Source of the DNA: an uncultured Clostridia bacterium
GTDB lineage: Bacteria > Bacillota > Clostridia > Oscillospirales > Acutalibacteraceae
Assembly (NCBI GenBank): GCA_927362715.1
Contig: CAKMIX010000017.1
Location: 1-57,700, forward strand
Reading direction: 5' to 3'
Length of the DNA stretch: 57,700 nt
In this document: positions 1-57,700 of the stretch, in pieces
How positions within the stretch are numbered: position 1 is the first letter of the stretch
Layout of the letters: each line of letters starts with the position of its first letter
The notes under the pieces: model-generated
What the model was told of the DNA's origin: nothing
The model's database searches: none
The model's input: only the letters and a program-made list of their open reading frames with translations
Made by a program: the position numbers and the translations under genes

Positions 1-2
1 CC

Positions 3-389
3 GCCCGCTACTTTGTGGCGGGGGCAGGGGGGAGGGGCGGGCGTGCGGCCAGCCGCTATATGTTTGGGCTTATTGCCTTACCGTATATCGGCTGGGCGCT
101 GGGGACTTTTTTGGGCGCGGCGGCGAACAGTCTTTTGCCCGAGGTTCTTCGTTCGGCGCTTGGCATTGCGATCTACGGGATGTTCTTGGCGATCTTTATT
201 CCGCCGATGAAAAAGTCCGGCGCAGTTGCGGCGGTGGTGCTCACGGCGGCGGGGCTTAGCTGCGCGTTTCACTATATCCCGTTTTTGCAGTCCGTCTCGT
301 CGGGCTTTGTCATCATCATTTGCGCGGTCGCCGCAGCGGCGCTCGGCGCGGTCATAAAACCCGTTTCCGAAAAGGAGGACACAGCATGA
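3..389 (+). CDS. azlC: AzlC family branched-chain amino acid exporter, C-terminal part (partial)
   Basis: This is the last ~128 residues of an AzlC-type permease; the reading frame is open to the window edge, so the start lies outside. AzlC is the large membrane subunit that exports branched-chain amino acids together with AzlD. The visible part has family-typical hydrophobic helices (PYIGWALGTFLGA, then ALGIAIYGMFLAIFIPP) and a last helix before a short charged tail. The first ~45 bases are G-rich and translate to an unusual Gly/Arg/Ala stretch where a helix would be expected, so the sequence at the very edge may be unreliable. The stop overlaps the azlD start (ATGA), indicating translational coupling. 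An N-terminal azlC fragment from another copy lies at 37003-37167. Confidence 0.8.
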   Translation, partial: ARYFVAGAGGRGGRAASRYMFGLIALPYIGWALGTFLGAAANSLLPEVLRSALGIAIYGMFLAIFIPPMKKSGAVAAVVLTAAGLSCAFHYIPFLQSVSSGFVIIICAVAAAALGAVIKPVSEKEDTA

Positions 390-703
390 CCGCCTATTTC
401 TGGATCCAGCTGGCGGTGATGGCAGGCGTGACCTACCTTGTGCGGATGCTGCCGCTGGTGATCTTCCGCAAAAAAATCGAAAACCGCTTTATTCGCTCCT
501 TTCTGCACTATATCCCCTATGCGGTGCTTGCCGCCATGACCTTTCCCGCCGTATTTTCCTCCACGGGCGGCGGGCTGTGGTCGGCGCTTGCGGGGCTGAT
601 CGTCGCGATGGTGCTCGCCTTTTTCGAAAGAGGGCTTGTAACCGTTGCGCTGTGCGCCTGCGCCGCCGTGTTCTTGGCGGAATGGCTGCCCACCCTGCTT
701 TAA
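386..703 (+). CDS. azlD: AzlD family branched-chain amino acid transport subunit
   Basis: A 105-residue, almost entirely hydrophobic protein with about four membrane segments, matching AzlD in size and pattern (VTYLVRMLPLVIF near the N-terminus, then FLHYIPYAVLAAMTFPAVF). AzlD is the small partner of AzlC. The ATG at 386 is preceded by AAAGGAGG and overlaps the azlC stop by 4 bp, which decides against the longer upstream reading. A strong hairpin terminator follows directly, so azlC-azlD end their transcript here. Confidence 0.88.
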   Translation: MTAYFWIQLAVMAGVTYLVRMLPLVIFRKKIENRFIRSFLHYIPYAVLAAMTFPAVFSSTGGGLWSALAGLIVAMVLAFFERGLVTVALCACAAVFLAEWLPTLL

Positions 704-723
704 TATCGAATGTTCTATACAAA

Positions 724-758
724 ACCCCCGAAGAAAAGCTGCGCTTCTCTTCGGGGGT
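724..758. terminator. Bidirectional intrinsic terminator between azlD and fucA
   Basis: An 11-bp perfect stem (ACCCCCGAAGA / TCTTCGGGGGT) with a smaller AAGC/GCTT stem inside the loop. It sits between two convergent genes and can serve both. Confidence 0.8.
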
Positions 759-781
759 CGTTGTAGGTATGCGTATGATTT

Positions 782-1465
782 TTAGTCCTCGCGGTAATGC
801 TTATAGCCCGGATGCCGGCCCGTGATGCCGTAGTATTTGCGCAGGTCGATGAGCTTCTGGATATTCTCTTCGGAGATCTCCTTTTCCCCGCCCAGCAGAT
901 GCGCCGTCAGGCTGATCTTGGCGAACAGCTCCAGCGTTTCCATGCGGTAATAGGCGGTGATCGCGTCCGCGCCGACAGTCAGCGCGCCGTGGTTTGCCAA
1001 AAGCAGTACATCGTGCTCCTGCAAATAGGGCGCGATGGCATCGGGCACCTCATAGGTGGACGGCGTGCCGTAAGGCGTTACGGGGATAGAGCCGATGGCG
1101 GCGACCGTTTCGATCATAGTGTAGCGGTCGAGCGGCACATGCGCCACGGCGTAGCCCGTTGCCGTGGGCGGGTGCGCGTGCAGCACCGCGCCGACATCCT
1201 CACGCTCCTTGTAGCAGCGCAGATGCATTTTGATCTCAGAGGATGGTCTGTAGCCGTTCTCCGCCTCCAGCACGTTGCCGTCGGCATCGATGACCACCAG
1301 CTTTTCCGGCGTGATAAAGCTTTTCGAGATCCCCGTCGGGGTCGCTAAGAAATTGCCGTTCGGCAGACGGACGGAAAGGTTGCCGTCGTTTGCCGCCACC
1401 CAGCCGAGCTGCCACATTTTATGGCAGATGTCGCACATCACTTCGCGCGTTTCCATGTATTGCAT
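782..1465 (-). CDS. fucA: L-fuculose-1-phosphate aldolase (class II aldolase/adducin family)
   Basis: This 227-residue class II aldolase cleaves L-fuculose 1-phosphate to dihydroxyacetone phosphate and L-lactaldehyde. Visible family marks are NDGN (26-29), the catalytic-type Glu in SSEIKMHL (E77), the zinc ligands HAH (96-98) and a third His in LLLANHG (H159). The ATG at 1465 has AGGAAG eight bases upstream, which favours it over an in-frame start 24 bases earlier. It is the last gene of the fucose operon. L-ribulose-5-phosphate 4-epimerases share this fold, but the fucI and fucU neighbours make the aldolase role much more likely. Confidence 0.88.
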   Translation of the reverse strand: MQYMETREVMCDICHKMWQLGWVAANDGNLSVRLPNGNFLATPTGISKSFITPEKLVVIDADGNVLEAENGYRPSSEIKMHLRCYKEREDVGAVLHAHPPTATGYAVAHVPLDRYTMIETVAAIGSIPVTPYGTPSTYEVPDAIAPYLQEHDVLLLANHGALTVGADAITAYYRMETLELFAKISLTAHLLGGEKEISEENIQKLIDLRKYYGITGRHPGYKHYRED

Positions 1466-1485
1466 AGTTTTGCTTCCTTTCCCTA

Positions 1486-1926
1486 TCAATCCGTCACGAC
1501 GCCCTTTTGCAGCAGCAGATTGGCATACAGCGCCTGTTCACCGGTCGCAATGATCAGGTATGCGCCTTTGGCGCGCTCATAAAAGGCAAAGCGCTCGATC
1601 TCCTCGATCGTGTCCGCGCCGCGCGCGTCGTATTTTGCAAGGATACCATCATAAACGTCCCAGATCGGGGTCTCTACAGGATCGCCCGGAACGATCTGCA
1701 TGCGCCCTACGGGCTTTTCCACATAGGTGTCCAGCGGCACAAGCTGTAAAATTGCATCCAATATTTCCGGGATGCCGTGCCCGTCCATACGCACGACCAC
1801 CGCATTTTTGCCCACGGTATGTGCCGGGAAATTGCCGTCCGCAAGCACCAGCGTGTCGCCGTGCCCCATTTCACAAAGCGCCTTTAAGAGCGCAGGCGGT
1901 AGAATTTTCGGGATTCCTTTTAACAT
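1486..1926 (-). CDS. fucU: L-fucose mutarotase (RbsD/FucU family)
   Basis: A 146-residue RbsD/FucU-fold protein. The family interconverts sugar anomers, here presumably alpha- and beta-L-fucose before isomerisation. It begins [20 protein letters not shown] and carries the family's GHGDTLVLADGNFPA segment with the conserved His and Asp, and a Tyr/Asn-rich C-terminus. It starts 7 bp inside the end of the upstream kinase gene, so translation is probably coupled. A longer in-frame reading extends well into the kinase gene and is rejected because homology to the family begins at this ATG. Confidence 0.88.
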   Translation of the reverse strand: MLKGIPKILPPALLKALCEMGHGDTLVLADGNFPAHTVGKNAVVVRMDGHGIPEILDAILQLVPLDTYVEKPVGRMQIVPGDPVETPIWDVYDGILAKYDARGADTIEEIERFAFYERAKGAYLIIATGEQALYANLLLQKGVVTD

Positions 1927-3398
1927 AAGCCTGTCACCTTCAAAAATCGTTGATATGCCGCGTCTGTGTCCTCCGGCGGGTGCGGTGTGAAAAGCTGCGG
2001 CTGTTCGCACCGACGTACAAGTGCACGTGCGGCCGGCAGATCTTTTACCGTACCGTCGGCAAGCATCTGCAAAAGCAGATTCCCGTAAGCAGTCGCTTCC
2101 ACGGGTCCCGCGCACACGGTTTTCTGACAAATATCCGCCGCAAGCGCGCATAAAAGCCGATCCTTGACGCCGCCGCCGACGATGTGCAGCGTGTCATAGC
2201 GCTTCTGCGTACAGCGCTCGATCTGCCCGATCGCATAGCGGTATTTCATGGCAAGGCTGTCGTAAATACAGCGAAGCACCTCCGTCTTGCTTTCGGGGAC
2301 GGTCTGGCCCGTTTCGGCGCAGTATGCCCGAATGCGCTTTGGAATGTTCCCGGTCGGCGCAAAGCGCGCGTCGTCGGGATCGATAAAGCTTTGAAACGGC
2401 TTTGCTTCCTTGGCAAGCGACTCCATTTCGGCAAAGGAAAGCGCTTCCCCCTCGCGCTGCCACTGCCGCCTTGTCTCCTGAATGAGCCAAAGCCCGATGA
2501 TGTTTTTTAAGAAAGATGCCTTCCCGCCGTAGCCGCCCTCATTGGTGACATTACAGCGGTAGGCCTCATCCGTGATCAGCGGTGCGGCAAGCTCTGTGCC
2601 GAGAAGCGACCAAGTCCCGCAGCTTAAGAACAGGAAATCTTCTGTTTCTGCGGGCACGCTTGCCATGGCGCACTGCGTGTCGTGCCCCGCCACGGCGGTC
2701 ACGCGCGTGGGGGTAAGGCCCAGTTCCTCGCAAAGCGCTGTGCGAAGCTGTCCGACGGGCGTTGCGGTCGGTATCACATCGGGGAACAGCCGCTTCGGGA
2801 TGCCCAAAGCGGACAGCACACGGTCGGACCAGACCCGCCGTTTTGCATCCAAAAGCTGTGTAGTGGAAGCAATCGAGTATTCCGCACGCCGCTCGCCCGT
2901 CAACAGGTAGTTGAACAGGTCGGGCATGAGCAGCAGCGTTTCTGCGTTTTCGAGCACCTGCGGCCGCTTCGTTTTCAGTGCGAGCAGCTGGAACGCGGTG
3001 TTGATCTCCATGAACTGATTGCCCGTGATTTGATAGAACTCTTCACGCGGGAGCTTTTGAAACGCCTGCTCGAGCGTGCCCGCCGTGCGCGCATCGCGGT
3101 AGTGCACGGGGTTTTCGAGCAAAAAGCCGTCTTTATCCAAAAGCCCGAAATCCACGCCCCAGGTATCTACGCCGATGCTTTCTATCGTGCCGTATGCCTT
3201 GGATTTCAGCAGCGCCTGCTTGATCTCGTAAAACAGCCGCAGCACGTCCCAATACAGCGTGCCGCAGACCTCGACGGGGTCGTTTTGGAAACGGTGGATC
3301 TCCTCTAAAGCGAGCGTCTCGCCGTTGTATTTCCCAAGGATGGCGCGCCCGCTTGACGCACCGAAATCCAGGCACAGATACCGTTTTTCGGCGCTCAT
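1920..3398 (-). CDS. FGGY sugar kinase, rhamnulokinase type, probably acting as L-fuculokinase
   Basis: A 492-residue FGGY-family kinase with the N-terminal phosphate-binding motif [10 protein letters not shown] (11-20), [10 protein letters not shown] (76-85) and the AGHDTQCAM segment carrying the catalytic Asp. Overall it reads like rhamnulokinase (RhaB) rather than the classical E. coli FucK. It lies between fucI and fucU/fucA with overlaps on both sides (4 bp and 7 bp), so by context it phosphorylates L-fuculose. RhaB and FucK enzymes cannot be separated safely by eye, so no symbol is given. Lyxose or rhamnulose as side substrates is possible. Confidence 0.85.
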
Positions 3399-5185
3399 TT
3401 ATACATCGGGCCGAACGCCGCGCACGCGCGGAAGTCCTGCCCCTCCTTATCCATGCCGAACGCATTCCACACCGCAGGGCGGAAGATCTTTTCCTCCGGC
3501 ACGTTGTGCATGCAAACGGGGATGCGCAGAATCGAGCAAAGCGTGATGAGATCCGCGCCGATGTGCCCGTAGCTGATCGCGCCGTGGTTCGCACCCCAGT
3601 TGTTCATCACGTCATATGCCGATTTGAATGCGCCCTTGCCCGTAAGCCGCGGCGCAAACCAGGTGCACGGCCAGGTATAGTCGGTACGCTTCCAGAGCTT
3701 ATCGGAGACTTCGTCGGGCAGGGCGACGGTGTAGCCTTCCGCGATCTGCATAACAGGGCCCAAGCCCTTGACGATATTCAGACGGCACATTGTGGCGGGC
3801 ATTTCGCTGCGCGTTAAGAAGCGCGAGGAGAAGCCGCCGCCGCGGAAATAGCCCATGTCCGCCGCATTCCAGGTGGTCGCGTCCAAGCATGCCTTGCAGT
3901 CCGCTTCGGTCATTTCCCAAAACGGCTTGACAACGCCGTTGCCGTTTGCATCCTTGACCGCACCGCAGAAATCCAGACAGGACGCGCCGGAGTTGATCAG
4001 GTGGATAAAGCCGCCCGCTTCCGCCGCCTTGCCGGTGAGTGTATAGCCTGCCGCTTTTTTGACCGCCTCGGGGCTCCAGAACGTGCGCACGTCGGAGAAC
4101 ATCTGCGCGGTATTCGTAAGCAATTTACCAAACAGCATGGAAACGCCGTTGAGCGTGTCGTTTTCCGTTGCGAGCACATACGGTTCGCGCGCGCCGTTCC
4201 AGTCAAACGACGAGTTGAGCAGCGCTTCGGGGAAATCGCAGTTCGGATAATGGTCTGTCCACTGCCGCTGCCCCTGGAAGCCGCCGCACAGCGCGTTGTG
4301 CCCAACCGCCTCTTCCTCGCGGCCCTCGGGCAGGTTCGGGTTGCCCGCATACAGGTCTTTGATGATGCACATCATCTTGACGACGAATTCCCACGCCTCT
4401 TCCTTTTGTGCGTCGGTCTTCTTGAACCAGTCGGGGTTTTTGTCAAAGCCTTCCTTGCAATTCGCCTTTGCCCAGGCGAGCGCCTTTTGGAACTCGGCTT
4501 CGTCGTAAATCCCCTCTTCCATGCGGCGGAGGATCTCGACCTCGTCCACGGACTCCACGCGCATGCCGAGATATTCCTCAAAGAAATCCGGGTTGATGAT
4601 CGATCCCGCGATACCCATGCAAATGGAGCCGATCTGCAAATAGGATTTGCCGCGCATGGTCGCAGCCGCTACTGCCGCACGGCCGAAGCGCAGCAGCTTT
4701 TCTTTCACATCGTCGGGGATCTCCGTTTCGTCGGCGTCCTGCACATCGCGCCCGTAAATACCGAACGCGGGCAGCCCCTTTTGCGCGTGCGACGCGAGCA
4801 CGGAGGCGAGATACACTGCACCCGGCCGCTCGGTGCCGTTGAAGCCCCAAACACCTTTGATGGTGTTTTTGTCCATATCCATGGTTTCCGAGCCGTAGCA
4901 CCAGCAGGGCGTGACCGTCAGCGTGATGGCAACGCCTGCCTTGCGGAATTTGTCCTCGCACGCGGCGGCCTCCGCCACGCGGCCGATGGTGGTGTCGGCA
5001 AGGACGACTTGGACGGGTTCGCCGTTCGTATACCGCAGATTTTCACGGAACAGCGCCGCCGCAGCCTTCGCCATCCCCATGGTCTGTGCCTCGAGCGACT
5101 CGCGTACCTTCAAAGGCCCGCGCCTGCCGTCGATGGTCGGACGGATGCCGATCACGGGATAATCGCCTACATATCTGTTGCTCAT
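3395..5185 (-). CDS. fucI: L-fucose isomerase
   Basis: A 596-residue protein of the length and sequence pattern of L-fucose isomerase, which converts L-fucose to L-fuculose in a metal-dependent reaction. It opens with [20 protein letters not shown] and contains [14 protein letters not shown], the metal-site region [11 protein letters not shown] and the late His-containing segment [23 protein letters not shown] precedes the ATG at 5185. It is first in the operon fucI-kinase-fucU-fucA and is divergent from an AraC-type activator at 5297. No fucose permease or fucosidase is visible in the window. Confidence 0.95.
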
Positions 5186-5217
5186 AGGGGTGCTCCTCTC
5201 GTTTTTATTCTTTTTTC

Positions 5218-5272
5218 ATTATACTGTTGTTTTTTTAGGAAAACTTGTAGTATACTATCTATAAAGTATAAT
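5218..5272. promoter_or_regulatory. Divergent promoter region of fucI and the AraC regulator
   Basis: On the plus strand TTGTAG (5245-5250) and TATAAT (5267-5272) are 16 bp apart and point to the regulator gene. On the minus strand TATAAT (5218-5223 complement) points to fucI with only a poor -35, as expected for an activator-dependent promoter. A perfect 8-bp palindrome AGTATACT (5249-5256) lies between them and is a candidate regulator site. Confidence 0.55.
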
Positions 5273-5296
5273 AATATTCACTTTTTTGAGGTGTAT

Positions 5297-6136
5297 ATGC
5301 TTACGAGAGCCGTTCAGGAACAAAGACCGCGGGGCACATTTGCCTTTCCGCTGGAATTTCACCATGTCGACAAGACCCATCCGCGTTACCACATGCCGCT
5401 GCATTGGCACATGGATTATGAGCTGATCCGCGTGCTTTCGGGAGAGCTATCCCTCTCGCTCGACACGCGCAGCCTGACGCTTTTCCCGGGCGATGTGGCG
5501 CTCGTGCAGGAGGGCGTCGTGCACGGCGGCGTGCCAAGGGAGTGCGTATACCAATGCATCGACATGGATCTAAACGCATTTCTGCGCGGCAATGTACCCG
5601 ACTTTGCGGATTCGGATACCGTCGTCCTCGACGCGACCTTTCCGAAAGACAGCGAAGAAGCGCGCACCATCGGGCGGCTGTTCGATACCGTGCAGGCAGC
5701 AGGCACAGGGTATGCCTTTTTGGCGCAGGGGCTTATTTTACAGCTTGTGGGGCTGATCTTACAAAATCATCGGTACGTTTCAAACGGGGAACGCACGGCG
5801 CGCTCTCAGCGGCGCGTGCGGCAGCTGAAAAGCGCACTGAAATACATCCGCAAGCGCTATGCAAGACCCGTCACACTGAATGAGCTCGCCGAGGCGGCGG
5901 GGATGTCGCCGCGGTATTTCTGCCGCTTTTTCTCGGAAATGACCGGGCGCACGCCCATTGATTATCTGAATTTCTACCGTGTGGAGCGCGCCTGCGAGCG
6001 GCTGACCTATACAGACGAAAGCGTGACGGAGATCGCGCTTTCCTGCGGCTTTAACGATTTAAGCTATTTTGTCAAGACCTTCCGCAAATACAAGGGCACG
6101 ACGCCGAAACAATATCGGAAAGGAAGCGCCGTATGA
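5297..6136 (+). CDS. AraC family transcriptional regulator, likely for L-fucose use
   Basis: A 279-residue AraC-type regulator. The N-terminal half is a cupin-like sensor domain (MPLHWHMDYELIRVLSGELS, with His residues typical of sugar-binding cupins). The last ~100 residues hold two helix-turn-helix motifs (VTLNELAEAAGMSPRYFCRF and VTEIALSCGFNDLSYFVKTF). The ATG at 5297 has GAGGTG just upstream; the same frame is open far upstream but that part is antisense to fucI. It is divergent from fucI, which suggests it activates the fucose operon. Its stop overlaps the start of the decarboxylase gene by 4 bp, an odd partner for a sugar regulator. Confidence 0.88.
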   Translation: MLTRAVQEQRPRGTFAFPLEFHHVDKTHPRYHMPLHWHMDYELIRVLSGELSLSLDTRSLTLFPGDVALVQEGVVHGGVPRECVYQCIDMDLNAFLRGNVPDFADSDTVVLDATFPKDSEEARTIGRLFDTVQAAGTGYAFLAQGLILQLVGLILQNHRYVSNGERTARSQRRVRQLKSALKYIRKRYARPVTLNELAEAAGMSPRYFCRFFSEMTGRTPIDYLNFYRVERACERLTYTDESVTEIALSCGFNDLSYFVKTFRKYKGTTPKQYRKGSAV

Positions 6137-7560
6137 ACGAAAAAAATTTGCTTCGGCTGCTTTTGCATTACGCAAAAGAGGATATGTATCCGTTCCATAT
6201 GCCCGGGCACAAGCGCAACACGGCGCTTTTGGGCGAAACGCTCCCCTACGCCCTCGACATCACCGAGATCGACGGCTTTGACAACCTCCACGCCCCGCAG
6301 GGCGTTTTGCAGCGGCTCAACGAACAGCTCGCCCGCCTTTGGGGAAGCGAGGAATCCTTCGCGCTTGTAAACGGTTCGACCTGCGGCATTTTGGCGGGGG
6401 TCGCGTCGTGTGTCTCACCGGGGGAAACGGTGCTCGTCGCGCGCAACTGCCACCGGAGTGTCTACCACGCTATCGAGCTTACGGGTGCAAGACCTGTCTA
6501 TCTCGTGCCGCCCGTGGATACAGGCAGCGGCATTGCGGGCAGCATCACGCCCGAACAGGTTCGCTGTGCGCTTCAAGCGCACCCGAACGCGCGGCTCGTC
6601 GTCGTGACCTCACCGACCTACGACGGGGTGATCAGCGATATGGCGGGGATCGTGCGTACCGCGCATGAAGCGGGTGTTCCCGTGCTCACCGACGAAGCAC
6701 ACGGGGCGCATCTGGTTTTCACCGAACAGGCAGAACGCAGTGCGGTGCGCGCGGGCGCGGACATCGTGATCCATTCTCTGCACAAGACCCTCCCCGCCCT
6801 TACGCAGTGCGCCGCCGCACACCTTTGCGGTACGCGGGTAGACCCGGTACGCTTTCAACAGGCGCTTTCGATGTTCGAGACCTCCAGCCCCTCGTATGTG
6901 CTGCTCGCGTCCATCGCGCAGTGCGCGGATTTTTTGGAAGCACAGGGTGCGGCGGCGTTCGCCGCTTACCGCGCGCGGCTTTCCGATTTTTCCGAACGCT
7001 GCCGTGCGCTTGAGCGTCTGCGCGTGCTCGGCAAAGGCGCGGACAAGCTTGAAAACCACCCCGCGTTTTTTGCCTTTGATCCCGGCAAACTGCCCGTGGT
7101 CACCGCACATACGACCTTGGACGGGCAGGCGCTGTTAGAGCATTTGCGGGAGGATTTTGCCATCGAGGGTGAAATGGCAGCGATCTCTTACGCGCTGCTG
7201 ATGACCTCCGTCTGTGACACCGAAGCGGGGTTCACGCGCCTGCTCGAAGCGCTTTTTGCCATCGACCGTGAAGCAAAATTTTGTGAAAAGCCCCCTGTGT
7301 TTTCCATGTCGGCGCTGCCCGAACGGCGCTGCTCCCCCGCCGAAGCCGCAAAACGTTCCGGCAGGCTTTGCCCGCTGCAGGAAGCGGCAGGCAAGATGAG
7401 CCTCGAATACGTATTCTGCTACCCGCCCGGTTCGCCGCTGCTTGTCCCCGGGGAGATCGTAAATCAGGACATGGTTTCCCATATCCTTAAAGCGCAGGCG
7501 CACGGCCTTTCGGTGCTGTCCTCCCGCGGCGCACTGCCGCTTCTGCGCGTTTGCGATTGA
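6133..7560 (+). CDS. Orn/Lys/Arg decarboxylase family PLP enzyme (SpeA/YaaO type)
   Basis: A 475-residue fold-type I PLP enzyme of the short Gram-positive arginine/lysine/ornithine decarboxylase group. It starts with the characteristic MYPFHMPGHKRN and has NGST (80-83), VTSPTYDG, the cofactor-binding DEAHGAH (188-194) and the Schiff-base lysine in HSLHKTLPALTQ (K218). The C-terminal domain ends with PGEIVNQDMV, also typical. The substrate (arginine, lysine or ornithine) cannot be told from sequence by eye. Its ATG overlaps the AraC stop, so the two are translationally coupled. The scfA promoter overlaps its stop codon. Confidence 0.85.
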   Translation: MNEKNLLRLLLHYAKEDMYPFHMPGHKRNTALLGETLPYALDITEIDGFDNLHAPQGVLQRLNEQLARLWGSEESFALVNGSTCGILAGVASCVSPGETVLVARNCHRSVYHAIELTGARPVYLVPPVDTGSGIAGSITPEQVRCALQAHPNARLVVVTSPTYDGVISDMAGIVRTAHEAGVPVLTDEAHGAHLVFTEQAERSAVRAGADIVIHSLHKTLPALTQCAAAHLCGTRVDPVRFQQALSMFETSSPSYVLLASIAQCADFLEAQGAAAFAAYRARLSDFSERCRALERLRVLGKGADKLENHPAFFAFDPGKLPVVTAHTTLDGQALLEHLREDFAIEGEMAAISYALLMTSVCDTEAGFTRLLEALFAIDREAKFCEKPPVFSMSALPERRCSPAEAAKRSGRLCPLQEAAGKMSLEYVFCYPPGSPLLVPGEIVNQDMVSHILKAQAHGLSVLSSRGALPLLRVCD

Positions 7561-7585
7561 CAAAAGGCGCGCGGTGTGCTACTAT
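7557..7585 (+). promoter_or_regulatory. Strong sigma-A-type promoter for the SCIFF precursor gene
   Basis: TTGACA (7557-7562), a 17-bp spacer and TACTAT (7580-7585) preceded by an extended -10 TG at 7577-7578. The -35 box overlaps the stop codon of the decarboxylase gene, so this promoter separates scfA from the upstream gene. Confidence 0.75.
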
Positions 7586-7618
7586 ACTACCGAAGAAAAC
7601 GATAAGGAGTCGATACAT

Positions 7619-7771
7619 ATGAAAAGAATCCGGACCCTGGATACCCGCGACCTGAAAAAGAGCGTTGAAAACGGCGGCTGCGGCGAGTGCCAGACCTCCT
7701 GCCAGAGCGCCTGCAAAACCTCCTGCGGCGTTGCGAACCAGCAGTGCGAAAAGTGCATGGAGCAGAAATAA
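7619..7771 (+). CDS. scfA: SCIFF ranthipeptide precursor (seven cysteines)
   Basis: A 50-residue peptide of the SCIFF family (six cysteines in forty-five residues), the substrate of a radical SAM enzyme that installs Cys-to-Thr sulfur-to-carbon thioether bridges. The leader (MKRIRTLDTRDLKKS) and the core with Cys 21, 24, 28, 32, 36 and 43 match the family. A seventh cysteine at position 46 (EKCMEQK) and a short C-terminal tail are extra. TAAGGAG precedes the ATG at 7619; an in-frame start 45 bases upstream overlaps the promoter and is rejected. It is directly followed by an attenuator hairpin and the maturase gene. Confidence 0.93.
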   Translation: MKRIRTLDTRDLKKSVENGGCGECQTSCQSACKTSCGVANQQCEKCMEQK

Positions 7772-7790
7772 CGCAAAAACGCACACTTCG

Positions 7791-7821
7791 GAAAAGCCGT
7801 TGTCAGACGGCTTTTCTTTTT
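7791..7821 (+). terminator. Attenuator hairpin between SCIFF precursor and maturase
   Basis: Perfect 10-bp stem (GAAAAGCCGT / ACGGCTTTTC) with a 6-base loop followed by five T. It lies between scfA and scfB. A partial terminator here would make many precursor transcripts for each maturase transcript, as is common for peptide-maturase pairs. Confidence 0.75.
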
Positions 7822-7849
7822 GAGAAAATACGGGAAAGGACGTGCCGTT

Positions 7850-9241
7850 TTGATACATCAGTATAAGCTCGGCGGCTACAACATCGTGCTCGACGTATTC
7901 AGCGGCGCGGTGCATGCGGTGGACGAGGTCGCTTATGACGCGATCGCGCTGTACGAAACGCACACAAAAGACGAGATCAAGGCAGAGCTTCTCGCAAAAT
8001 ACGGGGAAAGGGAGAACCTTTCCGCCGGCGAGATTGACGAAGTGCTTGCGGACATCGAACAGCTCAAAGCGGACGGCAAGCTGTTCACCGAGGACGTTTA
8101 CGCCGACCGCGCCTTTGATTTTAAAAACCGCAGCACCGTTGTCAAAGCGCTTTGCCTGCATGTGGCGCACACCTGCAATCTCAACTGCTCATACTGCTTC
8201 GCCGCGCAGGGCAAATACCACGGCGAGCGGGCGCTGATGTCGTTTGAGACGGGCAAACGCGCGCTCGACTTTTTAGTGGAACATTCGGGTACGCGCAAGA
8301 ACTTAGAGGTTGATTTTTTCGGCGGCGAGCCGCTGATGAATTTTGAAGTCGTGAAGCAGCTTGTGGCGTATGCGCGCAGCATCGAAAGGCAAGCGGGCAA
8401 AAACTTCCGCTTTACCTTAACGACGAACGGTGTACTGTTGAACGACGAGGTGACCGAATTCGCCAACCGTGAGTGCCACAACGTTGTGCTCTCTTTAGAC
8501 GGGCGCAAGGAAGTGCACGACCGCCTGCGCAAGACGGTAAACGGACAGGGCAGCTATGACCTCATCGTGCCGAAGTTTCAGGATTTCGTGCAAAAGCGCG
8601 GCAACCGCGGCTACTATGTGCGCGGGACGTACACGAAGTACAATTTGGACTTTACAAACGATATTTTCCACATGGCGGACTTAGGCTTTACGGAGCTTTC
8701 CATGGAGCCCGTAGTCAGCGCGCCCGACGACCCGTACGCTTTAAGTGAAGCGGATCTGCCGACGCTTTACAAGCAGTATGAACTGCTCGCCGAAGAAATG
8801 CTGCGCCGCAGACGTGCGGGCAAGCCTTTCACGTTCTATCACTATATGATCGACCTATCGGGCGGGCCGTGCATATACAAGCGCATTTCCGGCTGCGGCT
8901 CGGGTACGGAATACCTTGCCGTAACGCCGTGGGGCGACCTGTACCCCTGTCATCAATTTGTCGGCGATGAAAAATACCGTTTGGGCGATATTTGGAGCGG
9001 CGTAACCAACACGGAAGTGCAGCAGGAATTCAAGCTGTGCAACGCCTATGCGCGTAAAGAATGCCGCGACTGCTGGGCAAAACTCTATTGCAGCGGCGGC
9101 TGCGCGGCGAACGCCTACCACGCAACGGGAGCGGTCACGGGCGTTTATGAGCTGGGCTGTAAGCTTTTCAAAAAGCGGATGGAATGCGCCATCATGCTGA
9201 AGGTCGCCGAAGCGCTGGACAAAGCGGAAAGCAATATGTAA
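7850..9241 (+). CDS. scfB: SCIFF radical SAM maturase (SPASM domain)
   Basis: A 463-residue radical SAM/SPASM enzyme that modifies the SCIFF peptide. Residues 1-90 form the peptide-binding RRE-like domain. The radical SAM core follows with CNLNCSYC (C109, C113, C116) and FFGGEP (156-161). The C-terminal part has the cysteine-rich SPASM region ending in CRDCWAKLYCSGGCAANAYH, which binds auxiliary iron-sulfur clusters. The TTG at 7850, after GAAAGGA, gives the family's usual start MIHQYKL; a second TTG at 7820 would sit in the terminator T-run. The thioether chemistry is inferred from the family. Confidence 0.93.
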   Translation: MIHQYKLGGYNIVLDVFSGAVHAVDEVAYDAIALYETHTKDEIKAELLAKYGERENLSAGEIDEVLADIEQLKADGKLFTEDVYADRAFDFKNRSTVVKALCLHVAHTCNLNCSYCFAAQGKYHGERALMSFETGKRALDFLVEHSGTRKNLEVDFFGGEPLMNFEVVKQLVAYARSIERQAGKNFRFTLTTNGVLLNDEVTEFANRECHNVVLSLDGRKEVHDRLRKTVNGQGSYDLIVPKFQDFVQKRGNRGYYVRGTYTKYNLDFTNDIFHMADLGFTELSMEPVVSAPDDPYALSEADLPTLYKQYELLAEEMLRRRRAGKPFTFYHYMIDLSGGPCIYKRISGCGSGTEYLAVTPWGDLYPCHQFVGDEKYRLGDIWSGVTNTEVQQEFKLCNAYARKECRDCWAKLYCSGGCAANAYHATGAVTGVYELGCKLFKKRMECAIMLKVAEALDKAESNM

Positions 9242-9280
9242 GCCTTTTACGGCTATTCCGGCAAACAAGGGGTGAAACGC

Positions 9281-9559
9281 ATGACCGCATTTTTAGCCGG
9301 CTATATCGGCATTGCGGTGCTCGTGATGCTGTCGGTCTACGGGCTTTCTTACAGCGAACGCCCGCAGAACAAGTGCAGGGTCGTTTTACTGATCGTGTAT
9401 ATTCTCTCGATCGTCGGCGTGCTGTTTGCGACCGGCGTTCTGGAGGTGCGGTTCGGGTGGAACCGCCTGTATTCCACGCTTATTGCGGCAGGCGTTTTGG
9501 TCGGCGTATACTTTGCGGATACGCTTGGCAAACGCGCGCGGGAACACAAAGAGAAATAA
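9281..9559 (+). CDS. Small membrane protein downstream of scfB
   Basis: A 92-residue protein with three predicted membrane helices (about 1-24, 33-55 and 64-83) and a basic C-terminal tail (GKRAREHKEK). AAGGGGTG lies 7 bases upstream of the ATG at 9281. I do not recognise the family. Small membrane proteins are often found near SCIFF genes in Clostridia, but whether this one takes part in export or anchoring of the peptide is not visible. It begins 39 bases after scfB and probably shares its transcript. Confidence 0.7.
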   Translation: MTAFLAGYIGIAVLVMLSVYGLSYSERPQNKCRVVLLIVYILSIVGVLFATGVLEVRFGWNRLYSTLIAAGVLVGVYFADTLGKRAREHKEK

Positions 9560-9577
9560 AGAATCAAAAAGAGGAGG

Positions 9578-9910
9578 ATGTTTTATGTTGACACGGGATA
9601 TGCTGCAAATGCTGCGCATGCTGAAGTTGAAACCCGCAAAAAGGCGGATGCGTTGGATGAACTTGCAGATTTTGCAGAAAGCTGTGTAGAACCGGATTCG
9701 TCGTATGTTGCCGCGTTCGAGAATGCAATTGACGCTGTACGCGACACCGCCGGCGACATGGATAATTTTGCTGACGATGTTGCCCGGCTTTTAGAGGATT
9801 ATGAAGAAATGCTTTTGCATTCTGCCGGCAAGGTAAATACTTTGGTGGGAACTTTCCTATATCCGGATGATTTCAAAAATAATTGTCAATCTAAAGAAAC
9901 ATATCTTTGA
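9578..9910 (+). CDS. Hypothetical acidic helical protein, start and frame uncertain
   Basis: A 110-codon frame whose middle (ADALDELADFAESC to DDVARLLEDYEEM) is strongly acidic and has helical heptad periodicity, so it looks coding. The start is odd. The Shine-Dalgarno GAGGAGG (9571-9577) touches the ATG at 9578, which is too close. The next ATG, 7 bases further at 9585, has ideal spacing but is in another frame that stops after 34 codons. Possible explanations are a frameshift near 9590-9640 (real or an assembly error) or use of a weak upstream site. Family not recognised. Confidence 0.5.
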   Translation: MFYVDTGYAANAAHAEVETRKKADALDELADFAESCVEPDSSYVAAFENAIDAVRDTAGDMDNFADDVARLLEDYEEMLLHSAGKVNTLVGTFLYPDDFKNNCQSKETYL

Positions 9911-9920
9911 GTGAAATTAC

Positions 9921-9951
9921 AAACAGGCTGCCCGAAAGGGCAGCCTGTTTT
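9921..9951. terminator. Intrinsic terminator, also facing the ATPase operon
   Basis: Perfect 13-bp stem (AAACAGGCTGCCC / GGGCAGCCTGTTT) closed by a GAAA tetraloop. It lies between the convergent SCIFF region and the last ATPase gene and can stop both. Confidence 0.88.
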
Positions 9952-9970
9952 ATATTTGCTGAAAATAATT

Positions 9971-10612
9971 TTACTGCGCTTCGTCCGATTGGGACTCCGC
10001 CTGCGCGCGCATTTTTACGGATTTTACGACCTTGAGGCGCGTGAAATCCTCGCGTTCCTTTTCGTCGAGCGCCTCCGTGATGAACTTCACGGTCGCCTCG
10101 AACTGCGGGATCAAAATGTTGCTTAACGCATTCGCGCGCTTCTGCGTTTTCTTGACCGCATCCGCAAGGCGGAAGATGGACGCCTGCGTTTCGGCAAGCC
10201 GCACGGTAAGCTGCTTTGCACGGTTGAACTGCCGATAGGCTTCGTCGAGATGCGAATTCGTCCGGTGGAAGCCGTAGTGCGGCTCCGCCTGGGTCTCCGG
10301 GAGTTCCAAGATCGGGATCTCCACGCCCATGACGCTCTTGCCGCGCGCCGAAAGGGAAACATCTACGGGCACACTGCGTGCAAAGTTGCCGCAGAGCCCC
10401 AAGGTGATATTTGCAAGCCGCAGTGAAGCATAAGCCTGCTTGTAAACGTCGCCGATCTGCGACTCGACCTCGCGTGCTTCATCCACAAGCTGCATCATCT
10501 CACGCACCAGAATGCTGCGTTTGCGGTCCATCAGCTCATACCCCATGCGCGCGAGCTCCAGCGACTTCTGGGTCGCCATTAAATTTGCCTTTGTCGGAAA
10601 CACCTGCGCCAA
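9971..10612 (-). CDS. atpD: V/A-type ATP synthase subunit D (central shaft)
   Basis: A 213-residue, largely alpha-helical protein with the subunit D N-terminus QVFPTKANLMATQKSLELAR and long helical ends that form the rotating coiled-coil shaft inside the A3B3 head. The start is TTG at 10612 with GGAGGTG upstream. It is the last gene of the ATPase operon, 35 bases after subunit B. The conserved YELMDRKRSILVREMM segment is typical of the family. (The symbol follows V-type naming, not F-type.). Confidence 0.93.
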   Translation of the reverse strand: MAQVFPTKANLMATQKSLELARMGYELMDRKRSILVREMMQLVDEAREVESQIGDVYKQAYASLRLANITLGLCGNFARSVPVDVSLSARGKSVMGVEIPILELPETQAEPHYGFHRTNSHLDEAYRQFNRAKQLTVRLAETQASIFRLADAVKKTQKRANALSNILIPQFEATVKFITEALDEKEREDFTRLKVVKSVKMRAQAESQSDEAQ

Positions 10613-10647
10613 GCGAATTCACCTCCCGAATCCATATTTGCGCCGCG

Positions 10648-12024
10648 TTATGCGGATTCGCCTTTATAATGCTTTTCGAGCGTCTTTTCGTCCACACGGT
10701 CGAGCATGCGGCGCGGCAGCATGGACAAAAGCGCCCACCCAAGGTCGAGCGTCTGATCCATTGTACGGTTTTCCGTAAAGCTCTGGTTTAAGAACCGGGC
10801 TTCAAACGCTCTGCCGAATTCCATAAGCAGCTTATCGTCGGCAGAAAGTTCCTCTTCGCCGATGACCGACGCGAGCGCCTTAGCATCCTGCACCTTGGCA
10901 TAGGACGCGAGAAGCTGGTTGCTTAAGTCCGCGTGATCCTCGCGTGTAAAGCCTGCGCCGATGCCGTCCTTCATCAAACGCGACAGCGACGGCAGAACAT
11001 CCACGGGCGGGTAAATGCCCTTGTAGTCCAAGTCGCGGTTCAAAACGATCTGCCCTTCGGTGATATAGCCTGTTAAGTCGGGGATCGGGTGGGTGATGTC
11101 GTCATTGGGCATGGTGAGGATCGGGCTCTGTGTGACCGAGCCTTCCACGACTTTCAGCATACCCGCGCGCTCATAAAGCGACGCAAGATCGGAATACAGA
11201 TAGCCGGGGAAGCCCTTTCTGCCGGGGATCTCGCCCTTGGAGCCGGAAAATTCCCGCAGCGCCTCGGCGTAAGAGGTCATATCCGTTAAAATGACAAGAA
11301 TGTGCATATGCCGTGTGAACGCCAGATACTCCGCAATGGTCAGCGCGACACGCGGCGTCATAATGCGCTCAACGATCGGGTCGTTGGCAAGGTTTAAGAG
11401 CATCACCACGCGGTGCATGACGTTTGCTTCTTCAAACGAGGTGCGGAAATACTGTGCCACGTCGTTTTTCACGCCCATCGCCGCAAATACAACCGCGAAG
11501 TCGCTGCCGTCGGCAGTGGACGCCTGCCGCACGATCTGCACGGCAAGCTCGTTGTGCTGCATGCCCGAGCCCGAAAAAATGGGCAGCTTCTGCCCGCGGA
11601 TGAGCGTGGCGAGCGCATCAATAGAGGAAATACCGGTGTGGATGTAGTTACGCGGGTATTCGCGCGAAACGGGGTTGATGGGCGCGCCGTTTACGTCGCG
11701 CACCTCCTCGGGGAACACCTCGCCGAGCCCGTCGATGGGTCTGCCGAGACCGTCGAACACGCGCCCTAAAATCTCGGGAGACAGCGCGACCTGCATGGGC
11801 TTACCCGTGAAGATCGTTTCGGTGTTGGACATGGACATGCCGCGCGTGCCCTCGAATACCTGCACCGAGACCTCGTCGCCGTCGATCTTGACAACACGCC
11901 CCGTGCGCTCGGTGCCGTCTGTCAAATGCAGACGCACGATCTCTTCATTGGCGGCGTTTTCCACGCCGGAAAGCGTTGCAAGCGACCCGTTCACGCCGCT
12001 TAATTTCAAATGTCTGACAAGCAA
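10648..12024 (-). CDS. atpB: V/A-type ATP synthase subunit B (non-catalytic)
   Basis: A 458-residue protein of the ATPase alpha/beta superfamily. In place of a true P-loop it has the non-catalytic SGSGMQHN (151-158), the usual mark of V-type subunit B. Other family segments are [13 protein letters not shown] (88-100), the [11 protein letters not shown] segment and [17 protein letters not shown]-like sequence. The start is TTG at 12024 behind GGGGG. It sits 14 bases after subunit A. It forms the hexameric head with subunit A. Confidence 0.95.
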
Positions 12025-12038
12025 AGTTCCGCCCCCTT

Positions 12039-13793
12039 TCAGCGCAGGATGCCGTCTACGGCGGCGTCGATGTCGCGGATATAATCGTCAAGCATCTCCG
12101 TCTTGTCGTTCGGCACATCGTATTTCATTTTGACAAGCTGCTCAAAGATCCCCGTTTGCAGCAGCACGGAGATCGGGATCTGCCGTGCGACGACTTCTCT
12201 GGCGCGGTGGTACAGATGCAAAATCACATGCATCATTTTATACTGTTTTTCCAGCGGCACATAGGTGTCCTCCGCATGGAAGGCGTTTTGCTGCAAAAAC
12301 CCGACACGGATCACGCGCGCGATCTCGATGACCAGCTTCTGATCATCCGGCAGCACGTCGGCGCCGATGAGCTTGACGATCTCCATAAGCGTGTTTTCCT
12401 CTTGCAAGAGCGCACACAGCTCATCGCGGTCGCTCGAGAACTGGGGCGACACGTTGTCGCGGTACCAATTCGTCAGCTCGTTCGTGTACTCACTGTATGA
12501 AAGCGTCCAGTTGATCGCGGGGTAATGCCGCGCGTATGCCAAGGATTTGTCCAGCGCCCAAAAGCAGCGCGTGAACCGCTTGGTATTCTGTGTGACAGGC
12601 TCCGAAAAATCCGAGCCCTGCGGCGAGACCGCACCGATCAGCGTTACGGAGCCTTCGCTGCCGTTTAAGGTTTCGGTACGCCCCGCGCGCTCATAGAACT
12701 CCGAAAGGCGCGAAGGCAGATATGCGGGGAAGCCCTCGTCGGCAGGCATTTCTTCAAGCCGCCCTGAAATCTCGCGCAGCGCTTCCGCCCAGCGGGAGGT
12801 CGAGTCCGCCATAAGCGCGGTATGGTAACCCATATCGCGGTAGTATTCCGCAAGGGTGATACCCGTGTAAATGGAAGCTTCGCGCGCCGCGACGGGCATG
12901 TTGGAGGTGTTGGCGATGAGCACCGTTCGGTCAAGAAGCGATTTGCCCGTGCGCGGGTCGGTAAGTTCCGAAAATTCGGAGAGCACCTGCGTCATTTCAT
13001 TGCCGCGTTCACCGCAGCCGACGTAGATGATGATGTCCGCGTCGCACCATTTGGCAAGCTGGTGCTGCGTCATGGTCTTGCCCGTACCGAAGCCGCCGGG
13101 GATCGCCGCAGCGCCGCCCTTGGCTACGGGGAACACCGTATCGATCACGCGCTGCCCGGTAATCAGCGGACGGTCGGCGGGCAGGCGCTTTCTGGTGGGA
13201 CGCGGCGTGCGAATAGGCCATGTCTGCATCAGCGTCAGGTCAACCGTTTTGCCGTCGTCGGTTTGAAGCCGTGCGACGGTATCCTGCACATGATATGCGC
13301 CGTCGGGGAGAACTTCCGACACCGTGCCCGAAAGATTCGGTGCGAGCATCACCTTGTGCTCGACAGCCGAGGTCTCAGGGCAGGTCGCATACACATCGCC
13401 GCCCGAAAGACGGTCGCCGACTTTTATGCACAGGTGCACATCATAGGTCTTTTCGGTATCCAGCGGTGAAAATTTCGCGCCGCGCCCGATGAATGCGCCG
13501 AACTGTTTTTCCAAAGCCGGCAGCGGGCGCTGGATGCCGTCGAAAATATTGCCCAAAAGCCCGGGCCCGAGTGTAACGCTCATAGCGCTGCCCGTAGCGT
13601 ATACGGGTTCGCCCACTTTGAGCCCTGCCGTCTCTTCGTAAACCTGAATAGTGGTTTTGTCTTGCTGCAGCCCGATGACTTCGCCGATGAGACGCGCGTT
13701 GCCGACATAGACCGTCTCCATCATCTGAAGACCGGTTTCGCCGCGGACGGTAATGACCGGCCCGTTGATGCCGTAGATCTGATACGCCGTCAT
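12039..13793 (-). CDS. atpA: V/A-type ATP synthase subunit A (catalytic)
   Basis: A 584-residue catalytic subunit. The Walker A motif GGFGTGKT is at 233-240, followed by [11 protein letters not shown] and the Walker B-containing [24 protein letters not shown]. The ~90-residue non-homologous insertion between the N-terminal barrel and the nucleotide domain, typical of V/A-type A subunits, is present at about 110-200. It overlaps the subunit E gene by 4 bp. It hydrolyses or makes ATP in the soluble head. Confidence 0.96.
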
Positions 13794-14398
13794 TCTTCCG
13801 CCTCCTCTATGGAAAGTCCGGAAACAGCCAAAAACTGCGTCTTCTGCTGTTCCAATCGCGCGTCAAGTGTATCATCCGCCAAAAGCCCGGTCGCTCCGGC
13901 GCGTACCTTTACCCCGCCGAGCAAGATCGTCGCGTCGCAGACAAACTGTGTGTCTTTCGGCAGGTCTGCACAAAGCGTTTCGGCAAGGGGCATATCCGCT
14001 TCCCGGAGATACACCGTCAAGCCCCTGCCGCCGACAGCCGCAGCCGCCTGTTCGGCGCTTTTTTTCAGCATATCGCGGTATTCCGGCGTTTCGGTAAACG
14101 CGGTGATGCGTGTACGCACGCGGTCAAACACCTGTTTTTCCAATTCTGCGCGCCGCTCTGTGAGCCGCTTGCGCGAAGCCTCCTCCAGTGCGGAGATCTC
14201 GCGGTTGAAATCCGCATCGATGCGTGCGATCTCATACTGCGCGTATGCATCGCTGCGCGCTTTTGCTTCCTGCTGCAAAGTCTCCAGCCGCTGCGTGCGC
14301 ACAGCCTCGGTCTCGCAGTCGATTTTCTCGCACTCCGCATCCGCAAGCCGGCGGACAGCGTCGAGGAAGACTGTGATATTGCCGTTTGGAATATCCAA
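13790..14398 (-). CDS. atpE: V/A-type ATP synthase subunit E (peripheral stalk)
   Basis: A 202-residue protein with a long charged helical N-terminal half (about 10-110, rich in Glu, Arg and Ala) and a compact C-terminal domain, as in V-type subunit E, half of the EG peripheral stalk. The start is TTG at 14398 behind AGGTG. It lies between F and A and overlaps A by 4 bp. Sequence conservation in this family is low, so the call rests on architecture and operon position. Confidence 0.82.
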   Translation of the reverse strand: MDIPNGNITVFLDAVRRLADAECEKIDCETEAVRTQRLETLQQEAKARSDAYAQYEIARIDADFNREISALEEASRKRLTERRAELEKQVFDRVRTRITAFTETPEYRDMLKKSAEQAAAAVGGRGLTVYLREADMPLAETLCADLPKDTQFVCDATILLGGVKVRAGATGLLADDTLDARLEQQKTQFLAVSGLSIEEAEE

Positions 14399-14425
14399 GG
14401 ATTTTCACCTCTTGCCTGCGGCGGC

Positions 14426-14731
14426 TCACAAACGGATGCCGACCGCCTCTTGAATGTATTGTGTAATGCTGCTCGTGCTGCCCGTCTCGCTTTCGCCGTC
14501 CGGGATCTCTAAAAGCAGCGGATGCGTCTGCCGCTGCAGCCGCGCAACGGTCTCGGCGCACGCTTCGCGCACGCCCGCCGTATAGAGGATCACGCCGATC
14601 TCCGCATTCGCGGCGGCGTCGCACAGCGCCTTTTCCATGTCGGCGCTTGAGCGCAGGCACGCGCCCTCCACGCCTGCAAGGCGCATGCCGATCACGGGAT
14701 CCAGCTTATCGCTGACCAAAAACAGTCGCAT
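14426..14731 (-). CDS. atpF: V/A-type ATP synthase subunit F
   Basis: A 101-residue small protein with the subunit F pattern: a short beta-strand start (MRLFLVSDK), DPVIGMRLAGVEG, and the IGVILYTAGV strand followed by a C-terminal helix (ITQYIQEAVGIRL). Subunit F binds the central shaft and tunes activity. It sits between K and E in the operon, with AGAGGG upstream of the ATG. Confidence 0.85.
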   Translation of the reverse strand: MRLFLVSDKLDPVIGMRLAGVEGACLRSSADMEKALCDAAANAEIGVILYTAGVREACAETVARLQRQTHPLLLEIPDGESETGSTSSITQYIQEAVGIRL

Positions 14732-14744
14732 ATTTTGCGCCCTC

Positions 14745-15218
14745 TTACAGCTCGTTGATGATCAAAATCGAGATGACCACGCCGAACAGCGCGATGGATT
14801 CGCCGAGCGCCACGAAGATCAGGGATTTACCGAAGGATTTCGGGTTCTCAGCGGTTGCAGCGATTGCCGCGGGGGCTGCCGCTGCCAGCGCGATACCGCC
14901 GCCGATGCCCGCAAGACCCGTTACGAGGCCTGCTGCCAAAAGCCCGAGGCCTTTTGAGGATTCCCCGGCGGTCGCATCCGCCTGCGCGGCGGTCTGCTCG
15001 GTCTGCGCGGTGTCCGTCGCCGTATTTGTATCCGAAGCAGCAAACACGTTAAACGAAAGCACCGACAAAAGCACCACCAGCACGCCGAAAACGGCAAGGT
15101 TCATGCCCATTGCGCGTTTCGCGGACTTTCCCTGATTGCGTTTGCGCAGGGCGATGAAAGCGGTCGCCAGCAGCGCCATGGGTGCAACGATCAACAAGAC
15201 ATAGAAAAATGCGGTCAT
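14745..15218 (-). CDS. atpK: V/A-type ATP synthase subunit K (membrane ring) with N-terminal extension
   Basis: A 157-residue proteolipid. The C-terminal hairpin (about 90-157) is the ion-carrying c-subunit: a glycine-rich helix GLAGIGGGIALAAAA, a polar loop ENPKSFGK and a second helix with the essential carboxylate E140 in VALGESIALFG. Residues 1-60 add another pair of hydrophobic helices without any carboxylate, and 61-89 form a Ala/Thr/Gln/Glu-rich linker. So the protein has four helices but only one ion site. Whether it carries protons or sodium is not decidable by eye. Confidence 0.9.
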   Translation of the reverse strand: MTAFFYVLLIVAPMALLATAFIALRKRNQGKSAKRAMGMNLAVFGVLVVLLSVLSFNVFAASDTNTATDTAQTEQTAAQADATAGESSKGLGLLAAGLVTGLAGIGGGIALAAAAPAAIAATAENPKSFGKSLIFVALGESIALFGVVISILIINEL

Positions 15219-15236
15219 AACAGATTCCTCCCGAAA

Positions 15237-17177
15237 TCAATTTGTATGAATTTGTTTGTGCAGGGTAACGGGTGTAAAAGGTTTGCCGTCGCCCTCGTAA
15301 AAACGGCTGAACATTTCGTAATATTCAAGACGCAGCACCTGGATGCCCGTCAAAAGCCCTTCAAGCACGATCACCAGCGCGTTGCCGAGGATGATGACAA
15401 ACAGGTTTTCGCTCTCGCCCGCAAGCGAGAACACAACCATCATCATGCCTGCATGCACCAGCACATACGCGCCGACGCGCAGGAAAGACAGGGTATTGGA
15501 AAGGTAAGAAAGGACGTATTCGATGAGTTCAAAGAAATTCTGCAGCAGAAAATCCGGTACGCTCTCGGGCTTCCAATCGGGGTGCTTATCGACGATGCCG
15601 ATGGGGATCTCCTTGATATACAAGAGCACCGCCGAAATGCCCAGCAGCACGCCGCAGACATTCGTGGGGATCGGCGCCGGGCCGCCCATAAAGCCGGAGG
15701 CAAGGTTGACGCCCATGAGATACAGCACAATGCCTGCAAGCCCATTTTGGCTGAAAAGCGCTTCGCCGAACTGCCGGCGCTTCAGGCTTGCATATATGTG
15801 GATGAGCATTGCGCAGACCATGAGGAACACGCCGATGCCGATGGCAATGAGCAGCACGGTATTGATGCTGTCCATAACGGAAAACGGCTTGCCGCTCCAT
15901 CCGAGGGCGTGGTACACCGGGTCGAGCATTTCCTCAAACCCGAACACGCTGCCGAACAAAAATCCGAACACCGCAGACGAAAGCCCGCAGGGGATCAAGA
16001 TCTTGCCGAGCTCCATTTTTTTGAGCTTCCACATAAGGAAGCCCGCAAGGCTCACCACAAGCCCCTGCCCCAAGTCGCCGAACATGATGCCGAACAATAT
16101 GGTATACGTCACCGCGACAAACGGCGTCACATCCACGTCGCTGCGGCCGGGCGAGCCGTACATTTCAATATAATACCGGTATGGGGAAACAAGCGCTCTG
16201 TACAGCGGCCCGCGCTGTTTATATTGAACGGGGACCGAAACTTTCTCGCTCTTCGGCGGTTCCTCTACCTCCGCAGAGACATCCTTGATCGTATCGATGC
16301 GTTCGGAAAGCCCGCGCACACGGCTTTCGGGCACAAAGCCCACAAGCATAAAATTCTTTTCATTGTGCAGAGCATAGCTGCGCAGCGAAAACACCGCGTT
16401 TTGCCGAAGAAGCTTCGTATACAGCAGGTTGCAGTGCGCTTCTTCCTCTTTCCAGAACGCACGCAGATGGTCTTCGTTCTCGGAAATCTGCCCGTCGAGG
16501 ATCGCGATGCTTTTGCGGATTTCGGCGAGCACCTCATCCACCGTGCCGGCTGCGCCGGGAACGGAAAACGGTTCAAACAGCAGAAAGGCAAAAATACCGT
16601 CCACTTCATCAAGCTTATCGACCGGGGCAAAGTACACACCCCAATAATCGGTCTTGTCCTCCGAACACGGGCAGAACAGCAAATAGGGGTAATCGCGGAA
16701 CACTGTATTCAGCCGTGCGAGGCTCTCTTTCGGCATATGCCCGAAGCGCACCTTGATGAACTCACATGCGGAAATGCTGTCCAAATCGAGATCCAGCCCC
16801 GCGAAATGCGAATACTTGCGGATGCCGTCCTCACAAACCTCTTTCTGCTCGGTCAAAATACGGCGCGTTTCCAAAAGCTGGGAAGCGCGTTTTTCCACCG
16901 TGCGGATATAGTCGTCATCCGCGTCATCGGACACCGTTTCGGATGCAGTCTGCTCTTCCAGCGGAAACCCGAGCGAGGCCGCAAAATCCGTGAGCGCCGT
17001 GATTTTTTGCGTGTAGGGGTTCTCCTCCGAAAACGGAAGAAAGCCCATGGAGGAGGAAATATAATTCGATGCGGCATCCGGCTGGAAGCTCTCGCTTTCG
17101 CACAGCACCTCGCTGACTGCGGCAAGCTGACCGAGCGTGCCGCTGATCTTCATCAGCTTCATTCTTTCAATCGCCAT
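15237..17177 (-). CDS. atpI: V/A-type ATP synthase subunit I (a-subunit homologue)
   Basis: A 646-residue subunit that holds the ion half-channels. Residues 1-320 are the soluble arm, with ISACEFIKVRFGHMPKES and a coiled-coil segment. Residues ~355-646 hold about seven membrane helices, including the SNTLSFLRVGAYVLVHAG helix with the essential arginine R567. The end LRLEYYEMFSRFYEGDGKPF is typical. AAGGAG precedes the ATG at 17177. The upstream gene codes for a homologue of its soluble half only. Confidence 0.94.
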   Translation of the reverse strand: MAIERMKLMKISGTLGQLAAVSEVLCESESFQPDAASNYISSSMGFLPFSEENPYTQKITALTDFAASLGFPLEEQTASETVSDDADDDYIRTVEKRASQLLETRRILTEQKEVCEDGIRKYSHFAGLDLDLDSISACEFIKVRFGHMPKESLARLNTVFRDYPYLLFCPCSEDKTDYWGVYFAPVDKLDEVDGIFAFLLFEPFSVPGAAGTVDEVLAEIRKSIAILDGQISENEDHLRAFWKEEEAHCNLLYTKLLRQNAVFSLRSYALHNEKNFMLVGFVPESRVRGLSERIDTIKDVSAEVEEPPKSEKVSVPVQYKQRGPLYRALVSPYRYYIEMYGSPGRSDVDVTPFVAVTYTILFGIMFGDLGQGLVVSLAGFLMWKLKKMELGKILIPCGLSSAVFGFLFGSVFGFEEMLDPVYHALGWSGKPFSVMDSINTVLLIAIGIGVFLMVCAMLIHIYASLKRRQFGEALFSQNGLAGIVLYLMGVNLASGFMGGPAPIPTNVCGVLLGISAVLLYIKEIPIGIVDKHPDWKPESVPDFLLQNFFELIEYVLSYLSNTLSFLRVGAYVLVHAGMMMVVFSLAGESENLFVIILGNALVIVLEGLLTGIQVLRLEYYEMFSRFYEGDGKPFTPVTLHKQIHTN

Positions 17178-17218
17178 GGTATCTCCTTTTCCTTAGAAGA
17201 TTTTTTTGCGGGGAAAGA

Positions 17219-18166
17219 TCAGGCCGTCGCAAAACGCTGCTTGACGCAGCCCTTTCGGATCACATAGACTTGTTTGCTGTTTTCCAGAACAGCGTACAGC
17301 TCCCGCAGCCGTTCTTCGGGCAGCAGCCCGGTCAGGATGTAGGAGCCCTTGCAGCACGTCGCATAGGCTTTCAGCGCAAACAGCGACTCTGCCCCGGCAA
17401 GCGCGGCATACAGCGCACGGACGGTCTCCTCTTCTTTTGCAAAGAACCGTTCCAGGCGCTGCTCGACGTCGGAAAGCTCCGTCTCTAAGATGTGCAGGCT
17501 TCGTTCAAATTCCGTGCCGATCTCGGCGGTATTGCCTGATAACGAAGGTATGGCAAGCGACTCAAACAAAAGAGAGGCAAAGATCGCATCGATCCGCTGC
17601 GCCATATCGCGCGGCGCAAAATACATTCCGAAGATCTCGCCGCCGTCCGAAAAAGATGGGAAAAACTCTACATACGGATTGTCCGCATACAGCGCACGCA
17701 TACGCTCGTAGCTTTCCGCGGGCATATGCCCGAATCGAACGCGGATGAACGTGCATTCCGCAATATCCTGCATGTCTACAGTCAAATCGCCGAACAGCTC
17801 CAGCTTTTTTTGCCCCTGTCGGCAGGCGTCCTCCTGCTCTTGCAGCTGTGTTTTCTCTTTTTGAAGCGTTCGGCAGGTTTTATAAAGCGCCTCGGCTTTT
17901 TCGTGCCAGTCTTCCGGCAGAGCCGCATGGATGTCGGCTTCGGGAAGCGGTTTCCCGGCGACATCCAGCACAAAGCGCAGATGCGAGAGCGTATGCGTAT
18001 ACGGGCTGTCGCCGCCGCTCTTTTTCTCCATGCCGTGATATGCCGATGTCGGCGTTTCGGTATCAAACTGCGGCCGGAAGCCGTATTGCTTCAAAGCTCT
18101 GCAAACCGCATCCATTTCTTCCGAAGCGATCAGGAGCCTGAGGACCGCAAATTTTCGTTTTCTCAT
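17219..18166 (-). CDS. Free-standing paralogue of the subunit I soluble domain
   Basis: A 315-residue protein homologous along its whole length to the cytoplasmic half of subunit I, with no membrane domain. The clearest shared block is FIRVRFGHMPAESYERM here against FIKVRFGHMPKESLARL in subunit I, followed in both by a conserved MYFAP/VYFAP strand, an IDAIFASLLFE-like helix, a coiled-coil segment and a closing GLLPEERL/GFVPESRV strand. There is no frameshift or leftover membrane segment, and a normal AAGGAAGG site precedes the ATG at 18166. It lies between subunits C and I. It looks like a maintained gene, perhaps a stalk or assembly subunit. Confidence 0.85.
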   Translation of the reverse strand: MRKRKFAVLRLLIASEEMDAVCRALKQYGFRPQFDTETPTSAYHGMEKKSGGDSPYTHTLSHLRFVLDVAGKPLPEADIHAALPEDWHEKAEALYKTCRTLQKEKTQLQEQEDACRQGQKKLELFGDLTVDMQDIAECTFIRVRFGHMPAESYERMRALYADNPYVEFFPSFSDGGEIFGMYFAPRDMAQRIDAIFASLLFESLAIPSLSGNTAEIGTEFERSLHILETELSDVEQRLERFFAKEEETVRALYAALAGAESLFALKAYATCCKGSYILTGLLPEERLRELYAVLENSKQVYVIRKGCVKQRFATA

Positions 18167-18193
18167 GGAAAGCCTTCCTTTCACACAGGCCCG

Positions 18194-19261
18194 TTACGTT
18201 TCGGACGCGCGCACATTCTCTTTTGTCACCAGAAACGCGGCGATCTCTTCGGGCGGAAGCCCGTATCGGATCCCCTCCGAAATGTGGATCAGATTGGTCA
18301 TTTCATTTTGCTGGATGCCGACAAAGCTGATGAGCACGACCTGCGGAATGGTGGAATAACGAAGCTGGTGTATGTGGGCGCGAAGCATGGCTTCGTTCGT
18401 TTTATGCTCGATAACGCCCGCCTTGAAAAGCCCGGGCAGCTTACCGTAAGCCGACCGCTTGAGCACCTGTGTGAGCGCAGCCGCATCCTTGCACTCGAGC
18501 AGGGCGGTGCGCTCGCTTTGCGTAAAGGCGGTCACCGTGTTGGAAAGCACGCCCGTGCGGCGCGCATCCGCATCCGGATAATATGTCTTCATGCGGTACA
18601 GGCTTTCAACGGTCTTCATATCCGCGCGCATGCGCAGGTTTTCAAGCAGCGCGCTGCGCGTTTCTCCCGAATAGTTATCTTGAATCAACTGCTCGGTGCG
18701 TGTGTTCACACATTCATCTACCAAAAGTTCAAGCGCACGCACCGAAAACGGTGCACCGGCACGAAAACCATCCAGCAGGCGGTTATACGGCGTACCGTCC
18801 AGCGCGGCGTCCAGTTCATCCAAATCGCGCGCACGAAACAGCGCTTGCTCGTTAAGCTGAGAGTTCTCGCGATAAAAGGCGGGCACGAACTGCAAGGACT
18901 CGCCGACCCCCTCGGAGCCGAGATATTCGGCGCAGGTGATCAGCAGCTCGGCATCGTAATCCATAATAAGCGCCCGATACAGGCTGCCGCCGAGCGCCTT
19001 TTCCGCCGCGGCAAGCGACGCGATGCGGGTCATCGTATATTTGCGCAGCAGCGCTTCGAACCGTGCGCGCTGGATGCGCACACGCGCTAAATCGCCGAAC
19101 ACCGACGCATACGCCGTGTGGTCGCGCAGGAAAGCGGCAAGCTCCGCTATGCTGCGGCAGCCGAGCATTTCCCGATATATGTCGGCGCCGAGAATATCCC
19201 CGTACATCGCATGCGCCTTTGCCGTAAGCGCGCCTGCGGAAAGCGAAGCGATTTTTTTCAT
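18194..19261 (-). CDS. atpC: V/A-type ATP synthase subunit C (rotor socket)
   Basis: A 355-residue all-helical protein with the subunit C (d-subunit homologue) pattern: AHAMYGDILGADIYREMLGC near the N-terminus, the D-rich three-fold repeated helical bundle, and LRYKTYYP-like mid region (SLYRMKTYYPDADA). It couples the central shaft to the membrane ring. Position after the G/H stalk gene and before the subunit I genes is usual for clostridial operons. The start ATG at 19261 is preceded by GGAGG. Confidence 0.88.
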   Translation of the reverse strand: MKKIASLSAGALTAKAHAMYGDILGADIYREMLGCRSIAELAAFLRDHTAYASVFGDLARVRIQRARFEALLRKYTMTRIASLAAAEKALGGSLYRALIMDYDAELLITCAEYLGSEGVGESLQFVPAFYRENSQLNEQALFRARDLDELDAALDGTPYNRLLDGFRAGAPFSVRALELLVDECVNTRTEQLIQDNYSGETRSALLENLRMRADMKTVESLYRMKTYYPDADARRTGVLSNTVTAFTQSERTALLECKDAAALTQVLKRSAYGKLPGLFKAGVIEHKTNEAMLRAHIHQLRYSTIPQVVLISFVGIQQNEMTNLIHISEGIRYGLPPEEIAAFLVTKENVRASET

Positions 19262-19298
19262 GCGCCGAACCTCCTTTTCCGGGTATAAACGTCCGTTT

Positions 19299-19613
19299 TT
19301 ATTCGCCTTTGATCACCGCAGAGAACAGTGCGTCCTCCCACGCGGCATGTCCGGCGTTATACCGTTCTTCCAAACGCGCGGCAAGGTTTTTTTCTCTTTC
19401 CGAGATGGCGCGGCTTTGCACCTCGAGCTTTTGCTGCTTGGTCTTGCGTGCACGGTCGATCTCTTCGTGCGCACGCGCGGTATTTTCAGCGTCGATCGCC
19501 TGCTTTTGCGAAGCAAGCGTTTGTGTCAGCGCCTCGCGCCGCTGCCGTGCCTGCTCCACGCGCTCACGCGCGGCACGGTCTGCTTCGACGATCATGTTCA
19601 GCGCGTTTTCCAT
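19299..19613 (-). CDS. V/A-type ATP synthase subunit G/H (peripheral stalk)
   Basis: A 104-residue, almost continuous charged helix (VEADRAARERVEQARQRREAL and so on), the form of V/A-type stalk subunit G/H that pairs with subunit E. The ATG at 19613 has GGAGGG upstream; an in-frame start 18 bases earlier is less likely. It is the first gene of the ATPase operon, right after its promoter. Sequence is low in family-specific marks, so the call leans on length, coiled coil and position. Confidence 0.8.
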   Translation of the reverse strand: MENALNMIVEADRAARERVEQARQRREALTQTLASQKQAIDAENTARAHEEIDRARKTKQQKLEVQSRAISEREKNLAARLEERYNAGHAAWEDALFSAVIKGE

Positions 19614-19649
19614 GAAAAGCCCTCCGATCATCTGTTTTATTAAGAACTG

Positions 19650-19678
19650 ATTGTAGCACTTTTTTTCACAAAGTACAA
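19650..19678 (-). promoter_or_regulatory. Promoter of the V/A-type ATPase operon
   Basis: On the minus strand TTGTAC (complement of 19673-19678) and TACAAT (complement of 19650-19655) are separated by exactly 17 bp, 37 bases before the first stalk gene. No other good promoter is seen within the operon. Confidence 0.7.
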
Positions 19679-19733
19679 CCGCATTTTATGAAAACAAATT
19701 TGGTTTTTTTCGGGTGGTTTTGTGTATTTTGTT

Positions 19734-19747
19734 TGAAAACGGTATGA
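19734..19747 (+). promoter_or_regulatory. Candidate catabolite-response (cre-like) site
   Basis: TGAAAACGGTATGA differs at one position from the Firmicute cre consensus TGWAANCGNTNWCA. It lies in the divergent region between the ATPase operon and the GH13 glucosidase gene, about 120 bases before the latter. A CcpA homologue is not in the window. Confidence 0.3.
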
Positions 19748-19866
19748 TGCGGTACTTTTCTCCTGTTATGCCCCTTACCTACGCCTGTTTTTTTGTTGTG
19801 CCCCATTGTTTTTCATAAAAAAGTATGATACGATATAGAAAATTCAGGCAAAAAGGAGAGAACGAC

Positions 19867-21537
19867 ATGTCGGATTGGTACAAAGAGGCGGTCATTTATC
19901 AGATTTGGCCGCGCTCGTTCAAGGACGGCAACGGCGACGGGATCGGCGACCTTTGGGGCGTGCTTGAAAAGCTCGATTACATCAAAAGCCTTGGCGCTAC
20001 CGCCATTTGGTTTTCGCCGCTGTACCCTTCGCCGAACGCGGATTACGGCTATGACATTGCAGACTATAAAAATATCTCGCCCGACTACGGCGACCTGGAT
20101 CTGTTTAAGCAGGTACTTGACGGCGCACACGAGCGCGGGATGAAGGTCATTATGGATCTGGTCGTCAACCACACCTCCGACGAGCACATGTGGTTCCGGG
20201 AAAGCCGCAAGGGCGGCGACAACAACCCTTACCGCGACTATTACATCTGGCGCAAAGGCAAGGGCAAAGACGGCAAAAAGCCGCCGAACAACTGGCTTTC
20301 CACCTTCGAGGGCGGCGCTTGGGAATACGACGACGCGCGCGGGGAATATTATTTGCACGTTTTCGCCAAAAAGCAGCCCGACCTGAACATGGACAATCCA
20401 AAGGTGCGTGAAGAAGTCAAAAACATCATGCGCTTTTGGCTCGACATGGGCGTAGACGGCTTCCGTGAGGACGTCATCACCTTTATCTCCAAGCGCGAGG
20501 GACTGCCCAACGGCTTTCCGCTGCCCATCGCCACGGGTATTGAACACTACAACAAAGGACCGCATATCCACGAGTACCTCTCGGAATTCCGTCGCGACAT
20601 CTGCAAGGACTACGACTGCTTTATGGTCGGCGAGTCGCCCATGACGAATTCCAAGGACGCGCTAGCGTTCACCTCAGGGCCGAACCGTGAGCTTGACATG
20701 ATGATCAGCTTCGACCACATGCAGGCGGACTGCTTTATGACCGACACCATTGCCATACCCTTCAGCCTGCGCAAAATGAAAAAGGCGTTCACACACTGGC
20801 AGGAGGATCTGTACGGCAAATCCTGGAACGCGCTGTATTTAGAGAACCACGATCACCCGCGCATCATCAGCCGCTACGGCAGTGAAAAGTTCCGCAAGGA
20901 AAGCGGCAAGATGCTCGCGACCATGTGCTATTTCCAATGCGGCACGCCCTTTATCTATCAGGGGCAGGAGATCGGGATGATCAACAACCATCTCGATGAC
21001 ATCCACAAATTCAAGGACGTTGTAACCTTCAACAACGAGCGCCTGTTCAAGAAATTCGGCTTTTCCGATGCAAAATATCTTGAGATCGCCAACCGCACCA
21101 GCCGTGAGAATGCACGCACGCCCGTGCAGTGGGATTCGAGCCCATACGCAGGCTTTTCGCCCGTCGAGCCGTGGTTCGGCGTTGCGCCCAGCTACAAGGA
21201 GATCAATGTCAAGGAAGCCGAGCACGACAAGGATTCCATCCTCCACTACTACCGCAAGCTTCTGAAGATCCGGCAGTCGAGCAAGCTGTTTATCTACGGC
21301 AGCTACCGCGAGCACTGCCCCGAAAGCAAGGATTTCTATTGCTATGAACGCAATTACGAAGGGCAAAAGGCGCTGATCATCTGCTCGTTTGCAGAGGAGA
21401 CCCGGACTTTCCGCGCGCCGGAGGGCTTTGACCTCACGGAAGGCAAGCTGCTTTTGTGCAACTACAAGGACGCCCCGGCAAAGCCGAACATCTGCGCCAT
21501 GCGGCCGTATGAAGCGCGGGTATATCTGTACGAATAA
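19867..21537 (+). CDS. GH13 alpha-glucosidase (oligo-1,6-glucosidase type)
   Basis: A 556-residue cytoplasmic GH13 enzyme. It starts WYKEAVIYQIWPRSFKDGNGDGIGDL, the signature of oligo-1,6-glucosidase, dextran glucosidase and trehalose-6-phosphate hydrolase. The four conserved regions are DLVVNHTSDEH (97-107), GVDGFREDVI with nucleophile D202, FMVGES with acid/base E256, and LENHDHPR with D329. There is no signal peptide. AAAAGGAGA precedes the ATG at 19867; an in-frame ATG 42 bases upstream lacks a site. Exact substrate among short alpha-glucans, isomaltose or trehalose 6-phosphate is open. It stands alone with its own terminator. Confidence 0.9.
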   Translation: MSDWYKEAVIYQIWPRSFKDGNGDGIGDLWGVLEKLDYIKSLGATAIWFSPLYPSPNADYGYDIADYKNISPDYGDLDLFKQVLDGAHERGMKVIMDLVVNHTSDEHMWFRESRKGGDNNPYRDYYIWRKGKGKDGKKPPNNWLSTFEGGAWEYDDARGEYYLHVFAKKQPDLNMDNPKVREEVKNIMRFWLDMGVDGFREDVITFISKREGLPNGFPLPIATGIEHYNKGPHIHEYLSEFRRDICKDYDCFMVGESPMTNSKDALAFTSGPNRELDMMISFDHMQADCFMTDTIAIPFSLRKMKKAFTHWQEDLYGKSWNALYLENHDHPRIISRYGSEKFRKESGKMLATMCYFQCGTPFIYQGQEIGMINNHLDDIHKFKDVVTFNNERLFKKFGFSDAKYLEIANRTSRENARTPVQWDSSPYAGFSPVEPWFGVAPSYKEINVKEAEHDKDSILHYYRKLLKIRQSSKLFIYGSYREHCPESKDFYCYERNYEGQKALIICSFAEETRTFRAPEGFDLTEGKLLLCNYKDAPAKPNICAMRPYEARVYLYE

Positions 21538-21561
21538 GCTGCGTAAAATCTTACATTGCAC

Positions 21562-21600
21562 AAGATCCCCGAATCGGACGAATCCGCTTCGGGGATCTTT
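21562..21600. terminator. Bidirectional intrinsic terminator between GH13 and trmL
   Basis: A 12-bp stem (AAGATCCCCGAA / TTCGGGGATCTT) with short AT runs on both sides. It separates two convergent genes and abuts the trmL stop codon. Confidence 0.8.
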
Positions 21601-22103
21601 CAATCTTCATACTCGCGCAAATGCCCCTCGCACAAAAGCGCGGGGAAACCCCACTGCCGCAGCACCTCATAGACGGCGACGGCCACGGTGTTCGAGAGGT
21701 TCAGACTGCGGGCGCGCGCGTCGTCGAGCATGGGCAGGCGCGCGCAGAATGCAGGGTTTTCGTGCAGCAGCCATTCGGGCAGGCCCTTCGTCTCTTTGCC
21801 GAAAAACAGATAGGCGTCATCGGGATAGTGCAGGTCGGAATAGATGTGCTTGCCCTTTGTGGTAAAGAAAAAGAAATTGTCCTTTTGCGGCGTTTTTTCC
21901 AAAAAATCCCGCAGGCTGTCATAATAGGTGATGTCCAACAGCCACCAATAGTCTAAGCCGGCACGCTTGAGCTTGCGGTCATCGATCGTAAACCCCATGG
22001 GGCCGACCAGGTGCAGCCGCGCGCCCGTCGCCGCACAGGTGCGCGCAATATTGCCCGTGTTCTGCGGGATCTCGGGCTCGACCAAAACAATGTTTAACGC
22101 CAT
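21600..22103 (-). CDS. trmL: tRNA (cytidine(34)-2'-O)-methyltransferase TrmL
   Basis: A 167-residue SPOUT-class methyltransferase that 2'-O-methylates the wobble base of certain leucine tRNAs. Clear marks are NIVLVEPEIPQNTGNIARTC at the N-terminus, GPMGF, LFFGKETKGLP and LNLSNTVAVAVYEVLRQ, which form the knotted SAM site. The ATG at 22103 matches the family start but has no good Shine-Dalgarno. A GTG at 22127 lies 3 bases after GGAGA and would add 8 residues, so the real start may be there. Monocistronic. Confidence 0.92.
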   Translation of the reverse strand: MALNIVLVEPEIPQNTGNIARTCAATGARLHLVGPMGFTIDDRKLKRAGLDYWWLLDITYYDSLRDFLEKTPQKDNFFFFTTKGKHIYSDLHYPDDAYLFFGKETKGLPEWLLHENPAFCARLPMLDDARARSLNLSNTVAVAVYEVLRQWGFPALLCEGHLREYED

Positions 22104-22230
22104 ATTTTTGTGCCGTAACGTTTCCACGGCTCTCCTTTTTGCAAATTCTGCCGGATATTCTACCAGCTTTTTCGGGAAAAGTAAAGCCGGACGGGTTTTG
22201 GATATCGCACTTTCTTTTTTGCTTTTTATG

Positions 22231-22259
22231 TTGCATTTTATAACATTTTGTATTACAAT
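22231..22259 (+). promoter_or_regulatory. Promoter in front of a non-coding hairpin-terminator unit
   Basis: TTGCAT (22231-22236), exactly 17 bp, then TACAAT (22254-22259). The predicted transcript start is near 22266 and no ORF follows before the terminator at 22310-22345. Confidence 0.6.
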
Positions 22260-22265
22260 AGATAT

Positions 22266-22345
22266 ATTCCCTCTCTTTTACCCGGGTCGTACCTTCCCCG
22301 GGTGCTTGACTGCCCGCCTGAACCGCACAGGCGGGCAGGTTTTTT
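22266..22345 (+). ncRNA. Candidate ~80-nt small RNA or leader with early terminator
   Basis: The stretch has a pyrimidine-rich 5' end (TTCCCTCTCTTTT), a 7-bp perfect hairpin (ACCCGGG 22280-22286 / CCCGGGT 22297-22303) with a 10-base loop, a 6-base linker, and an 11-bp GC-rich hairpin (CTGCCCGCCTG / CAGGCGGGCAG, 22310-22338) followed by six T. With the promoter just upstream this is a complete transcription unit without coding capacity. It could be a trans-acting small RNA (the CU-rich end could pair with Shine-Dalgarno sites) or an attenuated leader for the small gene at 22485. I do not recognise it as a known RNA family. Confidence 0.5.
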
Positions 22346-22400
22346 ATTTTGTAAAATTTTCCGATGCAGCAGTTTTTTGCGCGGCTAAACCGAATTTTCA

Positions 22401-22446
22401 TGTGCAAACTATAAACAGCCCGCATTTATAAATTTGATTTTGCACA
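22401..22446. promoter_or_regulatory. Nested inverted repeat upstream of a small gene
   Basis: TGTGCAAA (22401-22408) pairs with TTTGCACA (22439-22446), and inside it TATAAA (22410-22415) pairs with TTTATA (22425-22430). The AT-rich inner arms resemble -10 boxes on either strand. It may be an operator or an mRNA structure before the gene at 22485. Confidence 0.4.
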
Positions 22447-22484
22447 CACGAGCGCGGGCGACACACGCAAAAGGAGGAACAGCG

Positions 22485-22670
22485 ATGAACAATTCCATGA
22501 ATTCCGCCATGAAGGCCGTCGGTGTGAGCCTGGCGGTCGGCAGTGCCGTGGCGATGGTCAGCGGCATGGTCAAGAGCGGCTCGACCAAGCGCAAGGCGAA
22601 AAAAACGGCAAAAAAGGCCGTCAACACATTTTCGAATCTTGTGGACAATATGCATGCTATAATGAAGTGA
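22485..22670 (+). CDS. Small hypothetical protein with one hydrophobic segment and a basic tail
   Basis: A 61-residue protein: a Ala/Val/Gly/Met-rich helix (about 8-26, MKAVGVSLAVGSAVAMVSGM) followed by a very basic stretch (KSGSTKRKAKKTAKKA) and a C-terminal amphipathic helix. AAGGAGG at the usual distance supports the ATG at 22485. The layout suggests a small membrane-associated protein whose basic region may touch nucleic acid or phospholipid. Family not recognised. It is 67 bases upstream of the deacetylase lipoprotein gene and may be co-transcribed. Confidence 0.7.
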   Translation: MNNSMNSAMKAVGVSLAVGSAVAMVSGMVKSGSTKRKAKKTAKKAVNTFSNLVDNMHAIMK

Positions 22671-22737
22671 CAGCAGCTTTACAAGCAGCCCGCCGGAAAC
22701 AATCTCGGGCTGTCGAACAACAGGTGGTGAAAGTCCC

Positions 22738-23721
22738 ATGAAACGCATACGGATCTGCTGTCTGCTGTTGCTGTGCATACTGCTTTGCAGCGCCTGCGGC
22801 AACTCTGCGGCAGGCGATAACGCACGGCAGATAGACCCCGCAACCGAGACGCAACCGGAAGCAACCGACCCCGCAACCGGTGAAACCACGCTGGTTGCAA
22901 CGCCTTTGCCCGTGACGGCGCAAAAGCCCGTTTTGCAGAACGGCGAAACGTACACGGGGCTGCCCGCGCTTGCGCTCCAGGACTTTGCCGTAGAAGACCC
23001 GGAAAACACGCGCGGGCTTTCGACTGAAAAAGTCGGATACAGCTACGGCGTGGCAAAGGACGGCGCGCCGCACGAGACGTCGGTTCAAAATCAAATCTAC
23101 TTTTCCGAAAACGGCTATCAAGCGTTTTGTCTGGACACCGTAAGTGAGGAAAAGACGCTGTATTTGACCTTTGACTGCGGCTACGAAAACGGATACACCG
23201 AAATGATCCTCGACACGCTCAAGGAAAAGAATGTGCCGGCGGCGTTTTTCTGCACACTGCCGCAGGTAGAGGATAACCCGCAGCTTATCGCCCGCATGAT
23301 AACGGAAGGCCACATCGTGGGCAATCACTCCGTGAAGCACCCGTCTTTCCCGACGCTGACCAGGATCGAAATGGCGCAGGAGATTCAGGGGATGGACGAT
23401 TACCTGCGCACGAATTTCGGGTACAGCGAACCGTTCTTCCGCTTCCCGATGGGCGAATATTCCGACTGTGCGCTGGATTTGGTCGGCTCGATCGGATACC
23501 GCAGCGTGTTCTGGTCGGTCGCGTATGAGGATTGGGATCTCGACAACCAGCGCGGTACGCAGTACGCCTTTGACACCGTCACTTCACGTCTGCACCCGGG
23601 CGCGGTGATCCTGCTGCACTCGGTCTCGCCCGACAACGCGAATGCGCTCGGGCAGATCATCGACTGGGCGCGGGAACAAGGGTATGTATTCAAGTCCCTG
23701 CGCGATTTCCCGCAGACCTGA
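22738..23721 (+). CDS. NodB-type polysaccharide deacetylase lipoprotein (PdaA-like)
   Basis: A 327-residue exported lipoprotein: basic start, hydrophobic stretch and lipobox LCSAC with lipidated C20, then a Thr/Pro/Glu-rich linker (about 25-70). The NodB catalytic domain follows with TFDCGYENG (D146, the usual second Asp replaced by Cys as in PdaA-type enzymes), the metal-binding GNHSVKHPS (H197, H201), FRFPMGEYS and LLHSVSPDNA. PdaA enzymes remove acetyl groups from muramic acid, for example in spore cortex peptidoglycan. In a dipicolinate-making organism a spore role is plausible but not shown. Confidence 0.87.
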   Translation: MKRIRICCLLLLCILLCSACGNSAAGDNARQIDPATETQPEATDPATGETTLVATPLPVTAQKPVLQNGETYTGLPALALQDFAVEDPENTRGLSTEKVGYSYGVAKDGAPHETSVQNQIYFSENGYQAFCLDTVSEEKTLYLTFDCGYENGYTEMILDTLKEKNVPAAFFCTLPQVEDNPQLIARMITEGHIVGNHSVKHPSFPTLTRIEMAQEIQGMDDYLRTNFGYSEPFFRFPMGEYSDCALDLVGSIGYRSVFWSVAYEDWDLDNQRGTQYAFDTVTSRLHPGAVILLHSVSPDNANALGQIIDWAREQGYVFKSLRDFPQT

Positions 23722-23739
23722 CAAACCAGACAGACAGCA

Positions 23740-23772
23740 AACGGGCGACTTCTTTTGGGAAGCCGCCCTGTT
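23740..23772. terminator. Probable bidirectional terminator
   Basis: An imperfect hairpin between convergent genes: AACGGGCGACTTC pairs with GGAAGCCGCCCTGTT with one bulge on the right arm. T-rich sequence follows on the plus strand. Confidence 0.6.
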
Positions 23773-23787
23773 ATTTTGCTTTAGCTT

Positions 23788-24741
23788 TTATGCCTCGCGC
23801 GCCGTGCGCACGGATTTTTCACGGCTCTTCCAGGTGTGCATGATCTGCGGATGCGCGAAAATGCCATCCAGCTTTTGCAGGAACGGTACGATGTCGCCGA
23901 AATCGAGCGCACGATGGTCAAAGGCAATGCAGATGGGCAGCACCTGCCGTGCTTCGACGCTCTTTTTGCTGGCGGCATCGCAAACGACAACGGGTTTATC
24001 CTGCACCGCGCCCACGCCGAACGCCGTGACCTGCGGCGGGATGATCTCCAAAAGCGAGCAGGCGCCTTTCTGCCCGCGGTACACAGAACCGATATTGGAG
24101 ACGGTGACCGTGCCCTGCTCTAAGTCCGACTTGGTCAGACGGTCGGATACGGGGATCGCCTCATAGTCGCGCTTGGCCTTGCCGTGCAGCGTGTGTACCT
24201 TGTGCTTGCCGGTTTTGGAACCGACCAGTCTGCAGACGGCCTGCCCGATCTTGCCGTGGCGAAGGGCGGTCAGCGTATTGTCCAGCGACACCTCGAACAT
24301 GGCTTCGTTGAGATCCGTATTTTCCGCACGGCGGGCAACGTCATGGATATAGGCGGTCATTTCATCCAAATTTTTGTTTTCAAAATTGTGCAGGTTCACG
24401 GTCATCATCTCGCCGTTCGGCAGGATCATCGGCATGGAAATATGGATATCCTCAAAGCTTTTGATCTCGCCGCGCACAAGCTTACGGTTAAAATGAATAT
24501 GGGCGTTCATGGCGGGGGCGGCTTTGAGCCCCTCGCAGATGACCTTGAGCACCAGCGTATTTACGGAAATTTTGTCCGCACCGCTGCGGTCGAAGTTCAG
24601 CTTTTTGTATTCACGCATGAAATCGGTCACGTCGGGCTCATACATATAGGTCACGTGCGGAATGGTCTCCCAGCTTTCCGAGGTCATGTTTGCGACGATT
24701 TTTCTTTGGATGCCGAAGTGGGTGACTTTAAGCGTTTTCAT
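23788..24741 (-). CDS. Stand-alone 2-oxoacid dehydrogenase E2-type acyltransferase domain
   Basis: A 317-residue protein matching only the catalytic (chloramphenicol-acetyltransferase-like) domain of E2 acyltransferases. There is no lipoyl domain, no hinge and no E1-binding domain. The active-site motif is FDHRALDFGD with H276 and D280; the usual Gly after the Asp is Phe here. Other family segments are TVSNIGSVYRGQKG and AFGVGAVQDKPVV. GGAGA precedes the ATG at 24741. No E1 or E3 gene lies nearby. It may be a free acyltransferase acting on CoA thioesters rather than part of a dehydrogenase complex. Confidence 0.82.
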   Translation of the reverse strand: MKTLKVTHFGIQRKIVANMTSESWETIPHVTYMYEPDVTDFMREYKKLNFDRSGADKISVNTLVLKVICEGLKAAPAMNAHIHFNRKLVRGEIKSFEDIHISMPMILPNGEMMTVNLHNFENKNLDEMTAYIHDVARRAENTDLNEAMFEVSLDNTLTALRHGKIGQAVCRLVGSKTGKHKVHTLHGKAKRDYEAIPVSDRLTKSDLEQGTVTVSNIGSVYRGQKGACSLLEIIPPQVTAFGVGAVQDKPVVVCDAASKKSVEARQVLPICIAFDHRALDFGDIVPFLQKLDGIFAHPQIMHTWKSREKSVRTAREA

Positions 24742-24879
24742 AAGCGCATCTCCTTTTTCTTTCAAATGGTATTCGGGATATTCGGAAAATATTTCCGGGA
24801 AAAGTCTTGTTCGTAAGAACGCCTTTATCATACCCACAAGGACACGGTTGCACCATACATTTCGGTTTACGCACATGGA

Positions 24880-24919
24880 AAAAGACGGCAACTGCCGTTT
24901 GCAAAACGCGGTTGCCGTC
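24880..24919 (-). terminator. Intrinsic terminator of the Crp/Fnr gene
   Basis: Read on the minus strand, a 9-bp perfect stem (GACGGCAAC / GTTGCCGTC) is followed by CTTTTTCC. It lies 25 bases after the stop of the regulator gene. Confidence 0.75.
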
Positions 24920-24944
24920 CGGAAAAGACAAATTTTGCGCCGAT

Positions 24945-25616
24945 TTAAAGCTCGCGCGCATCGTAAAGCGTAAAATGATTCTTACGGAAGGTCAAAACGC
25001 CCTCGCCGCGCAGCCGGCCGAGCACGGCAGAGAGCGCGCTGCGGTCGGCGGCAAGATACTCCGCCAGCTGCCGGCGGTCAAAGGGGATCGTAAAGCTGCG
25101 GCTGCCCGTTTGCGCCGAGACCTCAAACAGATAGGACAACACCTTTTCGCGTAAGGTGCGTTTGGAGATGTGCGCGATGCGCCCGGTCAAAAAAATGTTT
25201 TTGCGCGCGAGCATCTCGGTAAGGTTGGCACTCACGTGTGCGCAAAGCAGTGCAAATCCCGGCGACGGGGCACGCAGGCGGGCAAAGGAAAGCCAAAGCA
25301 CCTGCGCTTTTTCGGCGGCGCGCACCTGCACGGTAGAATGCCGCCCGGTGCAGGCAAAGGACTCCGCAAACAGCTCCCCCGCCGAAAGCCCGGCGAGCAG
25401 CACCGCGTTGCCGTGGTAATCCTCCTGCGAAATTTCGAGCCGCCCTGAAAGCACTATGCCGAGCGCGCGGACCGCATCGCCGACATGCAATACGATCTCA
25501 CCGCGCGCAAAGACCTGCACGCGCGCATCCAGCGCCCGCGGCAAGGCTTCAAGCTGTTCTGTTCCGAGGCCCGCAAGTAGCGGGGCCGTTTCCAAAAGCG
25601 GTAAAAATTTTTGCAT
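24945..25616 (-). CDS. Crp/Fnr family transcriptional regulator
   Basis: A 223-residue regulator with an N-terminal cyclic-nucleotide-binding-like domain (VFARGEIVLHVGDAVRALGIVLSG, GELFAESFACTG) and a C-terminal winged helix whose recognition part is FDRRQLAEYLAADRSALSAVLGRL. The domain has no evident four-cysteine Fnr cluster, so the effector is unknown. GGAG precedes the ATG at 25616. It is divergent from a ferredoxin-type gene and the shared region holds a perfect palindrome, pointing to autoregulation and control of the neighbour. Confidence 0.88.
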   Translation of the reverse strand: MQKFLPLLETAPLLAGLGTEQLEALPRALDARVQVFARGEIVLHVGDAVRALGIVLSGRLEISQEDYHGNAVLLAGLSAGELFAESFACTGRHSTVQVRAAEKAQVLWLSFARLRAPSPGFALLCAHVSANLTEMLARKNIFLTGRIAHISKRTLREKVLSYLFEVSAQTGSRSFTIPFDRRQLAEYLAADRSALSAVLGRLRGEGVLTFRKNHFTLYDAREL

Positions 25617-25631
25617 CTTTTTCTCCGTTCC

Positions 25632-25689
25632 GTTGTAATTACAACCGAATTCTTGGCTAAATTGTACTATGCTATACGCGTTCGGTCAA
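25632..25689. promoter_or_regulatory. Divergent Crp/Fnr-ferredoxin control region with perfect palindrome
   Basis: GTTGTAATTACAAC (25632-25645) is a 14-bp perfect palindrome. The regulator's minus-strand promoter is TTGACC (complement of 25684-25689), 17 bp, TACAAT (complement of 25661-25666). The palindrome then falls just downstream of its start point, a repressing position. On the plus strand a -10-like TATACG (25673-25678) lacks a good -35 and places the palindrome about 45 bases upstream of the start, an activating position. Confidence 0.6.
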
Positions 25690-25718
25690 CCCGATTTTGA
25701 AAACAACGGAGGAAAATC

Positions 25719-26435
25719 ATGATTCGCAAGATCATTCAAATCAACGAAGAAAAATGCAACGGCTGCGGGCTTTGTGCCGAAGCCTGCCACGAAGGCGCCA
25801 TCGGCATGGTAAACGGCAAGGCAAAGCTTTTGCGCGAGGACTACTGCGACGGCTTGGGCGACTGCCTGCCCGCCTGCCCGACGGGGGCGATCACCTTTAC
25901 CGAGCGCGAGGCGCCCGCCTACGACGCTAAAGCCGTAAAAGCGGCGCAGCAGGAAAAGGAAAAAACGGAATTGCCCTGCGGCTGCCCCGGCTCGCGCGCC
26001 GCATCAATCAAACGCCCGCAAACCGTACCGGCGGCACCGTCCGCTTCGCCGGCAGTATCCGGCGTCAGCCGCCTTGCGCAGTGGCCTGTGCAGATCAAGC
26101 TCGTGCCCGTAAACGCGCCTTACTTCGACGGCGCGCACCTGCTTATAGCGGCGGACTGCACGGCATACGCCTGCGGCGATTTTCACGACCGCTTCATCGC
26201 GGGGCGCGTGACGCTCATCGGCTGCCCGAAGTTAGATATGGTCGACTACACAGATAAGCTGACGGAGATCCTCGCACTCCACGAGATCAAGAGCATCACC
26301 GTGGCGCGCATGGAAGTCCCCTGCTGCGGCGGGATCGTGCAGGCGGTCAAAAACGCCTTGCAAAAAAGCGGCAAGCTGATCCCGTGGAAGGTCTGCACCG
26401 TCACGACCGACGGCCGAGTTCTGGAGAATGCATAA
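25719..26435 (+). CDS. Two-cluster ferredoxin-like iron-sulfur protein
   Basis: A 238-residue protein. Residues 1-60 form a bacterial ferredoxin domain with CNGCGLCAEAC (C13, C16, C19, C23) and a second, variant cluster motif CDGLGDCLPACP (C43, C49, C53). A Ala/Pro/Ser-rich linker with CGCPGSR follows, then a ~120-residue C-terminal domain with TAYACGDFHDRF, LIGCPKLD and VPCCGGI, rich in cysteines. This arrangement is seen in clostridial proteins found next to Crp/Fnr regulators. Its electron partner is unknown. GGAGGA precedes the ATG at 25719. Confidence 0.83.
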   Translation: MIRKIIQINEEKCNGCGLCAEACHEGAIGMVNGKAKLLREDYCDGLGDCLPACPTGAITFTEREAPAYDAKAVKAAQQEKEKTELPCGCPGSRAASIKRPQTVPAAPSASPAVSGVSRLAQWPVQIKLVPVNAPYFDGAHLLIAADCTAYACGDFHDRFIAGRVTLIGCPKLDMVDYTDKLTEILALHEIKSITVARMEVPCCGGIVQAVKNALQKSGKLIPWKVCTVTTDGRVLENA

Positions 26436-26450
26436 ACCCGATACAGCAAG

Positions 26451-26481
26451 CGCCCCGCCGAAATCGGCGGGGCGCGGTTTG
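26451..26481 (+). terminator. Intrinsic terminator of the ferredoxin-like gene
   Basis: An 11-bp GC-rich perfect stem (CGCCCCGCCGA / TCGGCGGGGCG) with a two-base loop, followed by GGTTTGTT. Confidence 0.75.
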
Positions 26482-26521
26482 TTATAGAAAGCGGGTTTTT
26501 TCCTATCCTATTACCAATGCG

Positions 26522-27637
26522 TCAAACATACACCATTTCGTTGAACGCATCCATGAACGTGGAGTTTGAGGGCGCCATCAGGTAATTGAGCACAAGCACA
26601 TCGGTGATCCCCTGCTCGCGCAAAAACTGCGGCAGGTTCATACCCTTTACGCCGTCCTGGCGCGGATCAAGCACATAGACCTCGCCGAAATTTTCCAAAA
26701 GGAACGGGGCGAAGGCGTTGCCGTAGGATTCCTTAATAAGCAGGATCTTCCGATCGCTCCCGCACGCGGAGGTCATTTTGATGAGCGGCTTGTCGCCTTG
26801 GATGAACGCCATATATTTGCTGGATTCATCTTTGATCGAGGTCGAGATGATGCGAAGCGTTTTCCCGTCGGTCATCGCGGGGGTCGAATAATACTGCCCG
26901 CTCGCCTCGACCGTCGGGTAAAACACCTCGACATAATCGGGGTTGTTTTTCAAATTCTCGCTGTGCGTATAGCGGTACATGCTGCCCACAAAATCGTCAA
27001 GCCTGCCGGTCTCATGCGCGGAAAGCGGCTTGCATTCGAGGTTCGCGCTTTCACAGAACGCCTCATACGCATAATAGGCGCCGCGCGCCGTCCAGTGGTG
27101 GTCGGTGCGGAAATAAATGTATTCATCCGTGTGCCGCGAAAGGTGGCTGTAGGCGTCCACCTTGACGATGTCGTCGGACATTGCGCCGTAAGCGATCTCA
27201 ACGCCGCGCGTCTGCGAATGCGAGCCCGTGCGGTATTCCTCCGGTCCGTAAAACGCGATGCGCGTAGGCGCGAGCAGGGAATACACATTGATTTCCGGCA
27301 CGCGCGATTTCAGCGCGTTGAGCGTTTCGCCGTATTCGGTCAGCCGCTTTTTCGCGACGGAATACATTTCCATAGCGGAATCGCTTGTAAGCACGATGTA
27401 ATTTTCCACCGTGTATTCGCCGACTTCCGGCGGTTCGGTGGGCGGTTCGGTCGTGGTTTCGGCCGGTTGCGTCTCGGCGTCGGCGGTTGCCGCTTCGGTT
27501 GCTTCGGTTGCGGGCGCGGTCTCAGCCGGCTGTTCGCCCGTGTACGCCGGCGCGAGCACAACGGCAAGCACCAGAACCACAACGGCGGCGACCACCTCCG
27601 CTGTGCCGAGGATTTTTCGAGAACGAGTCATTTGCAT
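26522..27637 (-). CDS. DHHW family exported protein (SGNH-like)
   Basis: A 371-residue membrane-anchored protein: one N-terminal helix (about 12-31), a Thr/Pro/Ala/Glu-rich linker (33-72), then a domain with the naming motif DHHW (179-182) inside FRTDHHWTARGAYYAY. Family members resemble AlgX/DltD-type SGNH proteins that move acyl groups onto cell-surface polymers, usually together with an MBOAT acyltransferase, which is absent here. Also visible are LLIKESYGNAFAPFL, holding a Ser-like nucleophile region, and LNYLMAPSN. It lies 20 bases downstream of a phosphoesterase gene in the same operon. Confidence 0.8.
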   Translation of the reverse strand: MQMTRSRKILGTAEVVAAVVVLVLAVVLAPAYTGEQPAETAPATEATEAATADAETQPAETTTEPPTEPPEVGEYTVENYIVLTSDSAMEMYSVAKKRLTEYGETLNALKSRVPEINVYSLLAPTRIAFYGPEEYRTGSHSQTRGVEIAYGAMSDDIVKVDAYSHLSRHTDEYIYFRTDHHWTARGAYYAYEAFCESANLECKPLSAHETGRLDDFVGSMYRYTHSENLKNNPDYVEVFYPTVEASGQYYSTPAMTDGKTLRIISTSIKDESSKYMAFIQGDKPLIKMTSACGSDRKILLIKESYGNAFAPFLLENFGEVYVLDPRQDGVKGMNLPQFLREQGITDVLVLNYLMAPSNSTFMDAFNEMVYV

Positions 27638-27657
27638 AATGAAGTCTGCCTTTGTCT

Positions 27658-28347
27658 TTACACTTTTTCGCCCGTATCGGCGCGGAGGATATTTTTGAAC
27701 ACGGCAATGTGCGCAGAGGAGATGTATTTATCCATATGCATACTGCCGAAATACCATTTGTCGAACGTGCACGAGTCGGAAAGCTCCTCAAAATAAGCGT
27801 TGAGCGCCGTTACACGCAGGGAGTCGTAATCCTTGAGCTGCAAAAAGCCCTTGATGCGCAGCGGCGGTTCGTGCGTAACGACGATGTCCACATGATAATT
27901 TTCCTTTTCGAGTGCGTGCGCGCCCTCCAAAAGCTCCTCGCGCGTGGGGATCTCCTCGCGCGACCAGGTATCGCCCTCGGAGCGGATATCGATGTCGGGG
28001 CTCTCGCCCCCGCCCATGGTGAACACCGAAAGCCCGTCGATATGATAGACCTGCCCGCGCAGCAGATGGTAGAGGTTGCCGTAGATCCGGTGCACCTTGC
28101 CGCCGTTCCACTCGCTTACCTCGTAATTGTTCAAAAGAGAAAAATTTTCATGCGTGCCGTCGATGAAGCAGATATTGTATTTCCGTTTGCCGAGCTGTTC
28201 GCGCAGCTTTTGCTCTTTTTTGCTGTCATCCCACAAGAAGCCGAAATCGCCGCAGACGATCAGCGTGTCGCCCGCTTTCAGCGCGCGCAGCTTCGAAGGC
28301 GAAAGGCGGTCGGCCTCGCCGTGGGTGTCGCCGGTGACATATATCAA
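27658..28347 (-). CDS. Calcineurin-like metallophosphoesterase
   Basis: A 229-residue cytoplasmic protein with metallophosphoesterase motifs: GDTHGE (D7, H9), VCGDFGFLWD, DGTHENF in place of the usual GNHE, and VVTHEPP. It ends with a GSMHMD-type His motif. The start is TTG at 28347 after GGATGTG. Substrate not known; small phosphodiesters or phosphoproteins are typical of the superfamily. It is the first gene of a two-gene operon with the DHHW gene. Confidence 0.8.
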   Translation of the reverse strand: MIYVTGDTHGEADRLSPSKLRALKAGDTLIVCGDFGFLWDDSKKEQKLREQLGKRKYNICFIDGTHENFSLLNNYEVSEWNGGKVHRIYGNLYHLLRGQVYHIDGLSVFTMGGGESPDIDIRSEGDTWSREEIPTREELLEGAHALEKENYHVDIVVTHEPPLRIKGFLQLKDYDSLRVTALNAYFEELSDSCTFDKWYFGSMHMDKYISSAHIAVFKNILRADTGEKV

Positions 28348-28391
28348 AATGGTTCACATCCTTTGATTTGGGTTGCCAAGGCCTTAAAACT

Positions 28392-28420
28392 TTGATATAC
28401 TGTTTAATATGCAATTTAAT
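28392..28420 (+). promoter_or_regulatory. Promoter of the D,D-carboxypeptidase gene
   Basis: TTGATA (28392-28397), 17 bp and TTTAAT (28415-28420), 43 bases before the TTG start. Confidence 0.6.
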
Positions 28421-28462
28421 ATTTTACACGTTTTGCGAGTTCTTTTCAAGAGGTGAAACGCT

Positions 28463-29821
28463 TTGAAGCGTGCTTTTTCTTTTTTCCTTGCGGTCATACT
28501 TCTGATTTGCGCCTGCATTTTGCCCGGCTCTGCCGCCTTTAACGCATCCTTAGACACTATGGGCATCAGCGCGGACATCGTGCTGCTTCTGAATTTGGAC
28601 AGCAACACGGTGATCTTTGACAAAAATGCGGACAAGGTTACCGCGCCCGCTTCGCTTACAAAAATTACCACCGCCATTCTCACGATCGAAAACTGTCAGG
28701 ACCTCGACGCCGTCGTGACCGTCAAGCAGTCGTCCATTGACGCCATCGCGGGTACGAACAGCTCCACGGCGGGGCTGCTTGCAGGCGAAGAACTGACGGT
28801 GCGCCAGCTTTTATACTGTCTTTTGGTGCGCAGCGCCAACGAGGCGGCGGTCATTTTGGCGGATTACATCGGCGGCGGCTCTGTGCCCGCCTTTGTGCAG
28901 ATGATGAATGATTTTGCCGCTTCTCTGGGCTGCACGAACACGCATTTCGTCAATCCGCACGGCTTAGACGCCGAAGGGCACTACTCCACCGCGCGCGACC
29001 TGGCTTTGATCACACAGCACGCGCTTGAGCTGCCGCTGTTTTCGGAGATCGTCAACACCGTCAGCTACACCCTGCCCGCCACAAATAAAAGCGAAGAACG
29101 CAATCTGCTTTCGACAAACTGGCTGATCAACCCGAATTTTAAAACCTATTACTGCGAATATGCCTCGGGCGTCAAGACCGGCTCGACCTCGGGCGCCGGA
29201 CGGTGTGTCATTTCCACGGCGAGCAAAGACGGCTACAACTATCTTGCAGTTGTTATGAACGCCCCGTATGAGGATATCAACGGCGACGGCAATCCCGACA
29301 ACCGCGCATTTTTGGATTGTAAGACGCTCTTTGAATGGGCGTTTGACAATCTGCGCATGACGAAGGTCGCCGACACCACGCGCATTGTGACTGTAGTGGA
29401 TGTGCGCCTCTCCAACGACGCCGACCATGTACGCCTGGTACCCGAAACCGAGGTGACGGCACTCGTCCCCGTGGGCAACGACGAAAACAGCGTGCTCATC
29501 GAAGCGATCCCCGAGGAAACGCCGACTACGGTGGATGCACCGGTCAAAAAGGGAGATGTTTTGGGAAAAGCACGGATCCTGTACGCGGGCGATGAGATCG
29601 CAACGGTCAATCTGGTCGCCGCCGAGGATGTAGACGTGAGCATCTTCCTGTATCTCGGCAACGGGATCGTCAAACTGTTCCACTCCACCGTGTTCCTGAT
29701 CGTTTTTGCACTGGTCCTTTTGGTGCTCGCCGTCTATATCGGGCTGATCATACGGCACAATCGGCAGAAAAAGCGCCGAAGAGCCCCCAAGACCATAAAG
29801 AACTTCCGCAACTTAAAATGA
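28463..29821 (+). CDS. D-alanyl-D-alanine carboxypeptidase (DacF/PBP5 type)
   Basis: A 452-residue penicillin-binding protein that trims the terminal D-Ala from peptidoglycan stems outside the membrane. It has a signal peptide (1-25), the active-site SLTK (S64-K67), SAN (124-126) and KTG (238-240) motifs, a beta-rich C-terminal domain with VDAPVKKGDVLGKA, and a C-terminal membrane helix (about 412-433) followed by a basic tail. The start is TTG at 28463 behind AGAGGTG. Its stop lies within the Shine-Dalgarno of the next gene. DacF-type enzymes often act in sporulation, but a general role is equally possible. Confidence 0.92.
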   Translation: MKRAFSFFLAVILLICACILPGSAAFNASLDTMGISADIVLLLNLDSNTVIFDKNADKVTAPASLTKITTAILTIENCQDLDAVVTVKQSSIDAIAGTNSSTAGLLAGEELTVRQLLYCLLVRSANEAAVILADYIGGGSVPAFVQMMNDFAASLGCTNTHFVNPHGLDAEGHYSTARDLALITQHALELPLFSEIVNTVSYTLPATNKSEERNLLSTNWLINPNFKTYYCEYASGVKTGSTSGAGRCVISTASKDGYNYLAVVMNAPYEDINGDGNPDNRAFLDCKTLFEWAFDNLRMTKVADTTRIVTVVDVRLSNDADHVRLVPETEVTALVPVGNDENSVLIEAIPEETPTTVDAPVKKGDVLGKARILYAGDEIATVNLVAAEDVDVSIFLYLGNGIVKLFHSTVFLIVFALVLLVLAVYIGLIIRHNRQKKRRRAPKTIKNFRNLK

Positions 29822-29831
29822 GGTGAATGCT

Positions 29832-30314
29832 TTGGCAAAAGGACTGCCGAAAACCAACGCCATGCGTATCCTGGATCGGGAAAAGATCGCCTACCGCGTG
29901 CACACCTACGCGCACGACGGCGAGGCGGTAGACGGGATGCGTGTTGCCGCGCTTTTGGGCGTAGACGCCGCCCGAATTTTCAAAACACTCGTGACACGGG
30001 GCAAAAGCGGGCAGTGCTATGTGTTCGTGATCCCCGCCCCCGCGGAACTGGATCTGAAAGCTGCGGCGGCTTGTGTCGGCGAAAAGCATGTGGAAATGCT
30101 GCACGTCAAGGATCTGCTGCCCCTAACGGGCTATGTGCGCGGCGGGTGCAGCCCCATCGGGATGAAAAAAGCGTTCCCGACCGTCATCGACCGAACCGCG
30201 CAGGACTTTGAGACGATCATCGTCAGCGCGGGAAAGATCGGCGTGCAGGCAGAGCTTGCGCCGAACGACCTGCGGCATGCGGCGAACGCCGAGTTCGGCG
30301 ATATTACGCAATAG
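29832..30314 (+). CDS. ybaK: YbaK/EbsC family aminoacyl-tRNA deacylase
   Basis: A 160-residue YbaK-type protein that hydrolyses mischarged Cys-tRNA(Pro). It begins KGLPKTNAMRILDREKIAYR and has ARIFKTLVTRGKSG, FVIPAPAELDLKAAA and GGCSPIGMKKAFPTVID, all close to the family. GAGGTGA (29820-29826) overlaps the stop of the carboxypeptidase gene and favours TTG 29832; a GTG at 29823 lies inside that site. A terminator follows, so the two genes form one operon. Confidence 0.9.
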   Translation: MAKGLPKTNAMRILDREKIAYRVHTYAHDGEAVDGMRVAALLGVDAARIFKTLVTRGKSGQCYVFVIPAPAELDLKAAAACVGEKHVEMLHVKDLLPLTGYVRGGCSPIGMKKAFPTVIDRTAQDFETIIVSAGKIGVQAELAPNDLRHAANAEFGDITQ

Positions 30315-30351
30315 TTCCGGGCATCACTGCCCGCCGTCTTACGCTTGAAAA

Positions 30352-30390
30352 ACCGTCCCCGCAGGAGATCCTGCAGGGACGGTCATTTTT
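30352..30390 (+). terminator. Intrinsic terminator after ybaK
   Basis: A long hairpin: ACCGTCCC / GGGACGGT outside and GCAGG / CCTGC inside, followed by CATTTTTAT. Confidence 0.85.
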
Positions 30391-30426
30391 ATACTATCTT
30401 ATTTATACGCTGGGTTTCCGTTTCGA

Positions 30427-32691
30427 TCAGTTCACGCGCTGGCAGGACATCGGCTCGACGGTAATGGAGTTTACGGTAACCGCCTCGTCCGTATAGTTGA
30501 AATACAGGGTGGTGCTGTTGTTGTATTCCGTGCAGTACACACCGTCCTGCACCTCGTAGTGCGCCGTCATGCGCGCATCCTGCAAATCGCCGAGCGTCTG
30601 CGCCGCCGTCAGATAATTTGCGGCTGCGGTATTGATCTGCGATTCATAGTGGTAGACCGTGTCGATCGTCTCGTCGCCCGTTTTGGTATAATCCCAAGCG
30701 TAGCTCGGCATTGCGCCGTATTCCAGCGCCTTGAGGAACGCCGTTTCTCTGTTCTCGGCAAGATTGATCGGCTCGTGCGCATAGGCAACAAGTCCATGCA
30801 GCACCATTTGCACGAACGGGACGGACGTGTAGCCGTCGGTTTCGGGATATACGGCGGCACTTGGCAGATCCACGACAATGTCGGCATCGCGCAGCAGGTA
30901 GGCGTTGCCCGTATCGACCATCAGCGTTCTGCCGGCGGCAAGGGTCGCCGCCTGTTCCTGCATGAGCCCCGCGGCGACGGTGCGCGTATTGCCCGCGCTT
31001 GCGTAATCGGAATAGAGCGTGCTGCCCGCATCGTCTATACAGTAGCCGCTGAACGCGAGACTGTGGAAATCGTTGACGAATGCATCCACGTTTTCGCCGA
31101 TCTCGGTCTGCCGCAGCAAATAGCGCGTATGCTGCGCATCCCCCGCCACACCGGTAAACGGGTTGTTGACCGCCATAGACAGCGTATCGCCCGCAATGTT
31201 TTCGGCGGCATGTGCGGACTTTCTCGCACTGCGCCTGCCGAACGAAGCGATGTCCACATTCAGGTAAACCGAGAATTGCTGGGTCTGCGCATATTGCAGC
31301 AGTGCTTCCAGCTCCTTTTCACTGCCGAGCTTGCCGGAAAGATCGCTGCTTTTCAGCAGCCCCTGCGACGTTGCGCCGTCCAGCGCGCCGGACATGCGCA
31401 GCAAAACGTTATCCACGCTTTTTGCTTTGAGCAGACGCAGAAGCTCCTGCATCTGCATATAATCCGTCAGCGTTTCGCTGCGATTCGGGTTGTTTTTCGC
31501 CGCTGCACCGTACGCCGTTAAAAGCAAAGGCAGCGTTTCGGGGACTGAAGCCGCCTGCGAAGGCAAAACGCCGTTGCGGATGAGCACCTCGCGGCACGCC
31601 GCCGCCATACCGGAATAGCCGGCGTTGCGGTTGGACAAAAAGCGGTAGCAGATTCCAAGCTCGCCGGTGTAGGCATTGCCGGTATACAGCGTTTGATCGC
31701 CCTCGCCGCCGAGAAGCGCGGTATCCGTCACACAGAACGTTGCGCCGACGCGGTTATACAGCACGTCGCCTGCGGCACGGTGCGAGGTGATGCGGGAGAT
31801 CGCGTCCCCGCTTTCGATGATCGCAACAAAGGCGCTTTCCCCGCGCTTCATGCCGTAAACGGGCAGCAAAGCAGAGGTAAAGGCAATACTGCCGTCCGCC
31901 GTTTCGGCCTGTTCCCCGAGCGCGGCGTCCGCGCCGTAGGTCACAAAGGTCTTTTCGGTGTACGCATCCGACGACGTGCCCGCGATCGCTTCGGTCGCAC
32001 CGCTGCCGTCGGGCAGCAGCATATAATCCCCTTCGGCGGCGGAATCCGTCGCGCCGAACCAATCAAGCAGTGTCAGGCGCTCCAGCACAAAGCCGGTGCT
32101 TACCAATATATCGCTACAATGCACCGACACGCGCAGCGCACCGTCTTCCAGTGTAAACGCCACGGTAACAGACACATACGGCGCACCTGCGGGGACATCC
32201 GCAACATTGAGCGCCGCTGTTTCGGCGTCCAGCGCCATATTGTACGTTAATTCCATGCCGTTTTGCGTCGGCTGAAATGCAGAAGTGCCAAAAGCCGTCG
32301 CATTGTCCTGCGAATTGAGGGTATAGACCGTGCCGCCGTTCGATACCTCTGCCGTAACAACGGCGGACTGCACCTCGGCGCCGTCCGTCCGCGCGGCGGG
32401 GAGCGCCTGCCACATGGTGCCGGTATTCGTCTCGCGCACGGCGGCGGAATCCGTCGCACTGTCGTAATAGAGTTCCACAAGCCCTGAGCTTGTAACAAAA
32501 ACCAGGTTTTCGGAACTGGTATGGTGCGTTTCGGCGCCCGCGTACTGCGCGGTCTCGACGGTGCGCGTGCCGACGTTCCGTGTCTGCACGTCCGTACCCG
32601 CCCCGCAGCCGGAAAGCAGCAGAGTGAGCGCCGCAAGCAATGCGCCCGCGCGTAAGGCACCGCTGTGCTTAAGGGTGTTTGAGGGTAACAT
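30427..32691 (-). CDS. Large lipoprotein of DUF5696 type
   Basis: A 754-residue exported lipoprotein. The signal sequence ends in the lipobox LLSGC with C29. The body has segments I associate with DUF5696 proteins: YNMALDAET, a LLPDGSGA motif at about 225, VYGMKRGESAFVAIIESGD, and a later barrel-like part with LVDTGNAYLL. Related proteins often sit beside carbohydrate ABC transporters and may bind or process glycans, but no transporter is near. GGAG precedes the ATG at 32691, with a TATACT -10 (complement of 32728-32733) upstream. Function unknown. Confidence 0.72.
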   Translation of the reverse strand: MLPSNTLKHSGALRAGALLAALTLLLSGCGAGTDVQTRNVGTRTVETAQYAGAETHHTSSENLVFVTSSGLVELYYDSATDSAAVRETNTGTMWQALPAARTDGAEVQSAVVTAEVSNGGTVYTLNSQDNATAFGTSAFQPTQNGMELTYNMALDAETAALNVADVPAGAPYVSVTVAFTLEDGALRVSVHCSDILVSTGFVLERLTLLDWFGATDSAAEGDYMLLPDGSGATEAIAGTSSDAYTEKTFVTYGADAALGEQAETADGSIAFTSALLPVYGMKRGESAFVAIIESGDAISRITSHRAAGDVLYNRVGATFCVTDTALLGGEGDQTLYTGNAYTGELGICYRFLSNRNAGYSGMAAACREVLIRNGVLPSQAASVPETLPLLLTAYGAAAKNNPNRSETLTDYMQMQELLRLLKAKSVDNVLLRMSGALDGATSQGLLKSSDLSGKLGSEKELEALLQYAQTQQFSVYLNVDIASFGRRSARKSAHAAENIAGDTLSMAVNNPFTGVAGDAQHTRYLLRQTEIGENVDAFVNDFHSLAFSGYCIDDAGSTLYSDYASAGNTRTVAAGLMQEQAATLAAGRTLMVDTGNAYLLRDADIVVDLPSAAVYPETDGYTSVPFVQMVLHGLVAYAHEPINLAENRETAFLKALEYGAMPSYAWDYTKTGDETIDTVYHYESQINTAAANYLTAAQTLGDLQDARMTAHYEVQDGVYCTEYNNSTTLYFNYTDEAVTVNSITVEPMSCQRVN

Positions 32692-32818
32692 AGGCTTCTC
32701 CTATATTCGATGATTTTCTCAAGTTAAAGTATAGCATAATTTCCGAAAAATTGCTACCCCCTTGTGCGGCAGTCGAATCGCGCTTTTCTTTGCGTACCGG
32801 CGGCTGTGAAAATGGGGG

Positions 32819-32847
32819 TTGATTTTTCAAAAGCGTGCGGCTATAAT
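32819..32847 (+). promoter_or_regulatory. Promoter of the thrS T-box leader
   Basis: TTGATT (32819-32824), 17 bp and TATAAT (32842-32847). Transcription would begin near 32854. Confidence 0.7.
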
Positions 32848-32853
32848 ATAGTA

Positions 32854-33112
32854 TAATTTCTATACTGTAAATCGTTGACGGAGCCCGACGGCTTTCCCAC
32901 ACGCTTTTTCAGAGAGTCCGCGCCGCGGCTGCAAGCGCGGGCAAAGCGTAAAAGCCCGACACCTCTCCCGAGTGCGCGCTGTAAAGCTGCTGCCGTAAAG
33001 CGCGCCGTGCCGCCGCGTTAAGGCGTTCGAGCGGGCGCAATGCGCCAATTTGGGTGGAACCGTGGAATGTGAGCATTTCATCCCTTTTCGGGGTGAGATG
33101 CTTTTGTTTTTA
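32854..33112 (+). promoter_or_regulatory. T-box leader of thrS (threonine)
   Basis: The conserved T-box sequence TGGGTGGAACCGTGG is at 33051-33065. It is followed by an intrinsic terminator: GCATTTCATCCC (33073-33084) pairs with GGGGTGAGATGC (33090-33101), then T-rich DNA. Upstream lie the Stem I elements, with GAGAG near 32912 able to pair with CTCTC near 32964. ACA/ACC (32959-32963), both threonine codons, sit just before that closing strand and are the candidate specifier. Uncharged tRNA-Thr would favour the antiterminator and allow thrS expression. Confidence 0.88.
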
Positions 33113-33158
33113 TCCCAAAACGATTTTTATGTTTTCCGCATTTTAAGGAGGATGCATT

Positions 33159-35069
33159 ATGTTCAACATCACATTGAAAGACGGCTCGGTCAAAAGCTTT
33201 GAAGCCCCCGTGACCGCCGCCGAAGTCGCGAAATGCCTCGGCATGGGGCTTTACAAGGCGGCATGCCTTGCGAAAGTAGACGGCGAGACCTGCGATCTGC
33301 GCACGGAGATCTCCAAAGACTGCACGCTGGAAATTTTGACCTTTGACGACGAGGACGGCCGGCGCGCGTTCCGCCACACCGCTTCACACATCTTAGCGCA
33401 GGCGGTCAAGCGGCTGTATCCCGAGACGAAGCTCGCCATCGGGCCCGCCATCGACAACGGCTTTTATTACGACTTTGATTCCGAGACGGTATTCACGCCC
33501 GAGGTGCTAACACAGATCGAGGCGGAAATGAAAAAGATCGTTAAGGAGGATCTGCCGCTTGAGCGGTACACGCTCTCCCCCGACGAGGCGCTCGCTGCCA
33601 TGCGCGAAAAGGGCGAGACCTATAAAGTCGAGCTCATCGAAGAGCACGCCGAGAAGAACGAGCCCATCTCGTTTTACCGGCAGGGTGAATTCGACGAGCT
33701 TTGCGCGGGGCCGCACCTGATGTCCACAGGCGCGGTAAAGGCGTTCAAGCTGACCTCCTGCACGGGCGCGTACTGGCGCGGCGACGAGCACAACAAAATG
33801 CTCCAGCGCATTTACGCGACGGCGTTCCCGAAGCAGTCGGCGCTCGACGAGTATTTGGCGCGCATTGAGGAAGCGAAAAAGCGCGATCACAGAAAGCTCG
33901 GGCGCGAACTCAAGCTCTTTGCCATGATGGACGAGGGTCCCGGCTTCCCGTTCTTCCTGCCGAACGGCATGATCCTCAAAAACACACTGATCGACTATTG
34001 GCGGCAGATCCACACGCGTGAAGGGTATGTGGAGATCTCGACCCCGCTGATGCTCAACCGCCAGCTTTGGGAGACCTCCGGGCACTGGGATCACTACAAG
34101 GAAAACATGTACACCACCGTCATTGACGATACGGATTTCGCCATTAAGCCGATGAACTGCCCGGGCGGGCTGCTCGTTTACAAATCCGAGCCGCACTCCT
34201 ACCGCGACCTGCCCATCCGCATGGGCGAGCTGGGGCTTGTGCACCGCCATGAAAAATCGGGCGCGCTGCACGGGCTGATGCGCGTGCGCTGCTTCACGCA
34301 GGACGACGCGCACATCTTCATGATGCCGGAGCAGATCACAGACGAGATCAAGGGCGTCGTGCGGCTCATCGACGAGGTCTACACGCTGTTCGGCTTCAAA
34401 TACCATGTGGAGCTGTCCACCCGTCCCGAGGATTCCATGGGCAGCGACGAGGATTGGGAGATGGCGACCGAGGGTCTGCGCAAGGCGCTCGACGAGCTGC
34501 ACCTGCCGTATGTTGTCAACGAGGGCGACGGCGCGTTTTACGGGCCGAAGATCGACTTCCACTTGGAGGACTCTTTGGGCAGAACCTGGCAGTGCGGCAC
34601 CATCCAGCTCGACTTCCAGCTGCCGCAGCGCTTTGAAGCGGAATACACGGGCGCGGACGGCGAGAAGCACCGCCCGATCATGATCCACCGCGTCGTGTTC
34701 GGTTCGATCGAACGCTTCATCGGCATCCTCATCGAGCATTTTGCCGGCGCGTTCCCGCTGTGGCTTTCACCCGAGCAGGTGCGCGTGCTGCCGATTGCCG
34801 ACCGCCACGCCGCACGCGCCGAGGAGATCCGCAAAGTTTTGTTCGAACACGGCATCCGCGCTTCGGTGGATGACCGCAGCGAAAAGGTCGGGTATAAAAT
34901 TCGCGAGGCAAGGCTGCAGCGGCTGCCGTATTGGCTCATCGTCGGCGACAAGGAGGTCGAGGACGGCTCAGTCTCCGTATCGCACCGCGGCGAAGGCGAC
35001 ATCGGTTCGTTTACACTTGACGAGCTGCTTGCGCGTTTGACCGAGGAGATCCAAACCAAAGCAAAATAA
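33159..35069 (+). CDS. thrS: Threonine--tRNA ligase
   Basis: A 636-residue class II aminoacyl-tRNA synthetase with all domains: N-terminal TGS domain (1-60), editing domain with HTASHILAQAVKRLYP (70-85) and the zinc-type HxxxH, the catalytic core (FPNGMIL-like FLPNGMILKN, motif 2 GELGLVHRHEKSGALHGLMRVR, motif 3 HRVVFGSIERFIGILIEH) and the C-terminal anticodon-binding domain. AAGGAGG precedes the ATG. Preceded by its own T-box and followed 12 bases later by a phosphoesterase gene. Confidence 0.97.
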   Translation: MFNITLKDGSVKSFEAPVTAAEVAKCLGMGLYKAACLAKVDGETCDLRTEISKDCTLEILTFDDEDGRRAFRHTASHILAQAVKRLYPETKLAIGPAIDNGFYYDFDSETVFTPEVLTQIEAEMKKIVKEDLPLERYTLSPDEALAAMREKGETYKVELIEEHAEKNEPISFYRQGEFDELCAGPHLMSTGAVKAFKLTSCTGAYWRGDEHNKMLQRIYATAFPKQSALDEYLARIEEAKKRDHRKLGRELKLFAMMDEGPGFPFFLPNGMILKNTLIDYWRQIHTREGYVEISTPLMLNRQLWETSGHWDHYKENMYTTVIDDTDFAIKPMNCPGGLLVYKSEPHSYRDLPIRMGELGLVHRHEKSGALHGLMRVRCFTQDDAHIFMMPEQITDEIKGVVRLIDEVYTLFGFKYHVELSTRPEDSMGSDEDWEMATEGLRKALDELHLPYVVNEGDGAFYGPKIDFHLEDSLGRTWQCGTIQLDFQLPQRFEAEYTGADGEKHRPIMIHRVVFGSIERFIGILIEHFAGAFPLWLSPEQVRVLPIADRHAARAEEIRKVLFEHGIRASVDDRSEKVGYKIREARLQRLPYWLIVGDKEVEDGSVSVSHRGEGDIGSFTLDELLARLTEEIQTKAK

Positions 35070-35081
35070 GGAGGAAGCCCT

Positions 35082-36692
35082 ATGGCAAAAGCACCGCTCA
35101 CGGTAACGGTGATCACGGATACCCATTATTATGCAAAATCCACGGGCATTTCCGGCGCAGCCTATGAAACGGCAAACGCCAAAAGCCAAATGCCGCTGCA
35201 ATATTCGGCGGAGATCCTTGACGCGGCGTTTCGCCAGATCAAGGCGGACAAGCGCACCGACATTGTGCTGCTTTCCGGCGACACCACCTCGAACGGCGAA
35301 TACGATTCGCACAAGGAGTTCATCGAAATGCTGCGCGGCTTGAAAGCCGCCGGCAAGCGCGTATATGTCATCACCGCCACGCACGACTACCAGGACGACG
35401 GGCAGACCAATTCCTATGTCGGGGATGAAAAGGTGAAGATCCCCGCCGCAAAGCGCGAGGAGCTTTACGAGATGTACCGCGAGTTCGGCCCGGACGAGGC
35501 GATCTCGGTACACCGCGACAGCATGTCCTATGTTGTACAGCTGCAGGAGGGCTACCGCCTGTTTGCGATCAACGACGACCGCAACCTGACGGGCAAAAGC
35601 GGCATTTCGGAGGACTGCTACAAGTGGCTGTGCGAGCAGGCGGAGGACGCACGCAAAAATAAACAGTTCATCCTTGCCATGACGCACCACCCGCTCATCG
35701 CCCCCTCCCCCGTGTACGCGCTCATCGGCAAAAACGACATGCACGGCGACTTCGATATCCGCCGTGAGCAATACGCCGATATGGGCATCCAGTTCATGCT
35801 CACCGGCCACACGCACATCCACCACATCGACAAGGTCGAAAGCAAACGCGGCAACACCCTGTATACCATTTCCACCGCCGCGACCATCGGCTACCCCGCG
35901 CCGATCCGCACCGTGGTGGTGGACGAGGCGGCGGGCATCGTGTCGACCACGACCGACCTTGTGACCGAAAAGGTGGATTTTGACCTGAAAGGAAAGTCGT
36001 TGCAAGACTATCTGAAAAACCAGATGGTCGGCATCGTGCGCGATATGGTCAAGGCGGCGGCGGGCGACACGCACAAGTTCGCCGACATGGCAACGTCCAT
36101 CAGCATCAAAAAGAAGCTCATTTACAAGATCGGCTGGCTTGTAAAGCCGGTCGCCAAGCTCTTAAACAAGCTGACCATCGGCACGGTCGCCAAATGGACG
36201 AAGAAGGAAACGGGACTTTCTCCCGAGGAGTACGCCGACATCGCAGACCGGCCCGTGGTGGATTTCATCGTGGATATGGTCACGAACCTCTACGGCGGCG
36301 AGGACCTGTATTCGCCCGACGACGCGGAATACAAGATCACGATGGGGCTTTTGTCCATCCTCGATTCCGTGTTCGGCGCGCTGCACATCAAGGTGCGCAA
36401 GCTGCTGAAGGTCTCGGATTCGCTGTGCGATTTCGTAGAGCCGCTTCTTCATAACACGGGCATCCCCTCCTACAACGCGGTTCTGCCGATCCTGCCCTAT
36501 TACGCCGAGGGCGAGCAGGCGCCGCCTAAAAAGGCGCCCGAAGAAAAGCCCGCGCGCAAAAAGAGCAAAAAGGGCGTGCCGATCGTCATCATCGGGATAT
36601 TAGCGCTCATCATCCTGCTCATCCCCCTGCTTTTGGCACTGGCGACCGGATTTATCGTAAATCAGGTTCGCTACGGCAGGTTTATGAAGTAA
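35082..36692 (+). CDS. Membrane-anchored metallophosphoesterase
   Basis: A 536-residue calcineurin-like phosphoesterase. Metal-binding motifs are ITDTHYY (D13, H15), LLSGDTTSNG, TATHDYQDDG in place of GNHD, MTHHPL and LTGHTHIHH. A second domain (about 300-485) has no recognisable motif. A Lys/Pro-rich linker precedes one C-terminal membrane helix (about 503-528), so the catalytic part is probably held on the inner face of the membrane, since there is no signal peptide. AAGGAGG precedes the ATG, 12 bases after thrS. Substrate unknown. Confidence 0.8.
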   Translation: MAKAPLTVTVITDTHYYAKSTGISGAAYETANAKSQMPLQYSAEILDAAFRQIKADKRTDIVLLSGDTTSNGEYDSHKEFIEMLRGLKAAGKRVYVITATHDYQDDGQTNSYVGDEKVKIPAAKREELYEMYREFGPDEAISVHRDSMSYVVQLQEGYRLFAINDDRNLTGKSGISEDCYKWLCEQAEDARKNKQFILAMTHHPLIAPSPVYALIGKNDMHGDFDIRREQYADMGIQFMLTGHTHIHHIDKVESKRGNTLYTISTAATIGYPAPIRTVVVDEAAGIVSTTTDLVTEKVDFDLKGKSLQDYLKNQMVGIVRDMVKAAAGDTHKFADMATSISIKKKLIYKIGWLVKPVAKLLNKLTIGTVAKWTKKETGLSPEEYADIADRPVVDFIVDMVTNLYGGEDLYSPDDAEYKITMGLLSILDSVFGALHIKVRKLLKVSDSLCDFVEPLLHNTGIPSYNAVLPILPYYAEGEQAPPKKAPEEKPARKKSKKGVPIVIIGILALIILLIPLLLALATGFIVNQVRYGRFMK

Positions 36693-36705
36693 ACAAGGAA
36701 AATAC

Positions 36706-36745
36706 AGAACAACGGGGTATCCGAAAAAGGATACCCCGTTGTTCT
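36706..36745 (+). terminator. Long perfect hairpin terminator
   Basis: A 17-bp perfect stem (36706-36722 / 36729-36745) with a 6-base loop GAAAAA, 13 bases after the phosphoesterase stop. The T-run is short, but the stem is among the longest in the window. Confidence 0.8.
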
Positions 36746-36830
36746 ATGCTGTAAAATAAGACGTTCTCCCATCGGAGACGTAGTAAAGTACAAAACAGAC
36801 GCATCACACAGAAAGCTTCTCTTTTACTTT

Positions 36831-36977
36831 GTAGGAGCGGGTCTTAAGTGCCCGCCCGCATGAAAGCGGCATTTTGCAACTGGTTGCGGCGAATATCGGA
36901 ATCGCACCTTTTATAACAGACATACGTTCTCTTCTTTTCATACTTGGCTCGGGCGGGCACTTAAGCCCCGCCCCTAC
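36831..36977. repeat. 147-bp terminal-inverted-repeat element, copy 1
   Basis: The ends are 28-bp inverted repeats (36831-36858, starting GTAGGAGCGGGTCTTAAG, and 36950-36977) with two mismatches. The ~91-bp centre has no ORF. A second element of exactly the same length is at 44197-44343, with related ends and a diverged but alignable centre. The structure is that of a small non-autonomous element (MITE-like). It ends 26 bases from a broken azlC gene. Flanking target duplications are not evident. Confidence 0.75.
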
Positions 36978-37002
36978 GGCAGGAATTTTTAATTTTGCTA
37001 TA

Positions 37003-37167
37003 TCAAAGGTCCATACAACAGCGCTTTATCCAAAATGCAAAGCTGTTGGTGCGCATGAGCACGCCGTAGGTAGCCCCTAAAAACAAAAAGCCCGCGCAGA
37101 TGGGCAGCGTATACGGGAACGCCGCCCGAAACGCCTTGCGGATGGAATCATGTTTGCCTTGCTTCAT
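37003..37167 (-). pseudogene. azlC remnant (N-terminal fragment)
   Basis: Starting at the ATG 37167, the first ~46 codons read as an AzlC N-terminus (RAAFPYTLPICAGFLFLGATYGVLM). After NSFAFW the similarity stops and eight unrelated codons lead to a stop next to the repeat element. About 80% of the gene is missing. Its promoter is intact (TTGTCC, 17 bp, TATACT on the minus strand), which suggests recent loss. A longer upstream extension of the frame is not coding, as it overlaps the regulator gene in antisense. Confidence 0.75.
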
Positions 37168-37213
37168 AACGCTTCGCGCCGCCGGCGCGCCCCCTTTCAA
37201 CAATTTGAAGTTT

Positions 37214-37318
37214 AGTATACCACGCGCCGCCTGTTCGGACAAGTCTCTTTTAAAAGCAATAAAAATCCGAGGTTTTTGCAGGATTTCCGTTGACATTTTC
37301 TTGAGAAACAGGTATTCT
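37214..37318. promoter_or_regulatory. Divergent promoters of azlC remnant and AraC regulator
   Basis: Minus strand: TTGTCC (complement of 37237-37242), 17 bp, TATACT (complement of 37214-37219). Plus strand: TTGACA (37290-37295), 17 bp, TATTCT (37313-37318). Both have ideal spacing, and the two -35 boxes lie 47 bases apart. Confidence 0.7.
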
Positions 37319-37348
37319 GAAAGCAAAGAACCGTCGGGAGGTATCTTT

Positions 37349-38125
37349 GTGAAGCCTGATCTGCAAAAGATCCAAATCGTCCCGCAGGAAAAAACAGGTC
37401 CTATTTTCGCCCAGCGCGAGAGCGGCGTGCGCCACACGCCCTATCAGGCAGAGATCGCCTTTTACAACTGCATCAAGGCGGGCGACTGCGCCCTTTTGGA
37501 GCGCAAAATGGAGGAATATTTTCAAAGCGGCTTCGTTGTCGGGCGGCTCTCCGGCGACCCGCTGCGGCAGATGCAGTATTGGGCGGTATCTTCGGTGACG
37601 CTCGCTACGCGCGCCGCGCTTGAAGGGGGTTTGGACGAGCTGCATGCTTACAATTTTTCTGACCGCTGCATCCAGACGGTAGACACGCTCCAAAGTCCCG
37701 AGCAGATCGTAGAATACTTAACACAGCAGGCGTACGCACTGACCGAGCTTGTCGCGCGCACGCACGGACGGCTGCACTATTCGCCGCACGTGCGCAAATG
37801 CGTCACGCACATCGACCGCTGCCTGCACGAAAATCTGCGCGTGACCGACCTTGCCGACGTCTGCGGCGTTTCGGCGGACTACCTTTCCGCGATCTTCAAA
37901 AAAGAGGTCGGCGTGCCGCTTCGCCGCTATATTTTGCAGGAAAAGCTCAAAGAGGCCTGCCGGATGCTCGAAAACGGCTGTTCATGCAGCCGTGCGGCGT
38001 ATATCCTGTCGTTTTGCTCGGAATCCTATTTTATTGCCTGCTTCAAGCAAGCCTACGGCGTCACGCCGCACGTTTGGGCGTCCGAGCACAGGCGGTATGA
38101 TTTTCAAAAGCGTACGGATACTTGA
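37349..38125 (+). CDS. AraC family regulator next to the azlC remnant
   Basis: A 258-residue regulator. The N-terminal 150 residues are helical, without a cupin or receiver domain (AEIAFYNCIKAGDCALLERKM, a pattern seen in YesN-like regulators lacking the receiver). The C-terminal ~100 residues carry the double helix-turn-helix (VTDLADVCGVSADYLSAIFK and the SRAAYILSFCSESYFIACFK helix pair). GGGAGG precedes the GTG at 37349; the frame is open further upstream but crosses the promoter. It is divergent from broken azlC, so it may have lost its main target. Confidence 0.85.
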   Translation: MKPDLQKIQIVPQEKTGPIFAQRESGVRHTPYQAEIAFYNCIKAGDCALLERKMEEYFQSGFVVGRLSGDPLRQMQYWAVSSVTLATRAALEGGLDELHAYNFSDRCIQTVDTLQSPEQIVEYLTQQAYALTELVARTHGRLHYSPHVRKCVTHIDRCLHENLRVTDLADVCGVSADYLSAIFKKEVGVPLRRYILQEKLKEACRMLENGCSCSRAAYILSFCSESYFIACFKQAYGVTPHVWASEHRRYDFQKRTDT

Positions 38126-38239
38126 TATTCACATCGGATTTTTGATAGATTTTTTTGCATTTTCCCCGTACAATACAGATATATTGTGGGGAAACGCCGC
38201 CCGCTTCGGCGGGAACCATGCTAAAAAGAGGTAGAGACC

Positions 38240-39550
38240 ATGGAAACGACACAGATCCTTTTGCTTGCCGCCGCATTGCTCGGGCTTTTGCTTTTGGTGG
38301 TTCTGCTCGTGCTCACCGCGCGCAAGGGCGGGAAAGCGGACAAGCAGACCGAAGACGCAATCAAACAGCTTGCCGCGCGCTTGGACGAAATGCGCAAGAC
38401 CACCGCCGAGGAATCCTCGCGCAGCCGCATGGAGCGTGCCGCCGAAGCCGACCGCATGCAGAAGAAATTAGAGGAAATGACAAAAGCCAACCTCGAACAG
38501 CGCATCTCTTTAAGTGAAACGGTCACGAAATCCTTAAACGACATCCGTGACCGTCTGCTCGTGCAAGGCGAAAAGCAGACGCGCACGGTGGAAAGCGCCG
38601 TGACGAAAATGCAGGAGAGCAACGAGAAAAAGCTTGATGAGATGCGCGCCACGGTGGATGAAAAGCTGACCTCCACACTGACCACGCGCCTGAATTCCTC
38701 GTTCAAAACCGTCTCTGAGCAGCTTGAAAACTTATATAAATCCTTGGGCGAAATGAAAGAGCTTTCCGTCGGCGTGACCGACAATGTCGGTGCGCTCAAT
38801 CGTGTGCTCACGAATGTCAAGGCGCGCGGCACCTGGGCGGAGATCCAGCTTGAAACGATCCTTGATCAGACCATCCCGCATATGTACGACAAAAACGTTG
38901 CCACGGGCGAAAAGGATTCCGAGCGCGTGGAATTCGCCATCCGCATCCCCGCAAGCGACGACTCCTCCAAGATCACTTATCTTCCCGTGGACTCAAAGTT
39001 CCCCATGGAGGACTATGTGCGGCTGTGTTCCGCCGCCGAAAAGGCCGACCCCGAAGCGGTCAAGGCGGCGCGCAAGGAGCTGGAAGCGCGCGTCTACAGC
39101 GAGGCGAAGATGATCAAAAAATACATACACGTCCCGAACACTACGCCGTTCGCCATCATGTACCTTGCAACGGAAGGGTTATACGCCGAGATCGTTTCGG
39201 CGCAGTCAGGGCTTTTGGAGCGCATCCAAAACGACTGCAACGTGATGATCGCGGGGCCCTCTACCATCACCGCGCTCTTAAACTCCCTTGCCATGGGCTT
39301 TAAGACCGTGGCGATCAACGAAAAGGCAAACGAAGTGCGCCTGCTTTTGAGCGCGACCAAGGCGCAGTATGAAAACTTCGGCGTGATTTTGGAAAAAGCC
39401 AAAAAGAAAATCGACGACGCGGGCAAGACGCTCGGCGAAGCGCAGCACCGCAACGACATCATCCGCAAAAAGCTCAAGACCGTGGAGGCAATGGAACAGC
39501 CCGATGCCGCAGGCGTTCTGGGGCTTTCCGATGACGAGGGGACGGAATAA
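38240..39550 (+). CDS. rmuC: DNA recombination protein RmuC
   Basis: A 436-residue RmuC protein: an N-terminal membrane helix (6-27), a long coiled coil (about 30-180), and the RmuC nuclease-like domain with VLTNVKARGTWAEIQLETIL, the PVDSKFPMEDY motif with the active-site Asp/Lys, and HVPNTTPFAIMYLATEGLYAE. RmuC limits DNA inversions at short repeats in E. coli. AGAGGTAGAG precedes the ATG. Monocistronic. Confidence 0.93.
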   Translation: METTQILLLAAALLGLLLLVVLLVLTARKGGKADKQTEDAIKQLAARLDEMRKTTAEESSRSRMERAAEADRMQKKLEEMTKANLEQRISLSETVTKSLNDIRDRLLVQGEKQTRTVESAVTKMQESNEKKLDEMRATVDEKLTSTLTTRLNSSFKTVSEQLENLYKSLGEMKELSVGVTDNVGALNRVLTNVKARGTWAEIQLETILDQTIPHMYDKNVATGEKDSERVEFAIRIPASDDSSKITYLPVDSKFPMEDYVRLCSAAEKADPEAVKAARKELEARVYSEAKMIKKYIHVPNTTPFAIMYLATEGLYAEIVSAQSGLLERIQNDCNVMIAGPSTITALLNSLAMGFKTVAINEKANEVRLLLSATKAQYENFGVILEKAKKKIDDAGKTLGEAQHRNDIIRKKLKTVEAMEQPDAAGVLGLSDDEGTE

Positions 39551-39685
39551 GCCGCCGCATTCACACAAACACTTGCAAAATCCACGCATTTGGTTTATTA
39601 TGGTATCAATATTTTTTTGAGCAAATTCGAAAGCTTTTTGTTCAAAATTTCTGTTTCGAGAAGATTTACATATGGAGGAGAATCT

Positions 39686-42118
39686 ATGAAGCACCCTGAC
39701 ATTTTAGCGAAGATGACGCTGGAGGAAAAGGTCAGCCTGTGTTCCGGCAAGGACTATTGGCACACGGCGGACGTCCCCTCAGCGGGCGTACCGTCCATCA
39801 TGCTGACCGACGGCCCGCACGGCATCCGCAAGCGTGTCGAAGAAAAGACCACCAAGGAAGAAAAAATGTCCTTAAAAGGCGTGCCCGCCATCTGCTACCC
39901 CACGGCGGCGGCGACCTCATGCTCATGGGATACGGCGCTCATCCGCCGCATGGGTGAGGCGCTCGGCGAAGAGTGCTTAAAGGAAAAAGTCTCTGTCCTG
40001 CTGGGGCCGGGCACGAACATCAAACGCTCCCCGCTCTGCGGCAGAAACTTCGAGTATTTCTCGGAAGACCCGCTCCTGGCGGGCGAAATGGCGGCGTCCT
40101 TCATCAACGGCGTACAAAGCAAGGGCATCGGCACTTCCATCAAGCATTTCGCCGCGAACAATCAGGAAACACGCCGCATGACCGTCAATACGGTCGTGGA
40201 TGAGCGCACGCTGCGGGAGATCTATCTTGCGCCGTTCGAAACGGCCGTCAAAAAGGCACAGCCGTGGACGATCATGGCAGCGTACAACCGCTTAAACGGG
40301 ACTTACTGCGCGGAAAACAAGTGGCTGCTGACCGATGTGCTGCGCAATGAATGGGGCTTTAAGGGTATCGTTGTGACCGACTGGGGCGCGGAAAACGACC
40401 GCGTTTCGGGCCTGCTTGCCGGGCAGGAGCTCGAAATGCCCTCCTCCGACGGCGTCGGCAACCGCCAGATCCTGGCAGCGGTCAAGCAGGGTCTTGTGGA
40501 GGAAAGCTACCTTGACGAGCTGGTAGACCGCCTTATTGACATGGCGCTGGAAGCACAGAAGGTGCTCGGCGACTACACCTACAACGCGAAAGAACACCAC
40601 GCCCTTGCGCGCGAGATCGCGGGGCAGTGCATGGTGCTTCTTAAAAACGACAACGACGTCCTGCCGCTCAAAAAGGATGCGAAAATTACGGTCATCGGCG
40701 AAATGGCGAAAAAGCCGCGCTATCAGGGTGCGGGTTCGTCGCTTATCAACCCCATCCAGCTTGATTCCGCCTTTGAGACGCTGGTGCAGATGGGCGTTTC
40801 GTTCCAGTATGCGCCGGGCTATTCCACCGAGAAAAAGAACCGCACCCCCGACGACACCTTTGTTGCCGAGGCGGTAGAAAAGGCAAAGGGCGCAGACACG
40901 GTGCTCTTGTTCATCGGGCTTACCGACGAATATGAGACCGAGGGCTGTGACCGCCGCCACATGAACCTGCCGCCGCTGCACAACCGTCTGGTCAACGAAG
41001 TGCTCAAGGTCAACAAAAACGTGGTCGTGGTCTTAGCGGGCGGCTCCGCTGTGGAACTGCCGTGGGCTGACGAAGTCCCCGCGATTTTGCACACTTTCCT
41101 TTCCGGTCAGACCACCGGCAGCGCTGTCTGCGACGTGCTGTTCGGCGACGTGAACCCCTCCGGCAAGCTGTCAGAGACCTATCCCATGGCGCTTTCCGAG
41201 AACCCCAGCGCCAACTACTTCCCCGGCACGCCGGTCTCCGTGGAATACCGTGAGAGCGTGTATGTAGGCTACCGCTACTATGACACCGCCGAAAAAGCGG
41301 TTCGTTTCCCGTTCGGACACGGGCTTTCATATACGACGTTTGAATACAGCGACCTGAAAACCAGCGCCGAGAGCATCGACGACACCGACACGCTCACCGT
41401 CACCTGCAAGGTCAAAAACACGGGTTCGCGCGACGGTGCCGAGGTCGTAGAACTGTATGTCAGCGACGAGGAAAGCACCATCTACCGCCCGAAGAAAGAG
41501 CTTAAGGCTTTCACAAAGGTGTTCCTGAAAGCAGGCGAGGAAAAGGAAGTTTCCATGACGCTCGACAAGCGCGCGTTCGCCTATTACAACGTGAACATCC
41601 ACGACTGGCATGTGGAAACGGGCGCATTCAAAATTTTGGTGGGTGCGTCGAGTCGCGACATCCGGCTGGAAACAGAAGTACAGGTACGCTCCACCGTGGC
41701 TGCCGAGATCCCCGACTACCGTGTCAGCGCGCCGTCCTACTACAGCGGCGACATCACGCATGTTTCGGACGAGGAATTTGTGGCGGTTCTCGGACGCGAG
41801 CTGCCCCCCAATGTGCGTGACAAGTCCCAGCCGCTCACGCTCGGCAACACGATCGAAGATGCCGTGGACGGCAAATGGGGCGGGCGTTTCAACCGTCTGT
41901 TCAAGAAAATGCTCGGTGAAGACACGCTTGCGGGCGCGATCGCTTTGCAGCTGCCGATCAAGAACTTTGTTTCCATGAGCTTCGGCCTGTTCAGCGAGGA
42001 TATGGCGAACGGCCTTTTGGTCATCCTCAACGAAGACAAATTTGCCAAGGGCATGGGCAAGATCTTAAAAGGCGTGCCGCACACGCTCGCCAACCTCGGC
42101 AAGCTCAAGGGTATTTGA
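39686..42118 (+). CDS. GH3 family glycoside hydrolase (beta-glucosidase type)
   Basis: An 810-residue cytoplasmic GH3 enzyme. The catalytic barrel holds TDGPHGIRK (41-49), KHFAANNQE (153-161) and the nucleophile D232 in VVTDWGAEND. The second domain has KNDNDVLPLKKDAKITVIG and a LPPLHNRLVNEV segment. A fibronectin III-like domain follows (KNTGSRDGAEVVELYV). The last ~110 residues (about 700-810) extend beyond it and are not part of the usual architecture. No signal peptide. GGAGGAG precedes the ATG at 39686. Typical substrates are beta-glucosides or beta-xylosides. Confidence 0.92.
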   Translation: MKHPDILAKMTLEEKVSLCSGKDYWHTADVPSAGVPSIMLTDGPHGIRKRVEEKTTKEEKMSLKGVPAICYPTAAATSCSWDTALIRRMGEALGEECLKEKVSVLLGPGTNIKRSPLCGRNFEYFSEDPLLAGEMAASFINGVQSKGIGTSIKHFAANNQETRRMTVNTVVDERTLREIYLAPFETAVKKAQPWTIMAAYNRLNGTYCAENKWLLTDVLRNEWGFKGIVVTDWGAENDRVSGLLAGQELEMPSSDGVGNRQILAAVKQGLVEESYLDELVDRLIDMALEAQKVLGDYTYNAKEHHALAREIAGQCMVLLKNDNDVLPLKKDAKITVIGEMAKKPRYQGAGSSLINPIQLDSAFETLVQMGVSFQYAPGYSTEKKNRTPDDTFVAEAVEKAKGADTVLLFIGLTDEYETEGCDRRHMNLPPLHNRLVNEVLKVNKNVVVVLAGGSAVELPWADEVPAILHTFLSGQTTGSAVCDVLFGDVNPSGKLSETYPMALSENPSANYFPGTPVSVEYRESVYVGYRYYDTAEKAVRFPFGHGLSYTTFEYSDLKTSAESIDDTDTLTVTCKVKNTGSRDGAEVVELYVSDEESTIYRPKKELKAFTKVFLKAGEEKEVSMTLDKRAFAYYNVNIHDWHVETGAFKILVGASSRDIRLETEVQVRSTVAAEIPDYRVSAPSYYSGDITHVSDEEFVAVLGRELPPNVRDKSQPLTLGNTIEDAVDGKWGGRFNRLFKKMLGEDTLAGAIALQLPIKNFVSMSFGLFSEDMANGLLVILNEDKFAKGMGKILKGVPHTLANLGKLKGI

Positions 42119-42136
42119 TCTTTTCTCCGAATGCAG

Positions 42137-42166
42137 CAGCCGCCCCGTGTTGGGGCGGCTGTTTTT
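42137..42166 (+). terminator. Intrinsic terminator of the GH3 gene
   Basis: 10-bp perfect stem (CAGCCGCCCC / GGGGCGGCTG), five-base loop, five T. Confidence 0.9.
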
Positions 42167-42186
42167 CGGCACTTTTGTCTAAAACC

Positions 42187-42215
42187 TTGCAAACGGCAGT
42201 AAAATAGATTATACT
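42187..42215 (+). promoter_or_regulatory. Promoter of the unknown membrane protein gene
   Basis: TTGCAA (42187-42192), 17 bp, TATACT (42210-42215), 39 bases before the TTG start. Confidence 0.65.
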
Positions 42216-42253
42216 AAGGAAAAAGGACATCCCTGCAAAAAGGAGTTGATTTT

Positions 42254-44038
42254 TTGGACCCCATCAATGTGGATTTCACAGGCGGTGGCAAAAAAGACGA
42301 CGGCAAAAAGACCTCGGTGAAGGATATTTTGATCCCGCCCGAGCATGCCGGCAGAAAGATCGCGATCTGCCTTGTCATCACGGTGATTTTAGCGGCAGTG
42401 CTTTACTACTTTATGCTGCCGGCGCTGAATTTCAAGGCGATCGAGCTTTACCTGTACATCGCGTTCGTCTGCCTGATCTACATCGGGCTGATGATCCTCT
42501 CGACCAAGCTGTTTACGCAGCCGGAATACGGGCCGTATGTGCGCAAGCAGTCCCGCGTACCGCTGATCATCATCGGTGTGCTGGCAGCCGTGGCGCTCGT
42601 GGGGTATTTGGTCGGCGCGACCATTTTCCGCGCGGATGACTACAGCAAATTGATGACCGTTGAGGAGGGCGACTTTGCCGCGGACGTGGCGGAGATCGAT
42701 TTTTCGAGCGTCCCCGTGCTGGATGAAGCCTCCGCGACAACCATTGCCACGCGTGTGCTCGGCGATCTGTCGGACTATGTTTCGCAGTTCGTCGTTTCCA
42801 GCTATTCCACGCAGATCAATTACCAGGGGACGCCCGTGCGTGTGTATTCGCTGGCGTATGAAAACATTTTTAAATGGCTGCGCAACACCTCGGAGGGCTT
42901 ACCCGCCTATATCATCGTGGATATGACCACGGAAGAAGCGCAGGTCGTGCGCTTTGAGGACGGCGGTATGCGCTATACGCCGGACGAGCACTTCAACCGC
43001 TATCTGCCGCGCTATCTGCGCTTTAAGTACCCCACGCTGATGTTCGGCACCCCGAACTTTGAGATCGACGAAAACGGCGCGCCGTTCTGGGTCGTGCCGG
43101 TCTTAGACAAGACCATCGGGCTGTTCGGCGGCACGGACGTCATCGGCGCGGCGGTGGTCAACGCCGTTTCGGGCGATGTGACGCTGGTTTCCACAAGCCT
43201 TACGGGCGAAACGAGCCTGGATACGGATGAATTCGTGACAGAAAGTGAATGGCAGTGGCTCGACCGCGTATACTCCGCTTCCGTCATCAACGAGCAGTAC
43301 AACTACTACGGCAAGCTGTCGGGCGGCTTCTTCAACTCCATCTTCGGGCAGGAAGGCGTCAGCGTTGTCAGCGACGGCTACAATTACCTGGCGCTCAACG
43401 ACGACGTGTATATGTTCACGGGCGTGACCTCCATTTCTTCCGACCAGTCCATCATCGGCTTTGTGCTCTCAAATCAACGCACCAAGGAAACGAAATTCTA
43501 TTCGATCTCCGGCGCGCTGGAGCGCACAGCGGAAACCTCTGCGGAGGGTGCGGTGCAGGAATACGCCTATGACGCGACCTTCCCGCTGCTTCTCAACATC
43601 AGCGGCGAGCCGACCTATTTCATGGCGCTCAAGGACGCGAGCGGACTTGTGAAGCAGTACGCCATGGTCAATGTCCGACAGTCCACGATCGTCGGCATCG
43701 GCGACAACCTGACCTCTTGTACGGAGGACTATGCCGCAGAGCTTGTGAGCAACGGCATCAACGTGGACATCGACGTGGACGAAATGGGCGCGGAGAACGA
43801 CCCCACCTCGGATACGCCGACCACGCGTGACGTCACTGGCAATGTCACGGAGATCCGCTCCGTCGTAACGGGCGGCGAAACGTACTTCTATATCCGTCTG
43901 GATTCGAGCGAAGCCTATTACAAAGTTGCTGTTGCCGATGCGGAGCGCGTTGTGCTCTTGAACGTCGGCAGCGCGGTGACCTTTACCGTCGGCGCGGAAA
44001 GCGAAGGCGAGATCATCGACGTCGTTTCCATGCAGTAA
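42254..44038 (+). CDS. Unknown membrane protein with large outer domain
   Basis: A 594-residue protein. A short polar N-terminus (1-33, with GGGKKDDGKK) is followed by three membrane helices (about 34-56, 63-83, 102-124) and then ~460 residues without membrane segments, presumably outside the cell. That domain is acidic, rich in Tyr, Val and Asp, and reads like repeated beta structure (for example ENGAPFWVVPVLDKTIGLFGG and DGYNYLALNDDVYMFTGV); about 514-535 is an acidic Asp/Thr linker before a final small domain. I do not recognise the family. TTG 42254 follows AGGAG. Monocistronic. Confidence 0.75.
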   Translation: MDPINVDFTGGGKKDDGKKTSVKDILIPPEHAGRKIAICLVITVILAAVLYYFMLPALNFKAIELYLYIAFVCLIYIGLMILSTKLFTQPEYGPYVRKQSRVPLIIIGVLAAVALVGYLVGATIFRADDYSKLMTVEEGDFAADVAEIDFSSVPVLDEASATTIATRVLGDLSDYVSQFVVSSYSTQINYQGTPVRVYSLAYENIFKWLRNTSEGLPAYIIVDMTTEEAQVVRFEDGGMRYTPDEHFNRYLPRYLRFKYPTLMFGTPNFEIDENGAPFWVVPVLDKTIGLFGGTDVIGAAVVNAVSGDVTLVSTSLTGETSLDTDEFVTESEWQWLDRVYSASVINEQYNYYGKLSGGFFNSIFGQEGVSVVSDGYNYLALNDDVYMFTGVTSISSDQSIIGFVLSNQRTKETKFYSISGALERTAETSAEGAVQEYAYDATFPLLLNISGEPTYFMALKDASGLVKQYAMVNVRQSTIVGIGDNLTSCTEDYAAELVSNGINVDIDVDEMGAENDPTSDTPTTRDVTGNVTEIRSVVTGGETYFYIRLDSSEAYYKVAVADAERVVLLNVGSAVTFTVGAESEGEIIDVVSMQ

Positions 44039-44074
44039 GGCTGCTTTGTCTGCAATCGCATAAAATGCAAAGCA

Positions 44075-44106
44075 ACGCGCCCGCCTCTTTTGAGGCGGGC
44101 GCGTTT
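44075..44106 (+). terminator. Intrinsic terminator, stem shared with 44435-44465
   Basis: 13-bp perfect stem (ACGCGCCCGCCTC / GAGGCGGGCGCGT) with TTTT loop and a short T-run. The identical stem recurs at 44435-44465. Confidence 0.88.
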
Positions 44107-44196
44107 TAGTGTGTTAATAGAACATTTTTCCCTTTTGCCAGTCGGAAAAAATCGTGAAATAGAGTAAATCGCTACGCAGAAATTTGCCATTTCATT

Positions 44197-44343
44197 GTAG
44201 GGGCGGGGCTTAAGTGCCCGCCCGCGAGAAAGTAGGATTTTGAAAGTGTTTGAGGGTGATAACAGACTTCCAATTTTCAGGATAGCCGATACTTGTTTCC
44301 ATGCCACCACCGCCCTCGGGCGGGCACAGAGACCCGCCCCTAC
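44197..44343. repeat. 147-bp terminal-inverted-repeat element, copy 2
   Basis: Left arm 44197-44224 (starting GTAGGGGCGGGGCTTAAG) and right arm 44317-44343 are imperfect inverted repeats. The left arm differs from copy 1 (36831) at two positions of 28. The centre can be aligned with copy 1 (shared GAAAG, ATTTTG and ATACTTG blocks) but has drifted. Bases 3' of both copies start CTACGGCAG. No ORF. Confidence 0.75.
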
Positions 44344-44434
44344 GGCAGAAAACTTTATCTTTCATCACAGCCGAAAGACGACGCAAGCCTCCCCTTTCTT
44401 TAAGAAAAGTACGATTTACTTTTTCAATACGCTT

Positions 44435-44465
44435 ACGCGCCCGCCTCATAAAGAGGCGGGCGCGT
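44435..44465 (-). terminator. Terminator-like hairpin after the phosphatase gene
   Basis: Same 13-bp stem as at 44075 (ACGCGCCCGCCTC / GAGGCGGGCGCGT) with a five-base loop, 15 bases beyond the stop of the minus-strand gene. The T-run in that direction is weak. Confidence 0.65.
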
Positions 44466-44479
44466 TGGTTTGCCTGCAT

Positions 44480-45181
44480 TTATTCCACATAAAATTCCGC
44501 GAAGTCGTCGAGCCGCAGGCAGGCGAGCCTCCCGCCGAACACGGCGCCGCAGTCAATGCAGAAATTGTTTTGGCAGCGGTAGATTTTCGGTGCGCCTGCC
44601 AAACACATGGTCGGCGTGTGCCCGACAACAAGATATGTGTTTGCATCGTCAAAATAGCGTTTGGAAAGGTTCGTCCCCGCCCACACAAGGTCAAATGCGG
44701 AATAGGCGGTCAGCGGCTTGCCGGGATGAAAATTCCCAAGCCCCGCGTGGACGAGCACAAAGGCGTTTTTCCCCGCCTCGGCAGTCTCGTAAAGCGGTAA
44801 GTCGCAGAGAAAGTCCAGCAGATCCGCACGTGCGTCCTTGCCGAGCTTTCGAAACCCGCGCAGGGTCGTCTCGCCGCCGTTTTGCAGCCATTCCTGCAAA
44901 GCGGCAAAATCTTCGGCGCGCAAATGCGTTTCGGCGTTTTCCTCGGTCACATCCACGGTAAGGCGGGCAAGCGCCTCACGCGCCATCAGCTCATGATTGC
45001 CAAGGATCGGGTACACGTTTGCGCGCGCGGCGACATCCTGCAGCACCTCGACAGGCGCCGGCCCGCGGTCTACCATATCACCAAGAATATACAGCGTGTC
45101 CGCGTCGGAAAAGCGGATCGTTTCAAGCATTTGCAGATATTTCTCATATTCCCCGTGGATGTCGGACATGCAGTAAAGCAC
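44480..45181 (-). CDS. Serine/threonine phosphatase-like metallophosphoesterase
   Basis: A 233-residue protein of the PrpA/ApaH branch of metallophosphoesterases. Motifs are MSDIHGEYEK (D7, H9), LGDMVDRGP, PILGNHELM and VLVHAGLG, then VVGHTPT, in the order of lambda-type phosphoprotein phosphatases. It could act on phosphoproteins or on dinucleoside tetraphosphates. The GTG at 45181 follows GGGGG. Three different metallophosphoesterases occur in this window. Confidence 0.83.
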   Translation of the reverse strand: MLYCMSDIHGEYEKYLQMLETIRFSDADTLYILGDMVDRGPAPVEVLQDVAARANVYPILGNHELMAREALARLTVDVTEENAETHLRAEDFAALQEWLQNGGETTLRGFRKLGKDARADLLDFLCDLPLYETAEAGKNAFVLVHAGLGNFHPGKPLTAYSAFDLVWAGTNLSKRYFDDANTYLVVGHTPTMCLAGAPKIYRCQNNFCIDCGAVFGGRLACLRLDDFAEFYVE

Positions 45182-45204
45182 GCCCCCGCCCCCTTTCTAA
45201 GGCA

Positions 45205-45238
45205 AAAATAAAGCGGAGAAGCAAAGGGTTCTCCGCTT
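45205..45238 (-). terminator. Terminator at the end of the murC-nadB-nadC transcript
   Basis: On the minus strand AAGCGGAGAA / TTCTCCGCTT (10-bp perfect stem) is followed by TTATTTTTGCC. It lies ~425 bases beyond the nadC stop, on the far side of the hairpin-rich block. Confidence 0.75.
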
Positions 45239-45336
45239 GACTGTTGTTGAAAGCAACTACGCATACGGCATCATACCATAACAGGATAAACAGATGCGGC
45301 AATCCCGCCGCATCGGAGCAGTCCTCTTGCGGTGCC

Positions 45337-45602
45337 CAAAATTTGCCACGCTTGGAGCGCGGGCAAATTTTGACCGCTTCGCCATCCTCGCCTTGCTTTT
45401 TCCGCCACCGACGGCGCTTCGGCGACGATGCCCCGGCGAGGGTTCTCCGGCTCAAACAGTCCACAGGACTGTTTGATCTCCTCTCCTGCGCTTTTTATAG
45501 GAAAAGGATTTCGCGTCCTGCGGGACGCGACCAAAGGCTCTGCCTTTGGATTCCGCCGCCTTTTGTAAAAGGCGGGCGAAAACTTTTATAGAGCTTTTCC
45601 TA
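45337..45602. repeat. Non-coding array of perfect inverted repeats
   Basis: Six perfect or near-perfect hairpins stand in a row: CAAAATTTGCC/GGCAAATTTTG (45337-45372), TCAAACAGTCC/GGACTGTTTGA (45452-45476), TCGCGTCC/GGACGCGA (45511-45530), CCAAAGG/CCTTTGG (45531-45549) and CCGCCTTTT/AAAAGGCGG (45556-45575). An outer pair TAGGAAAAG/CTTTTCCTA (45498-45506 with 45594-45602) encloses the last three. An open frame runs through it (45244-45591), but its translation has no protein character. Similar arrays recur between genes in related gut Clostridia, as I remember them. Confidence 0.7.
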
Positions 45603-45662
45603 GAAATATTTTTCTATATGCAGTTTCCGCATATTCCCTATTCTCCGGCTCGCATACGCCGT

Positions 45663-46502
45663 TTATTTTTTCATCTTCATCGAAATGTCAAACGCATGCA
45701 CGGAATGTGTCAGCGCGCCGAGCGAGATGATGTCCACGCCGGTCTTTGCGACTTCGGCGAGATTTTCGAGTGTGATGCCGCCGGACGCCTCGGTTTTCGC
45801 CCTGCCGCCGATGATCTGCACCGCCTCGCGCATTGCGTCGTTCGACATATTGTCCAGCATAATGATGTCCGCGCCCGCCTCTACGGCTTCACGCACCTCG
45901 TCAAGATCGCGCGTTTCCACCTCGATCTTCACCATGTGCCCGAGCTTTCCGCGTAAGGTTTCCACCGTTTTCGCAATACCGCCGCCCGCGTCAATGTGAT
46001 TGTCCTTGAGCATGGCGCCGTCCGAAAGGTTGAAGCGGTGGTTTTTGCCGCCGCCGCAGACCACGGCATATTTTTGCAGTGCGCGCATCCCCGGCAGGGT
46101 CTTGCGCGTATCGGTGATCTGCGCATTCGTCCCGCGCACGAGCTCCACCGCGCGCGCCGTGGCGGTGGCGATCCCCGACATATGTTGTAATAAATTGAGT
46201 GCCGTGCGCTCGCCCTTCAAAAGCAGAACCGTCTTGCCCGAAAATTCGGCGATCACATCGCCTACGGCGATTTTTTCGCCGTCATGCTTGTATATTTTTG
46301 CAGAAAAGCTGTCGTCGAGCAGCTCGAACGTGCGCAGTGCAACATCCAGCCCGCACAGCACGCCGTCCGCTTTGGCAACAAAATACGCTTCATTGCGCTG
46401 ATCCTCGGGCAGCAGATAGTCCGACGACACATCCAAATAATTGATGTCCTCTTTGAGCGCGCGCTCGATGATATCATCTACATAAAACTGCGGCAGTTTC
46501 AT
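45663..46502 (-). CDS. nadC: Nicotinate-nucleotide diphosphorylase (carboxylating)
   Basis: A 279-residue quinolinate phosphoribosyltransferase, which joins quinolinate and PRPP to give nicotinate mononucleotide in NAD synthesis. Marks are ALKEDINYLDVS, GERTALNLLQHMSGIAT, the DTRKTLPGMRALQKYAV active-site segment, KDNHI and ASGGITLENL. It overlaps nadB by 4 bp and is the last gene of murC-nadB-nadC. No quinolinate synthase (nadA) is in the window. Confidence 0.95.
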   Translation of the reverse strand: MKLPQFYVDDIIERALKEDINYLDVSSDYLLPEDQRNEAYFVAKADGVLCGLDVALRTFELLDDSFSAKIYKHDGEKIAVGDVIAEFSGKTVLLLKGERTALNLLQHMSGIATATARAVELVRGTNAQITDTRKTLPGMRALQKYAVVCGGGKNHRFNLSDGAMLKDNHIDAGGGIAKTVETLRGKLGHMVKIEVETRDLDEVREAVEAGADIIMLDNMSNDAMREAVQIIGGRAKTEASGGITLENLAEVAKTGVDIISLGALTHSVHAFDISMKMKK

Positions 46503-47959
46503 CCCTCGTCAACCTCCTTGAGAATGATATGTGCAACTGTGGCAAGGCTCAACGCCTCACAATAGTCGTGGGTGATCGCAAATTTGCCCGTTTGCAGGCG
46601 TCGAAGGATCGCATCCACGCGCTTTAATCCCGTATGCACCGCGCCGAGATCGGGAATGACGAAATACGCGCGCTGCATGATGGAACGGATCTCCGTGCGC
46701 ATGCCCTTGGGCAGCGGCGCGCCGGAGACGTCGGGCGTGTGATCGGTCGGCACGACGTGCGCAAAGCCGCCTTCAACACAGCGTGCGATGTCCTGCGCTG
46801 CGCGTCTGCCGAACACCAGCGCCTCCAACAGCGAGTTGGAGGCAAGGCGGTTCTTGCCGTGCACGCCCGTGCAGGAGCACTCGCCGACGGCGTACAGCCG
46901 CGCAATGCTCGTGCGGGCGTCGAGATCGACCCCGATGCCGCCCATCAGATAGTGCTGGCACGGGAACACAGGGATAAGATCCGTTGTAATATCCACCCCG
47001 TGCTGCTTGCAGCCTTCATAGATGCCGGGGAAGCGGTTCAAAAGGAATTCCCTGCCGCGGTGGCGGATGTCCAGATAAAATGCATTGCTGCCGGTTTTGC
47101 GGCTTTCCATGATGATGCACTTGGAGACCACATCGCGCGGGGCAAGCTCCAAGCGCTGGTCATAGCGGTGCATAAAGCGTTCATGCTTGCAGTTGAGCAA
47201 GTACGCCCCCTCGCCGCGCACAGCTTCGCTGATCAAAAACTGCTCGCGGTCCGCACCGTTAAAGGCGGTCGGGTGGAACTGCACATAGCTCAAATTCCGT
47301 ATGTTCGCACCGAGTGCATAGGCAAGGCGGATGCCGTCGCCCGTGGCGACCGCCGGGTTGGTGGTATATTTGTATACCCTGCCGATACCGCCCGTCGCGA
47401 GCACGCAGTAGTCGCAGAACACGGTGCAAGGCGTATCCTCGACGAGCATATCCGCGCAAAAGCCGCTTTTGACCTTTTGCAGGTCAAACACCATGGCATC
47501 CTCGCAAAGCGTAATATTTTTGCGGCGCTGCAATTCTTTTAACAGCTTGTCCACGATCTCCGCGCCCGTGGTGTCCTTATGGTGCACGATGCGCCGGCGG
47601 CTGTGCCCGCCCTCCAGCGTTTTTTGCAGCGTACCGTCGGGGTTCTTGTCGAAATCCACCCCGTAGGACATGATCTTACGCACGTCGTCGGGGCCTTCAT
47701 GCACCAAAACGTTGACCGCATCGGGATCGTTTTTGTACTGCCCCGCGATCAGGGTGTCCTTATAATGCAGCTCGTAGCTGTCGTTCTCAAAGCTTAACAC
47801 CGCCGCCACGCCGCCCTGTGCCAACGAGCTGTTGGAGAGCTTGCGGTCTTTTTTGGCAAGCACCAGCACCGAAAGCGTTTCGGGCAGCGACAACGCCGTG
47901 TAAAGTCCGCCGGCGCCTGCGCCGACCACTAAAACGTCATATCTTTGTTCCAAATCCAT
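46499..47959 (-). CDS. nadB: L-aspartate oxidase
   Basis: A 486-residue FAD enzyme that oxidises L-aspartate to iminoaspartate, the first step of de novo NAD synthesis. The dinucleotide-binding start VLVVGAGAGGLYTALSL, SLAQGGVAAV, the HPTAF active-site region, the CQHYLMGGIGVDLDART segment and the FAD-binding GKNRLASNSLLEALVFG are all present. At 486 residues it is shorter than many NadB proteins (about 530) because the C-terminal helical domain is reduced. The ATG at 47959 is chosen over an adjacent GTG. It starts 12 bases after murC. Confidence 0.94.
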   Translation of the reverse strand: MDLEQRYDVLVVGAGAGGLYTALSLPETLSVLVLAKKDRKLSNSSLAQGGVAAVLSFENDSYELHYKDTLIAGQYKNDPDAVNVLVHEGPDDVRKIMSYGVDFDKNPDGTLQKTLEGGHSRRRIVHHKDTTGAEIVDKLLKELQRRKNITLCEDAMVFDLQKVKSGFCADMLVEDTPCTVFCDYCVLATGGIGRVYKYTTNPAVATGDGIRLAYALGANIRNLSYVQFHPTAFNGADREQFLISEAVRGEGAYLLNCKHERFMHRYDQRLELAPRDVVSKCIIMESRKTGSNAFYLDIRHRGREFLLNRFPGIYEGCKQHGVDITTDLIPVFPCQHYLMGGIGVDLDARTSIARLYAVGECSCTGVHGKNRLASNSLLEALVFGRRAAQDIARCVEGGFAHVVPTDHTPDVSGAPLPKGMRTEIRSIMQRAYFVIPDLGAVHTGLKRVDAILRRLQTGKFAITHDYCEALSLATVAHIILKEVDEG

Positions 47960-47971
47960 CACGACCGTATT

Positions 47972-49354
47972 TTAATTTTCGGCTTTTAAGCGGCGCACCA
48001 TCAGCTTTGCCGCCTTGTAGATATCCCCGCACCCAAGCGTCAGCACCAGGTCGCCGTCTCCGGCGTTTGCCAGCACATAATCCGCCACCTCGTCAAAGGT
48101 ATCAAACCAGACCGAGCCCGGGATCTTAGCCGCAAGCTGCTCGGTGCGCACGCCGTAGGTATTGCGCTCACGCGAACCCATGATCTCGGTCAGCACGCAT
48201 TTGTCGGGAATGCGCAGCACCTCGGCAAAATCGTCCATGAGCATATAGGTGCGCGAATAAGTAAACGGCTGAAATACCGCCCACACGCGGCGGAAATCCA
48301 TCTGCATCGCCGCCTCCAGCGTCACGCGCAGCTCTGCGGGATGATGGGCGTAATCGTCCACGAAGGTGATCCCGCGGTAGGTGCCGAGGTTTTCAAACCG
48401 CCGCCCCGCGCCGCCGAACGCTTCCAAGCCCCGCCGCGCCGCATCGAAATCGGCGCCCGCGTACACGGCTGCGGCGAGCGCCGCAAGTGCGTTTAACACA
48501 TTGTGCTTGCCCGGTACGGCGAGTGTGACGCGCCCGAGGACTTTCCCGCCGTGCACCGCGTCAAATGCGTAAAACGCGCCGCGCACGGTGGAAAGATTCG
48601 CGGCATACCAATCGTTTTTCTCCGAAAAGCCGAAGGTGATCTTCGTCTTTTCTCCCACGCCCTCTAAAGCCTTTCGGGTGTTTGCGTCGTCGCCGTTGTA
48701 AATGACCGCATCCGTCGCCATGTCCGCGAAGCGGTGAAAGCTGTGGATGAGGTTTTCAAGCGTTTTGAAATAATCAAGATGGTCCTCATCGATATTGAGG
48801 ATGACCGCCACTGAGGGCGAAAGCGACAGGAACGTATCTTTGAATTCGCACGCCTCGCAGACGAACAGATCGCTTTTCCCGACACGGCCGTTCGCACCGA
48901 TCTTAGGCAGCTTGCCGCCGATGACCGCCGATGGGTCAAGCTCCGCCTCCAAAAGCATCTGTGTGAGCATGGAGGTCGTGGTGGTCTTGCCATGTGTGCC
49001 GCAAACGCCGATACAGCGCTTGTAAAGCCGCGAGATCGCTCCGAACAGCTCGGCGCGCTCAAAGGTCGGCACGCCGCTCGTCCTTGCGGCGACAAGCTCC
49101 GGGTTGTCCGGCAGGAGGGCCGCCGTGTATACCACCATCTCGGCGTCGCCGATATTCTCGGCGCGCTGCCCCATAAAAACGGGAATGCCCAGCGCCTTGA
49201 TGCGCTCGAGCGTATCGCCCGGGTTATTGTCCGACCCGGAAAGCTGATAGCCTTCGCTGTGCAGGATCTCGGCAAGCGGGCACATGCCGCTGCCGCCGAT
49301 GCCGATGAAATGGATGCGCCGGACTTTTTTGAGCAGGGTGTCGATGTTCTGCAT
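47972..49354 (-). CDS. murC: UDP-N-acetylmuramate--L-alanine ligase
   Basis: A 460-residue Mur ligase that adds the first amino acid to UDP-MurNAc. It has IHFIGIGGSGMCPLAE for UDP binding, the ATP loop GTHGKTTTTSML, EACEFKDTFL, NIDEDHLDYF, and the C-terminal DDYAHHPAELR. GGGAGGT precedes the ATG at 49354; the frame is open 33 codons further upstream, but without a site. It leads the operon murC-nadB-nadC, an unusual pairing of wall and NAD synthesis. A TATAAT -10 (complement of 49386-49391) lies upstream with a weak -35. Confidence 0.95.
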   Translation of the reverse strand: MQNIDTLLKKVRRIHFIGIGGSGMCPLAEILHSEGYQLSGSDNNPGDTLERIKALGIPVFMGQRAENIGDAEMVVYTAALLPDNPELVAARTSGVPTFERAELFGAISRLYKRCIGVCGTHGKTTTTSMLTQMLLEAELDPSAVIGGKLPKIGANGRVGKSDLFVCEACEFKDTFLSLSPSVAVILNIDEDHLDYFKTLENLIHSFHRFADMATDAVIYNGDDANTRKALEGVGEKTKITFGFSEKNDWYAANLSTVRGAFYAFDAVHGGKVLGRVTLAVPGKHNVLNALAALAAAVYAGADFDAARRGLEAFGGAGRRFENLGTYRGITFVDDYAHHPAELRVTLEAAMQMDFRRVWAVFQPFTYSRTYMLMDDFAEVLRIPDKCVLTEIMGSRERNTYGVRTEQLAAKIPGSVWFDTFDEVADYVLANAGDGDLVLTLGCGDIYKAAKLMVRRLKAEN

Positions 49355-49433
49355 CGCCGTACCTCCCAATGTATATTCTTTCCTTATTATATTGCAAAGC
49401 GCGAAAAAATTAAACCCCCAATCGGAATTTATC

Positions 49434-49461
49434 ACAATAAAATTCGCGTCCACATAATATA
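49434..49461 (+). promoter_or_regulatory. Candidate sigma-K-type promoter of dpaA
   Basis: CATAATATA (49453-49461) fits the mother-cell sigma-K -10 pattern CATANNNTA. An AC dinucleotide at 49434-49435 lies 17 bp upstream, where the short sigma-K -35 would be. No sigma-A promoter is seen in front of dpaA. In B. subtilis the dipicolinate synthase operon is sigma-K dependent. Confidence 0.5.
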
Positions 49462-49492
49462 CTTTAGAAACCGTTAAAAGGAGTGCTGTTCT

Positions 49493-50326
49493 TTGGCGCG
49501 CATCATTTTGATCGGCGGCGACCGCCGCAGCCTTTATTTAAGCGACTTCCTCTCCCGCAAGGGGTATCTTACATATGGCTTTGCACAAAGCCCCGGCGAG
49601 CCGCTGGCTTTGCTTTGGGACGCGCTGCAACAGCCTTATGTGGCAGTGATTTTGCCGCTGCCGGCGACCAAGGACGGCGTGCATGTGCACACGCCCCTTT
49701 GGGACGGCGCGCTGCCGTTTGCATCTTTACAAGGGAGGCTGCGCCCCGGCGCGGCAGTGCTCGGCGGACAGCTTCCAAACTCGCTTTCGGAACAGCTCCT
49801 TGCAGACGGCGTGCCGTATACGGATTATTATGACGAACAGGTTATCGTGCGCAACGCCGATCTGACCGCCAAAGGCGTTATGCGCGTGCTCGGCGAGCAC
49901 ACGGACCGCCCGCCCGACACGCTGCGGTTCGTCGTTACGGGGTTCGGCAGAGTGGCAAAAGCAACCGTCCGGGAATTGCAAGCGCACGGCGGCAAAGTCC
50001 TTGTTGCCGCGCGAAACCCCCTCGCCCTTCGCACCGCCGCCGAAAGCGGCGCCGACACCGTACCGCTCTGTACGTTTTTGGAAAAGCCCGCGGATTTTGA
50101 CGTGCTCGTCAACACCGTGCCCGCCACACTTTTTGATGCGGCGGTCCTTTCTAAAACGCCCAAAGACGCCCTGCTCATCGACGTCGCCTCCGCGCCGTTC
50201 GGCTTGGATTTTGAGGCCGCTGCGGCGTGCGGGCTACAGGCGATCAAGGCGCAGTCTTTGCCGGGAAAATACTTTCCGGAGGCGGCGGCGCAGATCTTGG
50301 GTGAGAAAATTCAAAGTCTCTTGTAA
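49493..50326 (+). CDS. dpaA: Dipicolinate synthase subunit A
   Basis: A 277-residue DpaA (SpoVFA) protein. With DpaB it makes dipicolinic acid in the mother cell, which is loaded into the spore core with calcium. It opens with IILIGGDRRSLYLSDFL and has the second Rossmann segment VVTGFGRVAKATVRELQAHG and VLVNTVPATLF, as in the family. TTG 49493 follows AAGGAG. dpaB starts 14 bases after its end. This is the clearest sign that the organism forms endospores. Confidence 0.92.
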   Translation: MARIILIGGDRRSLYLSDFLSRKGYLTYGFAQSPGEPLALLWDALQQPYVAVILPLPATKDGVHVHTPLWDGALPFASLQGRLRPGAAVLGGQLPNSLSEQLLADGVPYTDYYDEQVIVRNADLTAKGVMRVLGEHTDRPPDTLRFVVTGFGRVAKATVRELQAHGGKVLVAARNPLALRTAAESGADTVPLCTFLEKPADFDVLVNTVPATLFDAAVLSKTPKDALLIDVASAPFGLDFEAAAACGLQAIKAQSLPGKYFPEAAAQILGEKIQSLL

Positions 50327-50340
50327 GGGAGGGAAAACCC

Positions 50341-50913
50341 ATGTCCGGGAATCGTTTGGGTTTCGCCATGTGCGGCTCCTTTTGCACGTTTCACCGGGTG
50401 ATTCCCGAGATCGAGCGGCTCAAAAACGCAGGATGGGATATTCAGCCGATCATGTCTCAAACTGCTTACGCTACCGACACGCGCTTCGGCAAGGCGGCGG
50501 ATTTTGCGGAAAAAATTGAAAGCATAACGGGAAAGCCCGTTTGGCACACCGTATATTCGGCGGAGCCTATCGGGCCGAAAAAGCTTTTGGATCTGCTGGT
50601 CATTGCCCCCGCTACGGGAAATACGCTCGCAAAGCTTGCCAACGGCATCACCGATACCGCCGTCACGCTCGCGTGCAAAGCGCATCTGCGAAATGAGCGC
50701 CCCGTGCTTTTAGCGGTCTCGACCAACGACGCACTCGGCGCTGCGGCAAAGAACATAGGCGTCTTGATGAATGCAAAACACATGTTCTTTGTCCCCATGC
50801 GGCAGGATGCGCCGGAAGACAAGCCGAATTCCGTGGTCGCAGATTTCACAAAAATCCCCGAAGCGGCGGAAGCCGCAATGGAAGGGAAACAGTTGCAGCC
50901 GATCTATTGCTGA
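50341..50913 (+). CDS. dpaB: Dipicolinate synthase subunit B
   Basis: A 190-residue flavoprotein-like protein (SpoVFB/DpaB) with LGFAMCGSFCTFHRVIPEIE at the N-terminus, IMSQTAYATDTRFGKAADF, the flavin-binding-type VIAPATGNTLAKLANGITDTAVTLA and LAVSTNDALGAAAKNIG. It works with DpaA. Its start follows GGGAGGG. A strong terminator is 52 bases downstream. Confidence 0.94.
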   Translation: MSGNRLGFAMCGSFCTFHRVIPEIERLKNAGWDIQPIMSQTAYATDTRFGKAADFAEKIESITGKPVWHTVYSAEPIGPKKLLDLLVIAPATGNTLAKLANGITDTAVTLACKAHLRNERPVLLAVSTNDALGAAAKNIGVLMNAKHMFFVPMRQDAPEDKPNSVVADFTKIPEAAEAAMEGKQLQPIYC

Positions 50914-50964
50914 CTGTTCGCCGTATGGGATGTTTTATGGGAATGTCTCATGCGGCTTTGATTG

Positions 50965-51000
50965 GCGCCGTCAATTCGCTGAATTGACGGCGCTTTTTTT
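50965..51000 (+). terminator. Intrinsic terminator of dpaA-dpaB
   Basis: 13-bp perfect stem (GCGCCGTCAATTC / GAATTGACGGCGC), three-base loop and seven T. Confidence 0.93.
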
Positions 51001-51007
51001 ATGCGTT

Positions 51008-51149
51008 TTGACGGATTTTGTGAAGCGCAGTAAAATACATAGAAATCCCGCTCACGGTGTGCTAAAATAAGTTTATATATGCGGAAAAATCCTTCCGCGA
51101 GGCGAAATACCGAATCTGTAAGGGAAAGGACAACGGGCACGGCTGCCCG
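51008..51149 (+). promoter_or_regulatory. Promoter and structured leader of the ABC exporter genes
   Basis: TTGACG (51008-51013), 17 bp, TAAAAT (51031-51036) form a good promoter, and TGCTAAAAT (51060-51068) could be a second, extended -10. In the leader, GCGGAA/TTCCGC forms a hairpin near 51081. The Shine-Dalgarno-like GGGAAAGGA (51122-51130) lies 28 bases before the ATG, separated by the hairpin CGGGC/GCCCG (51134-51149). Folding of this hairpin would bring the site to normal distance. Confidence 0.5.
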
Positions 51150-51158
51150 AGAACTGCC

Positions 51159-51860
51159 ATGGCTTTTATTGAAATGAAAAACGTCACCAAAACCTATCAA
51201 ATGGGAGAGGTGGAGATCAAGGCGCTCGACGAGGTCGGATTCGCCGTGGAGAAAGGCGAATTCGTGGTCATTGTCGGCCCCTCCGGTGCGGGCAAAACCA
51301 CGATCTTGAACATCCTCGGCGGCATGGACACCGCCACCTCGGGCGAGATTTATGTGGACAACGAGGCGGTCAGCAGCTTTGACGAAAAGGCGCTGACCGC
51401 ATATCGCCGCGACGATGTGGGCTTTGTATTTCAGTTTTATAACCTTGTGGGCAATCTCACGGCGTTCGAAAATGTGGAGCTTGCCCTGCAGATCTCCAAA
51501 AACCCCTTAAGCGCAAAAGCCGTTTTGCAGGAGGTAGGCTTGAGCAATCGTCTGGACAGCTTTCCTGCCCAGCTTTCCGGCGGTGAGCAGCAGCGCGTTT
51601 CCATTGCGCGCGCGCTTGCGAAAAACCCGAAGCTTCTGTTGTGCGACGAGCCCACGGGCGCGCTTGACTACATCACGGGCAAATCCATTTTAAAGCTCTT
51701 GCAGGACACCTGCCGTGAAAAGGGCGTGACCATCATCGTCATCACCCACAACCTTGCCATCGCCCCCATGGCGGACAAGGTCATCAAGGTCAAAAACGGC
51801 AAGATCGATCAGATCTTGATGAACAAGCGTCCGACCCCTGTTGAATATATTGAGTGGTAA
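51159..51860 (+). CDS. ABC transporter ATP-binding protein (LolD/MacB type)
   Basis: A 233-residue ATPase with Walker A GPSGAGKT (40-47), [20 protein letters not shown] around the Q-loop, signature LSGGEQQR, Walker [13 protein letters not shown] and the switch His in VITHN. This type works with FtsX-fold permeases that move lipids, peptides or proteins by a mechanical stroke. No close Shine-Dalgarno precedes the ATG at 51159; M6 at 51174 is an alternative start. The permease gene follows after 12 bases. Confidence 0.92.
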
Positions 51861-51872
51861 AGGAAGTTCGCA

Positions 51873-54800
51873 ATGACAAAAGGTTTGAGAAAGGATTTTC
51901 GCAGGTCGATCCGCAAAAGCTTCAGCCGCTTTCTGTCGATCCTGCTGATCTCCGCGCTCGGCGTTGCGTTCTTCGCGGGTGTGCGCACCGCCGCACCCGC
52001 CATGGAAGCGTCGGCGGACGCCACGTATGACAGCCAGAATCTCATGGACATCCGCGTGCTCGGCACCCTGGGGATGACCACGGAAGATGTGGCTGCATTT
52101 TTAGGGCTGGAGGGCGTAGAGGATGCGGAAGGCATCTACACCGCCGATTATCTTTGCGAAACCGAAGGCGCGTCGGTCGTCGTGAAGGTATCCTCCATGA
52201 CCAACCGCATCAATTTGGTGCGTGTCACCGAAGGGCGCTATCCCGAAAGCTATGACGAATGTATCGTCGATCAGGCTTTTCTGGATGCTTCGGGCTATGC
52301 TTTAGGCGATACGGTGCGTCTGCGCACCGGCACGGAGGACAGCGTTTCCGACATGCTCGCGACCGACGAATACCGCATCGTCGGCGTCGGTGAGAGCGCC
52401 TATTATATGGATTCAGACCGCGGCACCGCCTCCATCGGTGACGGCACGGGCGACGGGATGATGGTCATCCCGAAAGAGGCGTTTACCGAAGGGATCTTTT
52501 CCGAGGTGCTCGTGCGCATCATCGGCGCCGATACGCTCAACTGTTTTTCCGACGAATATGCCGATCTGTTGGCAAACGTGACCGCCAATATCGAAGCCAT
52601 TGAACAAGGGCGCTGCGAGGTGCGCCTTCAGCAGTTCCGCGAAGACGCGGACGACCAGCTGAACGACGCGCGCTATGAATACCAGCAGCAAAAGGACAAG
52701 GCGATGCGCGATCTTTCCGCTGCATATCAGACGCTTGCGGCGTCTGAGGCGGAACTGGAAAACGCGCAGCTCGAGATCGACCAGACCCGCCAGCAGCTTC
52801 AAGATCTGCAAGCCCTGTTTGATGCAGGCGACCAGACCATTGACGCCAGCCGCGACCAGATCGCCGAAGCGCGCGCAACGCTGACGGATCTGGAGGAACA
52901 GAAGGCTGCCATTGAACAGCAGATCGCCGAGGACGAGGCGACCATTGCCGAAATGGAAGAACAGCTTCGTGCGGATGCGCCGTACATTTCCTCCGACGAA
53001 TACTATCGGCGCAGTCTGGAGATCATTCAGGCGACCGCAACCGTAGAATACTATAAAAGTCAGCTGCCCTCGGTCGAGCGCAGCATTGCCGCCGTGGAGC
53101 AGCAGGTGGAAACCGCGGAAGCTTTTATAAACAACTACCCTGAGGCTGCAGCGGCCGCCCGCGAACGGATCGCCGCAGGCGAAGCGGAGCTTGTGGAAGC
53201 GGAAAAGCGTGTGCAGGACGGCGAGATCGAGCTGGAACGCGCTAAAGAGGATTATGCGGTCGCCGAAGCGGACGCCGAAGCGGAGCTCGCCGCTGCGGAG
53301 GAACGTCTGCAAAACACAGAGGATGAGATCAACAACGTAGAAACCCCGCAGTGGTATGTGCTGGACCGCACATCCGTACCGAGTTACGCTTCTTTCCAAA
53401 ATGATACCGAAAGCATCCGCGCCGTCGGTACGGTGTTCCCGATCATCTTCTTTCTTGTAGCGGCGCTCGTATCGCTCACGACCATGACCCGCATGGTCGA
53501 GGAGGAGCGCACCCAGATCGGTACGCTCAAAGCGCTTGGCTACGGCAAGCGCGCGATCCTCTCCAAATACATTTTCTACGCCCTGCTCTCTACCCTGCTC
53601 GGGGCGATCTTCGGGGCGGTGCTCGGCGAGGCGCTTCTGCCGAACCTGATCCTTCGGACCTATCGCCTTGTATACACAGGGCTTTCCGAAACCGTCTTTA
53701 CCATTCACATTCCCAACGCAGCGATCGCCGCTGTTCTTTCTGTGCTGGCGACCGTAGGCGGTGCGGCTATCGCCGGCGGGCGTGTGCTCGCCGAAAGTCC
53801 CTCTGCGCTCATGCGGCCCGAAGCCCCGCAGACCGGCAAGCACATCGCACTTGAGAATGTCGATTTCATCTGGCTGCGGCTCAATTTTTCCCAAAAGGCA
53901 GCCTTGCGTAACCTGTTCCGCTATAAAAAGCGGCTGTTCATGACGGTGTTCGGCGTGGCAAGCTGTATGGCGCTTTTGCTTGTAGGCTTCGGCATCAGCG
54001 ATTCCGTGGAACGGGTTCCTGACAAGCAATACGGCGATGTCTTCGCTTATCAGGGCACCGTCGGTACGGATACCTCGCTTTCGCGTGCAGAGCGGCGGCA
54101 GCTGCTTGCTAAGGTCGGCTCCGTACAGGGTGTTGCCGATTACCTGCAAGCGCGTTCCGTTGTCACCTACGCACAAACGGATGCCGGTGAGGCCACGGCT
54201 TATCTCATCGTGCCGCAGGACACCGCAAAATTCAACGAATATGTCCGCTTGCAGACGCGCGTCACCAACGAGCCCTTTGGGCTTACCGATGACGGCGTGC
54301 TTATCACCGAGAAGTTCGCGAAGCTTTTGGACGTGCAGGTCGGCGACATGATCACCCTCAAGGATGACAAGACCGCCGTGCCCGTAGGTCAGGTGCGTGT
54401 GGCGGGCATCGTGGAAAACTATTTGAACCACTACATTTACATGACGCCGAACGTCTATCAGGCGCTTTACGGCGAGACCGCCACGCTCAATGCGGCGCTC
54501 ATCAAGACCGAGGCAGGTGCGGATTCCGATGCCGTCGCCGCTAAGATCCTCGAGATCGGCGGGGTGACCTCCGTCACGATGAACACCACCGCCGAGCGGC
54601 AGGTTCAAACGATGCTCGACAATCTGACCGTCATCATCGCCGTGCTGATCGTTGCGGCAGGGCTTTTGGCGTTCATTGTGCTTTACAACCTCAACAACAT
54701 CAACATCACCGAACGCCGGCGAGAGCTTGCTACGCTCAAGGTGCTGGGCTTCTATAACCGCGAGCTTGCCGCCTATGTCTACCGGGAGAACGTCATCCTG

Positions 54801-55025
54801 ACGCTCACGGGCACGGTCTTGGGGATCGGGCTCGGCTTCCTGCTGCACTGGTTCGTCATGCGCACCATCGCGACGGACATCGTCATGTACAGCGTGGAGA
54901 TCGCCCCGCTCAGCTGCCTTTGGAGCGTGCTCATTACCCTGGGCTTCTCCGTGATCGTAAACTGGCTGATGTATTTCCGCCTGAAAAAGATCGACATGGT
55001 GGAATCCACGAAGAGTGTGGAATAA
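51873..55025 (+). CDS. FtsX-domain ABC transporter permease with long coiled coil
   Basis: A 1050-residue permease with two FtsX modules. After the first membrane helix (about 15-37) comes an outer domain, which includes a ~225-residue coiled coil (about 262-486, Gln/Glu/Ala-rich). Three membrane helices follow (about 515-660, with LVSLTTMTRMVEEERTQIGTLKALGYGKR). A second module has one helix near 690 and three final helices (about 920-1040, again with RRELATLKVLGFYNREL). AAAGGAAG precedes the ATG. The coiled coil probably reaches through the cell wall to a partner. Substrate unknown. Confidence 0.88.
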   Translation: MTKGLRKDFRRSIRKSFSRFLSILLISALGVAFFAGVRTAAPAMEASADATYDSQNLMDIRVLGTLGMTTEDVAAFLGLEGVEDAEGIYTADYLCETEGASVVVKVSSMTNRINLVRVTEGRYPESYDECIVDQAFLDASGYALGDTVRLRTGTEDSVSDMLATDEYRIVGVGESAYYMDSDRGTASIGDGTGDGMMVIPKEAFTEGIFSEVLVRIIGADTLNCFSDEYADLLANVTANIEAIEQGRCEVRLQQFREDADDQLNDARYEYQQQKDKAMRDLSAAYQTLAASEAELENAQLEIDQTRQQLQDLQALFDAGDQTIDASRDQIAEARATLTDLEEQKAAIEQQIAEDEATIAEMEEQLRADAPYISSDEYYRRSLEIIQATATVEYYKSQLPSVERSIAAVEQQVETAEAFINNYPEAAAAARERIAAGEAELVEAEKRVQDGEIELERAKEDYAVAEADAEAELAAAEERLQNTEDEINNVETPQWYVLDRTSVPSYASFQNDTESIRAVGTVFPIIFFLVAALVSLTTMTRMVEEERTQIGTLKALGYGKRAILSKYIFYALLSTLLGAIFGAVLGEALLPNLILRTYRLVYTGLSETVFTIHIPNAAIAAVLSVLATVGGAAIAGGRVLAESPSALMRPEAPQTGKHIALENVDFIWLRLNFSQKAALRNLFRYKKRLFMTVFGVASCMALLLVGFGISDSVERVPDKQYGDVFAYQGTVGTDTSLSRAERRQLLAKVGSVQGVADYLQARSVVTYAQTDAGEATAYLIVPQDTAKFNEYVRLQTRVTNEPFGLTDDGVLITEKFAKLLDVQVGDMITLKDDKTAVPVGQVRVAGIVENYLNHYIYMTPNVYQALYGETATLNAALIKTEAGADSDAVAAKILEIGGVTSVTMNTTAERQVQTMLDNLTVIIAVLIVAAGLLAFIVLYNLNNINITERRRELATLKVLGFYNRELAAYVYRENVILTLTGTVLGIGLGFLLHWFVMRTIATDIVMYSVEIAPLSCLWSVLITLGFSVIVNWLMYFRLKKIDMVESTKSVE

Positions 55026-55068
55026 TTTTCCCCTCCCTTTTCCCCGTTTTCTTGTGAAAACTGCCATA

Positions 55069-55097
55069 TTGCTTTTTTTGCGGAATTTAGGTATACT
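55069..55097 (+). promoter_or_regulatory. Promoter of the pfl leader
   Basis: TTGCTT (55069-55074), 17 bp, TATACT (55092-55097). Confidence 0.65.
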
Positions 55098-55106
55098 GAA
55101 ACCACA

Positions 55107-55229
55107 ACGAAACGGCGTGTGCGACTGACGGGAAAACGCAGACAAACTGCGGTGGAGCACACAGCCGAATATATGCCGACCGTCTGGGCGATCTTGCAAA
55201 ACGCAGGGTTGCCCTTTTTGTTTTGCAGG
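55107..55229 (+). promoter_or_regulatory. ZTP (pfl motif) riboswitch upstream of pflB
   Basis: The aptamer has outer stem GTGTGC (55117-55122) / GCACAC (55157-55162), the conserved GACTGACGGGAA, an inner hairpin CGCAG/CTGCG (55137-55151), GTGGAGCAC, and the 3' domain GCCG...CCGACCGTCTGGGC (to 55189). These match the pfl/ZTP class that senses the purine intermediate ZTP. Downstream, GGGTTGCCC followed by TTTTTG, inside the wider TGCAAAAC/GTTTTGCA pair (55195-55228), looks like the terminator. Ligand binding would spare pflB from termination, linking it to one-carbon supply. Confidence 0.85.
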
Positions 55230-55254
55230 AATGATCTTCATGGGAGTGAACAAC

Positions 55255-57486
55255 ATGGATTTCAAACAGTGGGAAGGCTTTCGCCGCGGCGAATGGAGCG
55301 AAAAGATCGCCGTGCGCGATTTCATCCAGCAGAACTACACGCCTTACACGGGCGACAGCGCATTTTTGGAAAAGGCGACCGCCCGCACCAAGGCGCTGGC
55401 GGACAAATGTGCGGCGCTAATGCAAAAAGAGCGTGACAAAGGCGGCGTTTTGGACGTGGACACCGAGCACGTCTCGTCGCTCGTTACCTATGACGCGGGC
55501 TATATTGACAAAGACAACGAGCTGATCGTCGGCCTGCAGACCGACGCGCCGCTGCGCCGCGGGGTAAACCCGTTCGGCGGGATGCGTATGGCGCGCAGTG
55601 CGGCTGCGGCTTACGGCTACAAGCTTTCGGACTCGATCGAGGAGATCTTCAGCTTTAAAACCACCCACAACGACGGCGTGTTCCGCGTGTATACCGACGA
55701 AATGCGCGCGGCGCGGCACATCGGGCTTTTGACGGGGCTTCCCGACGCCTACGGGCGCGGGCGCATCATCGGCGACTACCGCCGTGTGGCGCTGTACGGC
55801 GTGGATGTGCTCATTGCCGAAAAGAAAAAGGATAAGCAGAAAATCGGACAGGGCAACATGGATGTGGACGCCATCCGCCAAAGCGAGGAGCTGTACCAGC
55901 AGATCCACTTCTTAGAACTGCTCAAGGAAATGGCAAAGCTGTACGGCTACGACATCAGCGCGCCCGCTTCGAACGCGCGCGAGGCGATCCAGTGGCTGTA
56001 TTTCGGCTACCTTGCCGCGATCAAGGAGCAAAACGGCGCGGCGATGTCCTTGGGGCGCACCTCGACATTCCTGGACATTTATATCGAACGCGACCTGCGA
56101 AACGGCACGCTGACCGAAAGCGGCGCGCAGGAATTGATGGACGACTTCGTGCTGAAGCTGCGTATGGCGCGGCACCTGCGCACGCCCGAATACAACGAGC
56201 TGTTCGGCGGCGACCCGATGTGGATCACCGAAAGTGTCGGCGGGCAAGGCTTGGACGGCAGGCCGCTTGTCACAAAGAATTCCTACCGCGTGCTCAACAC
56301 GCTGTATACGCTCGGCCCCGCGCCGGAGCCGAACCTGACGGTGCTTTGGTCGGAGAAGCTGCCCGCGCCGTTTAAGACGTTCTGCGCGCGTGTCTCGGTG
56401 GACACCGACGCCATTCAATATGAAAACGACGACCTGATGCGCCCCATCTACGGCGATGATTACGCTATCGCCTGCTGTGTCTCCGCCATGCAGGTGGGCA
56501 AACAGATGCAGTTTTTCGGCGCGCGCTGCAATCTTGCGAAGCTGCTGCTGCTGGCGATCAACGGCGGCTATGACAATGTGTTCGACCAGCATGTCGGCCC
56601 GCAGATGGAGCCCCTTTCGGGCGATACGCTCGACTATAATGAAGTTGCGGGACGTTTTTCCGTTTACCTTTCGTGGCTTTGCAGGCTGTATGTCAATACG
56701 ATGAACGTCATCCACTACATGCACGACAAATACGCCTATGAAAAGATCCAAATGGCGCTGCATGACACCGACGTTACGCGCTTTATGGCGTTCGGCGTAG
56801 CAGGGCTTTCCGTTGCGGCGGACAGCCTTTCCGCGATCCGTTATGCCAAGGTGCACCCCGTGCGCGACGAGGCGGGGCACATTGTGGACTTCGTGACCGA
56901 GGGCGAGTTCCCGACCTACGGCAACGACGACGACCGCGTGGACGCCATTGCCAAAAAGCTTTTGGAGGACACCATCACAGAGCTTCGCAAAACGCCGACC
57001 TATCGAAACGCCATCCACACGCTGTCGGCGCTGACCATCACCTCCAACGTCGTGTACGGCAAAAAGACCGGCGCCACACCCGACGGCCGCAAAAAGGGCG
57101 AGCCGTTCGCGCCGGGCGCGAACCCGATGCACAACCGCGAGAAAAACGGCGCGCTCGCTTCCTTGAATTCCGTGGCAAAAATGCCGTATGACGCTTGCCG
57201 CGACGGTATTTCCAACACCTTCTCCATCGTGCCGCAGGCGCTGGGCAAAACACAGGAGGAGCGTTCAGAAAACCTGGTCAGCGTGCTCGACGGCTATTTC
57301 AAGCAGCACGCGCACCACATCAACGTCAACGTCCTCAACCGCGAAATGCTGATGGAGGCATACGAAGACCCGACAAAATACCCGAACCTGACCATCCGCG
57401 TTTCGGGCTATGCAGTCAACTTCCATAAGCTCTCGAAAGAGCAGCAGCGCGAGGTCATCATGCGCACGTTCCACAGCGCGATATAA
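55255..57486 (+). CDS. pflB: Pyruvate formate-lyase (formate C-acetyltransferase)
   Basis: A 743-residue glycyl radical enzyme converting pyruvate and CoA to formate and acetyl-CoA. The active-site pair is C407-C408 in [10 protein letters not shown], and the radical glycine is G718 in RVSGYAV near the C-terminus. It starts [14 protein letters not shown], as PflB proteins do; GGGAG precedes the ATG at 55255, whereas the in-frame ATG at 55231 lies in the terminator stem. The activating enzyme gene (pflA) is not in the window. Formate feeds the one-carbon pool, which fits ZTP control. Confidence 0.96.
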
Positions 57487-57496
57487 AACCGCAATA

Positions 57497-57541
57497 AACC
57501 GGCCCCGTCCCTTGGCAGCGCCAAAGGACGGGGTCGGTTTT
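57497..57541. terminator. Intrinsic terminator of pflB
   Basis: A long stem of ~18 bp with one mismatch and one bulge (AACCGGCCCCGTCC region / GGACGGGGTCGGTT) and a five-base loop, then TTTTCTG. It faces a convergent gene end. Confidence 0.85.
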
Positions 57542-57564
57542 CTGTATTCCTTATATTGAGCCGC

Positions 57565-57699
57565 TTACCCGCGCAGCTCTTTGCTCGCCATTTCGGGATA
57601 GTCGCTCATCACGGCATCCGCGCCGATACAGGCGAGCCGCCGCCCCTCGGGGGGGGGGGTGGATCGGCCATAATTCCCCGGGGAGGGATTATGATCCGG
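57565..57699 (-). CDS. Probable glycerophosphodiester phosphodiesterase, C-terminal end (partial)
   Basis: A minus-strand frame ends at 57565 with IGADAVMSDYPEMASKELRG. The GADAVMSDYP segment is like the last strand of glycerophosphodiesterases (G-D-G-x-x-T-D-Y-P pattern). The frame stays open to the window edge, but past about 57648 it crosses a run of eleven or more G and reads poorly, so only ~27 residues are trustworthy. Confidence 0.45.
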   Translation of the reverse strand, partial: PDHNPSPGNYGRSTPPPEGRRLACIGADAVMSDYPEMASKELRG

Positions 57700-57700
57700 C

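Follow-up and report, generated by a model that had tools for sequence, protein, structure and literature searches.

A soluble paralog of the subunit I cytoplasmic arm in the rotary ATPase operon of an uncultured Clostridia bacterium

The ATPase operon and its additional gene

The DNA analyzed here, called the window, is a stretch of 57,700 nucleotides from an uncultured Clostridia bacterium of the family Acutalibacteraceae (GenBank assembly GCA_927362715.1, contig CAKMIX010000017.1, positions 1 to 57,700). Its minus strand carries a rotary ATPase operon that runs from 19631 to about 9971 in the order H-C-X-I-K-F-E-A-B(-D) (Table 1), where X encodes a soluble paralog of the cytoplasmic arm of subunit I and is separated from the C and I genes by 27 nt and 41 nt, respectively. 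An earlier note, made from the sequence alone, had credited X with a good ribosome-binding site and an unbroken frame, and both points hold: AAAGGAAGG lies 6 nt before the ATG, and the 315 codons from the ATG at 18166 to the TGA at 17219 contain no internal stop. The G+C fractions at the three codon positions of X (0.61, 0.41, and 0.65) resemble those of the neighboring genes. Elsewhere in the operon, the single ATP-synt_C domain of subunit K (residues 94 to 153) is preceded by a long extension at the N terminus, which starts hydrophobic and includes a Thr/Ala/acidic stretch.

The source genome (G000; 2.17 Mb, 99% complete) yielded two matches to X at an E value of 0.001, namely, X itself and the neighboring subunit I, and one E gene and one H gene were found in it. 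Searching the whole genome with the nucleotide-binding family PF00006 recovered two genes, the A and B genes of the X operon, and no alpha or beta gene of an F-type ATP synthase. Since these are the only PF00006 matches, the V-type enzyme is apparently the sole rotary ATPase of this organism. A phage origin was rejected, with no PHROGs match found for X, and a contig artifact is ruled out by the recurrence of the gene in separate assemblies.

Table 1. Coordinates of the operon genes, the parts of X, and the variant subunit I genes of related genomes (the first 16 entries refer to the window; L numbers precede coordinates on other contigs)
Feature	Location	Strand	Basis or remarks
X, soluble paralog of subunit I cytoplasmic arm, 315 aa	17219..18166	-	ATG 18166, TGA 17219
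Ribosome-binding site of X, AAAGGAAGG	18173..18181	-	from sequence; 6 nt before ATG
X residues 1-56, proximal lobe, first half, rebuilt relative to I (~20% identity)	17999..18166	-	model and alignments
X residues 57-137, coiled-coil helices, outgoing half	17756..17998	-	model
X residues 138-212, distal lobe (VRFGHMP, YFAP), best kept, 47% identity to own I	17531..17755	-	model and alignments
X residues 213-266, coiled-coil helix, return half	17369..17530	-	model
X residues 267-311, proximal lobe, second half, last strand X specific	17234..17368	-	model, alignment
Subunit I, 646 aa, arm intact plus membrane half	15237..17177	-	family profile matches, hydropathy
Subunit C (homolog of eukaryotic d), 355 aa	18194..19261	-	PF01992
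H/G-type small coiled-coil subunit, 110 aa, first gene of operon	19299..19631	-	weak V-type subunit H match (E 0.003)
Subunit K, membrane rotor ring, 157 aa	14745..15218	-	family profile matches
Subunit F, 101 aa	14426..14731	-	family profile matches
Subunit E, 202 aa	13790..14398	-	family profile match; TTG start as listed
Subunit A, 584 aa	12039..13793	-	PF00006 match
Subunit B, 458 aa	10648..12024	-	PF00006 match; TTG start as listed
Putative subunit D, 213 aa	9971..10612	-	position and sequence character
Tandem-arm subunit I	L087 3911-6748	-	one genus of the family
Tandem-arm subunit I	L088 3207-6059	-	one genus of the family
Tandem-arm subunit I	L089 3774-6617	-	one genus of the family
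Subunit I with extra distal lobe in arm	L090 3572-5893	-	
Subunit I with extra distal lobe in arm	L096 5083-7275	+	
Subunit I with extra distal lobe in arm	L114 4744-7119	+	
Subunit I with extra distal lobe in arm	L059 6171-8435	+	
Subunit I with extra lobe in membrane half	L091 5102-7411	+	
Subunit I with extra lobe in membrane half	L092 4738-7050	-	
Subunit I with extra lobe in membrane half	L093 4041-6353	-	
Subunit I with extra lobe in membrane half	L094 3836-6172	-	
Subunit I with extra lobe in membrane half	L095 5113-7449	+	
Subunit I with extra lobe in membrane half	L124 2670-5021	+	

BLASTP aligned residues 53 to 300 of X with the neighboring subunit I at 33% identity (E = 3e-46) and confirmed the VRFGHMP, YFAP, and G-x-x-PE motifs that the note had described as common to both proteins; the similarity is far beyond chance. 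The note had extended the match over the full length of X. This stands for the fold, with the whole chain being modeled as an arm, but not for the sequence, as residues 1 to 56 are only about 20% identical to subunit I, which has nothing corresponding to the final residues of X, GCVKQRFATA. The C-terminal tail is kept as G(C/S)V(K/R)QRxATA in all five close orthologs of X. A simple hydropathy scan found no hydrophobic window in the 315 residues of X and nine (some overlapping) in subunit I, in agreement with the proposed lack of membrane helices.

Pfam V_ATPase_I (PF01496) had no match to X up to an E value of 1, so that X falls below the gathering cutoff; the NCBIfam subunit I models matched with a best E value of 1.1e-10 but with scores far below their cutoffs; and the eukaryotic subunit C family was absent among the five Pfam matches of X up to an E value of 1. 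With respect to the features of the PF01496 family, X has the two-lobed coiled-coil arm and lacks the multihelix membrane half that contacts the rotor ring. A PDB sequence search with the X alignment returned nothing useful, and one with A2 returned only weak matches to Thermus subunit I and 3rrk, among chance matches.

An AlphaFold2 model of X based on an alignment of 38 arms (pLDDT 85.4, pTM 0.67) predicts the arm fold over the whole chain, with a proximal lobe built from residues 3 to 33 and 275 to 311, coils at residues 87 to 125 and 213 to 266, and a distal lobe at residues 141 to 198. In a Foldseek search of the PDB, this model matched Thermus subunit I best (6r0z_N, E = 3.6e-14). The next matches were eukaryotic subunit a and 3rrk (E = 5.1e-11), and eukaryotic subunit C (1u7l) matched at an E value of 2.7e-6 with a TM-score (query) of only 0.28. 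The arm of the neighboring subunit I, modeled likewise from 31 sequences as a control, matched 6r0z_N at 3.3e-15 and 1u7l at 2.0e-7. Because the subunit I arm matches 1u7l slightly better than X does, the likeness to subunit C is a property of the arm fold, and a likeness specific to X is not supported. Like Thermus subunit I (6r0z chain N, 3rrk), X combines a long coiled coil with two alpha/beta lobes, the distal one carrying VRFGHMP and YFAP, but it differs from subunit I in the missing membrane half, in the first proximal half (~20% identical to its own subunit I), and in a C-terminal strand of its own. Eukaryotic subunit C (Vma5) is likewise soluble, with two globular ends on a coiled coil, but X has no sequence match to it, and the collar position that subunit C occupies is only proposed for X.

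Soluble arms and extra distal lobes in related genomes

Among the 36 genomes of the genus (source included), 27 had an arm match, and a separate soluble arm gene lies between C and I in seven of these 27 (G000, G019, G012, G025, G006, G003, and G024). Identity to the source X is 95% in G019, 77% in G012, 71% in G025, and about 30% in G006. The copies in G003 and G024, referred to here as type 2, are 30% and 26% identical to X and 46 to 48% identical to subunit I; type 1 comprises six genes, including that of G006. In the other 20 arm-bearing genomes C adjoins I with gaps of -10 to 60 nt, and in G005 and G023 the contig end cuts either C or I. Since these 20 do without it, X is dispensable.

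The named relatives of the source genus are Candidatus Fimenecus, placed by NCBI in Clostridia incertae sedis. A scan of named genomes gave 17 loci, 7 with X and 10 with subunit I only. Six of the seven match genus genomes already counted, and the additional one (L102) is Candidatus Fimenecus excrementigallinarum, whose X is 69% identical. A genome of another genus, G167, also has a free-standing arm between C and I. The conservation of position that the earlier note had proposed to check was thus seen in all nine carriers (the seven genus genomes, L102, and G167), and the full-length second subunit I by which it would have recognized a truncated remnant was present at none of these loci, the gene being arm-only in every carrier.

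In a wider draw from the family, 211 of 398 genomes had a match at an E value of 1e-10, seven of them with more than one; among the matches listed, these seven comprise G000 and G167 with their free-standing arms, four genomes in which a single frame holds long or repeated arms, and G638. The order draw gave matches in 93 of 295 genomes, with free-standing arms only in G000 and G167, and the class draw gave matches in 112 of 291, with a free-standing arm only in G000. Short frames in G209, G245, G284, G423, G443, G454, G512, G700, G779, G885, G928, and G970 were rejected as free arms because contig ends cut them. In G638, arm pieces at two contig ends (L119 1-372 and L132 3744-4115) overlap with 91% DNA identity, reflecting either a strain mixture or two arm copies. 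In G811 (L138 1528-3831, minus strand), a subunit I-like gene occupies two adjacent open reading frames 12 nt apart, for the arm and membrane parts (290 and 472 aa), which may be a split gene or a frameshift.

Additional arms are also found within subunit I itself. In three genomes of one further genus (G397, G565, and G622), a tandem-arm subunit I of 945 to 950 aa lies between C and K, with arm 1 at about residues 1 to 324, a second arm at about 390 to 600, and hydrophobic segments beginning at about 646. As with X, there is a second arm besides the usual one, upstream of the membrane half, but here it is covalent, and its first proximal half was not detected. Within the arm, an additional distal lobe was observed in L114 (791 aa), where it is nested in the first distal lobe, in G335 (773 aa), in G299 (730 aa), and, more weakly, in G049 (754 aa). 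In six other genomes (G143, G194, G254, G313, G171, and G102; 769 to 783 aa), the extra distal lobe is part of the membrane half, covering about residues 551 to 661, and falls in a loop between hydrophobic segments in the three that were scanned for hydropathy. All of these forms are open frames. The piece common to X and all extra-lobe forms is the distal lobe (profile positions of about 140 to 191), which is also the most easily detected part of the arm; the inserts add 84 to about 145 aa to the usual 646 aa of subunit I, however, so the extra lobes are not merely a detection effect. Extra copies of the arm or its distal lobe therefore recur in related bacteria, both as separate genes, as in some gut bacteria, and inside subunit I.

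Selection, origin, and divergence of the two lobes

The frame is open in all nine soluble arm genes. Pairwise dN/dS for X was 0.15 to 0.26 in 10 pairs among five type 1 genes and 0.19 in the type 2 pair, compared with 0.05 to 0.24 for C (11 pairs), 0.07 to 0.22 for E (7 pairs), and 0.05 to 0.13 for I (11 pairs), in sets from which G006 (too distant) and G167 were left out, as was L102 for E, and with synonymous sites near saturation in several pairs. X is under ordinary purifying selection, weaker than that on subunit I and like that on C and E. The earlier view that the gene is selected rather than decayed is borne out by this coding, purifying pattern and the open frames, and the view that it is no standard subunit gains support from the same pattern together with the arm-only state of the locus in all carriers.

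In a tree of 43 rows, the six type 1 genes grouped together (100/100), the X of G167 stood beside the subunit I of the same genome (100/100), and the X of G003 and G024 fell within a group of subunit I sequences of the genus (99/99), nearest, though weakly (83/39), to subunit I of the same two species. A single clade of all nine X genes was rejected (AU P value = 4e-62), although X-I gene conversion in G167 could give the same picture. With both Fimenecus types held as one clade, the AU P value was 0.024 with 43 rows and 0.247 with 33 rows, and the branches concerned are long. These trees are most simply read as two or more gains of an arm-only tandem duplicate; for G167, gene conversion between X and I may be the alternative.

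The two lobes of X have diverged from subunit I to different degrees. In the type 1 genes the distal lobe stays close to that of subunit I and retains the constraint on sequence found there. The six type 1 genes are 44 to 48% identical to their own subunit I in the distal lobe, 20 to 30% in the first proximal half, and 19 to 35% elsewhere. The ratio of proximal to distal identity to the own subunit I was 0.67 in G006 and 0.44 to 0.50 in the five other type 1 genes, versus 0.72 to 1.12 in nine comparisons between subunits I. In a second alignment, the X-I ratio had a median of 0.36 (range 0.15 to 0.65; 162 pairs, 27 genus subunits I), and the I-I ratio was 0.86 at 15 to 30% arm identity (298 pairs, 5 to 95% range of 0.59 to 1.25) and 0.70 at 30 to 40% (210 pairs, 0.53 to 0.93); these pairs are not independent, the figures shift with the alignment, and the X-I values extend into the lower part of the I-I range. 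Between the X proteins themselves the ratio was 0.82 (10 pairs, five type 1 X), indicating that the type 1 proximal lobe has been rebuilt and constrained anew, that is, respecialized rather than relaxed. The shift is weak in G006 and absent in the type 2 copies (0.69) and the X of G167 (0.77), which may be younger or may work somewhat differently.

Possible roles of the soluble arm

As described in the available portions of the cited papers, the Thermus arm has two globular subdomains that bind the proximal and distal EG stalks (PMC7367684), of which the enzyme has two (PMC5758568), and in isolated Thermus Vo the arm swings onto subunit d, contacts it via both lobes, and blocks the rotor (PMC7367684). 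The two ends of the eukaryotic arm are likewise described as contacting one stalk each (PMC10313074). According to the available text of a review, the A-type collar consists of subunit a alone, eukaryotes have three stalks and build the collar from C, H, and subunit a, and subunit C is without homologs in A- and F-type enzymes (PMC6131620). In a partial search of the literature, neither a soluble, truncated, or duplicated subunit I, nor extra distal lobes, nor a third bacterial stalk was found to be described, and the available text of a rotary ATPase database paper mentions neither a soluble subunit I paralog nor extra distal lobes (PMC11738941). The soluble arm paralog is likely to be novel.

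We see about an even chance that X is an accessory stator or collar subunit that arose by arm-only duplication of subunit I and adds a distal-lobe dock. X would be seated in the collar of the same ATPase, its distal lobe holding an EG peripheral stalk by the N-terminal tip, as the distal lobe of subunit I does in Thermus, and its rebuilt proximal lobe binding a new partner, which may be subunit I, C, or a neighboring stalk. X would thereby anchor one more stalk, possibly a third EG stalk along the side of A3B3 that is otherwise unused, as the soluble subunit C does in eukaryotic enzymes. A distal lobe that is retained together with a proximal lobe that is respecialized fits an added stalk dock held by a new contact, and such a dock is favored over replacement of subunit I because the latter is intact and constrained in X-bearing genomes.

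It is possible, though we hold this only tentatively, that X is an independently evolved bacterial counterpart of eukaryotic subunit C, anchoring a third EG stalk in an enzyme with three stators; with one E gene and one H gene in the genome, this stalk would reuse the same EG proteins. On that three-stator reading, related Clostridia might, equally tentatively, reach the same end by tandem arms in subunit I or by distal lobes inserted in its arm or in a membrane-half loop. The recurring soluble arm paralog would offer a living example of a collar subunit arising from subunit a/I, and subunits I with no extra lobe, with a lobe inside, and with a separate arm would form a natural series for relating stalk number to torque and coupling.

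The main rival of the added dock, given that the same lobe binds d, is a rotor brake or coupling regulator, in which X would bind subunit C (eukaryotic d) or V1 and hold the rotor or silence free Vo or V1. The conservation of the distal lobe would agree just as well with a brake, because this lobe also contacts d in the isolated Vo of Thermus. The subunit I arm has such a role in Vo isolated from Thermus and from yeast. The Thermus arm touches d through both lobes (PMC7367684, in the part available), and in Enterococcus hirae d and the arm are reported to interfere with each other (PMC10382590, likewise); moreover, X adjoins the C gene, and a separately made soluble protein suits regulated binding. 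We nevertheless consider a brake rather unlikely, as the same lobes are already available in subunit I and a reversible inhibitor in soluble form is harder to see as the common theme when fused tandem-arm forms also occur.

X might also be an assembly factor or placeholder that would bind EG or A3B3 before subunit I joins and then leave. Its soluble arm with an intact distal lobe and its place ahead of I in the operon would suit this role, but the covalent arm-arm-I proteins of another genus cannot leave, and the fact that such arms are kept repeatedly in this cluster points to a permanent component; we regard an assembly role as improbable. A mixed stalk, with X replacing the subunit I arm in part of the enzyme population or competing with it, seems more improbable again: the fold is the same and the distal lobe is shared, but X lacks the membrane half and so cannot replace subunit I, which is itself intact and constrained (dN/dS of 0.05 to 0.13) in X-bearing genomes, and the first proximal half is among the most altered parts of X genes of the window type. 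Finally, that X is a truncated, decaying second copy of subunit I is scarcely credible despite its arm-only form and patchy occurrence (7 of 27 arm-bearing genus genomes), given the dN/dS values above, the mere 41 nt between X and I in the window, and the C-terminal tail of its own kept in all five close orthologs, and a remnant of a second full subunit I is excluded for the type 1 and type 2 genes by their purifying coding pattern, arm-only loci, and open frames.
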